Source: Halomonas sp. (GTDB lineage Bacteria > Pseudomonadota > Gammaproteobacteria > Pseudomonadales > Halomonadaceae). From it: a DNA stretch of 64,000 nt. Shown in pieces: positions 1 to 64,000 of the stretch. A model generated the notes under the pieces. The model saw only the letters and a list, made by a program, of their open reading frames with translations. It did no database searches and had not been told where the DNA came from. Location: contig NZ_JAFIFK010000068.1 of the NCBI RefSeq assembly GCF_020832045.1, forward strand, positions 1-64,000, in the 5' to 3' direction. Positions within the stretch are counted from its first letter, which is position 1. Every line of letters starts with the position of its first letter. A program made the position numbers and the translations under genes.

Positions 1-95
1 AAAAATCTGGGTTGTTGGGCGGGGGGTGGTGTTTGTGGATGCCGCGCTAGTGGGGGCGCGATTGTGTGGGGTTAGTAGATAGAAGCGGACCGTTT

Positions 96-126
96 AACGC
101 GGGCGTGCTCGCCGCAGGCCCGCGTT
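96..126 (-). terminator. Hairpin downstream of the ggt-like gene
   Basis: A 9-bp perfect inverted repeat (AACGCGGGC at 96-104, GCCCGCGTT at 118-126) with a 13-nt loop lies just past the stop codon at 128 of the minus-strand gene. There is no strong T-run, so termination is only likely. Bases 1-95 show no gene I can support. Confidence 0.4.
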
Positions 127-127
127 C

Positions 128-1735
128 TTACCAGGGCAGGACGGCGCTGTCGGTACGCGGCTCGGTGCCGCCGCACAGGGTGCCGCTCGCAGGATCGCGC
201 AATATGATCTGGCCGCGTCCGAAGGGCAGTGAATCGACGGCCTTGACGATACGGTGGCCACGTCGCGCCAGCGCCTGGGCCAGATGATCGGGAAAGTGCG
301 GTTCTACCTGAACGGTGGTGTCGTGAGTCCACATCCAGCGCGGCAAGTCCAGCGCCGCCTGGGGGTTGAGCCGGTCATCGAGCATGGCAGTCACCACCTG
401 TACGTGGCCCTGGGGTTGCATGAAACCGCCCATCACGCCAAACGGCCCCACGGGTTCACCGTGACGTGTAATGAAGCCGGGAATGATGGTGTGGTAGGGG
501 CGCTTGCCTGGAGCCAGGGCGTTGACATGGTCGGCTGCCAGCGAGAACGAGCGCCCTCTGTTTTGCAGGCTGATTCCCGAGCCCGGCACCACCATGCCGG
601 AGCCGAAGCCCTCGTAGTTGCTCTGGATGAACGACACCATGTTGCCGTCACTGTCCGCGGCGGCAAGGTAGACGGTGCCACCCTTATGGGGGTTGCCGTG
701 GGTCGGCTTCAGGGCGTCGCGATTGATGAGGCCGGCGCGGGCTCGCAGATACCCGTTGTCCAGCAGCTCTTCTGGGCCGGTTTCCATGGCGCTGCGCTCG
801 CTGATGTGATGCAGGCCATCGGCATAGGCCAGTTTGGTGGCTTCGATGCGTTGGTGGAGGAGCTCGACCGGGTCGCGCGGAGGCGCGCCGAGGGTCTCGA
901 GCATGCCCAGCGCCTGCAGCGCGATCAGCCCGCTGCCGTTGGGCGGAATTTCCCAGATCTCATGGTCGCGGTAGCCCACGCTGACCGGCTCGACCCACTC
1001 AGGCCTATAGGCGGCAAGATCGCTTGAGCGCAGGAAGCCCCCGTGGCGTTGTATGAAAGTATCGATATTCTCGGCAAGCTCGCCGCGATAGAAGGCGTCG
1101 GCCCGGCTCTCGGCAATAGCGCTCAGGGTGGCGGCCATGGCAGCGGAGCGCCAGACCTCTCCTGGCCTTGGCGCTCGTCCCTGGGGAGCGAAATGCTCTA
1201 GCCAAGGGGTGAAGGCTTCACCCTGGCAGGCGCTGAAGCGCTGCCAGGCCTGATGCCAGGCCAACCCGGCGACCGGCGATACCGCATAGCCCTGCTCGGC
1301 GTAGGCGATGGCCGGCGCCATCAGGGTAGTGAAGGGCAATCTTCCGAAACGCTCTGATAGTGCCGCCCAGGCGGCAGGTGCTCCGGGCACGGTGACCGGT
1401 AACGGCCCCAACTGCGGCATTTCATCGTGCCCCATGCCGATTACCGCTTCGCGGGAGATCGATTGCGGCGAGGGGCCGCTGGCGTTGAGCCCGTGAAGGC
1501 GTTTTTCGCTCCATACCAGGGCGAAGGCATCGCCGCCGATACCGTTGGCGGTGGGCTCGACCACCGTGAGTGCGGCGGCCATGGCAATGGCGGCATCTAT
1601 GGCGTTGCCGCCCTGCTTGAGGATCTCCATACCGGCTTGAGCTGCCATGGGCTGGGAAGTGGCCACCATGCCGCGGTGGCCGTAGGTTGCCATGCGGCGT
1701 GAGGCAGAGGGGTAATAATGAGGGTCGAAAGTCAT
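128..1735 (-). CDS. Gamma-glutamyltransferase family protein (YwrD-like)
   Basis: 535 aa, Ntn-hydrolase family enzyme that cleaves or transfers gamma-glutamyl groups, for example from glutathione. The N-terminal block GGNAIDAAIAMAAALTVVEP is typical of the family. The autoprocessing and catalytic threonine is probably Thr354 in KGGTVYLAAADSDGN. The C-terminus has the GxMGGFMQPQGHVQV segment. No signal peptide is visible, unlike periplasmic Ggt, so a cytoplasmic YwrD-type enzyme is more likely. It lies 19 bp after the YigZ gene and may be cotranscribed with it. The family is clear, the exact substrate is not. Confidence 0.88.
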   Translation of the reverse strand: MTFDPHYYPSASRRMATYGHRGMVATSQPMAAQAGMEILKQGGNAIDAAIAMAAALTVVEPTANGIGGDAFALVWSEKRLHGLNASGPSPQSISREAVIGMGHDEMPQLGPLPVTVPGAPAAWAALSERFGRLPFTTLMAPAIAYAEQGYAVSPVAGLAWHQAWQRFSACQGEAFTPWLEHFAPQGRAPRPGEVWRSAAMAATLSAIAESRADAFYRGELAENIDTFIQRHGGFLRSSDLAAYRPEWVEPVSVGYRDHEIWEIPPNGSGLIALQALGMLETLGAPPRDPVELLHQRIEATKLAYADGLHHISERSAMETGPEELLDNGYLRARAGLINRDALKPTHGNPHKGGTVYLAAADSDGNMVSFIQSNYEGFGSGMVVPGSGISLQNRGRSFSLAADHVNALAPGKRPYHTIIPGFITRHGEPVGPFGVMGGFMQPQGHVQVVTAMLDDRLNPQAALDLPRWMWTHDTTVQVEPHFPDHLAQALARRGHRIVKAVDSLPFGRGQIILRDPASGTLCGGTEPRTDSAVLPW

Positions 1736-1754
1736 GGAAGCCTCGTGAACTTCT

Positions 1755-2375
1755 TCATGGAGTGTCGAGCAGCACCAGGCGGCCGCGAAGCCGGGACTCC
1801 AATGCCGTCAGGTCCACGTCGACATCGCGCGGCCAGCCCACGCTGAGTCTTACTCCTTCACTGTCGTATTCGGCGGCATCGACCGGTACGCCATGCTGCT
1901 CAAACCAGGCGCGGGCTTCGGCTTCGCCGGCAAAATCGACCTTGAGCATCAGCATGGTGCGCTCGACTACCTCCCTGCGTGGTAGCGTATCGAGCCCCCG
2001 GGCCACCGCTTGGCAGTAGGCACGGGCCAGGCCACCGGTACCGAGCTTGGTGCCGCCGAAGTAGCGGGTCACCACGCAGCCTACCTGGCCCAGTCCGGCG
2101 CCTTCCAGCGCCTGAAACATGGGACGACCGGCCGTACCGCCGGGTTCGCCGTCGTCGGAGAAGCCAATGGCGTTTTGCTCGCCGGGTGGGCCGGCAATGT
2201 AAGCGCTGCAGTGATGGCTGGCATTAGGATGGACGCGCCGTGCTTCGGCCAGCAGGGCATCGAAAGCGGCAATGTCGGGCACATGGCAGAGCCAGGCGAT
2301 GAAGCGGCTCTTCTCCACCTCAATGGTGGTTTCATGCCGGGTGCCCGGAGCCAAAGCAGGTACCGGGTAGCGCAT
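1755..2375 (-). CDS. yigZ: YigZ/IMPACT family protein
   Basis: 206 aa from the ATG at 2375. The N-terminal domain carries the UPF0029 signature (EVEKSRFIAWLCHV, then HHCSAYIAGPPG, ..FSDDGEPGGTAGRPM and VTRYFGGTKLGTGGL). A C-terminal DUF1949-type domain follows. The family is related to the eukaryotic translation regulator IMPACT; its bacterial role is not settled. The start overlaps the stop of the LexA-like gene by one base (TGATG), which predicts translational coupling. The reading frame runs open for 84 codons further upstream, but that part lies over the LexA-like gene and is not protein-like. Confidence 0.9.
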   Translation of the reverse strand: MRYPVPALAPGTRHETTIEVEKSRFIAWLCHVPDIAAFDALLAEARRVHPNASHHCSAYIAGPPGEQNAIGFSDDGEPGGTAGRPMFQALEGAGLGQVGCVVTRYFGGTKLGTGGLARAYCQAVARGLDTLPRREVVERTMLMLKVDFAGEAEARAWFEQHGVPVDAAEYDSEGVRLSVGWPRDVDVDLTALESRLRGRLVLLDTP

Positions 2376-2860
2376 CAGTGGGTCAGCTCGGTGCCGCCCT
2401 GCTGACGCACCACGCCCATCACCATGCCCAGCACCTGGATGTCGCTGTTTTTCAGGTAAATCGGCGCCATGTTCTCGTTGGCCGGCTGCAGGCGTACGCC
2501 GTTCTTCTCGATATAGAGCTTCTTCAGCGTCACTTCCTGCTGGTTGATCAACACCACGGCGGTTTCGCCGTTCTCGGCGCTCTCCTGGCGCTCGATGATG
2601 ATCACGTCGCCATCGAAGATGTTGCAATCGATCATCGAATCGCCGCGCACGCGCAGGGCATAGGTGTTACGGCGCACCATGCAGGCGGGCGCGTGAATGG
2701 CCCCGCCGCTGGGGCAGGCTTCGATGGGCAGGCCTGCCGAGACGTTTCCCAGCAGAGGCACCTCGACGAGGTTGGCCGCATCGACGCTCTCCCAGGAGGC
2801 TTCAATGGGCAGATTGGGACGACGGTACAGGTAGTGCATGGAAGGTGTTGGCATTGGCAT
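2375..2860 (-). CDS. LexA/UmuD-like S24 autoprotease without DNA-binding domain
   Basis: 161 aa. The C-terminal S24 fold is clear: the nucleophile serine lies in ALRVRGDSMID and the general-base lysine in EVTLKKLYI. An Ala-Gly cleavage site is present in GNVSAGLP, Ala42-Gly43. Only about 40 residues precede that site, so the winged-helix DNA-binding domain of LexA is absent and the layout is that of UmuD. LexA-type proteins cut themselves when RecA filaments form on damaged DNA. No umuC follows; the next genes are yigZ and the ggt-like gene. The start is supported by an AGGGGGG ribosome site and a perfect SOS box 20 bp upstream. It could be an UmuD homologue or a truncated LexA paralogue. Confidence 0.85.
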   Translation of the reverse strand: MPMPTPSMHYLYRRPNLPIEASWESVDAANLVEVPLLGNVSAGLPIEACPSGGAIHAPACMVRRNTYALRVRGDSMIDCNIFDGDVIIIERQESAENGETAVVLINQQEVTLKKLYIEKNGVRLQPANENMAPIYLKNSDIQVLGMVMGVVRQQGGTELTH

Positions 2861-2879
2861 TTCCCCCCTCTTTGCGACC

Positions 2880-2895
2880 CTGTTGAAATGTACAG
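2880..2895 (-). promoter_or_regulatory. LexA (SOS) box
   Basis: CTGTTGAAATGTACAG matches the gammaproteobacterial SOS consensus CTGT-N8-ACAG exactly. It sits between the predicted -10 element and the start codon of the LexA/UmuD-like gene, the classic position for repression by LexA. Confidence 0.85.
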
Positions 2896-2904
2896 GTACT
2901 TGGC

Positions 2905-2932
2905 ATCATATCAGGCGTCGCGTGACTGGCAA
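2905..2932 (-). promoter_or_regulatory. Sigma-70 promoter of the LexA/UmuD-like gene
   Basis: On the minus strand TTGCCA (2932-2927) and TATGAT (2910-2905) are separated by 16 bp. Transcription would start close to or inside the SOS box at 2880-2895. Confidence 0.6.
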
Positions 2933-3058
2933 GTTCCATGCGCATGAAGCTGCCTTGACCTGGGGCAAGGGTGGCGCCGTGACGCACCTGGATCGGTAGC
3001 AGCTAAAAGCCATTCAGTGTAGCATTTCTTACGAATTTACCATTCCTGGAGAGTGCCG

Positions 3059-3703
3059 TTGAGCCTGCGTCTACAAGCGCAAAGCCTGGCCTGCGAACGT
3101 GACGACCGCTGGCTGTTCCGGGATCTGGACCTGGATATCCGAGCGGGCGAAATCGTGCGCGTCGAGGGGCCGAACGGCAGTGGCAAGACCACGTTGCTGA
3201 AGATTCTCTCCGGACAATTGGCCGACTATGAAGGCGAGCTGTTCTGGGATGAGCTGCCCATGCGTGAGTCCCGTGAATCCTTTCTATCGAATCTGCTCTA
3301 TTTGGGCCATGCGCCCGGGGTCAAGGCTGCGTTGACGCCGCTGGAGAACTTGGCCTGGTACCAGGCCCTGGCAGGGCACGAGCTGAGCGAGGAAGCGCGT
3401 CTGGAGGCGCTTGAGGAGGTCGGCCTGGCCGGCTTCGAGGACGTGCCGGCCGGCCAGCTCTCCGCCGGACAGCAGCGCCGCGTGGCCCTTGCTCGCCTGA
3501 TCCTCACGCCGCGTCCGCTGTGGGTGCTCGATGAGCCTTTCACCGCCATCGACCGCGACGGTGTGGCAGCACTCGAGCAACGTCTGGTAGCGCACGCCCG
3601 CCGTGGCGGCTGCGTGCTGGTGACTACCCACCATGAGCTGACGCCCTGCGCCGAGCTACGCCGTATCCGCCTGGGCGGGGGAGGGGCCGATGAATTTATC
3701 TGA
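3059..3703 (+). CDS. ccmA: Heme exporter ATPase CcmA
   Basis: 214 aa, the ATP-binding subunit of the CcmABC(D) complex that releases holo-CcmE during cytochrome c maturation. Walker A is [14 protein letters not shown], the signature is LSAGQQRRVALARL, and Walker B is LWVLDEPFTAID. I prefer the TTG at 3059 because GGAGAG ends 5 bp before it; the in-frame GTG at 3053 overlaps that ribosome site. It is the first gene of a tightly packed ccmABCDEFGHI operon and overlaps ccmB by 14 bp. Confidence 0.95.
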   Translation: MSLRLQAQSLACERDDRWLFRDLDLDIRAGEIVRVEGPNGSGKTTLLKILSGQLADYEGELFWDELPMRESRESFLSNLLYLGHAPGVKAALTPLENLAWYQALAGHELSEEARLEALEEVGLAGFEDVPAGQLSAGQQRRVALARLILTPRPLWVLDEPFTAIDRDGVAALEQRLVAHARRGGCVLVTTHHELTPCAELRRIRLGGGGADEFI

Positions 3704-4427
3704 AAGCTCCCTGACCAAGCGGGTCGAGATGGTTCGCGAGGAACCTCGCAGCGGGCTCGCTGTCGCAGTGTGGGCAACGTTGAAGCGGGATCTGGTACTG
3801 CTGCTGCGGCGGCGTAGCGAAGTGCTCAATCCATTGGTTTTCTTCGCCCTTGTGATCACCCTGTTCCCGATCGGGATTTCCCCCGATCCGGCGTTGCTGG
3901 CCGCCATCGCGCCAGGCCTGCTGTGGGTGGCGGCGCTGCTGGCAGCCCTGTTGTCTCTCGATAGCCTGTTCCGAGCCGATTACGACGACGGCTCGCTCGA
4001 ACAACTTTTGCTGACACCGCACCCGCTGGCCCTGCTGGCCCTGGCGAAGGTGGCCGTGCACTGGTTGCTTACCGGTTTGCCCCTGGCGCTGATGGCGCCG
4101 GTACTCGGGGTCATGCTGGCACTGCCTGCGGGCAGTTATGCGGTACTGGCCATTTCGCTGGCGCTGGGAAGCGCCAGTCTCAGCCTGATTGGTGCCATCG
4201 GAGCGGCGCTGACGGTGGGGCTCTCCCGCGGTGGCGTACTGCTGTCGCTGCTGGTGCTGCCTCTTTACATCCCGGTGCTTATCTTCGGTGCCGGGGCCGT
4301 CCAGGCAGCCATCTTCGGTGATGGTGTTCTGGCGCATCTGGCGATTCTCGGCGCGCTGCTGGCGCTGGCCTTGAGTCTTGCGCCGCTGGCAATCGCGGCG
4401 TCGCTGCGCATCAGTATCAACGGTTGA
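3690..4427 (+). CDS. ccmB: Heme exporter membrane protein CcmB
   Basis: 245 aa, a polytopic inner-membrane partner of CcmA with about six hydrophobic helices. It opens with a typical CcmB segment (WATLKRDLVLLLRRRSEVLN, then PLVFFALVITLFPIGISPD). It is about 25 residues longer than the E. coli protein, so an internal start (ATG at 3729) is possible. It lies between ccmA and ccmC. Confidence 0.94.
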   Translation: MNLSESSLTKRVEMVREEPRSGLAVAVWATLKRDLVLLLRRRSEVLNPLVFFALVITLFPIGISPDPALLAAIAPGLLWVAALLAALLSLDSLFRADYDDGSLEQLLLTPHPLALLALAKVAVHWLLTGLPLALMAPVLGVMLALPAGSYAVLAISLALGSASLSLIGAIGAALTVGLSRGGVLLSLLVLPLYIPVLIFGAGAVQAAIFGDGVLAHLAILGALLALALSLAPLAIAASLRISING

Positions 4428-4441
4428 GAGGTTGACGAGCC

Positions 4442-5182
4442 ATGTGGGCCTTCATAAACAAATTGCGTTCCCCCAAGTGGTTCTACGCCATCAGCGCCCG
4501 GCTGCAGCCGTGGTTCTGGGCCGCGGCGCTGATCCTCATCGGCACCGGTACGATCTGGGGGCTGGCCTACGCTCCCGCCGATTACCAGCAGGGCAACAGC
4601 TTCCGCATCATCTACGTGCACGTGCCGGCCGCCTTCCTGGCCCAGTCGATTTTCGTCTCCATGGCGATGACGGGGCTGGTGTTCATGGTCTGGAAGATCA
4701 AGATCGCCGACATGGCAGCCACCGTGATGGCCCCGCTGGGCGCCGCAATGACGTTCGTTGCGCTGTTCTCCGGGGCGGTATGGGGAGTGCCGACCTGGGG
4801 CACCTGGTGGATGTGGGATGCCCGCCTCACCTCGATGCTGATCCTGCTGTTCCTCTACCTTGGCGTCATCGCCCTGCGCGGTGCCTTCTCCAGCCGCGAT
4901 AGCGCCTCGCGCGCCGCCTCGGTGCTGGCCATGGTGGGTGTCATCAACATTCCCATCATCAAGTACTCGGTGGACTGGTGGTACACCCTGCACCAGCCGG
5001 CCACCTTCACCATCACCGGGCGTGCCGCCATGCCGATGGAGATGTGGCTGCCGCTGTTGATCATGGTGCTGGGTTTCTACAGCTTCTTCATCGCCCTGGT
5101 GCTGACCCGCACGCGCAGCGAGATTCTGCGCCGTGAATCCAACAAGCACTGGGTGCGTGAGCTGGCCGAGGAGGTGAACTGA
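4442..5182 (+). CDS. ccmC: Heme transporter CcmC
   Basis: 246 aa, six-helix inner-membrane protein that loads heme onto CcmE. The periplasmic tryptophan-rich heme motif [13 protein letters not shown] lies near residue 119, with conserved histidines in the flanking loops ([15 protein letters not shown]). The stop and the ccmD start overlap as TGATG. Confidence 0.96.
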
Positions 5183-5421
5183 TGGCTTTCGACACCTTTC
5201 AGGAGCTGCTCGCCATGGGCGGACATGCGCCCTACGTGTGGTCGGCCTGGGGGCTGACCCTGGCCCTGCTGCTGGGCATCGTCTTTCATGCTCGCGCCGA
5301 GCGCCGTCAGCTGTTGCGTCAGCTGCAGCGCCGGGTTCGCCGCGAAGCGCGCCAGGGCGGACGCTCTGCCGCGCCACAACCGATTCAAACTAGCAAGGGT
5401 GGGTGCACCAATGACGCCTAA
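5182..5421 (+). CDS. ccmD: Heme exporter subunit CcmD
   Basis: 79 aa single-pass membrane protein that helps release holo-CcmE from CcmABC. It has the usual CcmD layout: a short N-terminus (FQELLAMGGHAPYVWSAWGL), one helix (TLALLLGIVFHA) and a basic tail (RAERRQLLRQLQRRVRRE). It overlaps ccmE by 11 bp. Confidence 0.9.
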   Translation: MAFDTFQELLAMGGHAPYVWSAWGLTLALLLGIVFHARAERRQLLRQLQRRVRREARQGGRSAAPQPIQTSKGGCTNDA

Positions 5422-5923
5422 ACGTAAGCAAAAGCTGTTCATGTTCCTCGGCCTAGTGTCACTCGCGGCGATTGCCGTGGGGCTGACGCTTTACGCGCTG
5501 CGGGCCAATATCAACCTGTTCTTCAGTCCGATTCAGATCGCCGCCGGCGACGCGCCTTACGAACGTCAGATCCGCGCCGGCGGCATGGTCAGGGAGGGTA
5601 GTGTGCATCGCAACCCGGATAGCCTCGACGTCGAATTTACCGTCACCGACTATGTCGAGGACGTACGCGTCCACTACAGTGGTATCCTGCCCGACCTGTT
5701 CCGTGAGGGGCAGGGAGTGGTGGTGGTGGGTCAGCTTCAGCAGGGCGGCTATATCAAGGCCGATCAGGTGCTGGCGCGTCACGACGAAAACTACATGCCG
5801 CCCGAGGTAGCCGATGCGCTCGAGGCGGCCGGCTATTCACCCGCCGACTTCCAAGCCAAGGCTGCCAAGGTGGCCAAGCGCATCGAAGAGGGCGAGGCGC
5901 AAGAAGGCGCGAGCCAGTACTGA
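5411..5923 (+). CDS. ccmE: Heme chaperone CcmE
   Basis: 170 aa from the ATG at 5411; longer upstream reading is overlap with ccmD. An N-terminal anchor (residues 9-30) precedes an OB-fold domain. The covalent heme-binding histidine is His124 in VLARHDENYMPPEV, matching His130 of the E. coli protein. A charged C-terminal tail follows. It receives heme from CcmC and passes it to CcmF. Confidence 0.97.
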   Translation: MTPKRKQKLFMFLGLVSLAAIAVGLTLYALRANINLFFSPIQIAAGDAPYERQIRAGGMVREGSVHRNPDSLDVEFTVTDYVEDVRVHYSGILPDLFREGQGVVVVGQLQQGGYIKADQVLARHDENYMPPEVADALEAAGYSPADFQAKAAKVAKRIEEGEAQEGASQY

Positions 5924-5935
5924 GCCGGAGTTTCC

Positions 5936-7960
5936 ATGCAGATTGAGATGATCCCTGAAATCGGCCACTTCGCCCTCGTGATTGCACTGCTGTTCGCTGT
6001 GGTGCAGTCGGTGGTGCCGCTGGCCGGTGCCACCCTGCGGCGACCGCTGTGGATGGCCTATGCCCGACCCATGGCGGCCGGGCAGTTCCTGTTCGTTGCC
6101 ATCGCCTACGCGGCGCTGACGACCAGCTATATGCTGGACGACTTCAGCGTGGTCAACGTGGCCAACAACTCCAACTCCATGCTGCCCTGGTACTACAAGT
6201 TCAGCGCCGTATGGGGCAACCATGAAGGCTCGGTGCTGCTCTGGAGCCTGATGCTGGCCGGCTGGGGTTACTTTGCCGTGCGCTACTCCCGTGAGCTGCC
6301 GCGGGACATGGTGTCCCGAGTCATCAGCGTGCTGGGTATGGTCTGCGTCGGCTTCCTGCTGTTCATCCTGGTGACTTCCAATCCGTTCGAGCGCCTGCTG
6401 CCGCAGATGCCTCAGGACGGCGCCGACCTCAACCCGCTGCTGCAGGACATCGGCCTGATTCTGCACCCGCCGATGCTCTACATGGGCTACGTCGGGTTTT
6501 CGGTGGTGTTCGCTTTTGCCATCGCTGCGCTAATTGGTGGTCGCCTGGATGCCGCCTGGGCGCGCTGGGCGCGCCCCTGGACCAATCTGGCCTGGGCTTT
6601 CCTCACCGTCGGCATCGCGCTGGGCAGCTGGTGGGCTTATTACGAATTGGGCTGGGGCGGTTGGTGGTTCTGGGATCCGGTCGAGAACGCCTCGCTGCTG
6701 CCCTGGCTGACCGGAACCGCGCTGATGCACTCTTTGGCGGTGACCGAAAAACGCGGCTCCTTCAAGAGCTGGACCCTGCTGCTGGCGATTACCACCTTCT
6801 CGCTGTCGCTGCTGGGCACCTTCCTGGTCCGCTCCGGTGTCCTGACCTCGGTGCACGCTTTCGCCAACGACCCCTCACGCGGCTTCTTCATCCTGATGCT
6901 GCTGGGTATCACCGTTGGCCTGTCGCTGTTGATCTTCGCCCTGCGTGCTCCTCGCGTCAGCCATAAGGTTAGCTTCGGCTGGCTGTCTCGCGACGCGCTG
7001 TTGATGATCAACAACATCATGCTGGTGATCATCACTGTCACCGTGCTGATGGGCACCATCTATCCGCTGCTGCTGGATGCGCTCGACCTCGGCAAGATCA
7101 GCGTGGGCCCTCCCTACTTCAACGCCCTGTTCGTGCCGCTGACGCTGATAATGTGCATTTTCATGGGCATGGGGCCGGTGGCGCGCTGGAAAGACACCAG
7201 CAGCAAGCTGCTGATACAGCGCCTGTGGATTGCCGCTGCCGTGGCCTTGGTGCTGGGCATGGTATTGCCGCTGATCTTTGCCGAGCGCTGGAGCGCGCCG
7301 GTGGCGATCGGTCTGATCGCTGCGCTGTGGATCGTGCTGCCAATGTTCCGCGACCTGTTCGACAAGACGCGTCACGCCAGCTCGTTTGGCGCCGGGCTCA
7401 AGAAGCTCTCGTTGGCCTACTGGGGCATGCAGCTCGGTCATCTGGGCGTGGCGGTGACTATCGTCGGCGTGGCGATCGTGTCGAACTACAACATCGAGCG
7501 TAACGTGCGCATGGGCGTCGGCGACAGCGTCAGCGTGGCGGGTTATACCTTCACCATGACCGAGCTGGCCAGTCGTCGCGGCCCGAACTTCCTGGCCGAT
7601 CGGGCAGTGATTGAAGTACAGCGCGACGGTAGCCGTCGCACCTTCACCATGAATCCTGAAAAGCGACTCTATCTCGCCCGCGGCATGCCGATGACCCAGG
7701 TGGCCCTGCGCCCAGGATTCTTCCGCGACCTCTACGTGGCCATGGGCGAAGATCTCGGTGACAACAGCTGGGCCATGCGGGTGCAGTACAAGCCCTTCGT
7801 GCGCTGGCTGTGGCTGGGGGGGCTGTTGATGGCCGCCGGCGGTGTCCTGGCCGTGGCCGACAAGCGCTACCGGCGCCTGGCCACCGCCCAGGACCCGGAG
7901 GATGCCGCCGCCACCCGCGGCGCCAAGGCGGAAGACGATCGGCAGGGGGCGACCGCATGA
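5936..7960 (+). CDS. ccmF: Cytochrome c heme lyase subunit CcmF
   Basis: 674 aa polytopic membrane protein of the heme ligation complex. The WWD heme motif GWGGWWFWDPVENASLLPWL lies near residue 240. Length and the many transmembrane helices fit the family. Its stop overlaps the ccmG start as ATGA. Confidence 0.97.
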   Translation: MQIEMIPEIGHFALVIALLFAVVQSVVPLAGATLRRPLWMAYARPMAAGQFLFVAIAYAALTTSYMLDDFSVVNVANNSNSMLPWYYKFSAVWGNHEGSVLLWSLMLAGWGYFAVRYSRELPRDMVSRVISVLGMVCVGFLLFILVTSNPFERLLPQMPQDGADLNPLLQDIGLILHPPMLYMGYVGFSVVFAFAIAALIGGRLDAAWARWARPWTNLAWAFLTVGIALGSWWAYYELGWGGWWFWDPVENASLLPWLTGTALMHSLAVTEKRGSFKSWTLLLAITTFSLSLLGTFLVRSGVLTSVHAFANDPSRGFFILMLLGITVGLSLLIFALRAPRVSHKVSFGWLSRDALLMINNIMLVIITVTVLMGTIYPLLLDALDLGKISVGPPYFNALFVPLTLIMCIFMGMGPVARWKDTSSKLLIQRLWIAAAVALVLGMVLPLIFAERWSAPVAIGLIAALWIVLPMFRDLFDKTRHASSFGAGLKKLSLAYWGMQLGHLGVAVTIVGVAIVSNYNIERNVRMGVGDSVSVAGYTFTMTELASRRGPNFLADRAVIEVQRDGSRRTFTMNPEKRLYLARGMPMTQVALRPGFFRDLYVAMGEDLGDNSWAMRVQYKPFVRWLWLGGLLMAAGGVLAVADKRYRRLATAQDPEDAAATRGAKAEDDRQGATA

Positions 7961-8487
7961 CCCGGCGCTTGCTACTGCTACTGCCGCTGATCGGGTTTCT
8001 GGGACTCTCCCTGTTCCTCTACCAGGGGCTCTCGCTGAATCCGTTTCATCGCGACTCGGCGCTGATGGCACGCGAATTCCCGGCGTTCGACATGGTGACG
8101 CTGGAGGACCCCGAGCGTCGCGTCGATCGCTCGTTGCTGGCCAACGGCGAGGTCACGCTGGTCAACGTATGGGGCGAATGGTGTCCCGAGTGCAAGCGCG
8201 AGATGCCGCAACTGCTCGACCTGGCGGCCCGTGGCATACGCATGGTGGGCATCAGCTACAAGGACACCCGTGAGAAGGGGCTCGGTTTCCTGCAGGACTT
8301 CGGCAACCCCTTCGAGGTGAATATCTTCGATCCCGACGGCGAGCTGGCCTTCGAGCTGGGCGTCTACGGTGCGCCGGAGACCTTCCTGGTCGACCGCGAA
8401 GGCATCATCCGCTATCACCACACCGGCTATATCTCGGCCGGTGACGTTCGTGAACACATCCTGCCGGAGGTGCAGAAATGGCAGTGA
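7957..8487 (+). CDS. ccmG: Periplasmic thioredoxin CcmG/DsbE
   Basis: 176 aa from the ATG at 7957, which shares ATGA with the ccmF stop. An N-terminal membrane anchor (LLLLLPLIGFLGLSLFLYQG) is followed by a thioredoxin fold with the active site WGEWCPECK near residue 75. Further family signs are VPxEF-like REFPAFDM and the cis-proline segment YGAPETFLVD. It keeps apocytochrome CXXCH cysteines reduced. Confidence 0.95.
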   Translation: MTRRLLLLLPLIGFLGLSLFLYQGLSLNPFHRDSALMAREFPAFDMVTLEDPERRVDRSLLANGEVTLVNVWGEWCPECKREMPQLLDLAARGIRMVGISYKDTREKGLGFLQDFGNPFEVNIFDPDGELAFELGVYGAPETFLVDREGIIRYHHTGYISAGDVREHILPEVQKWQ

Positions 8488-8951
8488 TTCGATTGGCCCT
8501 GGTCGGCATCATGTTGATGCTGATGGCGGGCACCCTACAGGCCGGCGCCATCGAGGTGCGGGAGTTCGACGACCCGGTGATGGAGCAGCGCTACCGAAGT
8601 CTGACCGCCTCGCTGCGTTGTCCCACCTGCGAGAACCAGGCCATCAACGACTCCGACGCCCCGGTTTCCGGCGACATGCGCGAGCGCGTATATCAGATGC
8701 TCATGGATGGCCGCGCCGATATGGAGATCCGTGACCACATGGTCGATCGGTTCGGCAACTATGTGCTCTACAACCCGCGTCTCGAAGGTCGTACCTTCCT
8801 GCTCTGGGGGCTGCCGGCGGGGCTGGTACTGGCCGGCGGCATCCTGGTCGCGCTGGTAGTCCGTGCGCGGCGCAACGCCTCGGCGCGTGAGCTGAGTGCC
8901 GAAGAGCGTGCGCGTCTCGACGCCTTGATCAACCGCGGGAGAACAGAATGA
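8478..8951 (+). CDS. ccmH: Cytochrome c maturation protein CcmH (CcmL-type)
   Basis: 157 aa with a signal peptide, the redox motif LRCPTCENQAI near residue 47 and a C-terminal transmembrane helix. This corresponds to the N-terminal half of E. coli CcmH; the TPR half is the separate ccmI downstream. It overlaps ccmG by 10 bp and ccmI by 4 bp. Confidence 0.95.
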   Translation: MAVIRLALVGIMLMLMAGTLQAGAIEVREFDDPVMEQRYRSLTASLRCPTCENQAINDSDAPVSGDMRERVYQMLMDGRADMEIRDHMVDRFGNYVLYNPRLEGRTFLLWGLPAGLVLAGGILVALVVRARRNASARELSAEERARLDALINRGRTE

Positions 8952-10174
8952 TTCAGCTATGGCTCGCCTTTGCGCTCCTGCTGCTACCCGCCCTGTGGCT
9001 GCTGGTGGCACCGCTGCGCCGGGCACGGTTGGTGCACGATGCCCAGCTCGACTTCGAGACTCACGACAAGTCCGCCGAGCAGAACGTAGCGATCTATCAG
9101 CGCCGCCTGGCGTCGCTGCAAGCCGCCTTCGAGCGTGGTGACATCGACCAGGTGCGCTTCGAAGAGGACCGCCTCGATCTCGACCGCAGCCTGCTCGAGG
9201 ATACCGAGGGGCTGGAGCGTCGGCCGCTTCATTCGCCGGCCGCCGGACGTCTTCTCGTTCCCGTTATCGCGCTGGCCGTGGCCGTCGGCAGCGTGCTCTG
9301 GTACCAGCAGCACGGTGCCGAGGGCGATCTCGCCCTGTTCAACGCCTTCCAGGAGAGCGACTCCTTGCCGACGCTGTTGGCCAGGCTGGAACAGCAAGCC
9401 GAAAGCCAGCCTGACAACCCCAACGTATGGGCCACGCTCTACCCGATCTATCGCGACTCGGGCCAGGGCGAGGCGGCGCTGCATGCGCTGGAGAACCTGA
9501 TCGCCATCGAAGGGCGTGCCAGTTCGCTATTGGCGCAGAAGGCGCAGCTCAAGTTCTTCATGGCCGATCGCACCCTGACGGAAGAAGTACAGGCTCTGGT
9601 CGACGAAACGCTGCAGCGTAACCCCAGTGAGCCGACCATCTTCGGCATGCTGGGTGTGCACGCCTTCGATCGCAGCGACTACGAGCAAGCGGTCGAACAC
9701 TGGCGCCGCGCCGTCGCTGGCATGTCCGATTCCAGCTCCGCCCAGGCGCTGCGCGAAGGCATTCAGATCGCTCAGCAGCGTATGGGTGTGGTGCCTGACG
9801 AGCAGGAGGCCGTGGCCCAGGGTCCTGGTATTCACCTCAGCGTGAGTCTCGACGAGCGCCTGCAAGGCCTGCTCGACGACGACACCCGCGTGTTTATCGT
9901 CGCCCGCGACATGGAAGGCGAGCTGCCACCGCTGGCGGTGGCGCGGGTTACCCTTGGCGATCTGCCGACGACGCTGATCATCGACGACCGCCACGCCATG
10001 TCCAGTGAAGCCATGCTGTCGCAGGTCAACGAGGTGCGCCTGCTGGTGCGTGTCACCAAGAGCGGCGGCACCACGCCTGAAACAGGCGACATGTATGGCG
10101 ACCTGGAAGGCGTGCCGGTGGGCGACGTCGAGGGCGACCCCGTGGAGGTCGTGATCGACCGCGTCATCGAGTAG
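8948..10174 (+). CDS. ccmI: Cytochrome c maturation protein CcmI
   Basis: 408 aa. An N-terminal helix, a cytoplasmic loop and a second helix (LLVPVIALAVAVGSVLWYQQ) are followed by periplasmic TPR-like repeats and a C-terminal beta domain (HLSVSLDERLQGLLDDDTRVF). It chaperones apocytochrome c to the heme lyase. It is the last ccm gene, and smc begins 6 bp downstream. Confidence 0.93.
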   Translation: MIQLWLAFALLLLPALWLLVAPLRRARLVHDAQLDFETHDKSAEQNVAIYQRRLASLQAAFERGDIDQVRFEEDRLDLDRSLLEDTEGLERRPLHSPAAGRLLVPVIALAVAVGSVLWYQQHGAEGDLALFNAFQESDSLPTLLARLEQQAESQPDNPNVWATLYPIYRDSGQGEAALHALENLIAIEGRASSLLAQKAQLKFFMADRTLTEEVQALVDETLQRNPSEPTIFGMLGVHAFDRSDYEQAVEHWRRAVAGMSDSSSAQALREGIQIAQQRMGVVPDEQEAVAQGPGIHLSVSLDERLQGLLDDDTRVFIVARDMEGELPPLAVARVTLGDLPTTLIIDDRHAMSSEAMLSQVNEVRLLVRVTKSGGTTPETGDMYGDLEGVPVGDVEGDPVEVVIDRVIE

Positions 10175-10179
10175 CCGGG

Positions 10180-13100
10180 ATGCGCCTCACCTCGATTCGC
10201 CTGAGCGGGTTCAAGTCCTTCGTCGACCCGGTCACGGTACCCTTCGATGGCAACATGACCGCCATCGTCGGGCCCAATGGTTGCGGCAAGTCGAACATCA
10301 TCGATGCCGTACGCTGGGTCATGGGTGAATCCTCGGCCAAGACCCTGCGCGGCGAATCGATGACGGACGTCATCTTCAATGGCTCCACCGCGCGCAAGCC
10401 GGTGGGGCAGGCCGCCATCGAGCTGCGCTTCGACAACAGCGACGGCACCATGGGCGGCGTCTACGCCCAGTACGCCGAAATCGCGGTGAAGCGTCAGGTG
10501 TCCCGCGACGGCCAGTCCAGCTACTTCTTCAACGGCCAGAAGTGCCGCCGGCGTGACATCGCCGACCTCTTTCTCGGTACCGGCCTAGGGCCGCGCTCCT
10601 ACGCCATCATCGGCCAGGGCATGATCTCGCGGCTGATCGAAGCGCGCCCCGAGGAGCTGCGCGCCACCCTCGAGGAGGCTGCGGGCATCTCCAAGTACAA
10701 GGAGCGGCGCCGCGAGACCGAGAGCCGCATGCGGCGTACCCGCGAGAACCTGGAGCGCCTCGAGGACATCCGCGACGAGCTCGACAAGCAGCTCGAACGT
10801 TTGCGCCGCCAGGCCGAAGCGGCACGCCGCTATCAGACCCTCAAGACTGAAGAGCACCGACTCAAGGGCGAACTGGCGCTCTTGCGCGGCCGCGCTCTGC
10901 GCGCTCGTCAGAGCGAAGAAGAACACCGCGTCCGCGAGCTGGAAACTGCCGTGGAGCGAGAGATCCTCGGTCTGCGCCAGTGCGAGACTCGTCTGGAAGA
11001 GGCCAGGGCCGGCCACGACGCCCTGGCCGAAACCCTGGAGGCGCGCCAGGCCCGTTTCTTCGAGACCAGCAGTGCCATCGCTCGCCTCGAACAGAGTCTC
11101 GAGCACGCTCGCAGCCGCGAGGGCCAGCTGGCCCGCGACCTGGAGAGCGCGCGCCAGGAGCTGACCGAACTCGACCGTCTGGGCGAACACGACCGCGAGC
11201 GGCTGCTACGGCTCGACGAGCGGCTCGAAACCCTGCTGCCCGAGCAGGAGGAGGTGGCCGAACGCCTGGCCGAGCTCGACGCCATGCTGGAAGAAGCCGA
11301 GCCCGGCGCTGAAGCCGCGGAGCAAGCCTTCGAAACCTTCAGCGAAGGCTGGCGTGAGGCCAGCCGCGAGGCCGAGCGCAGTCAGGACCGCCTGCGCGAG
11401 CTGGAGAGCCGCCTGGCACGGCTCGAAGCCGACGCCCAGCGCCGCCGTCAGCAGCAGCTCGAGCTTCCCGATCTGGCCGAACTGATGGCCAGACGCGACG
11501 AACTCAAGGAGCGGCTGGCAGAGTTCGGCCTGGCTCAGGAAGAGGTCGAAGTGCGTCGCCAGCAGCTCCAGGCTGCGCGCGACGAGGCCCGTGAGGTGGC
11601 CGCGGAGCTGGAGGGCGAGCGCGAGGCCGAGCGTGGCAGGCGCAGCAGCCTGCAGGGCGAAATGGCCTCGCTGGAGGCGCTGATCCAGGCCGCTTTGAAC
11701 GACCCCGATGACGCCTTGGCCAAGCACTTGGCAAACCATGAGCTTGGCGAGCTGCCGCGCCTGGGCGAGTCCCTCGAGGTCGAGCCAGGCTGGGAAGCCA
11801 GCGTCTCCTGGGTACTGGCGCCCTGGCTCAAGGCGCGCCTGGCCAGCCCCGATGCTTTCCGCACGGCCAGCGCCGAGCCGCCTGCCGAACTGGGTGCGCT
11901 TGCATCGCACAGCGACGTGGAATTCGCCACGCACAGCCTTGCCGCTAGAGTGCGGGGTGCCGGTGCCGCCGCGGCCTGGCTGGCAGCGATCCGCTGCGTG
12001 GACAGCAACGAACGGGCCTGGAGCGAACGCGAGAACCTGGCGACGGGTGAAAGCCTGATCACACCACAGGGGCTATGGCTGGGGCGCGACTGGGTGCGCC
12101 ATCGCGGGCAGGGGGCCGGCCCCGATGCGCTGCTGGTCAGCCGCCGACGCCTGGGCGAGGTAGCAACCGAACTGGACGAGGTGGAAACCCGGTTGGCAAC
12201 GCGGGATCAGGCCATCGAAACCCATCGGGAACGTGCCGCACAGGCCGAGCGTGATCTCGAAGCGACACGTCACGAAGAGCGCCGCCTGACCGGCGAGCAG
12301 CAGCAACTGGCGGTGCAGGACAGCGGCCTGGCCAGCCGGCTGGAGCACTTGCAAGGGCGTGCCGGGGAGCTGGCCGAGGAGCTGGCCGGTCTCGACGAGG
12401 CCTGCGCCGAGGCACGGCTCGACATCGAGGAAGCCCGAGAGCGCTGGCAGCAGGCCATGGTAAAGCTTGAAGAGGGCGCGGAGCAGCGCGAGCGGCTCGA
12501 GCGGGCGCGCAGCGATGCACGGGAGCGGCTGGCAGCGCTACGCACCCACCAGCGCCCGCTGCAGGAGCGCGTTCAACAGCTGGCCCTGGAGCACCAGCGG
12601 CTCGCCACCGAGCGAGCCGGCCTGGCCGAGCAGCAAGGCCGTAGCGGCGATACCCGCGAACGCTTGCTGGCACGCTGCGAGGAGCTGACCGAGACACTCG
12701 AACTGCTGCGTGAGCCCGACGAGGAGCAGCGCGAGAAGCTCGACGAACTGCTGCATCGGCGCGAGGGCGACGAACGCTCGCTCAATGAAGCCAAAGCGCA
12801 GGCTGCCGAGCTGGTGGAGCGCCTGCGCGAGGACGAATTGGCGCGGCAGAGCCATGAGCGCAATCTGGAGGGTATACGCGAGCGCTTGCAGGAGGCGCGC
12901 ATGCAGGTTCAGGCGCTGGTGCTGAAGGCCGAAACCCAGGACGAGCAGCTCGCTGAGCTGGGCCATCAGGCCGCGGATCTCGAAAAGGACCTCGACCCCA
13001 ATGCCACCGAGTCGGCGTGGCAGACCCGTCTCGAAGAGGTAGGCGAGCGCGTGCGGCGCCTGGGGGCGATCAACCTGGCCGCCATCGAAGAGTACGACCA

Positions 13101-13674
13101 GCAGGCCGAGCGGCGCGACTATCTGGAAGCCCAGCAGGCCGAACTCAACGAGGCGCTGGATACCCTTGAGCGCGCGATTCGCCGCATCGACCAGGAGACA
13201 CGGACGCGTTTTCGCGACACCTTCGAGCGAGTCAACCAGGGTCTACAAGCGCTTTTCCCGCGAGTCTTCGGGGGCGGAACCGCATGGTTGACGCTGACCG
13301 GCGAGGATTTGCTGGATACCGGGGTGGCGATCATGGCGCGGCCACCGGGAAAGAAGAACAGCACCATTCATCTTCTCTCGGGAGGGGAAAAGGCACTGAC
13401 TGCTTTATCGCTTGTCTTTGCCATCTTCCAGCTCAATCCGGCTCCTTTCTGTATGCTCGACGAAGTCGATGCACCACTCGATGATGCCAACGTAGGGCGC
13501 TATGCAAAGCTGGTAAAAGACATGTCCGAGTCGGTACAGTTCATTTATATCACCCACAACAAGATCGCCATGGAGGCGGCCGAAAGATTGATGGGTGTTA
13601 CCATGCAGGAACCCGGTGTCTCACGCCTGGTGGCCGTCGGGGTGGAAGAGGCCGCTGCGTTGGCCGAAGCCTGA
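10180..13674 (+). CDS. smc: Chromosome segregation protein SMC
   Basis: 1164 aa condensin ATPase. Walker A (IVGPNGCGKSNIID) is near residue 29. Two long coiled coils, very rich in E, R, L and Q, flank a hinge at roughly residues 510-650. The C-terminal head has the signature LLSGGEKALTALSL near 1064 and Walker B PFCMLDEVDAPLDDAN near 1088. The organism thus uses an Smc-type rather than MukB-type condensin. It lies directly after ccmI and before zipA. Confidence 0.96.
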   Translation: MRLTSIRLSGFKSFVDPVTVPFDGNMTAIVGPNGCGKSNIIDAVRWVMGESSAKTLRGESMTDVIFNGSTARKPVGQAAIELRFDNSDGTMGGVYAQYAEIAVKRQVSRDGQSSYFFNGQKCRRRDIADLFLGTGLGPRSYAIIGQGMISRLIEARPEELRATLEEAAGISKYKERRRETESRMRRTRENLERLEDIRDELDKQLERLRRQAEAARRYQTLKTEEHRLKGELALLRGRALRARQSEEEHRVRELETAVEREILGLRQCETRLEEARAGHDALAETLEARQARFFETSSAIARLEQSLEHARSREGQLARDLESARQELTELDRLGEHDRERLLRLDERLETLLPEQEEVAERLAELDAMLEEAEPGAEAAEQAFETFSEGWREASREAERSQDRLRELESRLARLEADAQRRRQQQLELPDLAELMARRDELKERLAEFGLAQEEVEVRRQQLQAARDEAREVAAELEGEREAERGRRSSLQGEMASLEALIQAALNDPDDALAKHLANHELGELPRLGESLEVEPGWEASVSWVLAPWLKARLASPDAFRTASAEPPAELGALASHSDVEFATHSLAARVRGAGAAAAWLAAIRCVDSNERAWSERENLATGESLITPQGLWLGRDWVRHRGQGAGPDALLVSRRRLGEVATELDEVETRLATRDQAIETHRERAAQAERDLEATRHEERRLTGEQQQLAVQDSGLASRLEHLQGRAGELAEELAGLDEACAEARLDIEEARERWQQAMVKLEEGAEQRERLERARSDARERLAALRTHQRPLQERVQQLALEHQRLATERAGLAEQQGRSGDTRERLLARCEELTETLELLREPDEEQREKLDELLHRREGDERSLNEAKAQAAELVERLREDELARQSHERNLEGIRERLQEARMQVQALVLKAETQDEQLAELGHQAADLEKDLDPNATESAWQTRLEEVGERVRRLGAINLAAIEEYDQQAERRDYLEAQQAELNEALDTLERAIRRIDQETRTRFRDTFERVNQGLQALFPRVFGGGTAWLTLTGEDLLDTGVAIMARPPGKKNSTIHLLSGGEKALTALSLVFAIFQLNPAPFCMLDEVDAPLDDANVGRYAKLVKDMSESVQFIYITHNKIAMEAAERLMGVTMQEPGVSRLVAVGVEEAAALAEA

Positions 13675-13898
13675 AAGGACTTGAAATAGCGCGGCAAACG
13701 CGATATCAGAAGACACATCACGGTCATAACGCAGAATAGAAAAGCGAATTGACAGGGAAAGGCGCAGGGTCGAAATGACTCCAGAGCGATAATGCCAGGG
13801 CTTGACAAACAAAAAAGTGGCCTTTTTTTCGGCAATCGCGCTATGCTGTTTACGAACATCCATCTGGCATGGCGCCCTAGTGATAGGCAAGACGACCC

Positions 13899-15632
13899 AT
13901 GGAACTTAGAGAATGGCTGATCATTCTGGGGCTGGCCCTGGTGACGCTCATCGTTATCGATGGAGTTCGTCGCCTCAAGCGCCAGCGCCGAGTGCCTCGC
14001 CTGGACCAGGCAGGGGAGAACAACAACCACGTCGTAGGCCAGGCGGAAACTGACGACGATACCAACCCGGAGCTACCTAACGGTGGCGCTCGGGTCGTCA
14101 AGCCGGCGAGCTATTCGCAGGTACAGTCGAAGCCCAAGCTCGAACGTCAGGAACATCCCGGACCCTCACGGGTGCTGGCCGGATTCAGAGAAACGCATGT
14201 CGACGACAGCGTCGCCGAGTCGCGCCCTGTCGCTGCCTCGCCCTCTGTTGCCGCCTCGCCCTCTGTTGCCGCACCGCCTGCTGTCGCTGCGTCGCGAGCC
14301 GATGCCGGCGATGCTGCGCGCTCGGCTGCACCTGCCAAGGCGGAAAAGGCAACTGGCGTGGAAAGGTTGGCTGCCGAGCCGGTTGCCGAAGCGGTCAGCA
14401 AAGAACGCCTCGAGCCTGAGATCACCCCGGCGACTGCCGAAGTCACTCGGGAAGAGCCGGTTCAGGCCAAGCCTGCGGTAGCCGAGCCGACTACCGCAGT
14501 GGCTCCGCCCCAGGTCGATGTCGAACGCGAGCAGGCGACCGTCGAGCCAACGCTATCGGCTGAGCTGACCGACGTCGAAGAGCGCCGCGAGCCGACGCTC
14601 ACCGCTCTCGATGAGTCCGACCTCGAACCGGTGCGGGCCGCTGCCGAGCCCTTGGCTGCCGACCCCGACGACCACGACGTCCATCACGACGAAGACGAGC
14701 GCTATCGGCTGGTCGACCTCGAAGGCATGGGGGATTCACTCAAGAGCGGCTCGCGTCGCGTAGGCGAATCGGTGCAGCGCTTCGGTGTCTCCATGCAGCA
14801 GCGTCTTGCCAAGCGTCGCGAACTGAAACGCGAGGAGCGAGCGCGCCGTGAGCAGGAGCGTGCCGAACGGGCCGCCCGGGAAGCTCAGCAGCGCCGCGAG
14901 GCTGCCGAGGCCCAGGCCGCCAGGGAGGCCGAGCGCCGCCGCCTGGAAGCCGAGACCATTGAGCTTGCCGACGACGACGACCCGCTGTTCGCACCCTCTC
15001 GGCCGCGTGCCGCCCAGCACGAAGAGATTGAGTACACCGATCTCGAGTATGCCGAGCCAAGCCTCGGCACGCCGCCGCCCGCGACGGCCGTCAACGACGA
15101 TGATGACGTAGTTCGCGCCCACCCGACGCTGGCCAGGGCGCTACGCCATAACGTCAACGCCGAGCGCGCTCGTGAGACCCTGAGCCACGCCGATGAAATC
15201 ATCGTGATCAGTGTGCTGTCCCGTGAGGAAGAGGGTTTCTGCGGCGAGGCGCTACTCGAGCTGATGCTGGCCTGCGGCCTGCGCTACAGCAGCGACATGG
15301 GTATCTTCCACCGTTTCGAGACCGAAGATCCCGAAAGCGAGCTGCAGTTCTCGATGGTCAACGTGCTCAAGCCGGGGACTTTCCCGATCGAGGCGATGGA
15401 CGAGTTCCGTACGCCGGGGATCACCCTGTTGATGCCGTTGCCCGGTGCTGTGGATACCGCAGCGGCCTTCGAGGCGATGGTCGAGACCGCCATGGTCATC
15501 GTGCGCAACTTGGGCGGCGAGCTGAAGGACGAGAACCACAGCGTGATGACCGCGCAGACCGTGGGGTTCGCCCGCCAGCGTGTGCAGGAGTTCGAGCGCC
15601 GCAATCGCCTCAACCGCTACCAGGTGAACTGA
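13899..15632 (+). CDS. zipA: Cell division protein ZipA, long-linker form
   Basis: 577 aa, much longer than E. coli ZipA (328 aa). An N-terminal anchor (LREWLIILGLALVTLIVIDG) leads into an Ala/Pro/Val/Glu-rich linker that includes short repeats of the type ASPSVA. An Arg/Glu-dense helix follows at about residues 302-350. The FtsZ-binding domain runs from about residue 416 to the end (ADEIIVISVLSREEEGFCGE onward). It tethers FtsZ to the membrane. A 224-bp gap separates it from smc, as in the zipA-ligA order of other gammaproteobacteria. Confidence 0.93.
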   Translation: MELREWLIILGLALVTLIVIDGVRRLKRQRRVPRLDQAGENNNHVVGQAETDDDTNPELPNGGARVVKPASYSQVQSKPKLERQEHPGPSRVLAGFRETHVDDSVAESRPVAASPSVAASPSVAAPPAVAASRADAGDAARSAAPAKAEKATGVERLAAEPVAEAVSKERLEPEITPATAEVTREEPVQAKPAVAEPTTAVAPPQVDVEREQATVEPTLSAELTDVEERREPTLTALDESDLEPVRAAAEPLAADPDDHDVHHDEDERYRLVDLEGMGDSLKSGSRRVGESVQRFGVSMQQRLAKRRELKREERARREQERAERAAREAQQRREAAEAQAAREAERRRLEAETIELADDDDPLFAPSRPRAAQHEEIEYTDLEYAEPSLGTPPPATAVNDDDDVVRAHPTLARALRHNVNAERARETLSHADEIIVISVLSREEEGFCGEALLELMLACGLRYSSDMGIFHRFETEDPESELQFSMVNVLKPGTFPIEAMDEFRTPGITLLMPLPGAVDTAAAFEAMVETAMVIVRNLGGELKDENHSVMTAQTVGFARQRVQEFERRNRLNRYQVN

Positions 15633-15662
15633 CGCCTGATCGTGTGCCATGCCGCACCCGCC

Positions 15663-15692
15663 GACAACCCCGTGAGCGATCACGGGGTTGTC
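15663..15692 (+). terminator. Intrinsic terminator after zipA
   Basis: A 13-bp perfect stem (GACAACCCCGTGA / TCACGGGGTTGTC) with a GCGA tetraloop is followed by GTGTTC. It lies 30 bp past the zipA stop and ahead of ligA, whose start is at 15734. Confidence 0.7.
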
Positions 15693-15709
15693 GTGTTCAG
15701 GGGCGGTGA

Positions 15710-18060
<2,351 letters not shown>

Positions 18061-18107
18061 CAGCTGGAGTCGTCACCCCGATGGGCGTGCCGATCCCGTT
18101 CTAATGC

Positions 18108-20123
18108 CTATCTGCCCTGAATCAGGTCACGAATGATCCGCCGCCCCGGATGTAGATGATCCACCAGCGGCCACTCCAGCGGCAGCGGTTCATCGCACAG
18201 GTGTGAGGCGATCAGCTCGGCGCACAGTGGGGCACTGGCCAGGCCACGGGAGCCGTGGGCGGCGCTTAGCCATAGCCCGGGGTGGTAGCGCCCGGGCACG
18301 TCCGCCACGCGAGTGGCGTCCTTGGCCAGGGCGGCGTAGTCCTCGCGCCAGGCCCTGGCATCGGGCACCGGGCCGCAGTAGGGCGATTTGTCGGGGCTCG
18401 CTGCACGCACGCCCATGCGGCCGGTGAGCCGTTCGGGCGACAGCTCGGTGCCGGCGTCACGTAGTGCCGCGACGAAGTGCGGCAGTCCCCGCTCGAGTTC
18501 TGCCAGGTTGGCGGCGTGGTCGGCCTCGCGCTCGCTCATGTCGGTCTCGCCCGGAGCGAAAGTGGCACCGAAGTTGAGCACCCCATCCGCTGCTGGCGGC
18601 ACGTAGCCCCCGGCGCATACCACCCGCCCCAAGGCAGGAGCGCCAGCGGGCAGCTTCAATTGGCTGACCTGGCCACGTACCGGCTGCAAGGGCAGCTCCG
18701 AGGTCTGAGCGAATCTTGCGGCCTCGCTGGCGGTGGCGATCACCACCTGGTCGGCCACGATGCGCTCGCTGTCGGCCAGGGTCAGCGTCCAACCCGCTTC
18801 GCTTTCCGTCAGAGCCACCACCTCACCGCGGCGGAAGCTGACGCCGGGCGTTGCGGCAAGCTTCACGCACAGCTCGAGCGGCCTGACCCAGGCGGCATGG
18901 GGATAGTCCAGCGCCGAGGTGTCGATGCGGATGCCGGCAGCTGCGCTTGCCGCCTCGGCGCCGAGGCCGCGCACCACGCTATCCGGCAACGGGTGATTCT
19001 CCAGAAAGCGAGCGTGGCGCATCTGCTCCTTCTCGCTCAGAGCCAGCTGCAGTACTCCGCATGGACGCCACAGTGTCTGCTCGGGGTCGAGCTCGGCCAG
19101 CCAGCGTCGGCTGTGAAGCAGACCGGCCAGATAGGCGCGGCTCTGCAGGTTGGTTTCCACGGCGAGCTTGACGTAAAGCGCCCCCTGCAGATGCGTCCTG
19201 CCCAGCTCGGCGCGGTCGAAGCGGTCGATCAGGGTGACGGCAACGCCGCGCCGGGCCAGGGCGGCGGCGGTACTGGCCCCGGCGATACCGGCACCGATCA
19301 CCGCCACGTGGCGCGGCGGAGGCGATGCCGGTGGACGGAACCACGGCGTGCGCGCGCGGCTCGTATCAGTGGGCGGCGAGGCGATCTCGCCGGCGAGCAT
19401 CTCGCGCTTGCGCCCGAACCCCGGCACCTTGCGCCAGGCGAATCCGGCCGCCGCCAGCCCGCGCTTGACCACTCCGGCGCAGGTGAAGGTGGCAAAGGTC
19501 GCCCCCGGTCGCGAACAGGCGGCCATGGCGGTGAACAGCTCGGGGCGCCACATCTCCGGGTTCTTCGACGGGGCGAAACCATCCAGGAACCAGGCATCCA
19601 CTCCGCCTTCGAGCAGTGCCAGACGCTCGGCGGCATCGCCGAAGTGCAAATCGAGCGTCACCCGTTCGTCGAGCCACAGCCGATGGATGCCGGTTACGGG
19701 CTCGGGCCACTGGTGCACCAGGCGCTGGGCTTTTTCCGCCAGGTCCGGCCAGGCGCCGAGCGCACGGGCCAGCTCGTCCTGAGTCAGCGGATAGCGTTCG
19801 GTGGAGACCAGGTGCAGGCGAGCGGCGGCCGGGGCGTAGGTCTCGAAGCAGGCCCAGGCGCAGAGCATGTTGAGTCCGGTACCGAAGCCGGTCTCCCCGA
19901 TCACGAAGGGGCGTCGTGCCTGCCAGGCTGCCAGACGTCGTGGCAGGTCGTTGCCCTGTACGAAGACATGCTCGGTTTCCGCCCGGCCGTCATGGCGAGT
20001 GAAATAGACGTCATCGAAGCGCGTCGAAAGCGGGGCGCTTTCGCCGGTATCGTCGCGCTGCCAGTCGAGGCAGGCACTCTCGAGGGCGGCCAGCGGCGGC
20101 AGGGGGGCGTGGGGCAGGGACAC
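18108..20123 (-). CDS. mnmC: Bifunctional tRNA wobble-uridine modification enzyme MnmC
   Basis: 671 aa from a GTG at 20123 with GGAG 9 bp upstream; the frame continues upstream but without protein-like sequence. The N-terminal MnmD methyltransferase half has the SAM loop GETGFGTGLNMLCAW and WFLDGFAPSKNPEMW. The C-terminal half is the FAD oxidase (HVAVIGAGIAGASTAAALA). Together they complete mnm5s2U34 in tRNAs for Lys, Glu and Gln. A DnaA-box pair lies upstream of the start. Confidence 0.93.
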   Translation of the reverse strand: MSLPHAPLPPLAALESACLDWQRDDTGESAPLSTRFDDVYFTRHDGRAETEHVFVQGNDLPRRLAAWQARRPFVIGETGFGTGLNMLCAWACFETYAPAAARLHLVSTERYPLTQDELARALGAWPDLAEKAQRLVHQWPEPVTGIHRLWLDERVTLDLHFGDAAERLALLEGGVDAWFLDGFAPSKNPEMWRPELFTAMAACSRPGATFATFTCAGVVKRGLAAAGFAWRKVPGFGRKREMLAGEIASPPTDTSRARTPWFRPPASPPPRHVAVIGAGIAGASTAAALARRGVAVTLIDRFDRAELGRTHLQGALYVKLAVETNLQSRAYLAGLLHSRRWLAELDPEQTLWRPCGVLQLALSEKEQMRHARFLENHPLPDSVVRGLGAEAASAAAGIRIDTSALDYPHAAWVRPLELCVKLAATPGVSFRRGEVVALTESEAGWTLTLADSERIVADQVVIATASEAARFAQTSELPLQPVRGQVSQLKLPAGAPALGRVVCAGGYVPPAADGVLNFGATFAPGETDMSEREADHAANLAELERGLPHFVAALRDAGTELSPERLTGRMGVRAASPDKSPYCGPVPDARAWREDYAALAKDATRVADVPGRYHPGLWLSAAHGSRGLASAPLCAELIASHLCDEPLPLEWPLVDHLHPGRRIIRDLIQGR

Positions 20124-20238
20124 GGATTTCTCCAGCACGAGCTTTCCAGCACGAACAGGGCTGCTCAAAAAATGATCGAAGTTGCCGCGGCGGCACGGGG
20201 TGGCGCATCGCGCAAGCCATCCGCGGCGTTTCAACAGT

Positions 20239-20278
20239 GTTATCCACAGAAGCTGTGAGCAATATCCATGTGGATAAC
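20239..20278. promoter_or_regulatory. Inverted pair of perfect DnaA boxes
   Basis: TTATCCACA at 20240-20248 and its inverse TGTGGATAA at 20269-20277 both match the strict DnaA consensus. They form a 10-bp inverted repeat with a 20-nt spacer. They lie between the mnmC start (20123) and the yciI stop. The pair could regulate mnmC or titrate DnaA. No AT-rich unwinding region or dnaA gene is nearby, so this is not an obvious oriC. Confidence 0.7.
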
Positions 20279-20301
20279 CGTCCTCGGAGAGGGGCTTGCT
20301 G

Positions 20302-20601
20302 CTAGGGAAGCACCTTCTTGAACGGCTTGACGGTTACGTTGGCGTAGACCCCGGCGATCATGTAGGGGTCGGCGTCGGCCCATGTCTGAGCGGCCTCGAG
20401 ACCATCGAACTCGGCCACCACCAGGCTGCCGCTGAAGCCGGCCTCGCCAGGGTTTTCGGCATCCACGGCGGGATGCGGGCCAGCCAGCACCAGGCGGCCT
20501 TCGTCGCGCAGCTTCTCCAGCCGTGCCAGATGATCGGGGCGGGCAGCCAGGCGGCGCTCAAGGCTATTTTTCACGTCTTCACTGATGATTGCGTACAGCA
20601 T
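20302..20601 (-). CDS. yciI: YciI family protein
   Basis: 99 aa starting [20 protein letters not shown]. The family signature with conserved His and Asp is visible ([24 protein letters not shown], then [23 protein letters not shown]). YciI proteins are small ferredoxin-like-fold proteins of unknown reaction. It is divergent from rnm, and the yciI/rnm/yciO grouping echoes the E. coli trp-yci region. Confidence 0.9.
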
Positions 20602-20715
20602 CGCAGCGTTTCCTCGGGCAAGGGCGGTGTCACCGCAGATTCCAGCGTGCGTTGACCGACTCTCGTCGGACGCGCACCATGGGCCATCATTCTGACAAAG
20701 TTGCCTGCCTGCGTC

Positions 20716-21645
20716 ATGCCAATGCCCCGCCTGCCCGAGCGTTTCGACGGCGACCCCGGCCCCTTTGGGGTCGATCTGCACATGCACTCCACCGCGTCGG
20801 ATGGTGCCTTGGCACCCAGCGACGTCGTCGCCCTGTGCGCCGAGCGCGGTATCTCGCTGATGGCGCTGTCCGATCACGACACCGTGGCCGGAGTGGAGGA
20901 GGCCGCCGAGGCGGCTCGCCGACACGATATGTGCCTGCTGCCGGCGTCTGAGTTTTCGACCCGCTGGCAGGGTATCTCCATACACGTGGTGGGGCTGCTG
21001 CCGAATGGCGTGCATGGGGCGCTCGTGGAAGCGCTGGAAGGCCAGGCCCAGGCGCGCGAGGCACGCGCCGCCGTGATAGCCCAGCGCATGGAAAAGCTGG
21101 GGCTCGACGATGCGCTGGCCCGTGCCCGAGAGCAGGCCGGCCCCCACCGCCCGCTGGGACGGCCCGACTTTGCCCGTGCCCTGGTGGCGGCTGGCCTGGT
21201 GCCCGACATCGCCACGGCGTTTCGCAAGCACCTGGGCAGCGGCAAGGTGGGGGACGTCAAGGCCCACTGGCCGGCGCTGACCGAGGTGGTGGGCTGGATC
21301 GTTGCGGCGGGTGGCGTGGCGGTATTGGCACACCCTCTGCGTTACGGCCTGACCCGGCGCAAGCGGGGGCTGCTGCTGGACGACCTGGTAGCTGCAGGGG
21401 GGCAAGCCGCCGAGCTGGTCAACGGCTTTCAGAATCCCGATGTCACCCGCGACCTGGCGCGGCAGCTCGACGAGCGGGGCTTATACGCCTCGCTGGGCAG
21501 CGACTTTCACTTTCCCGGCGGCTATCTGGCCCCGGGCAGCATGAGTCCCGTGCCGCGCACCGCGGTACCGCCGGTGTGGACACACCCGCGGCTGGCCGAC
21601 TTCGTTGCGATGGGCTGCGACGCGCCTGCCGCCGGCGCGCTATAG
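20716..21645 (+). CDS. rnm: PHP-family 5'-3' exoribonuclease / 3',5'-nucleotide bisphosphate phosphatase
   Basis: 309 aa if it starts at the ATG at 20716 (a TTG at 20701 and an ATG at 20722 are alternatives; no clear ribosome site). Metal-binding PHP motifs: [19 protein letters not shown], and late HP and GSDFHFPG. Members (YciV/TrpH, RNase AM) trim 5' ends of rRNA and hydrolyse pAp. It precedes yciO, as in E. coli. Confidence 0.9.
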
Positions 21646-21681
21646 TGGCCAGCAAGAAACGTTAATGTCAGGAACACGACC

Positions 21682-22305
21682 ATGAGTCTCTATCTTCAGA
21701 TCCACCCGGAAAACCCGCAAAAACGCCTGATCGATCAGGCAGTACAGATCGTTCGTCAGGGCGGGGTGATCGCCTATCCCACCGACTCCGGCTATGCCCT
21801 GGGCTGTCATCTGGGTGACAAGAAAGCGATCGAGAAGATCAAGTGGCTGCGTTCACTGGACGACAAGCACAATTTCACCCTGATGTGCTCCGATCTCTCC
21901 GACATCGGCACCTACGCCAAGGTCGACAACAGCGTGTTTCGCCTGCTCAAGGCCAACACTCCGGGCGCCTACACCTTCATTCTGAATGCCACCTCCGAAG
22001 TGCCGCGCCTGCTGCTGCACCCCAAGCGTCGCTCCATCGGCGTGCGCGTTCCCGACCATCGCATCACCCATGCGTTGTTGGAGGCGCTAGGCGAGCCGCT
22101 GATGAGCGTGACGCTGATCCCGGTGGGTGAAACGCTGCCAATGACCGATCCGGAAGAGATCCGCGACCGCTACGACGCCCATCTGGACTTGATCATCGAC
22201 GGCGGCGCCTGCCACCTGGAACCCACCAGCGTGATCGATCTGCGCGAGCTGCCGCCGACCATCGTGCGTGAAGGGCGCGGTGACCTGACGCCATTCGGCG
22301 GCTGA
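21682..22305 (+). CDS. yciO: YciO/Sua5/YrdC family protein
   Basis: 207 aa. The ATP/threonine-binding fold signature is visible in GGVIAYPTDSGYALGC, KHNFTLMCSDLS, RRSIGVRVPDH and TSVIDL. The family makes threonylcarbamoyl-AMP for the t6A modification of tRNA; YciO is a paralogue of TsaC and its role is less certain. It lies 36 bp after rnm. Confidence 0.9.
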   Translation: MSLYLQIHPENPQKRLIDQAVQIVRQGGVIAYPTDSGYALGCHLGDKKAIEKIKWLRSLDDKHNFTLMCSDLSDIGTYAKVDNSVFRLLKANTPGAYTFILNATSEVPRLLLHPKRRSIGVRVPDHRITHALLEALGEPLMSVTLIPVGETLPMTDPEEIRDRYDAHLDLIIDGGACHLEPTSVIDLRELPPTIVREGRGDLTPFGG

Positions 22306-22323
22306 GCGACGCCGTTCCCTGCG

Positions 22324-23205
22324 TCAGCGCGCCTTGTCGCGCTTCCCCTTGGTGGCGCTGGGGTCGGCGGTTTCCTCATCCAACCAGGTGCCGCACTTGA
22401 GGCAATAGAGTGCGCGTTGCTCGTGGCGGTCATGGCCGCAGCCGGGGCAGGCCTGATCGGAGTAACGGTCGGAGCGAATCGAACGGATCACCTCGGCCGA
22501 GAACACTCCGGTGGGTACGGCAATGATCGAGTAGCCGATCAGCATGACCAGCGTGGAGATCGCCTGGCCCAGCGGCGTGATGGGCACGATATCGCCGTAG
22601 CCCACCGTGGTCAGAGTCACGATGGCCCAGTACACCGCGATCGGAATGCTGGTGAAACCGGCCTCGGCAGGCTCGATCATGTAGACCAGTGCGGCGAACA
22701 GCGTGACCAGCAGAAAGACCGTGAACAGAAACAGAAAGATCTGATGCCAGCTGTTCTTCAGTGCTTCTACCAGCAGGCGCCCCTCGCCGACGAATTGCAT
22801 CAGTCGCAGCACGCGGAAGATGCGCAGCACGCGCAGCAGGCGCACGATCACCAGGGTTTGAGTGCCGGGTATCAGCAGCATCAGCCAGGTGGGCAGTATG
22901 GCGATGATGTCGATGATGCCGTAGAAGCTGCGTAGATAGCGCATCGGCTTGTCGAGGATGTAGATGCGTATCGCAAGTTCGAGGGTGAAGGCGAGAGTAA
23001 AGCCCCATTCGATCCAGTAGAACCACTCACCGTAGGTCGTGCCGAAGCGTTCGACGGTAGCCAGCATCACCACCAGCACGCTGGACAGGATCATCAGGAT
23101 CAAGGCGATATCGAAGCCCTTGGCCAGCGGCGTGTCCGATTCGAAGATGATCTGAAACAGGCGCGTACGTACGCCCTCGGCGGCTGGCCGAAATGGCTCG
23201 GTCAT
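22324..23205 (-). CDS. Voltage-gated-type potassium/ion channel with C-terminal zinc ribbon
   Basis: 293 aa. Six transmembrane segments include a positively charged S4 (VRLLRVLRIFRVLRLM), and the pore has the selectivity filter TTVGYGD. After S6 a four-cysteine zinc ribbon (CPGCGHDRHEQRALYCLKCG) forms the cytoplasmic tail. The ATG at 23205 follows AGGGAGAG; an upstream ATG at 23241 is weaker. It is convergent with yciO. Confidence 0.9.
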   Translation of the reverse strand: MTEPFRPAAEGVRTRLFQIIFESDTPLAKGFDIALILMILSSVLVVMLATVERFGTTYGEWFYWIEWGFTLAFTLELAIRIYILDKPMRYLRSFYGIIDIIAILPTWLMLLIPGTQTLVIVRLLRVLRIFRVLRLMQFVGEGRLLVEALKNSWHQIFLFLFTVFLLVTLFAALVYMIEPAEAGFTSIPIAVYWAIVTLTTVGYGDIVPITPLGQAISTLVMLIGYSIIAVPTGVFSAEVIRSIRSDRYSDQACPGCGHDRHEQRALYCLKCGTWLDEETADPSATKGKRDKAR

Positions 23206-23237
23206 TTCGTCTCTCCCTGTACTATCGGCCGACTTCC

Positions 23238-24080
23238 TCATGCTGCCAGGCGGTGCGCCAGGCGCAGCGCCGTGCGCCCGAAGTTCACGCTAAGCCAATC
23301 GGGCCGTTCCAGCATGTCGGCCAAACTGCCGGCCTCGCCATGGACCTGGGCGTCGAGTTCGAGCAGCGTCTCCCTCGCCGTTGCCCGCCAGCCATCCTCG
23401 CCTGTGTCGGTAAAGGCGTCCAATGCCAGCAAGGCGCGGTGCAGTCGTTGCGTGTCACGCTGGCCTTGCGGCAGCGTCCAGCCCTCGCTGAGCAGGGCGC
23501 TGCCGCGTGCGGCCTTGCTCGCTTCGGCGGGACGCAGCGGAACGGTTTCAGCCAGGGCAAGCGCCAAGCGCCAAAGGGCCTGCGGGTCGCCGTCCTTGAG
23601 CTCCAGCTCCAGCTCGCGAATAGGCACCCGCCGACCCGCTGCGCGGATTTCGCCCTGATCCAGCGCCACCTCGATGGTGGCGTCGGCCAGCTCCAGACGC
23701 CACAGGCGGCGTTCGAAGTCGGTCGTGAAGCGTGGCTCGAGCCGTTGCAGCACCCCAGCGCCAAGCTCGGCGCAGGGCGGAAGTTCGGCCAGGCCGGCCA
23801 GGTCGAGCGCATCACCCGCCACCGGCCATTCCCACTCATGCCGGCGGCTGAATCCGCCGCTACCCTCGCCGCTGGTCTTCAGCGTCTGTACCCAGCTGTC
23901 GTTGCAGCGTCGCAGGCGTAGCGCGATGCGTGCGGCCTCGAGCTCGCCCTGGCGGGTATCGTAGTAGGTATTGGCCAGGCGCTGGGCGGCGTCCACCCCA
24001 TTGCGCAACAGCGGGTGTTGCAACAGCAGCTGCGGCCCGGTTTCGCCCAGCGCCAATTTCATCTCGATCTCGTGGCTCAT
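23238..24080 (-). CDS. CYTH domain inorganic triphosphatase-like protein
   Basis: 280 aa. It begins MSHEIEMKLAL, carrying the ExExK motif of CYTH triphosphate tunnel enzymes, and continues with ANTYYDT, LRLRR and ELELELKDG. E. coli YgiF (433 aa) joins CYTH to a CHAD domain; here only about 80 residues follow the CYTH part, so the CHAD domain is missing or reduced. Probable activity is PPPi hydrolysis. The ATG at 24080 is chosen because the family motif starts there. Confidence 0.85.
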   Translation of the reverse strand: MSHEIEMKLALGETGPQLLLQHPLLRNGVDAAQRLANTYYDTRQGELEAARIALRLRRCNDSWVQTLKTSGEGSGGFSRRHEWEWPVAGDALDLAGLAELPPCAELGAGVLQRLEPRFTTDFERRLWRLELADATIEVALDQGEIRAAGRRVPIRELELELKDGDPQALWRLALALAETVPLRPAEASKAARGSALLSEGWTLPQGQRDTQRLHRALLALDAFTDTGEDGWRATARETLLELDAQVHGEAGSLADMLERPDWLSVNFGRTALRLAHRLAA

Positions 24081-24177
24081 ACGAGTCCTGTCTATAACGT
24101 TGCGCGAATATTTCCATGACGTGACAGGGTGCCATTCTTTATACTGACGCCGCCATTTCACAAGCGCATCTTACGCC

Positions 24178-24858
24178 ATGGTCAAACCCAACCCGTTTTC
24201 GGCCATGTTCGGCCGATCGCCATTCCAGCCTCTGCTGGCCCATATCGCCAAGGCCAACGAGTGTGCCGACCAGCTGCTGCCCTTCTTCGAAACCACCCTC
24301 ACGGGGGATTGGGAAGAGGCTGCCAAGGTCCGCGAGATCATCACGCAGCTGGAGCACGAGGCCGACAACCTCAAGACCGAGCTTCGCCTCAACCTGCCCA
24401 ATACCCTGTTCCTGCCCGTCTCCCGCACCGACCTGCTCGATCTGATCACGGTACAGGACAAGATAGCCAACAAGGTGCGTGACATTACCGGCATCATGCT
24501 GGGGCGTCGCATGCAGGTTCCCACCGAGCTGGCTCAGCCGATGCGCGACTACATGGGTACCGCCGTGGCCTGTGTCGCCCAGGCGCGCCAGGCGCTCGAA
24601 GAACTTCAGGATCTTCTCGAGTCGGGCTTCGGCCGCCATGCATCCGACGTCATGCTCAACATGATTCGCGAGCTGCACATCCTCGAGCAGCAGGCCGATC
24701 AGCAGCAGATCGCCATCCGTCGCCTGCTTTTCGATCTCGAAGATCGGCTCAAGCCGGTAGACGTGGTCTTCCTCTACAAGATCATCGATTGGGTCGGAGA
24801 GCTTTCTGACCGTGCCGAGCGCGTCGGCAGCCGCCTGCAGATACTCACTGCCCGCTAG
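24178..24858 (+). CDS. DUF47 / TIGR00153 PhoU-like phosphate transport regulator
   Basis: 226 aa all-helical protein. It opens NPFSAMFGRSPFQPL and has PhoU-like acidic helices (LEHEADNLKTELR, HILEQQADQQQIAIRRLLFD). Such proteins pair with PitA-type transporters; here the pit gene begins 64 bp downstream, which suggests they work together. Confidence 0.9.
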   Translation: MVKPNPFSAMFGRSPFQPLLAHIAKANECADQLLPFFETTLTGDWEEAAKVREIITQLEHEADNLKTELRLNLPNTLFLPVSRTDLLDLITVQDKIANKVRDITGIMLGRRMQVPTELAQPMRDYMGTAVACVAQARQALEELQDLLESGFGRHASDVMLNMIRELHILEQQADQQQIAIRRLLFDLEDRLKPVDVVFLYKIIDWVGELSDRAERVGSRLQILTAR

Positions 24859-24922
24859 GATACCGCCGGCGATCCCGGCACGGTGCTCCACTCTTCCGAC
24901 AGCCACATAGGAACCAACCCCT

Positions 24923-26188
24923 ATGTCGATCATTGCGCAGCATGGTGAAATCTTCATCATCCTGGCCTGCCTTTTCGGCTTTTTCATGGCCTGGGGCGTC
25001 GGCGCCAACGATGTCGCCAACGCCATGGGCACCTCGGTGGGCTCCAAGGCCATCACCATCAAGCAGGCGATCATCATCGCCGTGATCTTCGAATTTCTCG
25101 GCGCCTGGCTGGCCGGGGGCGAAGTCACCGCGACCATACGCGGCGGCATCGTCGACCCGGTACTGCTGCAGGCCAACCCGGAACTGCTCGTCTACGGCAT
25201 GCTCTCGGCGCTGCTGGCCGCCGCCCTGTGGTTGATGATCGCCTCGGCCAAGGGCTGGCCGGTTTCCACCACCCACTCCATCGTCGGGGCCATCGTCGGC
25301 TTCGGTGCGGTGGGGCTGGGCATGGAAGCGGTGGCATGGAATCGCGTCGGCACCATCGCCTCGAGCTGGGTCGTTTCGCCGCTGCTGGCGGGCGCCATCG
25401 CCTTTTTACTGTTCAAATCGGTGCAGTACCTGATCTTCGAGGCCAAGGACCCCTTCGCCGCGGCCAAGCGCACCGTACCGTTCTACATCTTCCTGGTCGG
25501 CTTCATCGTCTCCATGGTGACCCTGACCAAGGGACTGACCCATGTCGGGCTCGACTTCACCTTCGGCCAGAGTCTCATGCTCTCCGTGCTGCTGGGTATC
25601 GGCATCATGGGTATCGGCATCGTCATGGAGAACCGCGTCAAGCACGAGCAGCGTATCGGCGACAGCTTCGGCTACGGCAACGTCGAGCGCGTCTTCGGCG
25701 TGCTGATGATCTTCACCGCTTGCGCCATGGCCTTTGCCCATGGCTCCAATGACGTGGCCAACGCCGTCGGCCCCCTGGCTGCGGTAATCAGCGTGGTACG
25801 CAGCGAAGGCATGATCGATACCGCAGCCCTGGTGCCCTGGTGGGTGCTTGTGCTGGGCGGCGGCGGCATCGTAGTGGGCCTGGTCACCTATGGGCACAAG
25901 GTGATTGCCACCGTGGGGACCGGCATCACCGAGCTGACCCCCAGCCGCGGCTTCGCCGCCACCCTGGCGGCCGCCACCACCGTGGTGCTGGCCTCGGGTA
26001 CGGGGCTGCCGATCTCGACCACCCACACCCTGGTGGGGGCGGTGCTCGGCGTGGGCCTGGCTCGCGGCATGGCGGCGCTAAACCTGCGCGTCATCGGCAC
26101 CATCGTGATGTCGTGGCTGATCACTCTGCCGGCCGGTGCGGGGCTGGCAATCATGTTCTTCTTCACCTTCAAGTGGATCTTCGGTTGA
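24923..26188 (+). CDS. pit: Low-affinity inorganic phosphate transporter Pit
   Basis: 421 aa with about ten transmembrane helices. The duplicated PHO4 family motif occurs twice: GANDVANAMGTSVGS near residue 29 and GSNDVANAVGPLAAV near residue 274. It should import metal-phosphate with protons. It forms a unit with the upstream DUF47 gene. Confidence 0.94.
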   Translation: MSIIAQHGEIFIILACLFGFFMAWGVGANDVANAMGTSVGSKAITIKQAIIIAVIFEFLGAWLAGGEVTATIRGGIVDPVLLQANPELLVYGMLSALLAAALWLMIASAKGWPVSTTHSIVGAIVGFGAVGLGMEAVAWNRVGTIASSWVVSPLLAGAIAFLLFKSVQYLIFEAKDPFAAAKRTVPFYIFLVGFIVSMVTLTKGLTHVGLDFTFGQSLMLSVLLGIGIMGIGIVMENRVKHEQRIGDSFGYGNVERVFGVLMIFTACAMAFAHGSNDVANAVGPLAAVISVVRSEGMIDTAALVPWWVLVLGGGGIVVGLVTYGHKVIATVGTGITELTPSRGFAATLAAATTVVLASGTGLPISTTHTLVGAVLGVGLARGMAALNLRVIGTIVMSWLITLPAGAGLAIMFFFTFKWIFG

Positions 26189-26229
26189 AGCGCTAACTTG
26201 GCAGAGCCTGCCACGAGTTGGGCCGACAG

Positions 26230-26258
26230 CGGCGACACCCAAGTGGTGCCGCCGTTTT
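26230..26258 (+). terminator. Intrinsic terminator after pit
   Basis: CGGCGACACC / GGTGCCGCCG form a 10-bp stem with one mismatch and a 5-nt loop, followed by TTTTC. It lies 42 bp past the pit stop. Confidence 0.75.
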
Positions 26259-26319
26259 CGTCGCTCTGATATAGTCGAATCCGATAGTCTCCCCTTCCAC
26301 CTGCTGCCGGAGAGCGGCC

Positions 26320-27633
26320 TTGGATACTCGTTTCCCCTTCGTCGACTGGTTCCGTAACTCTTCCCCCTATATCAATGCGCATCGGGGCCGAACCTTCGTG
26401 ATCCTGATCGAGGGTGAAGCCATGGCGCGAGGCCGAGGCGAGCAGCTGATCCAGGATCTGGCGCTGCTGCATACCCTCGGGGTGCGGCTGGTGGTGGTTT
26501 TCGGCATTCGTCCCCAGGTGGAGAAGGCGCTGAACGAGGCCGGCATCGAGCCTCAGCGCCACGAAGGGCGCTGGGTTGCCGACGAGGCGGTCATGACCTG
26601 CGTCGAGCGGGTCGCCGCCGAGCAGCGCCTGTGGCTGGAGGCGCGGCTGTCGCTGGGCCTGCCCAACACTCCACTGCACGGCGTGGAGCTCACTGCGGTG
26701 TCGGGCAATCTGGTAATGGCCAAGCCGTTGGGCGTGCGCAATGGGGTCGATTACGATCACAGCGGTGAGGTGCGCCGGCTGCGCGTCTCGGCGGTACAGG
26801 GGCTGCTCGATCGCGGCTCACTGGTGCTGCTGCCGCCGCTGGGCTTTTCCAGCACCGGCGAGGTGTTCGATCTGGATGCCTCCGAGGTGGCCCAGCATGC
26901 GGCCATGGCGCTGGCCGCCGACAAGCTGATCCTGATGGGCGAGGCGCCCGGGCTCTACGACGAGAACGGCGCCATGCAGCGTCAGCTGAGCCCCGACGAG
27001 GCCGAGCCGTTGCTGAGCCAGGCCGAGCCGGGCAGCGAGCAGGCGCGCCATATTGCTGCTGCCTGCGCCGCCGCTCGCCACGGCGTGGCCCGTACGCACC
27101 TGCTCTCCTGGCAGGACCACGATGCCCTGCTCGGTGAACTCTTCACCCGTGACGGTGTGGGCACCATGATCACCCGCCACCGCTACGAGCAGCTTCGCCC
27201 GGCCGAACTCGGCGATATCGGCGGTCTATTGGAGCTGCTCGAACCGCTGGAGCGGCGTGGCATGCTGGTCCCGCGCTCGCGGGAACGCCTGGAGTACGAG
27301 ATCGACGACTATCTGGTGATCGAACGCGACGGCATGATCATCGGCTGCGCCGCACTGCACCGTTTTGCCGATGCCGACATGGGTGAGCTGGCATGCGTGG
27401 CGATCCATGTGGGCTACCGCGGCGGGGCTCGCGGCTCGCTGCTGTTGTCGGGAATCGAACGGCGAGCCAAGCGGCTAGGGCTGGCGTCGCTGTTCGTGCT
27501 GACCACACATACCGCGCACTGGTTCGTCGAACATGGCTTTCGGCCCTCGGACATCGAGTCGCTGCCAATGCTCAAGCGCGATACCTACAACCACGCCCGC
27601 AAGTCAAAGATACTCGTCAAGTCGCTGGTATAA
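26320..27633 (+). CDS. argA: Amino-acid N-acetyltransferase ArgA (N-acetylglutamate synthase)
   Basis: 437 aa, first enzyme of arginine synthesis. An N-terminal amino-acid-kinase-like domain (RNSSPYINAHRGRTFVILIEGE, which binds arginine for feedback control) is followed by a C-terminal GNAT acetyltransferase domain (ELACVAIHVGYRGGARGSLL). The start is a TTG with GGAG 7 bp upstream. Length matches the E. coli enzyme (443 aa). Confidence 0.94.
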   Translation: MDTRFPFVDWFRNSSPYINAHRGRTFVILIEGEAMARGRGEQLIQDLALLHTLGVRLVVVFGIRPQVEKALNEAGIEPQRHEGRWVADEAVMTCVERVAAEQRLWLEARLSLGLPNTPLHGVELTAVSGNLVMAKPLGVRNGVDYDHSGEVRRLRVSAVQGLLDRGSLVLLPPLGFSSTGEVFDLDASEVAQHAAMALAADKLILMGEAPGLYDENGAMQRQLSPDEAEPLLSQAEPGSEQARHIAAACAAARHGVARTHLLSWQDHDALLGELFTRDGVGTMITRHRYEQLRPAELGDIGGLLELLEPLERRGMLVPRSRERLEYEIDDYLVIERDGMIIGCAALHRFADADMGELACVAIHVGYRGGARGSLLLSGIERRAKRLGLASLFVLTTHTAHWFVEHGFRPSDIESLPMLKRDTYNHARKSKILVKSLV

Positions 27634-27639
27634 CCCCCT

Positions 27640-27677
27640 ACAGCCGCCGCCGGGAGTAGTCTCTCGGCGGCGGCTGT
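27640..27677 (+). terminator. Terminator hairpin after argA
   Basis: A 13-bp perfect GC-rich stem (27640-27652 with 27665-27677) begins 7 bp after the argA stop and is followed by CGCTTTG. It isolates argA from the regulatory region downstream. Confidence 0.7.
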
Positions 27678-27788
27678 CGCTTTGAGGCAACGGGTCCTTA
27701 CTTCTTGTCTCAAAAAGGCAACATCGTATCCATATGTTTTTTAATGAAAAACGAAGCGGCTTAATATTGGTGTCTCCGATTGGTGACG
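27675..27788 (+). promoter_or_regulatory. Candidate GlrR enhancer sites
   Basis: Three TGTC-N10-(A/G)AC(A/G) elements: 27675-27692 (ends AACG), 27706-27723 (ends AACA) and 27771-27788 (ends GACG). The enterobacterial GlrR site is TGTC-N10-GACA. The sites are about 31 and 65 bp apart, near whole helical turns, and lie 110-220 bp upstream of the sigma-54 promoter, the normal enhancer range. The match is good for the last two and weak for the first. Confidence 0.55.
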
Positions 27789-27862
27789 AAATATAGGCTC
27801 AAGAGGGCCGTTTCACCTGCCGCCTTCTGCATAAAGTCATCGTGCCAGCTTTGTTTCAATTT

Positions 27863-27875
27863 TAAGCTATTGATA
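27863..27875 (-). promoter_or_regulatory. IHF binding site
   Basis: The minus strand reads TATCAATAGCTTA, an exact match to the IHF consensus WATCAANNNNTTR. It lies between the putative enhancers and the sigma-54 promoter, where IHF bends DNA to bring the activator to RNA polymerase. Confidence 0.65.
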
Positions 27876-27896
27876 TATATGGAAAAGAACGATTTT

Positions 27897-27912
27897 TGGC
27901 ACGCTACTGGCA
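27897..27912 (+). promoter_or_regulatory. Sigma-54 promoter
   Basis: TGGCACG-CTAC-TGGCA matches TGGCACG-N4-TTGCW at all but one base. The invariant GG (27898-27899) and GC (27910-27911) are 10 bp apart, as required. The predicted start is near 27923. No protein gene follows for 560 bp. Confidence 0.75.
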
Positions 27913-27922
27913 ATACATAGGG

Positions 27923-28386
27923 TGAGCAACGAAGAAGTGATTCAAACGGCTCGAATCACTTCGGATCGTCGAGAGGCTCGGGGAAACACCACCCCCCCAT
28001 GCCCTGTGCTACCCGGGCATTCACGACGATCGGCGTTCGCTCCGCGATGTGTAACTTAGGTTGCGATGAGACGGGTACCGCCGACAGGCATGGAAGGGTA
28101 CCAAAAGGGCAAGGATGCCCCGGCAAGGATGCCTCATCCCCCTCGGGGGATCGAATTACGGGTCAGCGCTGACGGCACTTCGTCGCGGTGGCGCCAAAGA
28201 TCGAAGCAGAGCGGTTCGCCGCTCGCCTGTGCCGATGCCCCTGGTGGCGATGAGTCGGTATTAGGGCTTCGGGACCTTCGGGTCCGTCGAAAGTATGGAC
28301 ATGGTTCGACCAGGCGATCGATGCCTATATTTTCACCCCTTCAGTTCCCTGCGTACTTGGGCCGGCACTTGCCGGCCTCTTTTTTT
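27923..28386 (+). ncRNA. Candidate sigma-54-dependent small RNA upstream of glrK (GlmY-like position)
   Basis: From the predicted start near 27923 to the terminator at 28386 there is no convincing protein. Many hairpins are present: AAGTGATTC/GAATCACTT (27935-27961); GATCGTCG/CGACGATC (27964-27971 with 28024-28031) enclosing ATGCCC/GGGCAT; two consecutive hairpins with CAAGGATG in the loop (28107-28120, 28122-28133); ATCCCC/GGGGAT (28136-28151); and two perfect stems closed by TTCG (28209-28224, 28272-28285). In E. coli the sRNA glmY lies in this position before glrK and is driven by sigma-54, GlrR and IHF. At about 460 nt this one is longer than GlmY (about 184 nt), so processing or two RNAs is possible. 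I cannot show sequence homology to GlmY. Confidence 0.6.
28360..28386 (+). terminator. Strong intrinsic terminator of the small RNA
   Basis: GGCCGGC-ACTT-GCCGGCC (7-bp perfect stem, 4-nt loop) is followed directly by TCTTTTTTT. It ends about 100 bp before glrK and belongs to no protein gene upstream. Confidence 0.9.
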
Positions 28387-28490
28387 CCGCAGCGATAACG
28401 ATTGGAAGCATTAGTCGGGCGCGTAACTCTGTTATCCTTCAGGAACGTACCATGCTGGTTCCATACCCTCTCCTGAATAGAACATTGGTC

Positions 28491-29996
28491 ATGACCAAAC
28501 GGGTCTCGCGCCGCTGGCGTCCACGCTCATTGCTGCAGCTAGTACTATTGGCGTTCCTGGTGGTAATGCTGCCGCTGGGAGTGCTTATGTACCAGGCCGG
28601 GCAAGCCTTGTCTGAGCTTTCTCATCTGGCAGACATGAGTGCGCGTCAGGCGGTCGAAGAGAGCCGGCGCTCTCGGGTACTCAGCAATCTGGCCGTCGAG
28701 ATGGAGCGCAGTGCCCGGCAGTATGCCGTGCTGGAGCAGGAGAGCCTGCTCGAGCTCTACGCCGAACGCCATTCCGAATTCCGTGAGCTACTGGCCCAGC
28801 AGCGGCGCTTCCTGCCCGGCGACCCGGACGTGCTGGCACTGGAAGAGCAGCTTCTCCTGCTCTCGCAGCTCCCCGAGCTGGAAGCCGAGTCGATGGAAGT
28901 CTGGCTCTCGTTGTTCGTTCCCTTCGCAGAACATACCGAAGCCATGCGTCGAGCCACCAACCGCCAGATCGATGCCAGCATCGAGCTGATCAGCGCTCGT
29001 GCCGAGGCGGTACAGTCGCGCCTGTGGCTGCAAACCACGGCGCTGGTATCGGCAAGTTTGCTGCTCATACTGCTGTTCAGCTGGCTGATCATCCGCCCCG
29101 TACGCCAGCTGGAGCGGCGTATTCTCAGTATCGGCAGTGGGGTGGAGACCAACGACCGCGACACCATTCAGGGCCCTGCAGAGCTGGTCCAGCTGGGCGA
29201 CCGGCTCGACTGGCTGTCGACCCGGCTCAGCGATCTCGAGGCGCAGAAGCAGCAGTTCCTACGCCACATGTCCCATGAGCTGAAAACGCCCCTGGCCAGC
29301 GTGCGCGAAGGCTCGGCGCTGCTGGCCGACGGCGTAGCCGGCGAGATGAACCCCCGTCAGCGTGAGATCCTGACGCTGATCGATGCCAGCGGCAGCGAGC
29401 TGCAGCGGTTGATCGAGCAGCTGCTGGACTACAACCTGCTGCAGCACAATCAGCGTATCACCCTCGAGCGGGTGGACCTGGCCACACTGGTCAAGACCAC
29501 CCTGGCCAAGCATCGGCTGGCACTCGAGAATAAGGGCATGCGGGTTACCGCCTTCGACGGCCCGCTGGAGTGGGTGGTGGACCACACCGCGGTAGGCCGC
29601 ATTCTCGACAACCTTGTCTCCAATGCCATCGCCTACGGAGAGGATGGCGGCGACCTGCTGATCCGTGCTCATGCCGGACGCGACCACCTGATTCTCGACG
29701 TGGCCAACACCGGCGAGCCGATTGCCGAGAACGACCGGCCGCTGCTGTTCGAACCCTTCTACCAGGGTCGCTCGCGGCGCAAGGGGCCGCTCAAGGGGTC
29801 GGGTATCGGGCTTTCGGTGGCATCCGATTGCGCACGCATTCAGAGCGGTGCCCTAGCGCTGGTCGAGGACAGGGAGTTTGACGTATGTTTCCGCCTAACC
29901 CTGCCGCGACAGGTGGTCCCTTTGACGGAACAGCAGACACAACAAAAAACGGAGCCCGTTACAGTGGGCATAAGTGCAAGGAGCGAGGAACGATGA
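28491..29996 (+). CDS. glrK: Sensor histidine kinase GlrK (QseE)
   Basis: 501 aa from the ATG at 28491 (an upstream ATG at 28452 is less like the family). The N-terminus RPRSLLQLVLLAFLVVMLPL aligns closely with E. coli GlrK. Two transmembrane helices (about residues 12-34 and 178-202) flank a periplasmic helical sensor. HAMP, the phospho-acceptor histidine in RHMSHELKTPLASVREG (near residue 262), and a GHKL ATPase end (DNLVSNAIAYGEDGG, GSGIGLSVA) follow. It should phosphorylate GlrR and overlaps the lipoprotein gene as ATGA. Confidence 0.93.
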   Translation: MTKRVSRRWRPRSLLQLVLLAFLVVMLPLGVLMYQAGQALSELSHLADMSARQAVEESRRSRVLSNLAVEMERSARQYAVLEQESLLELYAERHSEFRELLAQQRRFLPGDPDVLALEEQLLLLSQLPELEAESMEVWLSLFVPFAEHTEAMRRATNRQIDASIELISARAEAVQSRLWLQTTALVSASLLLILLFSWLIIRPVRQLERRILSIGSGVETNDRDTIQGPAELVQLGDRLDWLSTRLSDLEAQKQQFLRHMSHELKTPLASVREGSALLADGVAGEMNPRQREILTLIDASGSELQRLIEQLLDYNLLQHNQRITLERVDLATLVKTTLAKHRLALENKGMRVTAFDGPLEWVVDHTAVGRILDNLVSNAIAYGEDGGDLLIRAHAGRDHLILDVANTGEPIAENDRPLLFEPFYQGRSRRKGPLKGSGIGLSVASDCARIQSGALALVEDREFDVCFRLTLPRQVVPLTEQQTQQKTEPVTVGISARSEER

Positions 29997-30544
29997 AGGT
30001 GAAGTTGACACTCTGTGTCGGTGGCTTGGCATTGGCGCTCAGCGGCTGCCAGTACCTGCCCGAACATGGCCTTGCCGAGCCGGAGGAAGAGATGCCGACA
30101 ATGGCTGGCTGCGAGGCAGGAGAGCCCACGTTCGACGATGGAGCCTGCCTGCTGCCCAACTGGGTGGCGTTCGGGCTGGCGTCGCAGCGTGGCGATGGCG
30201 AGTGGCGTCGCCAGGCCCTGGCCGAGATCGAGGCGGCCCACGGCCGCAGCGAGGCCGAGCGGGAGCTGGCACGGGCCGTGGCCCTGGCCTGGGGCAGCGA
30301 ACGCGAGTGGCGCGAGGCGACGGAGCTCTACCAGACTCATACCCAGGCCGCGCCGGAAGACCTCCAGCCGCTGCTGCGCTACTGGCGCAACGAGCTGGAA
30401 GGGCGGCGCTCGCTGTCCGGCCAGGCTGGCAATGCACGCGCCCAGGTGGCCAACCTGCAGCGCGAGAACAGCGAACTTGCCGAGAAACTCGAGGCGCTGA
30501 CCGCCATCGAGCAGAACATGAACCTGAGACAGCAGTCGCCCTGA
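29993..30544 (+). CDS. qseG: GlrK-associated lipoprotein QseG (YfhG)
   Basis: 183 aa lipoprotein; the lipobox is LALALSGC with Cys19 as the lipidated residue. The mature part is helical, with a C-terminal heptad-like segment (ARAQVANLQRENSELAEKLEAL). In enterobacteria QseG is an outer-membrane lipoprotein that binds the GlrK sensor domain. Its place between glrK and glrR supports that identity. Confidence 0.85.
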   Translation: MKVKLTLCVGGLALALSGCQYLPEHGLAEPEEEMPTMAGCEAGEPTFDDGACLLPNWVAFGLASQRGDGEWRRQALAEIEAAHGRSEAERELARAVALAWGSEREWREATELYQTHTQAAPEDLQPLLRYWRNELEGRRSLSGQAGNARAQVANLQRENSELAEKLEALTAIEQNMNLRQQSP

Positions 30545-30576
30545 GCGATAGCAGAGCGATAGGGAGAACAGACGTG

Positions 30577-31989
<1,413 letters not shown>

Positions 31990-31994
31990 AGACT

Positions 31995-32016
31995 GAAGGG
32001 AGCGCACGCTTCCTTC
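31995..32016. terminator. Hairpin between convergent glrR and xseA
   Basis: GAAGGGAGC-GCAC-GCTTCCTTC forms a 9-bp stem with one G-T pair, followed by ATTTC on the plus strand. It overlaps the xseA stop. Confidence 0.5.
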
Positions 32017-33355
32017 ATTTCAGCCGACGCTTCACTTCTACCTTCAAACGCCCTTCGCCCAGCCGTGCGGTCAACACCTGACCGGGCTGGGTGTCGGCCG
32101 CTCGACGTATCACCTGGCCTTGCTCGTCCTGCACAATGGCGTAGCCTCTCCCCAGTACCGCCAGCGGGCTCACCGCCTGCAGCTGGCGCGCCAGCCCGGC
32201 CAGGCGCTCGTGCTGGCGCGCGACCTCGCGCTGCATGGCTTGTTCGAGCCGAGCGCTGGCCCGGCTCAGGCGCTGCTCGGCGCGGCTCAGTTCGCGCTGC
32301 GGGTGACAGGCGTTAAACCGTCGCTGCAGGTGTGCCAGCTGGCGGCGCTCGGCAGCCAGCCGCATGGACAGGGTGCGCAGCAAGCGCGCATTCAGCTCGT
32401 TCAGGGTACGCCGGTTGCCGGCCAGCACCTCACCGGGGTGGCGCAGCCGGGCCCGCAGGTGGTCGAGGCGCTGGCTTTCCCGCTCGATCCGGGCCTGGGT
32501 GCAGCGCACGAGTTGGCGCTCCAGCCCGACCAGGCGACGCTCCAGCTCGCGCCTGTCGGGCACCAGCATCTCCGCCGCGGCCGAAGGGGTAGGCGCGCGT
32601 ACGTCGGCGGCCAGATCCGATAGCGTGGTATCCACCTCGTGGCCCACCGCCGACATGACCGGCAGCCGCGAATGGAAGATCGCCCGCGCCAGATGCTCGT
32701 CGTTGAACGCCCACAGGTCCTCCAGGCTGCCCCCGCCGCGGGTCAGCAGCACTACGTCCTGGCTTGGGTCGAGCGCCTGCTGGCGGTTGAGCAGCCCCAG
32801 GGCGGCGATCAGCGCCGGTGCCGCCTCACGGCCCTGCACCGGCACCCCGATCAGCGTGACCCTGGCCTGCGGCCAGCGCGCCTTGAGTACCGCCAGCACG
32901 TCGCGAATGGCCGCGCCGCTGGGTGAGGTCAGCACCAGCAGGTGGCGGGGCGGGCAGGGCAGGGGGCGGGCATTGGCGAACACGCCTTCGGCGGAAAGGC
33001 GCTGTTTGAGCCGTTCCAGCGCCAGCAGCAGTTCGCCTTCACCGGCCTGCTGAACGGCGTCGGCGATCAGCTGATAGTCGCCGCGTGGCTCGAACAGCGA
33101 TACCCGTCCGCGTACCCGCACCCGGTCGCCGTCGCGCATGGGAGCTGCCACGAAGCGGGCGCGATTGCGAAACAGCGCACAGCGCAGCTGCGCCGAGGCG
33201 TCCTTGAGGGTGAAATAGAGATGCCCCGATGCCGGCCGCGATACGCCGGAAAGCTCCCCTTCCACCCACACCTCGCCGATGCCTTGTTCGAGCAGGGCGC
33301 GGGCGCGTCGGTTCACTTCGCTGACGGAAAGGGCACTATCGTTGGCTTGGGGCAT
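32015..33355 (-). CDS. xseA: Exodeoxyribonuclease VII large subunit
   Basis: 446 aa. An N-terminal OB fold (GEVWVEGELSGVSRPASGHL) precedes the nuclease core (LVLTSPSGAAIRDVLAVLKA, VVLLTRGGGSLEDLWAFND, HEVDTTLSDLAADVRAPTPS). A long Arg/Leu coiled coil and a C-terminal segment follow. With XseB it degrades single-stranded DNA. It is convergent with glrR. Confidence 0.96.
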   Translation of the reverse strand: MPQANDSALSVSEVNRRARALLEQGIGEVWVEGELSGVSRPASGHLYFTLKDASAQLRCALFRNRARFVAAPMRDGDRVRVRGRVSLFEPRGDYQLIADAVQQAGEGELLLALERLKQRLSAEGVFANARPLPCPPRHLLVLTSPSGAAIRDVLAVLKARWPQARVTLIGVPVQGREAAPALIAALGLLNRQQALDPSQDVVLLTRGGGSLEDLWAFNDEHLARAIFHSRLPVMSAVGHEVDTTLSDLAADVRAPTPSAAAEMLVPDRRELERRLVGLERQLVRCTQARIERESQRLDHLRARLRHPGEVLAGNRRTLNELNARLLRTLSMRLAAERRQLAHLQRRFNACHPQRELSRAEQRLSRASARLEQAMQREVARQHERLAGLARQLQAVSPLAVLGRGYAIVQDEQGQVIRRAADTQPGQVLTARLGEGRLKVEVKRRLK

Positions 33356-33440
33356 GAGCCAGGAATTCCTGAGCCATTGGGTAAGGCACCAAGGCTAGCA
33401 TGACAAATGCCGGAGCTGGGCATGTGCCTGGCAACCGGCA

Positions 33441-33468
33441 TAGAAAACGCCGGGCATGGAGCCCGGCG
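33441..33468 (-). terminator. Intrinsic terminator of the PRC-barrel gene
   Basis: On the minus strand CGCCGGGC-TCCAT-GCCCGGCG (8-bp stem) is followed by TTTTCTA. It lies about 40 bp past the stop at 33510. Confidence 0.8.
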
Positions 33469-33509
33469 CGAGTCACGTCATGGGAGGGATAGTTCTCGTC
33501 CGACGTTTA

Positions 33510-34154
33510 TCAATCGAAATCGTCGACGATATCCTCATCGGTATATTCAGCGTCATTGTCAGCGTCATCGCGGGTAGTGCGCTCGCGGTCGGCGCCGTCG
33601 GTAGCACCCACGGTGTCGCCATCGGCTTCGCCGTCACGGAAGGCGGTGTCGCCATCGTCGCCTACCTGACCGGTACCGGTGGTGCCGGTGGTCTGCCAGA
33701 CGCCTTCCCGGTCACCACGCTCTTGGGTACGACGGTCACGCTCGTCGTTGAACCACTGCTCGTCATACTCGGGGAAGTTCTGCAGCTCGTCTTCAGTGGC
33801 GTCGACCAGAATGCGGTGGGTCACGCCGCCCTGACCAAAGATACCGTCGTCATCGCGCTCGGTTTCCATCGAGAAATGCTCGATGCCGACAACAACGTCG
33901 TCACCGCCCATGCCCCACAGGCCGCCGGCGTTCACGATCAGCGCGCTGACCTGCCCATCGTCATCCAGCAGGATGTTCTCGACGGTGCCGACTTCCTCGT
34001 CGGTGTCGGCGGCGTGATAGACGTCAGCACCAATGATGTCGTTGGCAGAATAGAGCCCCTGTGCTGACCGCGTCTCGTCTGCAACCGCCTGAGTACCGAA
34101 GGCGAGGCTACCGGCAATGGCCGCTACGGCGATAGTCAGTGTGCGCTTCTGCAT
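33510..34154 (-). CDS. Secreted PRC-barrel domain protein
   Basis: 214 aa with a signal peptide (MQKRTLTIAVAAIAGSLAFG, cut near AVA). One PRC-barrel-like domain at about residues 30-125 (NDIIGADVYHAADTDEEVGT, VEHFS-like IEHFSMET) precedes a very acidic, low-complexity tail rich in D, E, G and T. The strong acidity suits a halophile's exported protein. Function unknown; PRC barrels often act as envelope or RNA/protein adaptor modules. A good ribosome site AAGGAGAG precedes the ATG. Confidence 0.82.
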   Translation of the reverse strand: MQKRTLTIAVAAIAGSLAFGTQAVADETRSAQGLYSANDIIGADVYHAADTDEEVGTVENILLDDDGQVSALIVNAGGLWGMGGDDVVVGIEHFSMETERDDDGIFGQGGVTHRILVDATEDELQNFPEYDEQWFNDERDRRTQERGDREGVWQTTGTTGTGQVGDDGDTAFRDGEADGDTVGATDGADRERTTRDDADNDAEYTDEDIVDDFD

Positions 34155-34230
34155 GTTAACTCTCCTTGACCTGTCCTTAGACCTTGGATTTGCTTTACTT
34201 CACTTCCACTGGGCGTGCTCGGAGCCGGGC

Positions 34231-34437
34231 TCAGAGCTTGTTGGCCCAGTCATCGACCTGGCGTTCCGCTTCCTCGCGCTCCAGGCCATAACGCTTTTGA
34301 ATCCTACCTACCAGCTCATCCTTCCTTCCGCCGACCTGATCCAGCTCATCGTCGGTAAGCTCACCCCAGCTGGTGCGGGCCTTGCCTTTCATCTCTTTCC
34401 ATTTACCTTCGATCTGATCCCAGTTCATCTCTGTCAC
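34231..34437 (-). CDS. CsbD family stress protein
   Basis: 68 aa. Family pattern: WDQIEGKWKEMKGKARTSWG, ELTDDELDQVGGRKDELVGR and a final EEAERQVDDWANKL. CsbD-like proteins are small, hydrophilic and stress-induced; the function is unknown. It lies upstream of the PRC-barrel gene on the same strand and has its own ribosome site (AGGAGTG). Confidence 0.9.
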   Translation of the reverse strand: MTEMNWDQIEGKWKEMKGKARTSWGELTDDELDQVGGRKDELVGRIQKRYGLEREEAERQVDDWANKL

Positions 34438-34566
34438 TCCTATCCGTGAGTGGACCCGTCGTGCACTTCTTAAGCTAGTTCACGCTGTTGCCGTTGTAAG
34501 TCAAAGTATGTTTCGGAATGTTTCATAAGGTGACTGACTCGCTTCCGTGTGTGGAGGGAGATCGCA

Positions 34567-34596
34567 TTGCCCGTGCCTTCCGCCGGGCGTTATAAT
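34567..34596 (+). promoter_or_regulatory. Sigma-70 promoter of guaB
   Basis: TTGCCC (34567-34572), an 18-bp spacer and a perfect TATAAT (34591-34596), 48 bp before the guaB start codon. Confidence 0.65.
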
Positions 34597-34644
34597 GGTC
34601 GATTAACTTTTCCCTCCCCCCACCAGCACTGGGTGTTGCCGACT

Positions 34645-36114
34645 ATGCTACGTATGGCCCAAGAAGCTCTTACGTTCGACGATGTATTACTCGTACCCGG
34701 CTACTCGGAAGTCCTGCCCAAGGACGTCAGCCTACGCACGCGCCTGACCCGTGACCTCTACCTCAACATTCCCCTCGTTTCCGCCGCCATGGATACCGTG
34801 ACCGAAGCCCGCCTGGCCATCGCCATGGCCCAGGAAGGCGGCATCGGCATCATCCACAAGAACATGAGCATCACCGCTCAGGCGGCCGAGGTGCGCAAGG
34901 TCAAGAAGCACGAGAGCGTTATCGTCAAAGACCCGGTAACCGTCGGACCCAAGGCCAAGCTGGAAGACCTGCTCTCCATGGCTCAGGAGTACGGCTTCTC
35001 CGGCTTCCCCGTGGTAGAGGGCGAGACCCTGGTGGGGATCGTGACCGAGCGCGACATGCGCTTTCAGCCCAACCACGGCGACAGCGTTTCCGACATCATG
35101 ACCCCCCGCGAGCGGCTGGTGACAGTGAAAGAGGGCACCGGGCTCGACGTGATCAAGGCCAAGATGCAGGAGCACCGCGTCGAGAAGATGCTGGTGGTGG
35201 ACGACCAGTTCCACCTGCGCGGCTTGGTCACCTTCCAGGACATCGAGAAGGCGCGCACCTTCCCCAGCGCCGCCAAGGACGCCGACGGCCGCCTGCTGGT
35301 GGGCGCAGCGGTAGGTACCGGACAGGAAACCCCGGACCGTGTCGCTGCGCTGGCCGAAGCCGGCGTCGATGTGATCATCGTCGACACCGCCCACGGTCAC
35401 TCCCGCGGCGTAATCGACCGCGTGGCCTGGGTGAAGGAACACTTCCCGCAGATCCAAGTGATCGGCGGCAACATCGCCACCGCCGCCGCTGCCCGGGCGC
35501 TGGCCGAAGCCGGTGCCGACGCCGTCAAGGTAGGCATCGGCCCCGGCTCCATCTGCACCACCCGCGTGGTGGCAGGCGTGGGCGTGCCGCAAATCACCGC
35601 CGTTTCCAACGTTGCCGATGCGCTCAAGGAGTACGACATCCCGCTGATCGCCGACGGCGGCGTGCGCTACTCCGGCGACCTGGCCAAGGCCATTGCCGCC
35701 GGCGCCAGCGCGGTGATGGTGGGTGGCCTGCTGGCCGGCACCGAGGAAGCCCCGGGCGAGGTCGAGCTGTTTCAGGGCCGTACCTACAAGGCCTACCGCG
35801 GCATGGGCTCCATGGGTGCCATGGCCCAGAGCCAGGGCAGCGCCGACCGCTACTTCCAGGACAAGGACGCCGGCGCCGAGAAGCTGGTGCCGGAAGGCAT
35901 CGAAGGCCGCGTGCCCTACAAGGGCGTGATGAGCGCCATCGTGCATCAGATGATGGGCGGTCTGCGCGCCTCCATGGGCTACACCGGCTGCAGCAACATC
36001 CAGGAGATGCGCACCAAGCCGGAGTTCGTGCAGATCACCGGCGCCGGCTTCGCCGAATCGCATGTGCACGATGTGCAGATCACGAAAGAGGCTCCAAATT
36101 ACAGAGCAGGGTAA
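34645..36114 (+). CDS. guaB: Inosine-5'-monophosphate dehydrogenase
   Basis: 489 aa from ATG at 34645, nearly the length of E. coli GuaB. It starts [20 protein letters not shown]. Two CBS domains lie at about residues 95-205. The catalytic cysteine is in [15 protein letters not shown], near residue 306, and [12 protein letters not shown] and [11 protein letters not shown] complete the barrel. It converts IMP to XMP, the substrate of GuaA downstream. Confidence 0.97.
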
Positions 36115-36134
36115 ATCACTGCTTTGATTGATAC

Positions 36135-36165
36135 TGCGGCGGGACTCATCCCGCCGCACCCTTTT
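36135..36165 (+). terminator. Intrinsic terminator or attenuator between guaB and guaA
   Basis: TGCGGCGGGA-CTCA-TCCCGCCGCA is a 10-bp perfect stem followed by CCCTTTTTG. It lies in the 94-bp gap between guaB and guaA, so part of the guaB transcription may stop here. Confidence 0.8.
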
Positions 36166-36208
36166 TGCATCCGGCCCGCCGCCATACGTTGCCAGTAGAG
36201 ACGCCCAG

Positions 36209-37783
36209 ATGACCGACATTCACGCCCACAAGATCCTCATCCTCGACTTCGGCTCCCAGTACACCCAGCTGATCGCCCGCCGCGTGCGCGAGATCGGCGT
36301 GTACTCCGAAGTGCGCGCCTTCGATATCACCGAGGAAGAGATCCGCGAGTACGCGCCGAACGGCATCATTCTTTCCGGCGGCCCGGAATCCACCGTCGCC
36401 TCCGGCTCGCCCCGCGCGCCCCAGTGCGTATTCGAGATGGGACTGCCGGTGCTGGGCATCTGCTACGGCATGCAGACCATGGCGGTACAGCTCGGCGGCG
36501 CCGTGGAAGGCTCCGACAAGCAGGAGTTCGGCTACGCCCAGGTCAAGGTCGACAGCGACGACGACCTGTTCCGCGACATCAAGGACCACGTGGACCACGA
36601 CGGCAAGGCGCTGCTCGACGTGTGGATGAGCCACGGCGACAAGGTGGCCCGCGCGCCGGAAGCCTTCACCGTGACCGCCTCTACCCCGAGCTGCCCCGTG
36701 GCCGCCATGAGCTGGCCCGAGAAGCGCTTCTACGCCGTGCAGTTCCACCCCGAGGTGACCCACACCCTGCAAGGGCAGCGCATCCTCGAGCACTTCGTGG
36801 TTGGCGTATGTGGCTCGGAAAAACTGTGGACCCCGGCCCGCATCATCGAAGACCAGATCGCCCGCGTGCGCGACCAGGTCGGCGACCGCCACGTGCTGCT
36901 CGGCCTCTCCGGCGGCGTGGACTCCTCGGTAGTGGCGGCCCTGCTGCACAAGGCGATTGGCGACCAGCTTACCTGCGTATTCGTGGATAACGGCCTGCTG
37001 CGCAAGAACGAAGGCGACCAGGTAATGGAAACCTTCGCCCGCCACATGGGCGTGAAGGTGATCCGCGTAGACGCCGAAGCGCTGTTCCTGGGTAAGCTGG
37101 AAGGGGAGAACGACCCGGAAGCCAAGCGCAAGATCATCGGCAACACCTTCATCGACGTGTTCGATGAAGAGGCCAGCAAGATCGAAGGCGTCGACTTCCT
37201 GGCCCAGGGCACCATCTACCCCGACGTGATCGAATCCGCCGCCAGCAAGACCGGCAAGGCCCACGTGATCAAGTCGCACCACAACGTCGGCGGCCTGCCC
37301 GAAACCATGAAGCTGCAGCTGGTCGAACCGCTGCGCGAACTGTTCAAGGACGAAGTGCGCAAGCTCGGCCTGGAACTCGGCCTGCCCTACGACATGGTGT
37401 ACCGCCACCCCTTCCCGGGGCCGGGCCTGGGCGTGCGCATTCTCGGCGAAGTGAAGAAGGAGTACGCCGACATCTTGCGCGAAGCCGACGCCATCTTCAT
37501 CGAGGAACTGCACAACGCCGACTGGTACCACAAGACCAGCCAGGCCTTCGCCGTGTTCCTGCCGGTCAAATCCGTCGGCGTGGTCGGCGACGGCCGCCGC
37601 TACGAATGGGTCATCGCCCTGCGCGCCGTGGAAACCATCGACTTCATGACCGCAAGATGGGCCCACCTGCCGTATGAGCTGCTGGAGAAAGTCTCCAACC
37701 GCATCATCAACGAAATCCGCGGCGTCTCCCGCGTGACCTACGACGTCAGCAGCAAGCCGCCCGCGACGATCGAGTGGGAGTAA
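36209..37783 (+). CDS. guaA: GMP synthase (glutamine-hydrolysing)
   Basis: 524 aa. The class I glutaminase domain has its nucleophile in [11 protein letters not shown] (near residue 86) and the pair HPEVTHT. The ATP pyrophosphatase domain has [16 protein letters not shown] near residue 230. The C-terminal dimerisation domain ends [17 protein letters not shown]. It converts XMP to GMP. Its 3' end is the insertion point of the island that follows, and two partial copies of it lie at about 41.6 and 41.9 kb. Confidence 0.97.
37671..37783 (+). repeat. Left direct repeat (attL, within guaA)
   Basis: The last 113 bp of intact guaA, from TATGAGCTGCTGGAGAAAG to the stop, are repeated with scattered third-position changes at 41890-41994. 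Bases 37784-38030 after it hold no gene I can support and no clear terminator. Confidence 0.7.
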
Positions 37784-38030
37784 TCACATGTTAGGAAGTG
37801 GCTGGCACTAACCAGCGATGATATAAGCCCATGTTTTCAGGGGATGTTTTGTTTTTTGTCTTTGGGGCTGTCTGGCAACTTTTGGCTGTGGGAAACGCCT
37901 CTTGAGCGTGGTATCCAAGGTGGTATTAGTGGAAGTGGGGCTCTTCTGTGGCACCATGAGTACGAAATAGTCTAGGGGAATTTCATCGACTTTGAGAATC
38001 TTCTAGGCTCTTTTGGGAACAAAGGATCCA

Positions 38031-39776
38031 ATGGGTAGGCCAATGGCAACAGAGTGGACGCCGGTAGACGAGACGGAATTGGCTACGCAGCTCCGCACAC
38101 GCGGTTTGGTTCGTACTGTTGCTGATCGGGAGTGTTGGCGTCGGGACGATCGCTATTCTGTGTGGATCGAGACGCTCGCGACCATATTGAACGCTACTGA
38201 CGCGCCCCCGATTGACCACCATATCGAAGAAGCGCTGGCGGAGCTGGCGGGACCGCGCTTCTTCCTCATCCAGAATGTTCTATGCGATCTGATTCCCCAT
38301 CTGAACGTAGATCAGGACGTCCTTCTCGCCTTCATCTCGCGCCTGCTTGATGCAGGTGGTGGCAACGACTTGGCTGCTGGCGCTCCGAGTACCGCTTTTG
38401 GAGAATGGACAAAGAGGGACCCAGCGAGATCTTCCAAGGTTTATGAAGCAGCACGTACCGGTGATAATCTCGCTCTGCGTCAACTATACTCGGTTCTCCT
38501 AATGAACGCTGATGCCGAGGAAGGCCTGATTTTCGCGCAAGCTCATGAGCGGGAGGCGAAGCTTGCAGCCACCTCGGCTTTGGGTGCCATGGAGTTGGGT
38601 GAACGCTACGGTGAGGTACTCGACACACTGCTCCAAGGCGCGTCCAGCAACGATGAGGATATTGCCCTGCGGTCCGTCGAAGCGGGTTACCGCGCTGCTG
38701 CAAAACGGAAAGTATACGCACCAGCCAGTTTCGACGAACAACTCGAACGGATCCTTCAGACGAGGAGTCCCACCGCGATTCACTTGGCGGCGGATCTTCT
38801 GTGGCTTCACCGGGTGGGCCTCTCAGAAAGTGCTATAGATCTGTGTCTTGATGCTGTGGCAGACGTTGATCCAGACAATATCGTCACAATATCGCATATC
38901 GACCATGCCACTTATCAACTCGTAGGCGCCGAGCGTGTTGAAAAAGTGGTTTACCTGCTTAGTGAGTTATTCGATCGTTCACAGGGGCGGATTACGCTGG
39001 ACGCGTTCCAGAGTACGTACCACGCCCTCAAGCAGGCAGGCGCAGACGTGCTTGGTAGTGCGGTTGTGTACTGGCTGCTCAATGGGGATGTATACACTCG
39101 TAAATGCGTGGCGAACGAAGTGTGCAGTGTTGGGAACGATGACCCACCGTTCTCAATCCCCGCGTCGTCCCTGCCAACGGAGCCATCGGATCAGCTTTTT
39201 CTCTGTCGCAAGGCTGTCGGATGGTTCTTTATCGATCCGCTGGCCGCGGTTGTCATACCATTAGCGGTACTTCGCGATGGATCTCCGGATATCGCTAGTG
39301 ACGTCCTCAGTCTGATCTACGACCCCTTGCTCCTGAGCTATGGGGGCAAGCTGAAGGACTACCTTGAGCGCTACGTCGGAGACGGCGGAGCGAACGGCTC
39401 TGGTATTACTGAACTGCTCGCACGAAAGGCCGCATTTAAGGACGCGATGGAGGGTATTGAGCGTTTGGTTGAATTGCACCCCAGCGAAATGCAGCGCGAG
39501 GCAGAGCGTGTTCAGTGGAACGAGAAGATGGAACGGGGCATGGAGCAGGGGAGGCGAAAATCTATATTTGAGGATATCTTCACCAAACAATACATTCTGT
39601 ATGGCCGCTCGTCGCTGACGCCGATTCATACCGGTGAGGGTGCCACGCATCTAACCGAGATCGAGATGAAATCGTTCTCGATCTCGTCCGAGTTGCCTCT
39701 CCTCAATATTGTTGACCCGGTCGGCCTCGACCACATGCTGGTCCACTTCAAGCTTGAGCCGCGAGAACAACGATGA
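38031..39776 (+). CDS. Island protein A: large helical protein of unknown family
   Basis: 581 aa from the ATG at 38031 (AGGA 4 bp upstream; ATG 38043 and TTG 38013 are alternatives). I do not recognise the family. The sequence is predicted mostly alpha-helical with repeat-like blocks (for example AATSALGAMELGERYGEVLD, DIALRSVEAGYRAAAKRK, AIHLAADLLWLHRVGLSESA), suggesting a HEAT/ARM-like solenoid. The C-terminal quarter is charged (MQREAERVQWNEKMERGMEQ). No signal peptide, membrane segment, Walker or nuclease motif was seen. It overlaps gene B as ATGA, so the two are probably made as a pair. Confidence 0.8.
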   Translation: MGRPMATEWTPVDETELATQLRTRGLVRTVADRECWRRDDRYSVWIETLATILNATDAPPIDHHIEEALAELAGPRFFLIQNVLCDLIPHLNVDQDVLLAFISRLLDAGGGNDLAAGAPSTAFGEWTKRDPARSSKVYEAARTGDNLALRQLYSVLLMNADAEEGLIFAQAHEREAKLAATSALGAMELGERYGEVLDTLLQGASSNDEDIALRSVEAGYRAAAKRKVYAPASFDEQLERILQTRSPTAIHLAADLLWLHRVGLSESAIDLCLDAVADVDPDNIVTISHIDHATYQLVGAERVEKVVYLLSELFDRSQGRITLDAFQSTYHALKQAGADVLGSAVVYWLLNGDVYTRKCVANEVCSVGNDDPPFSIPASSLPTEPSDQLFLCRKAVGWFFIDPLAAVVIPLAVLRDGSPDIASDVLSLIYDPLLLSYGGKLKDYLERYVGDGGANGSGITELLARKAAFKDAMEGIERLVELHPSEMQREAERVQWNEKMERGMEQGRRKSIFEDIFTKQYILYGRSSLTPIHTGEGATHLTEIEMKSFSISSELPLLNIVDPVGLDHMLVHFKLEPREQR

Positions 39777-41290
39777 AACTTGTCGTGACACACTATCTGC
39801 GCTCGCTACGCGAACGCGGCGAACTCGACGCTATTTTGCCCGATCTTCTGGCCGAGAGTGGGTTCGAAGTTTTAACCCGTCCCCGTCGTGGCACGCGGCA
39901 AGCTGGTGTCGACGTCGCTGCAGTCGGCCCCAATCCAGATCGCGATGGTGCTCGAAGCCTGTTCCTGTTCACGATCAAGTCTGGAGATTTGACACGGGAG
40001 CATTGGGACACAGGTCAGCAGGCCGTGCGCCCCTCGCTCAACGAGATTCTGGATGATTATATCCCTAACCGTATCCCGCCGCATTTAGCGGATATGTCCA
40101 TAGTCATTTGTATCTGCATGGGTGGCGAGATGCGCGAGGATGTTCGCGCTCAGTGGAGCGGCTTTTGCCGGACGAACGAAAAAGCCAACGTTCACTTCGC
40201 CGAGTGGAACGGAGATCGTCTCGCGGATCTGATCCTCAGCGGCATGTTACGTGCAGAGTTAGTTGAGAGCGAGAACCGAGGAGTGTTTCAGAAGGCGCTA
40301 GCGATGCTTGACCAGCCCGACGTCTCTTATCGGCATTTCCGCCACTTGCTCGATATTATCTTCACTGAGCCGAAGAACCAGACAGAGCGGACACGCCAGC
40401 TACGCAAGGCCTACCTGTGTCTTTGGATACTCTTTGTATGGGCCCGCGACGCCGATAACCTTGAGGCAGCGTATCTAGCATCTGAGCTGGTGCTGCTACG
40501 CAGCTGGCCGCACTGCGATAGTACCCGTCTGCGCAAGGGTTCGACGCGGCAGGAGCGGCTGGCTCATTTCGATCAGGTCTTGCAACTACACATCATCATC
40601 GCCAACCTTCTTCTCGTCGAGAAAATTGGGCCGTTCGCCGATAAGCGATACGCGCTTTCAATGGCCGTAAATTCACGCAACGCGGTTGACATCAACATAG
40701 CGCTGTTCGAGACGCTGGGGAGGTTGTCTCTACACGGACTATGGTTGGATGCCATTAGTGCCACGCAGGACGAGGCGTTTGCGCAGGCAATGAGTGAAGG
40801 GTCGGATCAGGTGCTTAATATAGCGATCGGGATGCTGAACGCGAACCCGGCGCTTGCCGCCCCCGTTCGCGACGATTTCTCGATCGAACTGGCCCTGTTT
40901 ATGCGTCTTGCAGACGTGCGTGGCCGTCTTCGCAATGTCGCCGGCTACATCCGTAGCATCTCCGATCACCTGTGCAACGGACTGACAATGCGGCAGCACT
41001 ATCCGACGCCGATGACAGATTATCGAGACGTTCTCGCCCATCCCAGAGACCGCAGCGATGCATACTTCGAAGAGCATACGCGAGCGGGGATTCTTTACAC
41101 TTTCGTACTCGCTTGGCTTGCGATGATCGGAGATCAGGAACGGGCAGAACGCTTGCGTAGCACGTTGTTAGAGCACGCTCCGCACATGACCCACCAAATC
41201 TGGGTTCCCGACGGACGGATGAAGTTTTCTGGGATGGTGATCGAGATCACGGGTTGTCGGTACCAGGTTTGCCACTCGACGGCTCGCTAG
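39773..41290 (+). CDS. Island protein B: putative PD-(D/E)XK-like nuclease with helical C-terminus
   Basis: 505 aa. The first 75 residues fit a restriction-endonuclease-like core: helix with Glu17/Asp19 (RERGELDAILPDLLAESGFE), Asp47 in QAGVDVAAVG, and a strand LFLFTIKSGD with Lys69. The usual E/Q before x-K is Thr67, so activity is not certain. The remaining 400 residues are helical with no recognised motif. Coupled to gene A by ATGA. The two-gene layout in an island suggests a defence module, but this is inference. The last 12 residues may come from a frameshift; see 41254-41499. Confidence 0.75.
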   Translation: MKLVVTHYLRSLRERGELDAILPDLLAESGFEVLTRPRRGTRQAGVDVAAVGPNPDRDGARSLFLFTIKSGDLTREHWDTGQQAVRPSLNEILDDYIPNRIPPHLADMSIVICICMGGEMREDVRAQWSGFCRTNEKANVHFAEWNGDRLADLILSGMLRAELVESENRGVFQKALAMLDQPDVSYRHFRHLLDIIFTEPKNQTERTRQLRKAYLCLWILFVWARDADNLEAAYLASELVLLRSWPHCDSTRLRKGSTRQERLAHFDQVLQLHIIIANLLLVEKIGPFADKRYALSMAVNSRNAVDINIALFETLGRLSLHGLWLDAISATQDEAFAQAMSEGSDQVLNIAIGMLNANPALAAPVRDDFSIELALFMRLADVRGRLRNVAGYIRSISDHLCNGLTMRQHYPTPMTDYRDVLAHPRDRSDAYFEEHTRAGILYTFVLAWLAMIGDQERAERLRSTLLEHAPHMTHQIWVPDGRMKFSGMVIEITGCRYQVCHSTAR

Positions 41291-41499
41291 AGGCCGTCTT
41301 TGAGCTCCTCAATCGCGTAATGAAGGAGCATCCGCTGCATGAGCGAGTGAGTGCTGTGCGAATTGGCCTGTCCCCTATCCTGCTCGCGGCCTGCCGCCAC
41401 TATCGTATGCCTGTGCCACCGCACGTTTGGCAAGGTCAGGATCGTTCCGCACCGGACAGTCCCACCCCTGACCAAGCCGCACCGGATCCGGGGATGTAG
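41254..41499 (+). pseudogene. Out-of-frame continuation of island gene B, or third small gene
   Basis: A reading frame starting in the last 37 bp of gene B encodes protein-like sequence ([47 protein letters not shown]). No ribosome site or strong start is seen (TTG). The simplest reading is that gene B once continued here and a frameshift near 41250 now ends it early. A separate 81-aa gene is the alternative. Confidence 0.45.
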
Positions 41500-41594
41500 C
41501 AATCGCAAGGTGGGTAGTCTTTGGTACGAACACTATCTGCTGCAAGACAGGCCCGACAAGATGAAAGTCGAAGGAACCAGATTCCACACTAGCT

Positions 41595-41734
41595 CAGCGG
41601 TGTTCCCATCGCTGAAGTTCGTCGGCGACGGCCGGCACTACGAATGGGTCACCGCCCTGCGCGCCGTAGAAACCATCGACTTCATGACCGCAAGGTGGAC
41701 ACACCTGCCGCCAGTGACGGTCGAGTGGGAGTGA
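41595..41734 (+). pseudogene. Degenerate guaA 3' fragment, copy 1
   Basis: Bases 41621-41710 match guaA 37582-37670 closely (encoding [20 protein letters not shown] and [10 protein letters not shown]); then about 100 bp are missing, and VEWE-stop follows. Bases 41595-41620 are weakly similar to the preceding guaA codons. It is an integration scar. Confidence 0.8.
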
Positions 41735-41889
41735 AAATGCATCTTTGTGGGACTATCGATAGTCACCGACAAGGCTGAGGAAAATTATTTTAATAACAAT
41801 AAGCTATGGGTGGTCAGGCTTCATCTGCAAGGCCGCTGTTAGCAACGACCTGTACGCAGCAGTATGTTGTCCATGAGGTAATGATGGCG

Positions 41890-41994
41890 TATGAGCTGCT
41901 GGAAAAAGTCTCCAATCGCATCATCAACGAGATCCGCGGCGTATCGCGCGTGACCTACGACGTCAGTAGCAAGCCCTCCGCGACGATTGAGTAG
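41890..41994 (+). pseudogene. Degenerate guaA 3' fragment, copy 2 (attR)
   Basis: This copy holds exactly the part missing from copy 1 ([34 protein letters not shown]) and ends in a stop 2 codons early. Between the copies (41735-41889) lie AT-rich DNA and a 14-bp palindrome GACTATCGATAGTC at 41751-41764. Two copies suggest two successive insertions. Confidence 0.8.
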
Positions 41995-42045
41995 AGTGAG
42001 GCGCTCCTAGGTTGAATGCCTGACATGGATAAGCTGAACGAAATC

Positions 42046-42077
42046 AAGGATCTACCCACGGGCAGGTCCTTTTCTTT
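42046..42077 (+). terminator. Intrinsic terminator, probably the original guaA terminator
   Basis: AAGGATCTACCC pairs with GGGCAGGTCCTT (one mismatch, one G-U) and is followed by TTCTTT. It lies 52 bp after the guaA copy 2 stop, where the terminator of an uninterrupted guaA would be. No comparable hairpin follows intact guaA. Bases 42078-42281 show nothing else I can name. Confidence 0.65.
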
Positions 42078-42281
42078 GCATTTCGTTACAATATTTAGTT
42101 AACTCAGGTTAAGGTCGCCGAGAGGACTGCCGATATAGCAGGAAGGTACAACGCAGACAGAGGCTGTCGCAGGGAAAGATGCTAGGGGAAAGGAGCAAGC
42201 TTTGCCACTTTGACAGACGGTGACAAGAGTGGCCGCAAGTTACCTTCAATGAGTAATTAATTCATAGGCTGAGAGTTCAAG

Positions 42282-42650
42282 ATGGAAGAAAAAGTTTTTT
42301 TCAATCAAGGGAATGTGAGCGTAAGCAACAGTCGGTTTATTGTCGACGGACAGACCTATGCAATGAGCAACGTGACTTCTGTAAAATCTGGCTTCATACC
42401 TCCAGATAGAGGTGCCGCAAAAATTATTGCCCTTATAGGTTTGGGTTGTTTGTTCGGGAGCGGATGGGTGTTCGTAGCCGGCATAGCAGCGCTAGTTATA
42501 GCTGTTCTGGTCTGGATCGGAAATAAAGAAAAATACTCTGTGATCTTAAATACCTCATCAGGTGAAAATCAGGCATTGGTAAGCGAAGATGAATCCTATA
42601 TAACCAAAATAATTTCCTCATTAAATGAAGCAATAGTTAGTCGCGGCTGA
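42282..42650 (+). CDS. DUF6232-like small membrane protein
   Basis: 122 aa. The start FFNQGNVSVSNSRFIVDGQT, then YAMSNVTSVKSG resembles the DUF6232 family. Two adjacent transmembrane helices follow (AKIIALIGLGCLFGSGWVFV, AGIAALVIAVLVWIG), then a short soluble tail. Function unknown. It is AT-richer than the core genes and lies in the accessory stretch after the guaA island. Confidence 0.75.
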   Translation: MEEKVFFNQGNVSVSNSRFIVDGQTYAMSNVTSVKSGFIPPDRGAAKIIALIGLGCLFGSGWVFVAGIAALVIAVLVWIGNKEKYSVILNTSSGENQALVSEDESYITKIISSLNEAIVSRG

Positions 42651-42791
42651 TGTGTGTTGTGACAGTATCCACCTCACACCTGCTCTAGTGTCTGCCTGTA
42701 ATTAAGCAGTGTTTTCTGCCATTTTCCTGGGCTCCTTCATCGTCGAGGGGCCATTCTGGAGGGCGATCTAGAGCAGTATGCGCTTTATGTT

Positions 42792-42819
42792 GCGGCCCTT
42801 GCCAGGGCCGCTTTCTTTT
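42792..42819 (+). terminator. Strong intrinsic terminator
   Basis: GCGGCCCT-TGCC-AGGGCCGC (8-bp perfect stem) followed by TTTCTTTT. It lies 141 bp after the DUF6232-like gene and just before the convergent membrane-protein gene. Confidence 0.9.
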
Positions 42820-42824
42820 AAAAA

Positions 42825-43586
42825 TTAAGCCACCGTGGCCGAGCGTTGCTGATAGTTGCTTTCCTTGGCTTTATCTCCGCCTGTCTCAGCAATATCAATC
42901 CCCTTTGAGGTTTCTATTGCGTATTCGAGGAGCTCAATTACCTGCTGCGGCCTCTCTCGCTGGCCTAGAGCGATAAAGCCAATAATAGAAAATGCAGCAG
43001 CCAAAATTATCGGTAGCCAGAGCGGAAAACTAGTGCCTTCCTTCATCAATGTAGATGCGGAAATTGAGGCGGCTGCTAGCGCAGGGAAAAGTCCTAGCTT
43101 TCGGAGGTTGCCAGCGAGTAAGGAGACACGATTTTCTGAGATGCCCCAGCTTTGTCGATATTGAATGAGTGCATATTGCAAAGTGCTTGTGTCGAATTTC
43201 TGTAGCTGAGAAAGAAAGGGTAAATCACCGTGCAGGTCATGATTTAGTCGCTGCATGATGGCAGAGTAAGGGTTTTTACGTTGTTTCCACAATATTATTG
43301 CGATGCCGATAATAATGGTAAGCAAGTAGGTGATAGATAGCCCGATATTGATTATATAAAGGAGAAAGGCAGCTTGGTTGGCTTGAGGCGAAGTGTCGAA
43401 TTCTCTTGTATAAAATATCAGTGCAACAAGAACTAGCAAGGATGAAAGATAGGAAATAATTAGGGTGTGTTCCGCTAGCTGAAAATTTTTGGATGGCGAA
43501 AAAGCATTTTCTCTATGCTTTGCCAAGGTCATTTCATTTAGTAGAGAGAAAAGCTCATTTAGTGAAGCTGGTTTGATCATGGCCAA
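42825..43586 (-). CDS. Membrane protein of unknown function in the PAAR operon
   Basis: 253 aa with four predicted transmembrane helices: LIISYLSSLLVLVALIFY, YLLTIIIGIAIILW, a weaker one near FPALAAASISAS, and LPIILAAAFSIIGFIAL. Not recognised. It follows the lipoprotein gene by 38 bp on the same strand, so it is probably the third gene of the PAAR operon. An inner-membrane immunity or accessory protein is possible. Confidence 0.65.
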   Translation of the reverse strand: MAMIKPASLNELFSLLNEMTLAKHRENAFSPSKNFQLAEHTLIISYLSSLLVLVALIFYTREFDTSPQANQAAFLLYIINIGLSITYLLTIIIGIAIILWKQRKNPYSAIMQRLNHDLHGDLPFLSQLQKFDTSTLQYALIQYRQSWGISENRVSLLAGNLRKLGLFPALAAASISASTLMKEGTSFPLWLPIILAAAFSIIGFIALGQRERPQQVIELLEYAIETSKGIDIAETGGDKAKESNYQQRSATVA

Positions 43587-43624
43587 CTGTTTCCCTGGGA
43601 TGTAAAGTATAGCATGAAGTGACT

Positions 43625-44251
43625 TCAGTGTTCTCGCATAAGGACTTGGTCTAAATAACTACCATCTATAAGAGAATTAATGGTCGTCTCGGACATTTGG
43701 ACTGCTAGCTCTCCCTTTTCTGTTTCCTGCTCTAGATATTTTTCAATCAGCTCAGCCGCAGCATGGCTATCACCTAGAATGGCCGCTCCCACCCAGTTGG
43801 CATGGATTTCTCCATCTTCCTCGTGCCGCTCGGCGTAACCTTCCTCGACTGCTGAGTAGCACTCCCTCGCGCTTTCATTACTCTCAACCTCTTCTATCAG
43901 CATGCAACGAAAAAGGGGGAGAGAGTCGTTGCTAGGTGCGATTTCATAAGCTTGATCCACAGTGCTTAGAGCAAGCTCGTAATTTCCTTCATAGATGGCA
44001 ATCTGAGCCCTGTTTATCAGCGCATAATGATTGCTTGGATCTGCCTCAAGCGACTGCGCTATAAGGGCCTTTGCTCTTTCTAGTCTCTCGTTATTTTTTT
44101 CCGCAATGCCGAGAGCTGTTTCCTCGTTGGCTTGTCTCTGAAGCTCGATAGAATCGCTGTCAATATCATTGCCTCTACCTTCCTGGCAGGCAGTGAGCAG
44201 AAGGGTCAGCGCTAGGGCGAAGATTGTTTTTCGCAGCATACTATTACTCAA
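43625..44251 (-). CDS. TPR lipoprotein, candidate immunity protein
   Basis: 208 aa. Lipobox LTLLLTAC places the lipidated cysteine near residue 22. Two TPR-like units (ALIAQSLEADPSNHYALINR, YELALSTVDQAYEIAPSNDS) are followed by a conserved block FRCMLIEEVESNESARECY. It overlaps the PAAR gene by 8 bp. A periplasmic lipoprotein translated directly after a secreted spike protein often protects against a periplasm-acting toxin; that role is inferred. A frameshifted relative lies at 50300-50870. Confidence 0.75.
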   Translation of the reverse strand: MSNSMLRKTIFALALTLLLTACQEGRGNDIDSDSIELQRQANEETALGIAEKNNERLERAKALIAQSLEADPSNHYALINRAQIAIYEGNYELALSTVDQAYEIAPSNDSLPLFRCMLIEEVESNESARECYSAVEEGYAERHEEDGEIHANWVGAAILGDSHAAAELIEKYLEQETEKGELAVQMSETTINSLIDGSYLDQVLMREH

Positions 44252-45065
44252 TTACCTGAAGGGAAAGCATCTTGCTCGTACTGGGTGGGATCGGTGCTGC
44301 TGACCCTGCGCTGGTCTGATATTGGAAAGTACCACGCAGGTGAAGAGAAAGCATCTTGCCGGGCTGTGGCTCGGGCAAAGAAAAGGTGGCGTGGCCTACC
44401 GGTCTATAATTGAATTCATCCGGCCAAGCATTGATTCCGTCATTTTGAAGAACTGCTGATTCCAGTAATTGATCGCCATCCTTGAGTTCGGCACGCATGC
44501 CTAGAATGACCGAACCTCCCCCTGGGATTTGTGCTGCGATTGCTGCACCACGTGCCGATACATGAAGGGTGTTATCTCTGATCGTGACATTGACCCTAAA
44601 GATATATCCGCCATTGCTGCCAACACCTTCGACGAAGAGGTAGGCTGGCTGATTCATGATCACTTCGGTTTCAGAGGCTACATACTCGTATTCAGCTTCA
44701 GGAGAGTTTTCGGCAAACGAAGCCCTGATCGAGTCATCTTGGCGACCGGTCATTCCTAGCGAAGTTGAATGGGCGATCAGGCCTGCTGCCGGCGTGCTCG
44801 CGCTGCTGGGCGAACCGACCTCAGTGCTGCAACCGGTAATGACCTGGCCGCCACATGACGTGGCGCTGCCCTGAATGGCGGCGGGTGAGCCCTCGATGGG
44901 ATACCACGCCACACCGGAGGTAATGCTGGCGCCGCAGGAGCTCTTGTCACCAACCCTGGCGATGGGAATGCCGTCCACCTTGGCCGTGCCTGCACCGGAA
45001 ACGATGCGATGCGGCCCACCCTTGCAGGAGCAAGCCACCTTGTCGCCAACCTTCGCAAGATCCAT
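44244..45065 (-). CDS. PAAR-domain protein with C-terminal extension
   Basis: 273 aa. Residues 1-95 are a PAAR domain (ARVGDKSSCGASITSG, SCKGGPHRIVSGAGTAKVDG, SATSCGGQVITGCSTEVGSP). PAAR proteins form the metal-stabilised tip of the type VI secretion spike and carry effectors. Residues 120-273 look like a beta-rich extension (AYLFVEGVGSNGGYIFRVNV, HATFSLPEPQPGKMLSLHLR) of unknown activity, which may be the effector or an adaptor. No other type VI genes are in the window. First gene of a three-gene operon. Confidence 0.82.
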   Translation of the reverse strand: MDLAKVGDKVACSCKGGPHRIVSGAGTAKVDGIPIARVGDKSSCGASITSGVAWYPIEGSPAAIQGSATSCGGQVITGCSTEVGSPSSASTPAAGLIAHSTSLGMTGRQDDSIRASFAENSPEAEYEYVASETEVIMNQPAYLFVEGVGSNGGYIFRVNVTIRDNTLHVSARGAAIAAQIPGGGSVILGMRAELKDGDQLLESAVLQNDGINAWPDEFNYRPVGHATFSLPEPQPGKMLSLHLRGTFQYQTSAGSAAPIPPSTSKMLSLQVIE

Positions 45066-45286
45066 GGATTTACCCTCTATCCCATGCCCATGGTGCGGTT
45101 ATCGATTATCGCTAGCTTTGGCGACTTGGCTACCGCTGGATGAGAATTTGAGAAATGGCTTACGGTAGACGGAGAAATGGCTTACAGCGCTAGCACCGAG
45201 TTCTTCGCTGGGAAATGGTGGCGCCGTGGGGTAGGAGGGGGTAATTATCTCGGCGCCGGCTTCAAGCAGAGCGTAGGAACATAAAA

Positions 45287-45307
45287 CGGGCGCCTCAAGG
45301 GCGCCCG
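45287..45307 (-). terminator. Intrinsic terminator of the DadA-like gene
   Basis: CGGGCGCC / GGCGCCCG (8 bp, 5-nt loop); on the minus strand it is followed by TTTTAT. It lies 28 bp past the stop at 45336. Confidence 0.85.
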
Positions 45308-45335
45308 CTTTCGTTGTGGAGTAGTGACCTAACCT

Positions 45336-46577
45336 TCAGAAGCGATCGACGCGGAACGGTGCCATATCCACCGCGGGTTCCTCGCCATCCATCATCTGGG
45401 CGAGCAGTTCACCGGTGGCGGGGCCGAGGGTGAAGCCTTGATGGCCGTGTCCGAAGGCGAGCCACATTCCCTGCTTGCCGGGGGCCGGGCCGATCACCGG
45501 TTTCATGTCGGGCATGCAGGGCCGTGCGCCTTTCCAGGGCTGGCCGTCGCGGCGCTTGCCCAGCGGGAACAGTTTGCGTGCCACTTTCTCTGCGGCGGCC
45601 AGCTGCTTGTACTGGGGCGGGGTGTCCAGGTCGGCAAGCTCGGCGCCGGTGGTCAGACGAATTCCGGCGCGCATCGGCTCGAGCAGGAAGCCTTTCTCGG
45701 CGTCCATCACCCAGTGGTTGAGCTTGGCTCCCTCTTCGGCGGAGTAGTGCATGTGGTAGCCGCGCTTCACGAACAGCGGCACTTTCATGCCGAGTCTTGC
45801 CAGCAGCTCACCGGACCAGGGGCCCATGGCCACTACTACTTCCTCTGCCTCCAGGGTTCCCTCGCTGGTCTTCACCTGCCAGCCACCCTCGCTCTGGAGC
45901 ACGTCTTCGACGCTGGCCTGCATCACCTTGCCACCCTGTTCGGCAAAGCTGCGGGCGTAGGCCTGCACCAGGCCGCCCGGGTCCGAGACCATCCAAGGCT
46001 GGGTCCAGTGAATCGCCCCGATCAGCCCCTTGCTCAGGTGCGGCTCCTTGGCGTAGAGCGCTTCGGCGTCCAGCACTTCATACTCAACCCCGAAGCGCTC
46101 GTGGTTCTCCTGAGCCTCTTTCTGGCGCTCCTCGAACTCCTTGCGGGTGCGGTAAAGCTCCAGCCAGCCGCCCTTGCGCACCAGCGCCTCGGCGCCGGCG
46201 GCTTCGATCATCGGCGCGTGGGCATCCTGGCAGCGCACGATCAGCGAGGCCCACTCGCGCACGATGCGCTCGTAGCGCTTACCGCTGGAGTTCAACCAGT
46301 AGTCCAGCAGCGGGCCCGCCGCGTTCAGCATGCCGCTGGGGCGGTAGCGGATATCCACCTGGCGGTTGGGCACCACTCGCAGCAGGGTGCCGATATCACG
46401 GGGGAAGGGGTAGGGGCGTACCGCCTCGCGCTGGATGATGCCGGCATTGCCGAAGGAGGTCTCAAGCCCCGGCTCGCGGCGGTCCACCAGCGTGACGTCA
46501 TGACCGCGACGTACCAGATGCCAGGCCACGGATACGCCGACCATGCCGGCACCAAGAACGATGATATTGCGGGCCAT
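45336..46577 (-). CDS. D-amino-acid dehydrogenase-like FAD oxidoreductase
   Basis: 413 aa from ATG at 46577 (AGGGAGA upstream). The FAD Rossmann motif is IIVLGAGMVGVSVAWHLVRR, followed by VTLVDRREPGLETSFGNAGI. Late motifs: GARPCMPDMKPVIGPAPG and GHGHQGFTLGPATGELLA. This is the DadA/DAO family; the substrate is probably a D-amino acid or related imino compound. It stands alone, with its own terminator. Confidence 0.88.
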   Translation of the reverse strand: MARNIIVLGAGMVGVSVAWHLVRRGHDVTLVDRREPGLETSFGNAGIIQREAVRPYPFPRDIGTLLRVVPNRQVDIRYRPSGMLNAAGPLLDYWLNSSGKRYERIVREWASLIVRCQDAHAPMIEAAGAEALVRKGGWLELYRTRKEFEERQKEAQENHERFGVEYEVLDAEALYAKEPHLSKGLIGAIHWTQPWMVSDPGGLVQAYARSFAEQGGKVMQASVEDVLQSEGGWQVKTSEGTLEAEEVVVAMGPWSGELLARLGMKVPLFVKRGYHMHYSAEEGAKLNHWVMDAEKGFLLEPMRAGIRLTTGAELADLDTPPQYKQLAAAEKVARKLFPLGKRRDGQPWKGARPCMPDMKPVIGPAPGKQGMWLAFGHGHQGFTLGPATGELLAQMMDGEEPAVDMAPFRVDRF

Positions 46578-46909
46578 GAAGGTCTCCCTGCCGATGGATA
46601 TGGAGAGCTCCACCACGGGGCAGAGCCTGTCATGGGCGGAGTGTATCAGCACTTCCCAGAAAGTCGGCTACCTACTGAGAATAAAGGTTAAGATTCTGTG
46701 CCTTTCCCTGGAAACAGAGCATTTGTCCGAGAATTGTCTGGTGTGTGGAGTTATTTGTTTGTTGGGCGCCTGGGGCCTGCTTACGCCATTATCGGCTAAT
46801 GTAGGAATAGTGTAGATGCTGCACCAAGGGCCGCCAGGGTCCATCCAACCACCCCCGACTAGGGTGCTCCAGCCAAGCGGTGGCGTACTCGAAGCGCAGC
46901 GGTTGGGCG
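46578..46909. other. Intergenic region, no gene seen
   Basis: 332 bp between the DadA-like start and the HD gene stop. It must hold the DadA-like promoter and the end of the HD operon. I found no convincing promoter, operator, RNA or conserved small frame in it. Confidence 0.5.
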
Positions 46910-47449
46910 TCATGCAGTGCCGCGGACCTTCGCCTCACCCTCAGTCAATACGCTCCATGCCTTGCGCCTCAGTGCTTGGTCACCTGCCGTCATCACCTCC
47001 AGCAGTTGGCGCTTCTCGGCCAGATAGACCCTGGCGAAGCCGCGATCCCGTGCGACGATGCTGGCGGAGTTGTCGATCAGGTCGGCGTATTTGATGGTCT
47101 GCGCCTCTGGGGAAATCGTCGCCAGCCTGTCATGCTCCAGCGCCTTGCGGTGGGCGCGGTTGCCGAGTTCCGGATCGATGAATTGATCCGTCAGCTCCAG
47201 AACCAGCGCGGCGACCCGCTGACCGAAGCACTCCTCGATATCCATCGCCGTCACGTCGGTATCCTCGAGCACGTCGTGCAGCAGGGCGGCGGCGATCATC
47301 TCCAGTGTCGCCGTCTCGACGGCTGAGACGATCTTCGCCACGGCCACCGGGTGGTGCCAGTAGGGCTCGCCGCTGTACTTGCGTCGCTGGCCAACGGCTT
47401 GATGGGCGGCCCTGCTGAACAGCGCGGCCCGTTCGGTTATGTCGTCCAT
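46910..47449 (-). CDS. HD-domain hydrolase, MESH1/SpoT-like
   Basis: 179 aa. The HD metal motif is spread as GEPYWHHPVAVAKIV, AALLHDVLEDTDVT and IKYADLIDNSASI, the pattern of (p)ppGpp hydrolase domains (RelA/SpoT N-terminus, MESH1). No synthetase or regulatory domain is attached. Probable small alarmone hydrolase or related nucleotidase; the substrate is uncertain. It lies 34 bp after the DUF1289 gene. Confidence 0.82.
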   Translation of the reverse strand: MDDITERAALFSRAAHQAVGQRRKYSGEPYWHHPVAVAKIVSAVETATLEMIAAALLHDVLEDTDVTAMDIEECFGQRVAALVLELTDQFIDPELGNRAHRKALEHDRLATISPEAQTIKYADLIDNSASIVARDRGFARVYLAEKRQLLEVMTAGDQALRRKAWSVLTEGEAKVRGTA

Positions 47450-47483
47450 TTCGGGAACTGTCTCCGCTCCACTTTCACCTGCC

Positions 47484-47660
47484 TCAATCGGGCGGGATCT
47501 TCTTCATGCGCTCCTCGGCGCGCTTCACCGTTTTCATCTTTTCCGGTCGCTTCATGGCTTTCCAGTGGCGTATCTCTTCCACGGTGCGGCCGCAGCCGAC
47601 GCACAGATCCCCTTTCAGTTGGCATACCGAGACGCACGGGCTTTCGATCTTCTTCGCCAT
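47484..47660 (-). CDS. DUF1289 family small protein
   Basis: 58 aa, starting MAKKIESPCVSVCQLKGDLC. The pattern SPCVSVCxL...CVGCGRTVEEI, with four cysteines that could bind a metal, defines DUF1289; the tail is lysine-rich. Function unknown. The start codon directly follows the stop of the upstream gene (TGA then ATG), so it is cotranslated with it. Confidence 0.88.
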   Translation of the reverse strand: MAKKIESPCVSVCQLKGDLCVGCGRTVEEIRHWKAMKRPEKMKTVKRAEERMKKIPPD

Positions 47661-48026
47661 TCAATGCCTCGTTGGCTTGGTGCGTAATCGGCGCTGCCAG
47701 TCGCCACCGTGCTCGCGCTGACACGCCTCTTCGCTGTCGAAATCGAGATGCCGCGAGACATCGCCGACATCGAGGCCGGCCTCGGCCAGTGCCTCGGCAG
47801 TCAGGTCGGCGATATAGCGGCGGGCATCGCCCTTGAGGGCATTCGCCAGGTTGGGGTGGGTATCGAACACCCAGGTGATCACCAGGCTCTCGGGGAAGCG
47901 CTGGTAATCGACCTCGTGGGTCAGCCAGCAGAAGCCGGGCAGTTGGGGCTTGGCCTGCTCACAGGCGTGGGTCAGCGAAGCGGTTAATCGGCGCTCCACC
48001 TTGCCGCGCTCTTTCTTGGCAATCAT
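47661..48026 (-). CDS. Conserved hypothetical protein
   Basis: 121 aa, not recognised. A basic N-terminus (MIAKKERGKVERRL) is followed by a mixed alpha/beta segment (GFCWLTHEVDYQRFPESLVI, TWVFDTHPNLANAL). A GGGAGAG ribosome site supports the start. It is first in a three-gene set with DUF1289 and the HD hydrolase. Confidence 0.7.
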   Translation of the reverse strand: MIAKKERGKVERRLTASLTHACEQAKPQLPGFCWLTHEVDYQRFPESLVITWVFDTHPNLANALKGDARRYIADLTAEALAEAGLDVGDVSRHLDFDSEEACQREHGGDWQRRLRTKPTRH

Positions 48027-48154
48027 TCACTCTCCCAAACGCTTACTCCAAAACGGATAGCCTGCCACGGGAAGCAATCCCGCGGAGCTTTACGGTACCA
48101 AGAGCCAAAAGAGCCAACCATGCGGCATTGAAGCGAGGCTTGCAAAGCTCGCCA

Positions 48155-48571
48155 TCAATGCGGCTGCGCCAGGATCTCATTGAACTCCAGCACGTTACGG
48201 TCGGGGTCGCGGATGAAGCAGACGCTGCGGCGTCCGTGGCCCATCATGACCGGCCCTTCGGTGATCTCGATTTCTTCGCGATTCAGCCATGCCACCAGGT
48301 CGTCCATGCTCTCGACGATGAAGGCGGCGTGGGTGTAGCCGGGCCGTTTGATCGGCGCGTCCAGCAGCACATTGCCTTCATCGGCAAGGGTGCCGTTGTA
48401 GATCAGGTGGATGCGCATACCGGTGGGGTGCACGAGCCCACAGGCCTTGGCCTCGGGGGCGAACTCGCCGGGATCGCGCTGGAAGCCCAGCTTGGCGTAG
48501 AAGGCTTCCGCGATGGCAAGGTCGGTAACGCGGATGCCGATATGGTCGAGACGTAGCGTGTCGAAACGCAT
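48155..48571 (-). CDS. VOC family (glyoxalase/bleomycin resistance-like) protein
   Basis: 138 aa from ATG at 48571, after AGGAGTG. One VOC fold: LDHIGIRVTDLAIAEAFYAK, LGFQRDP, then VHPTGMRIHLIYNG, YTHAAFIVESMDDL, and a final FIRDPDRNVLEFNE. Metal ligands His10 and the late Glu are present. The substrate is unknown. It lies 32 bp after the GST gene. Confidence 0.85.
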   Translation of the reverse strand: MRFDTLRLDHIGIRVTDLAIAEAFYAKLGFQRDPGEFAPEAKACGLVHPTGMRIHLIYNGTLADEGNVLLDAPIKRPGYTHAAFIVESMDDLVAWLNREEIEITEGPVMMGHGRRSVCFIRDPDRNVLEFNEILAQPH

Positions 48572-48602
48572 GATAGTCACTCCTGTTGAAAATAAGAGGG
48601 GG

Positions 48603-49217
48603 TCAGGCTTCGAGCCCGGCGCGGGTGCGCTGGAAAGGGATGAATCCGGGCAGGCCTTCAACCCGGCGCAGCCAGGCCAGGACTCTGGGGTAGCCGGAGA
48701 GGTCCACGTTGCCCTCGGGGGCTCGTTCGACGTAGCTGTAGAGCGCGACGTCGGCGATGGTGGGCTGCTCTGTTGCGGCGATCCAGCGTTGGCCTTCCAG
48801 CGACTTTTCCATCACGGCAAGCGTGGCGTGAGCGCGTTCGATCACTTCCTCGGCGCGGAAGGGCGCACCGAATACGGTGATGAGCCGGGCGGCACAGGCG
48901 CCATAGGCGATCTTGCCGGCCGCCACCGAGAGCCAGCGCTGTACCTGTGCCTCCTCGGCGGGATCGCTCGGCAGCCAGTGGGAAGGGCCGATCCTTCTCG
49001 CTACATAGACGAGGATCGCCAGGGAGTCGGCGATGACGATGCCGTTGTCGTCGAGTACCGGCACTTCGCCGAAGGCGTTGAGTGCGAGGAACTCCGGCTG
49101 CTTGTGGGCGCCGGCCGCGAGATCGACTTCGATCAGCTCATGCTCGACCCCGGCGAGGGAGAGAAACAGGGCGGCGCGATGGGCGTGCCCGGATAGGGCG
49201 AAGTGGTAGAGCTTCAT
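48603..49217 (-). CDS. Glutathione S-transferase family protein
   Basis: 204 aa from ATG at 49217 after GGAGGAGA. The thioredoxin-like N-domain ([39 protein letters not shown]) and a helical C-domain ([19 protein letters not shown]) are typical. It shares a unit with the VOC gene and is divergent from the LysR gene, which may control it. Confidence 0.9.
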
Positions 49218-49369
49218 GGCAATTCTCCTCCTGTAGACGAGTGGCCTCTGCTGGCTTTTGCATTCTGGCTTGTGCTGCAAGGTGAGAGAATCCGTCAAAA
49301 TCGCACTTCATCATTGCGGTTTCTGACGATAATACTCAGTGGCGAGCTAACGAGATGGAGAGGCGCACG

Positions 49370-50257
49370 ATGGACAGGCTGCGAACGCTGAGAACCTTCA
49401 TCTGCGTGGCGGAGCAGGCGAGCTTTGCCGAAGCGGGGCGGCGGCTGGGCATGTCGCCCACCACTGTGTCGCGGACCATCGCGGCGCTGGAGGCGAATCT
49501 TGGGGTTCAGCTGTTGATGCGTACCACGCGCAGCGTTCGGCTGACCGAGGAGGGCGCGCTGTTTCTGGAGCGCTGCCGGTCAGGGCTTGCCGAGATCGAT
49601 GGGGCCTTCGACAGCGTGCGCGGCGGCCGCTCGACACCGCGCGGCACCCTGACGGTGACGGCGCCGGTGATGTTTGGCCGGCTGCACGTGCTGCCGGTGG
49701 TAGTGGAGTTGCTGCGGCAGCATCCCGAGCTTCAGGTCCGGCTTCTGCTGCTTGATCGGGTGGTGCGCCTGGTGGAGGAGGGCATCGACGTTGCCGTCCG
49801 CATCGCCGAGCTGCCGGATAGCTCGCTGCACATGCTGAGAGTCGGCCAGGTGCGACGGGTGCTGAGTGCGAGCCCGGCCTATCTTGCCGCACGTGGTAGG
49901 CCGGCGTCGCTGGCCGACCTGCGCGAGCATGACGTCATCTGGCTCGAGGACGAGGCGGGGCTGCACCGCGGCTGGGGACTGGAGGAGACACGGCGAACCG
50001 GCGGTCCCGCCAGGCTTTCGGTCAATCACATGGACGCGGCCATTGCCGCTGCGGTGGCTGGGCTTGGCGTGGTACGAACGCTCTCCTATCAGGTCGCCGA
50101 GGATGTCGCGGCGGGGCGGCTCGAGACCATCCTGACCGACGATGCCGCGCCTGCATTGCCGATTTCACTGCTGTTTCAAAGCGGCCGCCGTGATCACCCG
50201 AATGTGCGCGCCTTCATCGATGCCGCCAAGCAACACCTGCAGGGCGTGTCGCTGTAG
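49370..50257 (+). CDS. LysR family transcriptional regulator
   Basis: 295 aa. The N-terminal winged helix-turn-helix (FICVAEQASFAEAGRRLGMS, PTTVSRTIAALEANLGVQLL) is followed by a periplasmic-binding-protein-like effector domain. The ATG at 49370 is preferred over ATG 49355. It is transcribed divergently from the GST-VOC pair across 152 bp, a usual sign that it regulates them. Confidence 0.9.
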   Translation: MDRLRTLRTFICVAEQASFAEAGRRLGMSPTTVSRTIAALEANLGVQLLMRTTRSVRLTEEGALFLERCRSGLAEIDGAFDSVRGGRSTPRGTLTVTAPVMFGRLHVLPVVVELLRQHPELQVRLLLLDRVVRLVEEGIDVAVRIAELPDSSLHMLRVGQVRRVLSASPAYLAARGRPASLADLREHDVIWLEDEAGLHRGWGLEETRRTGGPARLSVNHMDAAIAAAVAGLGVVRTLSYQVAEDVAAGRLETILTDDAAPALPISLLFQSGRRDHPNVRAFIDAAKQHLQGVSL

Positions 50258-50299
50258 CTGATAGTTGTAAACGGTTCACCCGCGTCTCTCCGATCAGCC

Positions 50300-50870
50300 T
50301 CATGGTAGAAACTGCCGTATCAGCTTCTCTCGGTCCATTTCCATTATCGCCCCAAGCATTGGCTCTTGACCGGCTCCGTTGCTGGCCTGCCATTCCAGCA
50401 ACAGCGCCTCGGCCTCGGGGGATTCGGCCAGGCGGGCCGCCAGGATGTGGTTGGCATCCGGCTGGTCGCTGAGCGTATCGTTCGTGACAAAGGCGACTTC
50501 CGCACCTGCATAGCACCCCAGCACCTTTTCCGTGTCGCCTTCCAGGCGTTCATACACCATGCAGCGCAGCAGCATTCCTTCCTTGTTCAAGGTGTTATCG
50601 TGAAGCGTATCCAGGTCTTGCCTGGCTTCTTCGTAGCGGCCCAGGGTGGTGAGCAGATTTGCACGTCTGCTGCGCAGCTTGGTGTCGTCTGGGTGGCGCT
50701 CTAGCCCTTGGTCGAGAATGGCCAAGGCGTTAGTGAGCTGTTGCTCATCACCCGGTGCCTCCATGACCGCGGCGTCGGCGCGTTCCAGATAGTGTGCAGG
50801 CGGCTCGCCATTAGCCGGTGGCAAGCAGCAGAGCGACTAGCGAGATGCTGCCAATCTTCGATGGGTTCAT
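50300..50870 (-). pseudogene. Frameshifted TPR lipoprotein, paralogue of 43625-44251
   Basis: A good start at 50870 (GAGGG upstream) encodes a signal peptide, MNPSKIGSISLVALLLATG, but then hits TAA at 50813-50811, exactly where the lipobox cysteine is expected. In the neighbouring frame a TPR-like protein runs on to 50300 (ALAILDQGLERHPDDTKLRS, LLRCMVYERLEGDTEKVLGC). A 2-nt loss at the lipobox would explain both. The LRCM...C-Y block matches the lipoprotein of the PAAR operon. Sequencing error is the alternative. Confidence 0.65.
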
Positions 50871-51112
50871 CCTGATCCCTCGGTGGCATGTCCATGACGT
50901 ACAGGATAAGTATTACCTGCAAAAGACGCTCGTGCTTAGTTGATTGCGATGAGATATGTCTTACAACGACAGGGACCTATGGCCAGGCGGGAACGGGTTT
51001 GTGTCGTCCCTTTTAGAAGGTGTGCGGCTCACCAAGCGCTTCAGGCACAAAATACGTTAAGCTGAATTTCGCCCATAACAACGAACGACCAATGAGCCAT
51101 GGAGGCTTGGTG

Positions 51113-51751
51113 ATGGAGTGGTGGACCTGGATAACCTACGTAGGCGTGATCACTGCCTTGATCATCTTCCCAGGACCCGTGGCACTGTTGTGCACTACCC
51201 ACGGTTTGCGCTTCGGACGCCACCGCGCTTTCGCTACCGTTCTGGGCGGTGGGCTGGCGTCCCTGGTGCTGATGGCGCTCTCCGCGTTGGGCCTGGGGGC
51301 CGTGCTGGCTACGTCGGAAACGGCCTTCTTCGTGCTGAAGCTGCTGGGCGGGGCTTACCTTATCTTCCTGGGGCTTCAGGCCTGGCTGACCGTGCCGGAT
51401 GCACCATCCACTCAGGCTGACGTGCCGGAGCCTAGCGGAGCCAGATCCGTTACCGCCTTGTTCCGCCAGGGCTTCCTGGTAGGCATCGGTAATCCCAAGG
51501 ATCTGCTGTTCTTCGCCGCGCTGTTTCCCAACTTCATCACCGTCGGCGAGCCGCAGGTGATGCAATTCGTAATTCTGGCGCTGACCTGGCTGGTGATCGA
51601 CACTACCTTGATGACGCTTTACGCCACTTTGGGGGCGGGGGTGGGGCGCTGGTTCGATAGCCCCGTCAGGCTGAGGGCGTTTCATCGCACCACCGGCGGG
51701 CTTTTCCTGGGGGCAGGGGGCACGCTGATAGCTACCAGCGCTTCTCGGTGA
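51113..51751 (+). CDS. LysE family translocator
   Basis: 212 aa with about six transmembrane helices. Family signs are FPGPVALLCTTHGLRFGRHR near the N-terminus and GFLVGIGNPKDLLFFAALFP. It probably exports an amino acid or related metabolite. The start at 51113 follows GGAGG. Bases 50871-51112 hold nothing else recognised. Confidence 0.87.
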   Translation: MEWWTWITYVGVITALIIFPGPVALLCTTHGLRFGRHRAFATVLGGGLASLVLMALSALGLGAVLATSETAFFVLKLLGGAYLIFLGLQAWLTVPDAPSTQADVPEPSGARSVTALFRQGFLVGIGNPKDLLFFAALFPNFITVGEPQVMQFVILALTWLVIDTTLMTLYATLGAGVGRWFDSPVRLRAFHRTTGGLFLGAGGTLIATSASR

Positions 51752-51779
51752 ACTCAATGCTCATGGGGCAGGGGGAAAC

Positions 51780-52193
51780 ATGACCAAGGAGGGTATCCAT
51801 CGGGGACTCATTTTGGCCGAAATGCTGCTGCTGGCGCTGCCGGTCAGCGTGATCTGCCTGTTCCTCGGCCTGGTCCTGCTGCTCACGGTGGGGTTCCCCT
51901 GGGGCGTGGAGGAAGTGGCAATCATGCTCTTCGTACTCATCGGCACGCTGGGAATCGTTGGCTTGTGGAATGTCGCGATAGCGTTCTTGAAGTGGCGCGA
52001 GTGCTCCCTATGGTGGTGGCGAGCCGCCTGCGGGGGCGCGGGGCTGGTGGTTGTCGCCACCTTGCTCGTGGTCCCGCTCAGCTTGGGCTGGGAGCCAGCG
52101 GAGTGGATAACCGTGGTCGCCTTGGGCATCCTGGCCAGCCCGCTGCTGGTGCCTTTTATCCATCTTTTCTATTTGCAGTGGAAAGCTCGATAA
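51780..52193 (+). CDS. Small membrane protein of unknown function
   Basis: 137 aa with four predicted transmembrane helices (ILAEMLLLALPVSVICLFLG, VAIMLFVLIGTLGIVGLW, AACGGAGLVVVATLLVVPLS, WITVVALGILASPLLVPFI). Not recognised. It lies 28 bp after the LysE-type gene and has a GGGGGAA ribosome site, so probably shares its transcript. Confidence 0.65.
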   Translation: MTKEGIHRGLILAEMLLLALPVSVICLFLGLVLLLTVGFPWGVEEVAIMLFVLIGTLGIVGLWNVAIAFLKWRECSLWWWRAACGGAGLVVVATLLVVPLSLGWEPAEWITVVALGILASPLLVPFIHLFYLQWKAR

Positions 52194-52225
52194 TCAGCGA
52201 GGCTTAGGAGTCTATCGATAAACGC

Positions 52226-52253
52226 AACAAGGCCCGCCGAGGCGGGCCTTGTT
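52226..52253. terminator. Bidirectional terminator
   Basis: AACAAGGCCCGC-CGAG-GCGGGCCTTGTT is a 12-bp perfect stem between the convergent membrane-protein and cold-shock genes. Only short T-rich tracts flank it. Confidence 0.75.
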
Positions 52254-52292
52254 ATCGAACCCTGAGGTTCGACAAATCGTTTAACCGTTAGG

Positions 52293-52499
52293 TTATGCGA
52301 TTTGCTTGATATTCGAGGCTTGAAGGCCTTTCTTACCCTGGGTCACGTCAAAAGAGACGTTTTGACCTTCTTGCAGGGATTTGAAGCCTTCTTCCTGGAT
52401 TTCGGAGAAGTGGGCAAAGACGTCATCACCACCATCGGCCGGAGTAATGAAGCCGAAGCCTTTGGAGTCATTGAACCACTTAACTGTTCCAGTCGTCAT
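52293..52499 (-). CDS. CspA family cold-shock protein
   Basis: 68 aa single cold-shock domain. RNP1 is KGFGFITP and RNP2 is VFAHFSEIQ; the start [12 protein letters not shown] is typical. It binds single-stranded nucleic acid as an RNA chaperone. The upstream stretch 52500-52640 could hold a long 5' leader, as in many csp genes, but I cannot define it. Confidence 0.95.
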
Positions 52500-52834
52500 A
52501 ATCGTATTCCTTTCGCGCTACAGCGCCTTACAATATTCCTGGTGTTACCCAGATGTTTTAGCGGGTAAAACAAGGAAAAATAACAGGGCTGCCGAAAGAA
52601 TCCGAACGCTACTGAAACTATACCGCTTGCTTACCAACTGAAGCCACGGTGTCATGCCTGCTCTTCAAGGTCAAAGACTTTCGCCGTCGTTTTTTATCTT
52701 CTGCGTGAAGAGCATGTTTTCGTTGAAGTTAATAAAAAATAAAAAAGTTGCTCTGACCCTGCCAGCCCAGCGATGGATGACAGGACGTTGCGCAATGACC
52801 GGTTCGGCTGGCTGGGCTTGTATCGTCCCGCTTG
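52500..52834. other. Divergent intergenic region
   Basis: 335 bp between the cold-shock gene and the Zur-type box. The part near csp is AT-rich and should hold its promoter and leader. No protein or RNA gene could be supported. Confidence 0.5.
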
Positions 52835-52849
52835 TGTTATGATGTAACA
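52835..52849. promoter_or_regulatory. Zur-type operator before the CobW GTPase gene
   Basis: TGTTATGATGTAACA, a 15-bp palindrome of the form TGTWAT-N3-RTWACA, 56 bp before the start codon. It shares its architecture with the elements at 54041 and 58964 and overlaps a possible -10 (TATGAT). Confidence 0.7.
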
Positions 52850-52905
52850 AAACATGTGGTGAGCGCAGCGGCTGCTGCGCTCATTGCCCCCGAACGGTGA
52901 CCAAT

Positions 52906-53988
52906 ATGAGCTTCGATACCCAGGATTTGATCCCCGTAACCGTGCTGACCGGCTTTCTCGGCAGCGGCAAGACGACGCTGCTCAACCAGTTGGTGCGCCA
53001 GCCGTCGATGAAGGATGCGCTGGTAGTGATCAATGAGTTCGGTGATATCGGCCTGGACCACCGGCTCGTCACCGAGAGCGATGAGCACAGCGTGGTGGAA
53101 ATGAGCAGCGGTTGTTTGTGCTGCACCATTCGCGGTGACTTGAGCCGCACCGTGCAGAAAACCTTCGATGCGATAGAGCGGGCGGGCGGCGAGCCCTTTT
53201 CGCGGGTCATCATCGAAACCACTGGGCTTGCCGACCCGGCACCTATTCTGCACACCCTGATGACCGACTATTGGCTGGCCCATCGCCTCGCGCTGGACGG
53301 GGTGATCTGTCTGGTGGATGCCGCCAGTGGCGTGTCGACACTGAATGCCCATCGTGACTCGCAGCGCCAGGCCGCCATTGCCGACCGGTTGGTGATCACC
53401 AAGGTGGATCTGGTGGACGAGGCGCGGCTGTCTCGGCTTGCCGAGCATCTTTCCCGCATCAATCCCGCTGCCGAACAGCTGCAAGTGCGCCATGGCGAGG
53501 TGGCGGCCGAGCAGCTGACGGGAGGTAGCCTTGCCAAGCAGCAGCGCCGTGCGGACCAGTGGCTCAGCGCCGCTTCCTATGCACAGGTAACGCCCGCTGC
53601 CGGTTCGGCGCCGATGAATGCCGGCAGCTTGGTCTCGATGATAGCGCCGACATCCAGCCCCTCGCTGACCCGCCATGGTGAGCAGATCCGCTCCTTCTGC
53701 TTCACCGTCGAGCAGCCTATTGCCGCGGAGCTTCTCGAAGACTGGCTGGATCTGCTGATGTCGCTGATGGGTGAGAAGATCCTGCGGGTCAAGGCCATCG
53801 TCAAGATTACCGGGCGCGAGGAGCCGCTGGCCCTGCATGGCGTGCAGCATATCTTTCACCCGCCGGAGCCGCTGCCGGTCGAAGCGTGCAGTGACGGTAT
53901 CTCACGCTTCGTGTTCATCACCAACGGCGTCGAGCCCGAGGCCATTACCCGTCTGTTCGACTATTTCCAGCCGGCCCAGGCAACATAA
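52906..53988 (+). CDS. COG0523 (CobW/ZigA-type) metal GTPase
   Basis: 360 aa. The P-loop is [14 protein letters not shown], followed by [10 protein letters not shown], the metal-binding CxCC motif [13 protein letters not shown], the switch [11 protein letters not shown] and the base motif ITKVDL. A C-terminal CobW_C domain begins near residue 260. Zinc-linked members act as zinc metallochaperones under starvation. The operator upstream supports the zinc group. The ATG at 52906 is preferred to the GTG at 52897. Confidence 0.9.
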
Positions 53989-54040
53989 GCCGATAGGAGC
54001 CTTGTACCGGCAAGGTGGGTCTTAATGTATTCTGTCTGGC

Positions 54041-54055
54041 TGTAATGTTATTACA
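54041..54055. promoter_or_regulatory. Zur-type operator before the TonB receptor gene
   Basis: TGTAATGTTATTACA is a perfect TGTAAT-GTT-ATTACA palindrome, 72 bp before the receptor start. Confidence 0.65.
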
Positions 54056-54127
54056 TTGCATAGTGGTAGGGCGGACGTGGCCACTGCCGGCCCCGGCTTA
54101 ACCTCACTCCCATCGCAAGGATCGACG

Positions 54128-56302
54128 GTGAACACAATGACACCCCCCTTTTGCCCCGGGGCCGTTGCCGCGCGCATCGGCCCTGTGTGCCTGAGTGCAT
54201 CGCTCCTGCTTCTGATCGGTCTGCCCATGGCCGATGCTGGGGCACAGGAACTGACGAACGGCTCGGAGTACGAACTGGAGGCGATCACCGTGATGGGCAC
54301 GCGCGAGCGTGCCTATCGCAGCGTGGTGGCGCCCACGGCCAACAAGAGCGACACCTTGGTCAAGGAAACGCCTTTCTCCATCCAGACGGTGACCCGTGAG
54401 CTGATCGAGGATCGTGGCGTCACTACCTTCGGCGAGGCCGTGCGTACCGTACCCGGCGTTACGCCGCAGGTGGGCTGGGGCGGCAGTAACGACCGCTTTC
54501 GCCTGCGCGGTTTCGCCACGTCGGCGAACCTGAAGAACGGCTTTCGCCGCAGCGTGTTCGCGCCGGTGGACGAGCTGGTGAACATCGAGCAGATCGAGGT
54601 GCTCAAGGGGCCGGCCTCGGCACTCTACGGACGCTTCGAGCCGGGCGGGGTGGTCAACCTGGTCACGCGCAAGCCGCTGGAAGAAGCGCAGACTCGCTTC
54701 GACCTGACCGGCGGGCGCTACGATTTCTACCGTGGCACCTTCGACACTACTGGGCCGCTGAGCGATACCGTCAGCTATCGGGTCACCGGGGCGTGGCAGG
54801 ATAGCGGCAGCTTCCGCGATTTCGTCGAAGCCGAAAGCCAGTTCATATCGCCGGTGGTGAGGTGGCAGCCCACGCCGCAAACCACACTGACCGCCGAGCT
54901 GGAGCTAGGGCGGCGCGTCTCGGCGTTCGATCGGGGCTTCGGCAACAGCCCGCTGTTTCTCGAGGTGCCGATCGACACCAACTATGCCGAACCGGATACC
55001 CGCCTGGAAAACGAGAGCGTACTGGCATCCGTGGTGCTGGAGCATGGTTTCGAGAACGGCTGGGAGCTACGCAGCGGGATGCAGGCGTCGTGGGCGCGAA
55101 CCGATGCGCTGTGGTACCCCTATAGCTTCAGCCCGATCAGCGGGGCCGATACCGACGACCCTCAGGTCAACCGCCGCCGACAGCGCAGCATCGACGAGCA
55201 GACCGACGCTTCGGTGATGGCGGAAATGTCGCGCCGCTTCGATACGGGAGCAGTAGGACACCGCGTGCTGCTGGGCGCCGATTACAACTACGACGAATGG
55301 GACTTCGAGGCCCACGCTTTCCTTGGCCCCGGGGGCTTTCCGGTCATCCTGCCGATAAGCCTGTACGATCCGGTGCACGGCCAGGCCCCCAGCGGCCCGC
55401 TGGAGCCTTACGATGCCTCGCGCTACGACAGCCACAATATCGGGCTCTACCTGCAGGACGAGTTGCAGCTCGGTAGCCAGTGGCGGCTGCTGTTAGGGGG
55501 GCGCTTCGATCGTTCACGCAGCGGTGCCCGCGCCGAGTACCTGCCGGTGGAGGGGCGCCTGACGCGAACCGACGAGTCGTTTTCACCGCGGGTCGGCTTG
55601 ACCTGGACGCCCAACGAGGAGGTCTCGCTGTATGCCAGCTGGGCGCAATCCTTCCTCACCGAGCCTTTCAACGGCATGCTGCGTGAGGGAAATTTACCTG
55701 AGCCCTCGCGGGGGCGGCAGTCGGAGATAGGCGCCAAGTTCAGCCTGCTGGACGGTCGCCTGGAGCCCACGCTGGCGCTGTTCGACATTCGCCGTCGTAA
55801 TGGTGTGGTGTCGGACCCGGACGACTTCAATTACGTGATTCAGGTCGGTGAGCAGCGCAGCCGCGGCTGGGAGTTGGACGTCCCTTATGCAGTGACGCCG
55901 CAGTGGCGGTTGCTGGCCAGCTATACGCAGCTCAAGGCGGAGATCAGCGAGGACAGCGACCCTGAGCTGGTCGGCAATCTGGTGGCCAATGCGCCGCGCA
56001 GCTCGGCGAGCTTCTGGTCGACCTACGATTTCGCCGGCCAGGCCTCGGGGCTCAGCATAGGGCTCGGCGCCATTTACGTTGGCGCGCGTGAGGCCAACAC
56101 CGCCAATAGCTTCGAGCTGCCTTCCTACACGCGCTGGGATGCCAATGCGATTTACCGCTTCGGTGAAGGGCAGCGCTACCGGGTGCAGATGATGGTGCAA
56201 AACCTGGGCGACACGCGCTACTACGATTCGGGCGGTTCCTTCGTGCCCACCTTCCCCGGGGCACCGCGCAGCGTGTTCGCTACGGTAGGCATGACGTTCT
56301 GA
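54128..56302 (+). CDS. TonB-dependent outer-membrane receptor, probably for zinc or a metallophore
   Basis: 724 aa from a GTG at 54128 with AAGGA 6 bp upstream. Signal peptide ends near ADAGAQ. The TonB-box region (ITVMGT) and plug domain (KETPFSIQTVTRELIEDRGV, EVLKGPASALYGRFEPGGVV) lead into a 22-strand barrel that ends PGAPRSVFATVGMTF with the terminal Phe needed for insertion. The plug looks like siderophore receptors, but the operator and neighbours suggest a zinc complex. The ligand is inferred. Confidence 0.88.
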   Translation: MNTMTPPFCPGAVAARIGPVCLSASLLLLIGLPMADAGAQELTNGSEYELEAITVMGTRERAYRSVVAPTANKSDTLVKETPFSIQTVTRELIEDRGVTTFGEAVRTVPGVTPQVGWGGSNDRFRLRGFATSANLKNGFRRSVFAPVDELVNIEQIEVLKGPASALYGRFEPGGVVNLVTRKPLEEAQTRFDLTGGRYDFYRGTFDTTGPLSDTVSYRVTGAWQDSGSFRDFVEAESQFISPVVRWQPTPQTTLTAELELGRRVSAFDRGFGNSPLFLEVPIDTNYAEPDTRLENESVLASVVLEHGFENGWELRSGMQASWARTDALWYPYSFSPISGADTDDPQVNRRRQRSIDEQTDASVMAEMSRRFDTGAVGHRVLLGADYNYDEWDFEAHAFLGPGGFPVILPISLYDPVHGQAPSGPLEPYDASRYDSHNIGLYLQDELQLGSQWRLLLGGRFDRSRSGARAEYLPVEGRLTRTDESFSPRVGLTWTPNEEVSLYASWAQSFLTEPFNGMLREGNLPEPSRGRQSEIGAKFSLLDGRLEPTLALFDIRRRNGVVSDPDDFNYVIQVGEQRSRGWELDVPYAVTPQWRLLASYTQLKAEISEDSDPELVGNLVANAPRSSASFWSTYDFAGQASGLSIGLGAIYVGAREANTANSFELPSYTRWDANAIYRFGEGQRYRVQMMVQNLGDTRYYDSGGSFVPTFPGAPRSVFATVGMTF

Positions 56303-56334
56303 TGAGGAGCCACCAGCGAGGCAGAGGCTAGCAA

Positions 56335-56370
56335 GAGTGGCTAAAAAAGTGGCTAAAAGAGTGGCTAAAA
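56335..56370 (+). repeat. Three tandem 12-bp repeats
   Basis: Units GAGTGGCTAAAA, AAGTGGCTAAAA and GAGTGGCTAAAA follow each other between the receptor stop and the terminator. Probably slippage-derived 3' UTR sequence. Confidence 0.85.
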
Positions 56371-56404
56371 GAGGGCGGGCCGACATGCGCCGGCCCGCCC
56401 TCTT
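56369..56404. terminator. Bidirectional terminator between receptor and aztD genes
   Basis: AAGAGGGCGGGCCG / CGGCCCGCCCTCTT is a 14-bp perfect stem with an 8-nt loop; on the plus strand GCTTTCC follows, on the minus strand TTAGCC. Confidence 0.8.
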
Positions 56405-56440
56405 GCTTTCCGTCCTGGGCTGAGTTGAGCAGGACCACCC

Positions 56441-57673
56441 TCAATGGCCGTGGTCGTGACCATGGGCCGCGCCGGTACCGCCTACGGCGACGATGTTGAA
56501 CGGGGTGCCTTCGACTGCCACTTCGCCAGCCTTTTCGAAGCTAACCGCATCCACCAGGTGCAGCTTACCCGCGAGCGGGTCGGTCACGACGACATTCTCA
56601 CCGGCAACCGCCACGCGTGGGCGCGGGTCCCGCCAGTGTCCATCCATGGAGTAGGGGTCGGTGAGCCGCAGCGAGTGGCGGATCTCGCCGGCAAGCACGT
56701 CGAGCTGGTGGAGCTGGCCATCTTCGGTGAACACATAAGCGTAGCGGGCCCGGATAGGATCGACGGCGAAGTGCACGCGACGAGTGGGCAGCTCGACCAG
56801 GCGGAAGGCCTCCTCTTCGCTGGGGTCGATCAGCATCACGGCGCTGTGGCCCGAGTCGTCGACATAGTTGCCCAGGAAATATTGCAGCCCGCGGCCGCCG
56901 AGCAGGGTGGTGGCCTTGCCTTCACGAAATGCCTCAGCATAGGGCAGGTGTTCGATGGAGGGCGCGCCATCTCCCGAACGCACGATCAGCAGGCCGGTTG
57001 CGCAGGCGAAGGCCGTCAGGTTGCCCGTTGTCGCCTCACCGTGAAGGTCGGGGCATTCGGCCAGCTCTCCCACTCGGGTGCCGTTGCGGTCTTGTACCCG
57101 AATGCCGATGGGCAGTTTCGAGGGCCCCTCGGGGTGTGGCTCGGAAACGATGTCGAAGTTGCCGTAGGGCACCACGACACCGTGATGGGGCGCGCCCGCG
57201 TCCACTTCGCGAAGCTCGACGCTTCCCGTCAGTGCATCGCGTTCACGGAACACCCTGGCGACGCCTTCCTTGTCGAAGAATGCGGCCCAGTGGCCTTGGT
57301 GCTCCACGAAGTGCACCGGGTATTCTCCCCTGATTTCGGCTCCGGTCAGCCGTGGTGCCTCGATCTCGATGTCGGCGTGGTCGCCATGGTCGTGAAAGGC
57401 GATACCCGTGGCAATGACAGTAACGACATCGGCCGTACCCTGCACCGCATACACGGTTTCACCGCTGTGGCTGCGATAGAGCGATGCCGGGCCGTTAACC
57501 TCGAAGGTTTCCAGCAGCTCGCCTTCAATGGCATCTATTGCGTGCACTACCGGCTCGCTGTGGTCGGCGACGAACAGCCGCCAGGCCGTCGCCTCCTCAT
57601 GGGCCTGAGCGCCGCCGGCCGCAAGGCTTGCCGCTAGAAGGGAGACGCTCAGGCTCCAGGTCGATCTTTTCAT
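56441..57673 (-). CDS. aztD: Periplasmic zinc metallochaperone AztD
   Basis: 410 aa with a signal peptide (MKRSTWSLSVSLLAASLAAG, cut near AQA-HEE). A beta-propeller-like repeat body (WRLFVADHSEPVVHAIDAIE, GETVYAVQGTADVVTVIATG) carries histidine clusters such as FHDHGDHADIEIEAP, and the C-terminus ends HGHDHGH. AztD in other bacteria passes zinc to the binding protein AztC of an ABC importer. No aztABC genes are in the window. It follows nicO by 36 bp in an operon led by a Zur-type box. Confidence 0.85.
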   Translation of the reverse strand: MKRSTWSLSVSLLAASLAAGGAQAHEEATAWRLFVADHSEPVVHAIDAIEGELLETFEVNGPASLYRSHSGETVYAVQGTADVVTVIATGIAFHDHGDHADIEIEAPRLTGAEIRGEYPVHFVEHQGHWAAFFDKEGVARVFRERDALTGSVELREVDAGAPHHGVVVPYGNFDIVSEPHPEGPSKLPIGIRVQDRNGTRVGELAECPDLHGEATTGNLTAFACATGLLIVRSGDGAPSIEHLPYAEAFREGKATTLLGGRGLQYFLGNYVDDSGHSAVMLIDPSEEEAFRLVELPTRRVHFAVDPIRARYAYVFTEDGQLHQLDVLAGEIRHSLRLTDPYSMDGHWRDPRPRVAVAGENVVVTDPLAGKLHLVDAVSFEKAGEVAVEGTPFNIVAVGGTGAAHGHDHGH

Positions 57674-57709
57674 GTGTGCTTTCCTTGCCTCGGGTAATAG
57701 TGGTCATGG

Positions 57710-58933
57710 TCATGAAAACAGCGACGGTCCGGCGGCCGGCCTCGTGGTGGCGTACCAGGCCAGCGAAAGGCCCAGCCACACCAGGGCCACACCGCCTGCC
57801 ATGGCCAGCCAGCCCCCCAGTTTGCTCAGCCGTGCCATACCGCCATAGCCGTGCTTGAGGTCGTGCTTGAGACCGTGCTTGAGATAGAGCCGGGTAACCC
57901 AGTCCCGCGCCAGTACGCTGGCCAGGGCCAGGGCGGAAACGGTCATCGCGGTACCCAGCGCCATGGTCATCACGGCAGCCGCCCCCAGCGCCATATGGCC
58001 CATCAGGCTGGCCGCGCCCATGATCAGTACGGCGCCGCTGCAAGGGCGCATACCGATGGCTGCCACGGTGGCTAATGCCGTGCGCCAGTCGCCGACCTCT
58101 TCGGGTGACACGTGATGACGTGCGCCGCAACCGCAGTCACTGCCATGCAGATGGGATCCATGGGCCTGGAGGGGCGCCTGGCTCTGGTGTGAGGCGTAGA
58201 AGTGGAAGGTTGCTTGCCCCTCGGCAGCATGGACGGGAGCTGTGCTTACCGCGGCTAAGCGTGAGGCCGGCGCAGCCGGGGCGAGCGCCTGAGGCGATAC
58301 GAGTGAGGCGCCGGAGTCCGGCGGGGTCGCGACGCTAGCGCTGGCGTTACCACGCAGCATTCGCCGGGCACGCAGGCACAGCCAGATTCCCAGGATGGCA
58401 ACCATCAAGAAACTCGCCAGTTCCAGACCGGCTACGCTCCCCATGGCCTGACGGGTCAGCCAGCCCAGCCCTTTTACCAGAACCAGCACCAGGGCGATGG
58501 CGGTCAGGCCTTGCAGCATGGCGGCACTGAAAGAGAGCCCCAGGGCGCGCCGGACGCCGCCGCCCTGGGAGAGCAGGTAGGTCGAGAGTACCGCCTTGCC
58601 GTGGCCGGGCCCGGCGGCGTGGAAAACGCCATAACCGAAGCTGAGCGCCATCAGCCACCAGCCGCTCGACCACGAGGGAGCTGCCGACCATTGGGTAATC
58701 GCCAGCGTCAGGGCGCGATGAAGGTCGCGCTGCCATGCCAGCAGCTGCAGGCTAATCCCTTGCAGCACTTCCTGCTGAACGAGTAACAGGACGAAGCCGG
58801 CACCCAGCAACAGCGCCCCCAAGATCCATCGATAGCGGTAGAGCTGACTTCGAGACCTCGCGATGGGGCCGGGGGTAGTGGTGTGGGAGGGGTGGCGAAG
58901 CGAAGGTGATGGCTTGCTGTAGCGTTGTGTCAT
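57710..58933 (-). CDS. NicO family metal transporter
   Basis: 407 aa with about six transmembrane helices. The family motif is FGYGVFHAAGPGHGKAVLST with conserved histidines. A central soluble loop holds a His/Cys cluster (HGSHLHGSDCGCGARHH). NicO proteins move nickel or cobalt; here the shared Zur-type operator and aztD downstream point to zinc. The direction of transport is unknown. Confidence 0.85.
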   Translation of the reverse strand: MTQRYSKPSPSLRHPSHTTTPGPIARSRSQLYRYRWILGALLLGAGFVLLLVQQEVLQGISLQLLAWQRDLHRALTLAITQWSAAPSWSSGWWLMALSFGYGVFHAAGPGHGKAVLSTYLLSQGGGVRRALGLSFSAAMLQGLTAIALVLVLVKGLGWLTRQAMGSVAGLELASFLMVAILGIWLCLRARRMLRGNASASVATPPDSGASLVSPQALAPAAPASRLAAVSTAPVHAAEGQATFHFYASHQSQAPLQAHGSHLHGSDCGCGARHHVSPEEVGDWRTALATVAAIGMRPCSGAVLIMGAASLMGHMALGAAAVMTMALGTAMTVSALALASVLARDWVTRLYLKHGLKHDLKHGYGGMARLSKLGGWLAMAGGVALVWLGLSLAWYATTRPAAGPSLFS

Positions 58934-58963
58934 GCCTGATCCTGCGGTTCGGAAATCTTAAAG

Positions 58964-58978
58964 TGTTATGTTATAACA
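58964..58978. promoter_or_regulatory. Zur-type operator shared by nicO-aztD and folE2-cysS
   Basis: TGTTATGTTATAACA, a perfect TGTTAT-GTT-ATAACA palindrome, lies in the 79-bp gap between the divergent nicO (start 58933) and folE2 (start 59013). One site could repress both operons. Confidence 0.8.
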
Positions 58979-59012
58979 TATGCGCCCCGGAAAGCGTAAA
59001 GGTCCCGATTCG

Positions 59013-59927
59013 ATGAACAGGTTACTGTTGGAAGATATCGCCACTTCGACCGCTGCGCGGCTTGGCACGCTGAGCTGGGTCGGAATGGAGCAAATCGCAC
59101 TGCCGTTTCATGTTGCCGGGCAGGGAGTGACGGGCTTTGCCTCGGCCGGTGTCAGCCTGGACGATCCCACCGCACGTGGCATTCACATGTCGCGTCTCTA
59201 TCTGGCGCTGGCCGAGCTCGAATCCCGCGAGCTTTCGTTGGCGCGGGTGGCCGCGGTGCTGGAAACCTTCCTCGACAGCCACCACAGACTTTCGCATAGC
59301 GCCTTTCTCGATCTCAGCGGTGAAGCGATGCTCAAGCGCCCGGCGCTGATCAGTCCGCTGGCGGGGTGGAAGCGCTATCCCTTCGCCCTGCGCTGTCGGC
59401 GCGACGAGCACGGTTTTCACGCTACGCTCGAGCTCACGGTTGGCTACTCCTCTACCTGCCCCTGCTCGGCGGCACTATCGCGGCAGTTGATCCAGCAGGC
59501 CTTCGACGAGGATTTCACCGACATGCCGGTCAGCCGAGAGGCGGTGCGTGCGTGGCTGGGCAGTGAACAGAGCATCCTGGCCACGCCTCACAGCCAGCGC
59601 AGCCAGGCGCATCTCTCGGTGCGCCTGGGAGACGGCCAAGATGAGTTGCCGCTGCTGGCTCTAGTCAACGTGGTGGAGCGGGCGCTGGGCACTGCGCTGC
59701 AAACGGCGGTGAAGCGTATCGACGAGCAGGCATTCGCCCTGGCCAACGGCCAGAACCTGATGTTCTGCGAAGACGCCGCACGCCGCCTGCACCATGTCCT
59801 GCGCAAGCAGTCCGGCATCAGCGGCTTTCATCTGCGCGTTGTGCACGCCGAAAGCCTGCACGCCCACGATGCCGTGGCGTGCAGCGAGTGGAATTGGACT
59901 ACCCCACTTCTCGACGATATCGGCTAG
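59013..59927 (+). CDS. folE2: GTP cyclohydrolase FolE2 (type IB)
   Basis: 304 aa from ATG at 59013. Family signs: GIHMSRLYLALAELESREL, the metal-binding SSTCPCSAALSRQL and NVVERALGTALQTAVKRID. FolE2 makes dihydroneopterin triphosphate for folate and can use metals other than zinc, replacing FolE when zinc is scarce. It is followed by cysS after 14 bp. Confidence 0.94.
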   Translation: MNRLLLEDIATSTAARLGTLSWVGMEQIALPFHVAGQGVTGFASAGVSLDDPTARGIHMSRLYLALAELESRELSLARVAAVLETFLDSHHRLSHSAFLDLSGEAMLKRPALISPLAGWKRYPFALRCRRDEHGFHATLELTVGYSSTCPCSAALSRQLIQQAFDEDFTDMPVSREAVRAWLGSEQSILATPHSQRSQAHLSVRLGDGQDELPLLALVNVVERALGTALQTAVKRIDEQAFALANGQNLMFCEDAARRLHHVLRKQSGISGFHLRVVHAESLHAHDAVACSEWNWTTPLLDDIG

Positions 59928-59941
59928 CCGCCAGGAGCGTG

Positions 59942-61399
59942 ATGCAACTCTTCAATACCTTGACCCGTAAGAAGGAGCCGCTGCGTACCGAACGACCCGA
60001 CCGGGTCACGCTGTATGTGTGCGGCCCTACGGTCTACAACTTCGCCCACATCGGCAATGCCCGGCCCGCGGTGGTGTTCGACGTGCTGGCGCGCCTGCTG
60101 CGCCAGCGCTACTCGGAGGTCGTTTACGCGCGCAACTTCACCGATGTCGACGACAAGATCAACGCTGCGGCGGCAGCGGCAGGGGTGCCGATCGGCACGA
60201 TCACCGAGCGCTACATTGCGGCCTATCACGAGGACATGCAGGCGCTGGGTGTCTCGACGCCCGACCTTGAACCGCGCGTGACCGATCATATCCCGGCCAT
60301 CATCGAGCTGATCGAAACGCTGATGGCGCGCGGCCACGCCTACGAGGCCGAGGGGCACGTGCTGTTCCATGTCGCTTCCTACCCCGACTACGGCAAGCTC
60401 TCTCGGCGTCGGCCGGAGGACATGCTGGCAGGAGCCCGGGTGGAGGTGGCCCCCTACAAGCGCGACCCGTTGGACTTCGTGCTGTGGAAGCCGTCAAGCG
60501 AGGATCAGCCGGGCTGGGACAGCCCCTGGGGCCGCGGTCGGCCCGGCTGGCACGTGGAGTGTTCGGCCATGATCGGCCGACACTTGGGCCACACCATCGA
60601 TATCCACGGCGGCGGCCAGGACCTGATCTTCCCTCACCACGAGAATGAGATCGCCCAGGGCACCTGCGCCCATGGCGTGCGCTACTGCAATACCTGGGTG
60701 CACAACAGCTTCGTCACCGTCGAAGGGCAGAAGATGTCGAAGTCGCTCGGCAACGTGCTGCTGGTGCGCGACCTGCTCGAACAGGCCCCCGGCGAGGCGG
60801 TTCGCCTGACGCTGCTGTCGACTCACTACCGGCGGCCGCTGGACTGGAATGCCGAACGCCTCGACAGCGCACGGCGCATCTTGCGGCGGGCCTATGCGGC
60901 GCTGGCCAAGGTGGGGGCTCTCGAGGCGGCGTCGGTTGGACCTGACGCTGTGGTGCTCGAGGCGCTGGAGAACGATCTCAACGTCTCGGCGGCACTGACT
61001 CGCCTGCAGCAGCTCATCGCCGAGCTGGAGCGTGCCGAGTGCGGAGATGAACTGACTGAACTCAAGGGCCGCCTGCTCGCTTCGGCCGAGCTGCTTGGGC
61101 TGTTGCAGCAGCCCCCCTCGCAAGCACTGCAGGCGTTGGGTGACAACGTGCGGTGCAAGGCACTGCCGGTAGCTCGAATCGAAGCGCTTATCGCGGAGCG
61201 CAACCGCGCCCGCGATCGGCGCGATTTCGCCCGGGCCGATGCGCTGCGCGGCGAACTGGAGGCACTCGGCGTGACATTGCGCGACACGCCCAAAGGGACT
61301 GACTGGCAATTGACAGCGGCGGCCAGGGCAACGTCGTGCTCGAAGCCGAGCGAACCGGAGCTTCCACCTTCCCACTCTACCTGCAGCAGGTCGTGGTGA
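59942..61399 (+). CDS. cysS: Cysteinyl-tRNA synthetase
   Basis: 485 aa from ATG at 59942. HIGH-type motif FAHIGNARP, KMSKS motif GQKMSKSLGN, and all expected zinc ligands are in place (CGPTVYNF, WHVECSAM, FPHHENE). The last ~30 residues after GTDWQL are unlike the family; the frame probably lost its native stop and runs into scrambled DNA. Its place behind folE2 and the operator suggests a Zur-controlled paralogue. Confidence 0.92.
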   Translation: MQLFNTLTRKKEPLRTERPDRVTLYVCGPTVYNFAHIGNARPAVVFDVLARLLRQRYSEVVYARNFTDVDDKINAAAAAAGVPIGTITERYIAAYHEDMQALGVSTPDLEPRVTDHIPAIIELIETLMARGHAYEAEGHVLFHVASYPDYGKLSRRRPEDMLAGARVEVAPYKRDPLDFVLWKPSSEDQPGWDSPWGRGRPGWHVECSAMIGRHLGHTIDIHGGGQDLIFPHHENEIAQGTCAHGVRYCNTWVHNSFVTVEGQKMSKSLGNVLLVRDLLEQAPGEAVRLTLLSTHYRRPLDWNAERLDSARRILRRAYAALAKVGALEAASVGPDAVVLEALENDLNVSAALTRLQQLIAELERAECGDELTELKGRLLASAELLGLLQQPPSQALQALGDNVRCKALPVARIEALIAERNRARDRRDFARADALRGELEALGVTLRDTPKGTDWQLTAAARATSCSKPSEPELPPSHSTCSRSW

Positions 61400-61793
61400 T
61401 GTCGATTACCGAGGCTCAGGCCGGCTGCCGCGCCCCCGATCTTGATGCTTGTCTGCGCGAGCAGGCGGACCGCCTGCAACGGCTGCGCGACAATTCCCTT
61501 GCCGAGGCCACAAAATGAGCGGGTCCCACGAACACGCTGGCGCGATCCGAAAAGTGCACTGATGCCACGCGGCTCATCGTGCGGATGGCCGACTCAGCCT
61601 GCAGCGACTGGTAGACTTGGCAGCCAAACGCACTATTACCGATGATGGGATCGTCAGCATCAGCGGTTGGCCGCCCTACCATGGCAAGCCGGTGACCGGC
61701 TGGCCAATCGCCACCGTGGTACGAGGCCAAGCGGTAGTGCGTGACCAAACGCTGGTCGGTAACCCCAGGGAGAGCCCATCAGGTTTTTGGAGG
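61400..61793 (+). pseudogene. Scrambled region with an amidohydrolase C-terminal remnant
   Basis: Bases 61617-61793 encode the typical tail of dihydropyrimidinase/dihydroorotase-like amidohydrolases ([35 protein letters not shown]). The metal-binding barrel is missing. Just before it, 61394-61518 reads protein-like (MSITEAQAGCRAPDLDACLR, EQADRLQRLRDNSLAEATK) but is not recognised. Dihydroorotase paralogues are common in Zur loci, so this may be a decayed pyrC2-like gene. Confidence 0.55.
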
Positions 61794-61884
61794 TGCCGCC
61801 CGGCAACGATTGAACGCCACGGGATTATGCTGTCATATTCCGGCAACACGATCGGCAACCCACATCGGAAAATCAGGATTCAGC

Positions 61885-62409
61885 ATGCCCTTACTTGATA
61901 GCTTTACCGTTGACCACACGATCATGAATGCCCCGGCCGTACGCGTCGCCAAGACCATGCAGTCCCCCTCTGGCGACACCATCACGGTATTCGATCTGCG
62001 CTTCAATAAGCCGAACGAAGAGATGATGGGTGAAAAAGGCATTCACACCCTTGAGCACCTCTTCGCTGGCTTCATGCGCAACCACCTGAACGGCAAGGAT
62101 GTCGAGATCATCGATATCTCACCGATGGGCTGTCGTACGGGGTTCTACATGAGCCTGCTGGGCAACCCCAGCGAGGAGCGTGTAAGCGAAGCATGGCTTG
62201 CGGCGATGCAGGACGTACTGGGCGTCAAACGGATGGAAGACATTCCGGAGCTGAATGAATACCAGTGCGGCACCTTCGTGATGCACTCCCTGGAAGAGGC
62301 CCAGGAGATCGCGCAAGGCATCATCGAGCGAGGCATCGGGGTCAACAAGAACGCCGATATCGCACTGAGCGGCGAGCGGCTCAAGGCGTTGGGCAATCCA
62401 GACGCATAG
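61885..62409 (+). CDS. luxS: S-ribosylhomocysteine lyase LuxS
   Basis: 174 aa from ATG at 61885. Metal ligands His54 and His58 ([14 protein letters not shown]) and the cysteine in [10 protein letters not shown] are present, with MGCRTGFYM as the substrate loop. It cleaves S-ribosylhomocysteine to homocysteine and DPD, the AI-2 precursor. Upstream frame extension lies in the scrambled region and is not used. Confidence 0.96.
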
Positions 62410-62427
62410 TGTCATCAAGAATTGCCG

Positions 62428-63639
62428 ATGACCGCCCAACAGCGTTTGAGCCTGACGCGTGCCGACGCCCGCCGCCTGCTGGTGCGCTATCACTTCCAGC
62501 TGGCGCCGCTGGAGAATGTCGTTCGTCGCTTGGGGACCGTTCAGTTCGATCCTCTGGCGCCGGTCGGCACCAACCCGGATCTGGTGCTGCAGTCCCGAGT
62601 ACCCGAATACCGGCGGGGCGACTGGCTGCATGCGGCCTATGGTCAGCGGCTGCTGGTCGATGGCTGGGACAAGCAGGCCAGCCTGATACAGCCAGGTGAT
62701 TGGTGGGCCCAGGCGCCGTTCCACCTCTGGTTCGAGCAACGCTGGCGGCAGCATGGCGTGGACGTCGAGTCGCCGGAGGCCCTCGCCTTGCTCGATCAGG
62801 TCGAACGCCACGGCCCCGCCACCAGCCTCGAGCTTGGCGATCAACGGGCCGACCCCGCATTGCGTGGCAGTTGGTACGGTCCCAAGCGCTCGCGCCATCT
62901 GCTCAAGGCGCTGTGGGATGCCGGTCGCTTGATGACGCACCATCGAGTGAACGGGCGCCATGCCTACGACTTACCCGAACGGGTGCTGCCTTCGGCCGAG
63001 GTCGTGCCGGGTGCCACGCAGGACGATGCCCTGCAAAGGCTGGTGGTCCGTCGTGTGCAGGCCGTCGGCCTGCTGCGACCCACCGCCGATGCCGCCGTGT
63101 GGTTGTTGCCCTGTTCGCGTGCGGAGCGCAACCGCATCGCCGCACGGGCAATCGCCGCGGGAGAGTTGGTCGAACTCGACGTGGAGGGCACGGGCTACTG
63201 GGCCACGCCTGGGGCGCTCTCGGCCTTGGAGGAGGCATCCGGCTCTGCCGGTTACATGAGCCAGGATGTGCGCTTCCTCGCCCCGCTGGATCCGTTGATG
63301 TGGGACCGCGGCGGTATCGCCCGGGTCTTCGGTTTCGATTACATATGGGAGGTCTACAAGCCTCAAGCCCTGAGGCGCTGGGGGTACTATGTGTTGCCGG
63401 TGCTGTGGGGCGATCGCTTCGTGGCTCGCTTCGACGCCAGGTGCCATCAGGGCACCTTGACCCTCCTGGCCTGGCATTGGGAGCCCGATATCCTGCCGTC
63501 CAGGCTGCCGGTGGGCCTGCCCGAGGCCTTGGAGCGGGCCGCCAGAGAGTTTCTTGCCTACCTTGGCGCTACTCGTCTCGTCCTGCCCAGGGGGCTCGGC
63601 CAAGAGGCCCGTCGCGCCTGGCAGCGGGCGGTCAATTGA
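62428..63639 (+). CDS. YcaQ/AlkX-type winged-helix DNA glycosylase family protein
   Basis: 403 aa from ATG at 62428 (TTG 62422 possible). HTH_42 family. The catalytic QxD motif is GTVQFDPLAPVGTNPDLVLQ, which places it with YcaQ (AlkX) rather than AlkZ, which has QxQ. Later blocks: FLAPLDPLMWDRGGIARVFG, FDYIWEVYKP, RRWGYYVLPVLWGDRFVARF. YcaQ unhooks interstrand crosslinks. It lies 18 bp after luxS and may be cotranscribed. Bases 63640-63834 show only an 8-bp inverted repeat. Confidence 0.87.
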   Translation: MTAQQRLSLTRADARRLLVRYHFQLAPLENVVRRLGTVQFDPLAPVGTNPDLVLQSRVPEYRRGDWLHAAYGQRLLVDGWDKQASLIQPGDWWAQAPFHLWFEQRWRQHGVDVESPEALALLDQVERHGPATSLELGDQRADPALRGSWYGPKRSRHLLKALWDAGRLMTHHRVNGRHAYDLPERVLPSAEVVPGATQDDALQRLVVRRVQAVGLLRPTADAAVWLLPCSRAERNRIAARAIAAGELVELDVEGTGYWATPGALSALEEASGSAGYMSQDVRFLAPLDPLMWDRGGIARVFGFDYIWEVYKPQALRRWGYYVLPVLWGDRFVARFDARCHQGTLTLLAWHWEPDILPSRLPVGLPEALERAAREFLAYLGATRLVLPRGLGQEARRAWQRAVN

Positions 63640-63834
63640 TCCTTACGAGGTAAACCCACCGCAACAGGATAACGCTGGTTGCGGTCGCGAGGCTCGCCTT
63701 CGACTGGACGAAGCGCTGGCGGGTGAGCTGTACTACCTTCAGCCATCGGTGCGGTTGGCCTGTTGCCGCAGGTCGACCCAACCTGAACAGCGCTGCCTGA
63801 AGGAAAAGGCAGCGGGTCCGCTTCGATCGGGAAG

Positions 63835-64000
63835 ATGAGTATGCAAGGAATGGGCGCTTGGCGGCTGCTGGCAGTATGGGTCGTAATGGCCATGGCCATT
63901 CTCATGGCCGCCCCCGGCATGGCGCAAATGCCTGAGGGCGTGGGCGAAGACGACAGCGAAAGGGAAAGCGAAGAGAGGGAGTGGTTTCCCCTCGATGCGT
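63835..64000 (+). CDS. Secreted protein, N-terminal part only
   Basis: The frame opens at ATG 63835 and runs off the window (55 codons). It encodes a signal peptide (WRLLAVWVVMAMAILMAAPG, cut near GMA-QM) and then a highly acidic mature start (EGVGEDDSERESEEREW). The family cannot be told from this piece. Confidence 0.6.
   Translation, partial: MSMQGMGAWRLLAVWVVMAMAILMAAPGMAQMPEGVGEDDSERESEEREWFPLDA

Follow-up and report, generated by a model that had tools for sequence, protein, structure and literature searches.

Olokun, which consists of OloA and OloB, was reportedly first described as an anti-phage system by Millman et al. in 2022. Later papers treat it as a described defence system (PMC10121019; PMC12629846), one of them reporting it almost exclusively from one hotspot of Pseudomonas islands (PMC12629846), and a 2026 review still gives its mechanism as unknown (PMC12926258). 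A literature search for Olokun together with phage or nuclease, with subscription papers and preprints outside its range, returned no paper on the mechanism as judged by title. Equally, a search for OloA and OloB as words gave none on phage defence, again by title. Two further descriptions concern the site at which the present locus lies. The integrase of GIsul2 recombines at the guaA end (PMC9376610), and PMC11680222 presents guaA as the border of a diverse defence island that extends from guaA to pgrR in Stenotrophomonas maltophilia. The word Olokun is absent from the main text of PMC11680222.

Here, we analysed a pair of overlapping genes that has guaA directly upstream of it in a stretch of 64,000 nucleotides of Halomonas sp. 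DNA (the whole stretch is hereafter called the window). The pair is an already described system, of which this is an additional copy with an altered oloB. Our best explanation of the locus, to which we give a probability of roughly 0.8, is an Olokun oloA-oloB pair in a defence hotspot between guaA and a dadA-like gene; the sensor-nuclease mechanism that we propose for it is rated separately below.

Family assignment and organisation of the gene pair

To identify the pair, we compared both proteins with the PADLOC models. The OloA model matched residues 24-585 of the 587-aa ORF (E=6.5e-104) and the OloB model matched residues 1-482 of 505 (E=3.8e-172, profile positions 1-477 of 556). Of the features of Olokun membership, an OloA homologue, an OloB homologue and the adjacent oloA-oloB order are present. 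The same models also matched all 20 of the diverse OloB proteins and all 19 of the partners scanned. Judged from sequence, the pair almost certainly belongs to the Olokun family of anti-phage systems, and this assignment supports the two-gene anti-phage module that an earlier note on this DNA had proposed.

The two genes overlap by four bases (39773-39776 in the ORF list of the window), as the earlier note had seen, with an ATGA shared by the ORFs 38013/38031..39776 and 39773..41290. The start of oloA may be ATG 38031 or ATG 38043, and TTG 38013 is possible (Table 1). The cassette had also been described as GC-poorer than its flanks and this was borne out, with 55.5% (38043-39776) and 57.0% (39773-41499), compared with 64.4% for guaA and 66.0% for the dadA-like gene. 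Comparison with seven relatives gave dN/dS values of 0.10-0.22 for the two genes, a sign of purifying selection. Given the profile E-values and this purifying selection, the pair is not a chance ORF artefact.

Table 1 Positions of the genes, relics and other features of the locus in the window
Feature	Coordinates	Strand	Remarks
guaA, intact, left border of the hotspot	36209..37783	+	NCBIfam NF000848, E=1.2e-249
oloA	38031..39776 (other starts in the text)	+	HEAT/armadillo-like helical repeat protein by prediction, about 577-587 aa
oloB as read in the window	39773..41290	+	505 aa; about the first 482 native, the remainder out of frame
Predicted restriction-endonuclease-like domain of OloB, residues 1-163	39773..40261	+	Model of L002; Glu14, Asp19, Asp47, Lys69
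Site of the 4-nt deletion in oloB	41214..41215	+	Alignment with L002-L016; placement ambiguous in a short repeat
ORF with most of the native oloB C-terminal end, other frame	41254..41499	+	In frame with oloB in 15/15 close relatives
guaA 3'-end relic 1, with internal deletion	41621..41732	+	blastn, 92% to 37583-37672, with a further short match at the end of the gene
guaA 3'-end relic 2	41885..41992	+	blastn, 91% to 37668-37775
dadA-like amino-acid dehydrogenase/oxidase gene, right border	45336..46652	-	Best NCBIfam NF001933 (D-amino acid dehydrogenase), E=1.2e-58, below cut-off

A frameshift in oloB as sequenced

The oloB gene of the window lacks 4 nt near position 41214 that are present in all 15 close relatives (alignment with L002-L016). 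The end at 41290 that the earlier note had given to oloB is a product of this frameshift, and the gene continues beyond it in 15 of the 15 close relatives. The frameshift itself is absent from that note. As read in the window, OloB comprises about 482 native residues followed by 23 out-of-frame residues, and roughly 90 native codons are cut off. The shifted frame at 41206-41463 matches positions 480-565 of the OloB profile. Pro548, found in 20 of 20 OloB proteins, is lost from the frame, together with Arg543 and Arg546 (at least 18 of 20).

Against seven relatives, the shifted tail showed dN/dS values of 0.18-0.34 and the rest of oloB values of 0.10-0.14. Because the shifted tail still shows purifying selection, the deletion would be either a recent change or a sequencing or assembly error. 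Unless it is such an error, the loss of the OloB C-terminus would probably weaken or abolish the system in this strain.

Predicted fold of OloB and its putative active site

The OloB model was made for the intact relative L002, which is 92% identical to the window protein over residues 1-482, using a 16-sequence alignment. Its quality is moderate (mean pLDDT 65, pTM 0.56) and poor in the last ~95 residues. Residues 1-163 were predicted to be arranged as helix-helix-strand-strand-strand-helix-strand-helix-strand, followed by a long helical region. The element order of the PD-(D/E)XK core (alpha-beta-beta-beta-alpha-beta) is found in this model, in which Asp47 precedes and Lys69 ends predicted core strands.

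Using VIA-align, residues 1-163 were aligned with the cleavage domain of FokI (2fok_B 404-563, Z 10.4, rmsd 4.1, 141 residues; 1fok_A, Z 9.8) and with MspJI (4f0p_A, Z 8.7, 132 residues; 4f0q_D, Z 8.6), scores that are to be read with the caution that a Z below 8, or below about 13 for helical arrangements, may reflect a common arrangement. Residues 1-163 form a mixed alpha/beta domain, to which two different restriction enzymes could be aligned across one and the same stretch. Two designed helical proteins ranked at or above FokI, through the helical part of OloB. With Foldseek, the OloB model had no match at E 0.001, and MspJI stood at rank 23 (E 0.048); the 14-3-3 chains placed above it align with the helical part only (TM ~0.2 to the query, rmsd >11) and were discounted as a widespread arrangement of helices. 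Sequence-profile searches of the PDB found no nuclease, whether the query was the whole OloB alignment or just the N-terminal domain. Similarly, nothing significant was found in Pfam for the full alignment or the N-terminal domain, Mrr_cat reaching E 0.074 in one of 19 N-terminal domains. A proof of the nuclease by sequence was therefore given up, for want of a significant PDB or Pfam match, and it was the VIA-align fold comparison alone that gave support. As regards the fold itself, these sequence searches speak neither for nor against it. On the strength of the predicted model, the N-terminus of OloB very probably has a restriction-like fold. The earlier note had anticipated such an N-terminus, with a helical region behind it, and both are seen in the model of L002.

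Conservation was counted across 20 OloB proteins, of which the most distant has 24% identity. Glu14, Asp19, Asp47, Lys69, Gly71 and Arg75 are invariant in all 20, among them the first acid (the D of PD, Asp47) and the lysine of (D/E)xK (Lys69). The Asp47 and the TIKSGD with Lys69 that had been picked out earlier are present in the window protein. The second acid of (D/E)xK, expected at position 67, is absent from all 20 proteins; nine have S there, four T, three V, two I and two C. At this position FokI has an acid and MspJI a glutamine. The earlier statement that the second protein cuts is therefore not secure, and either another acid takes over in OloB or the domain does not cut. On the model, DNA cleavage by OloB is plausible, and we put the chance that OloB is an active nuclease at slightly better than even.

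OloA and the proposed mechanism

The OloA model, made from the window sequence, is a helical solenoid (pLDDT 78, pTM 0.71). The OloA profile matched designed repeat proteins (an unspecified synthetic fusion, E 1.3e-10; designed armadillo proteins, E 3.8e-10; alpha-Rep, E 1.2e-8) and, more weakly, the natural chains of adaptin and importin (E about 4e-4 and 6e-4). In Foldseek, chains of the PP2A scaffold and of importin-alpha were matched with E-values of about 1e-3 or lower. OloA is, by prediction, a HEAT/armadillo-like repeat protein, and TM-scores of only about 0.2-0.3 to these chains permit no finer assignment. Both the solenoid model and the armadillo, adaptin and importin matches agree with the large, helical, repeat-like protein of the earlier note.

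In the mechanism that we propose, OloA, as a HEAT-like repeat protein, would bind a phage-derived trigger and hold OloB. OloB, carrying a FokI/MspJI-like nuclease domain on a helical arm, would then be released or assembled on DNA. It would cut the DNA, and infection would be stopped. We rate this division of labour, in which OloA senses and OloB executes, a little short of even odds.

Pairing and distribution of homologues

On the genome contigs of the 15 close relatives, oloA lies directly upstream of oloB in every case. A second set of 23 stretches was made up of the window itself, two that apparently repeat L005 and L006, and 20 further loci. In 22 of these 23 stretches a partner of 300 aa or more lies upstream, at -17 to +11 bases, and 18 have the identical 4-base overlap. 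The single exception is a cyanobacterial plasmid, where oloB has no adjacent partner. Relatives with as little as about 26% identity retain both the gene order and the pairing; whether homologues stay paired was a check that the earlier note had put forward, and they do.

OloA and OloB protein distances correlate (rho 0.88; 32 loci and 496 pairs, the pairs not being independent), and OloA is more divergent than OloB in 494 of the 496 locus pairs. Four loci were omitted from this comparison: L041, which lacks an adjacent partner; L042 and L056, whose partners have 300 aa; and L054, whose partner runs to the contig end. The faster divergence of OloA would fit a sensing role for this protein and is weak evidence for it.

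Of 90 genomes of the genus, 7 contain OloB, as do 8 of 398 genomes sampled from the phylum, one of these 8 on the strength of a short match only; the genome of the window is counted in both figures. OloB is also present in 34 of 72,556 plasmid records. No OloB homologue was found at E 1e-5 among 50,697 phage records, and one scan of viral contigs gave nine pattern matches, none of which is a relative of OloB. On these two results, a phage origin of the pair was rejected. Equally, no DNA match to the pair was obtained in E. coli by megablast, which was used for close relatives. Relatives whose best segment is 82-92% identical are spread over genera of the Gamma-, Beta- and Alphaproteobacteria, and Rhizobium plasmids (Alphaproteobacteria) carry copies 87% identical to the L002 protein. 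Relatives this close in different proteobacterial classes, together with the Rhizobium plasmid copies, indicate that the Olokun pair moves horizontally. Its occurrence is patchy among distant hosts.

The interval between guaA and the dadA-like gene

By its GuaA, which is 98.9% identical to that of C. sarecensis over 187 aligned residues, the host stands close to Chromohalobacter. At the far side of the interval, the dadA-like gene is convergent. Up to this gene, the interval also codes for a DUF6232, a TPR and a PAAR protein and has a further ORF to which no family is assigned; contrary to the earlier note, the pair is not alone in the insertion. The duplicate guaA end reported downstream was confirmed in so far as guaA 3'-end fragments are present, although there are two relics and not one. 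Among the 15 close relatives, nine have guaA upstream within the stretch examined, and in the genus the four Olokun copies that are more divergent are not at guaA. Olokun is often, not always, at guaA.

To characterise the site, we compared 20 regions, taken from among the best matches, that surround guaA or guaA relics. Both borders were present in 15 of them, 4.8 to 17.5 kb apart. Of the 131 listed hotspot ORFs with 140 aa or more, 98 were scanned, all of them from these 15 loci (L096-L110), with those of L111-L114 and a few others left out. The PADLOC matches of the cargo, given as 25 of the 343 matching families, include LmuA, LmuB, DndC, DndD, PtuA and QatA, and restriction-modification models, including type I and II methyltransferases, are also among the matches listed. 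The interval carries other defence genes in related genomes, which upholds the integration hotspot or defence island of the earlier note. At most one of the 98 proteins scanned matched Phage_integrase. In 10 of the 20 loci, as well as in the window, relics of guaA or dadA ends were seen inside the interval or next to it, and in 4 of the 20 a dadA 3' piece abuts a guaA 3' piece, in the order expected of tandem modules. We infer that modules may be exchanged here by homology and free of an integrase.

Alternative explanations

The earlier note had presented the pair as a candidate new defence system, in which a nuclease and a large scaffold, unrelated to known systems, act together, and had recognised neither family. 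It is true that Pfam and NCBIfam hold no significant family for either protein. However, the PADLOC Olokun models cover both proteins over nearly their full native length; comparison with defence-system models, which that note had itself suggested, yielded a known system whose two families are both catalogued. A new system is extremely improbable, and we reject it. The frameshift raises a different alternative, compatible with our best explanation, according to which the present copy is an inactive remnant of a decaying pair. The 4-nt deletion relative to 15 of 15 close relatives speaks for this, with the conserved C-terminus, including Pro548 (20/20) and Arg543/Arg546 (at least 18/20), now out of frame. 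Nevertheless, purifying selection still shows in oloA and in oloB, both over its first 482 codons and in the shifted tail, and a protein that retains 482 native residues may keep some function. We consider an inactive remnant reasonably probable.

As to how OloB acts, its restriction fold may belong to a catalytically dead module that binds DNA or DNA ends, with phage blocked by binding or by an activity of the helical part. The missing second acid of (D/E)xK in all 20 proteins and the lack of any significant nuclease family by sequence are in keeping with this. Dead nucleases, however, tend to lose catalytic residues, and Asp47 and Lys69 are invariant (20/20), as are Glu14 and Asp19, either of which could supply the missing carboxylate; we hold a dead module to be a minority possibility. 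The exchange of modules can likewise be explained in another way, by a GIsul2-type integrase that inserted them at the guaA end and was later lost here. The integrase of GIsul2 does recombine at the guaA end (PMC9376610), a tyrosine integrase adjoins guaA in L002, and L004 has a relative of it. Yet, unlike a GIsul2-type guaA island with its integrase gene, the window gave no match to the L002 integrase; of the Phage_integrase matches in the genome, all four are on other contigs, and the hotspot proteins scanned have at most the single match in 98. The relics, moreover, are unequal in length and some directly adjoin dadA 3' ends, features not expected of a fixed att core. Insertion by an integrase is accordingly doubtful, though a serious contender. 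A joint reading would make OloB a nuclease with a rearranged active site, in which the invariant Glu14 or Asp19 of the first helices replaces the second (D/E)xK acid, under the command of a HEAT-like sensor; the guaA/dadA-like hotspot would gather its modules without an integrase, guaA/dadA-bounded modules circularising and recombining by homology and leaving joined dadA'-guaA' relics. Taken with all its parts, this joint reading is unlikely.

Comparison with known systems

Three features of this locus are worth keeping, namely the missing motif acid, the frameshifted copy and the hotspot. The fixed, invariant residues in a predicted FokI/MspJI-like domain open the mechanism of Olokun to a direct test with a small number of point mutations. 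The hotspot, for its part, suggests that the defence genes lying between two core genes can be exchanged largely without integrases.

The site resembles GIsul2-type islands (PMC9376610) in the insertion behind guaA and the guaA-end sequence on the far side, and differs from them in that the window has no related integrase and its relics measure about 110 bp compared with a 19-bp attB. With the guaA-pgrR island of S. maltophilia (PMC11680222) it shares guaA as one border, whereas the other border here is the dadA-like gene. OloB itself is like the cleavage domains of FokI and MspJI in the predicted fold of residues 1-163 and in the placement of Asp47 and Lys69. Unlike them, it has no acid at (D/E)xK in any of the 20 proteins and has a large helical C-terminus and a separate HEAT-like partner. 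The closest likeness is to Olokun, in both proteins, in the gene order and in the PADLOC models over nearly the full native length; the present copy differs in the frameshift of oloB after about codon 482 and, if this is real, offers a natural truncation for comparison with intact oloB.

Defence cargo and relics in the guaA hotspot

Related genomes carry changing defence cargo bordered by guaA and the convergent dadA-like gene (window 36209-46652; L096-L115, the 20 regions fetched around guaA or its relics). Relics of the ends of guaA or the dadA-like gene were found in or beside the hotspot at 10 of these 20 loci, and a dadA 3' piece joined to a guaA 3' piece was present at 4 of the 20. L100, L112 and the window (41621-41732) each have a guaA relic that breaks off at guaA query position ~1467-1469, after which the match in the window and L100 picks up again only close to the gene end, as though derived from a single decayed ancestor module.

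The remaining hotspot genes of the window lie in a stretch (42282-45065) with a GC content of ~50%, below that of oloAB. PAAR motifs were also detected in 5 of the 98 hotspot proteins scanned in relatives (L096-L110).

Features of the hotspot and of Olokun loci
Feature	Locus	Position	Setting
DUF6232 protein gene	window	within 42282-45065	
ORF without assigned family	window	within 42282-45065	
TPR protein gene	window	within 42282-45065	
PAAR-motif protein gene	window	within 42282-45065	
guaA relic	window	41621-41732	
guaA relic	L100	9862-10067	
guaA relic	L112	9554-9820	
RhuM-family protein, full-length	L005	4672-5673	beside guaA relic in Olokun locus
RhuM-family protein, full-length	L007	15105-16106	beside guaA relic in Olokun locus
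Protein with partial RhuM match and Fic domain	L016	5147-6112	between guaA and oloA
Short OloA	L042	5096-5998	precedes OloB
Short OloA	L056	7231-8133	precedes OloB

OloA partners at further loci

On a Tolypothrix plasmid (L041, 4808-7740), two ISAs1 transposase pieces are followed by oloB, with no oloA adjacent to it. OloA is only 300 aa long in L042 and L056, which come from a Klebsiella plasmid and one further genome; this arrangement possibly represents a subtype with a split or shortened OloA.
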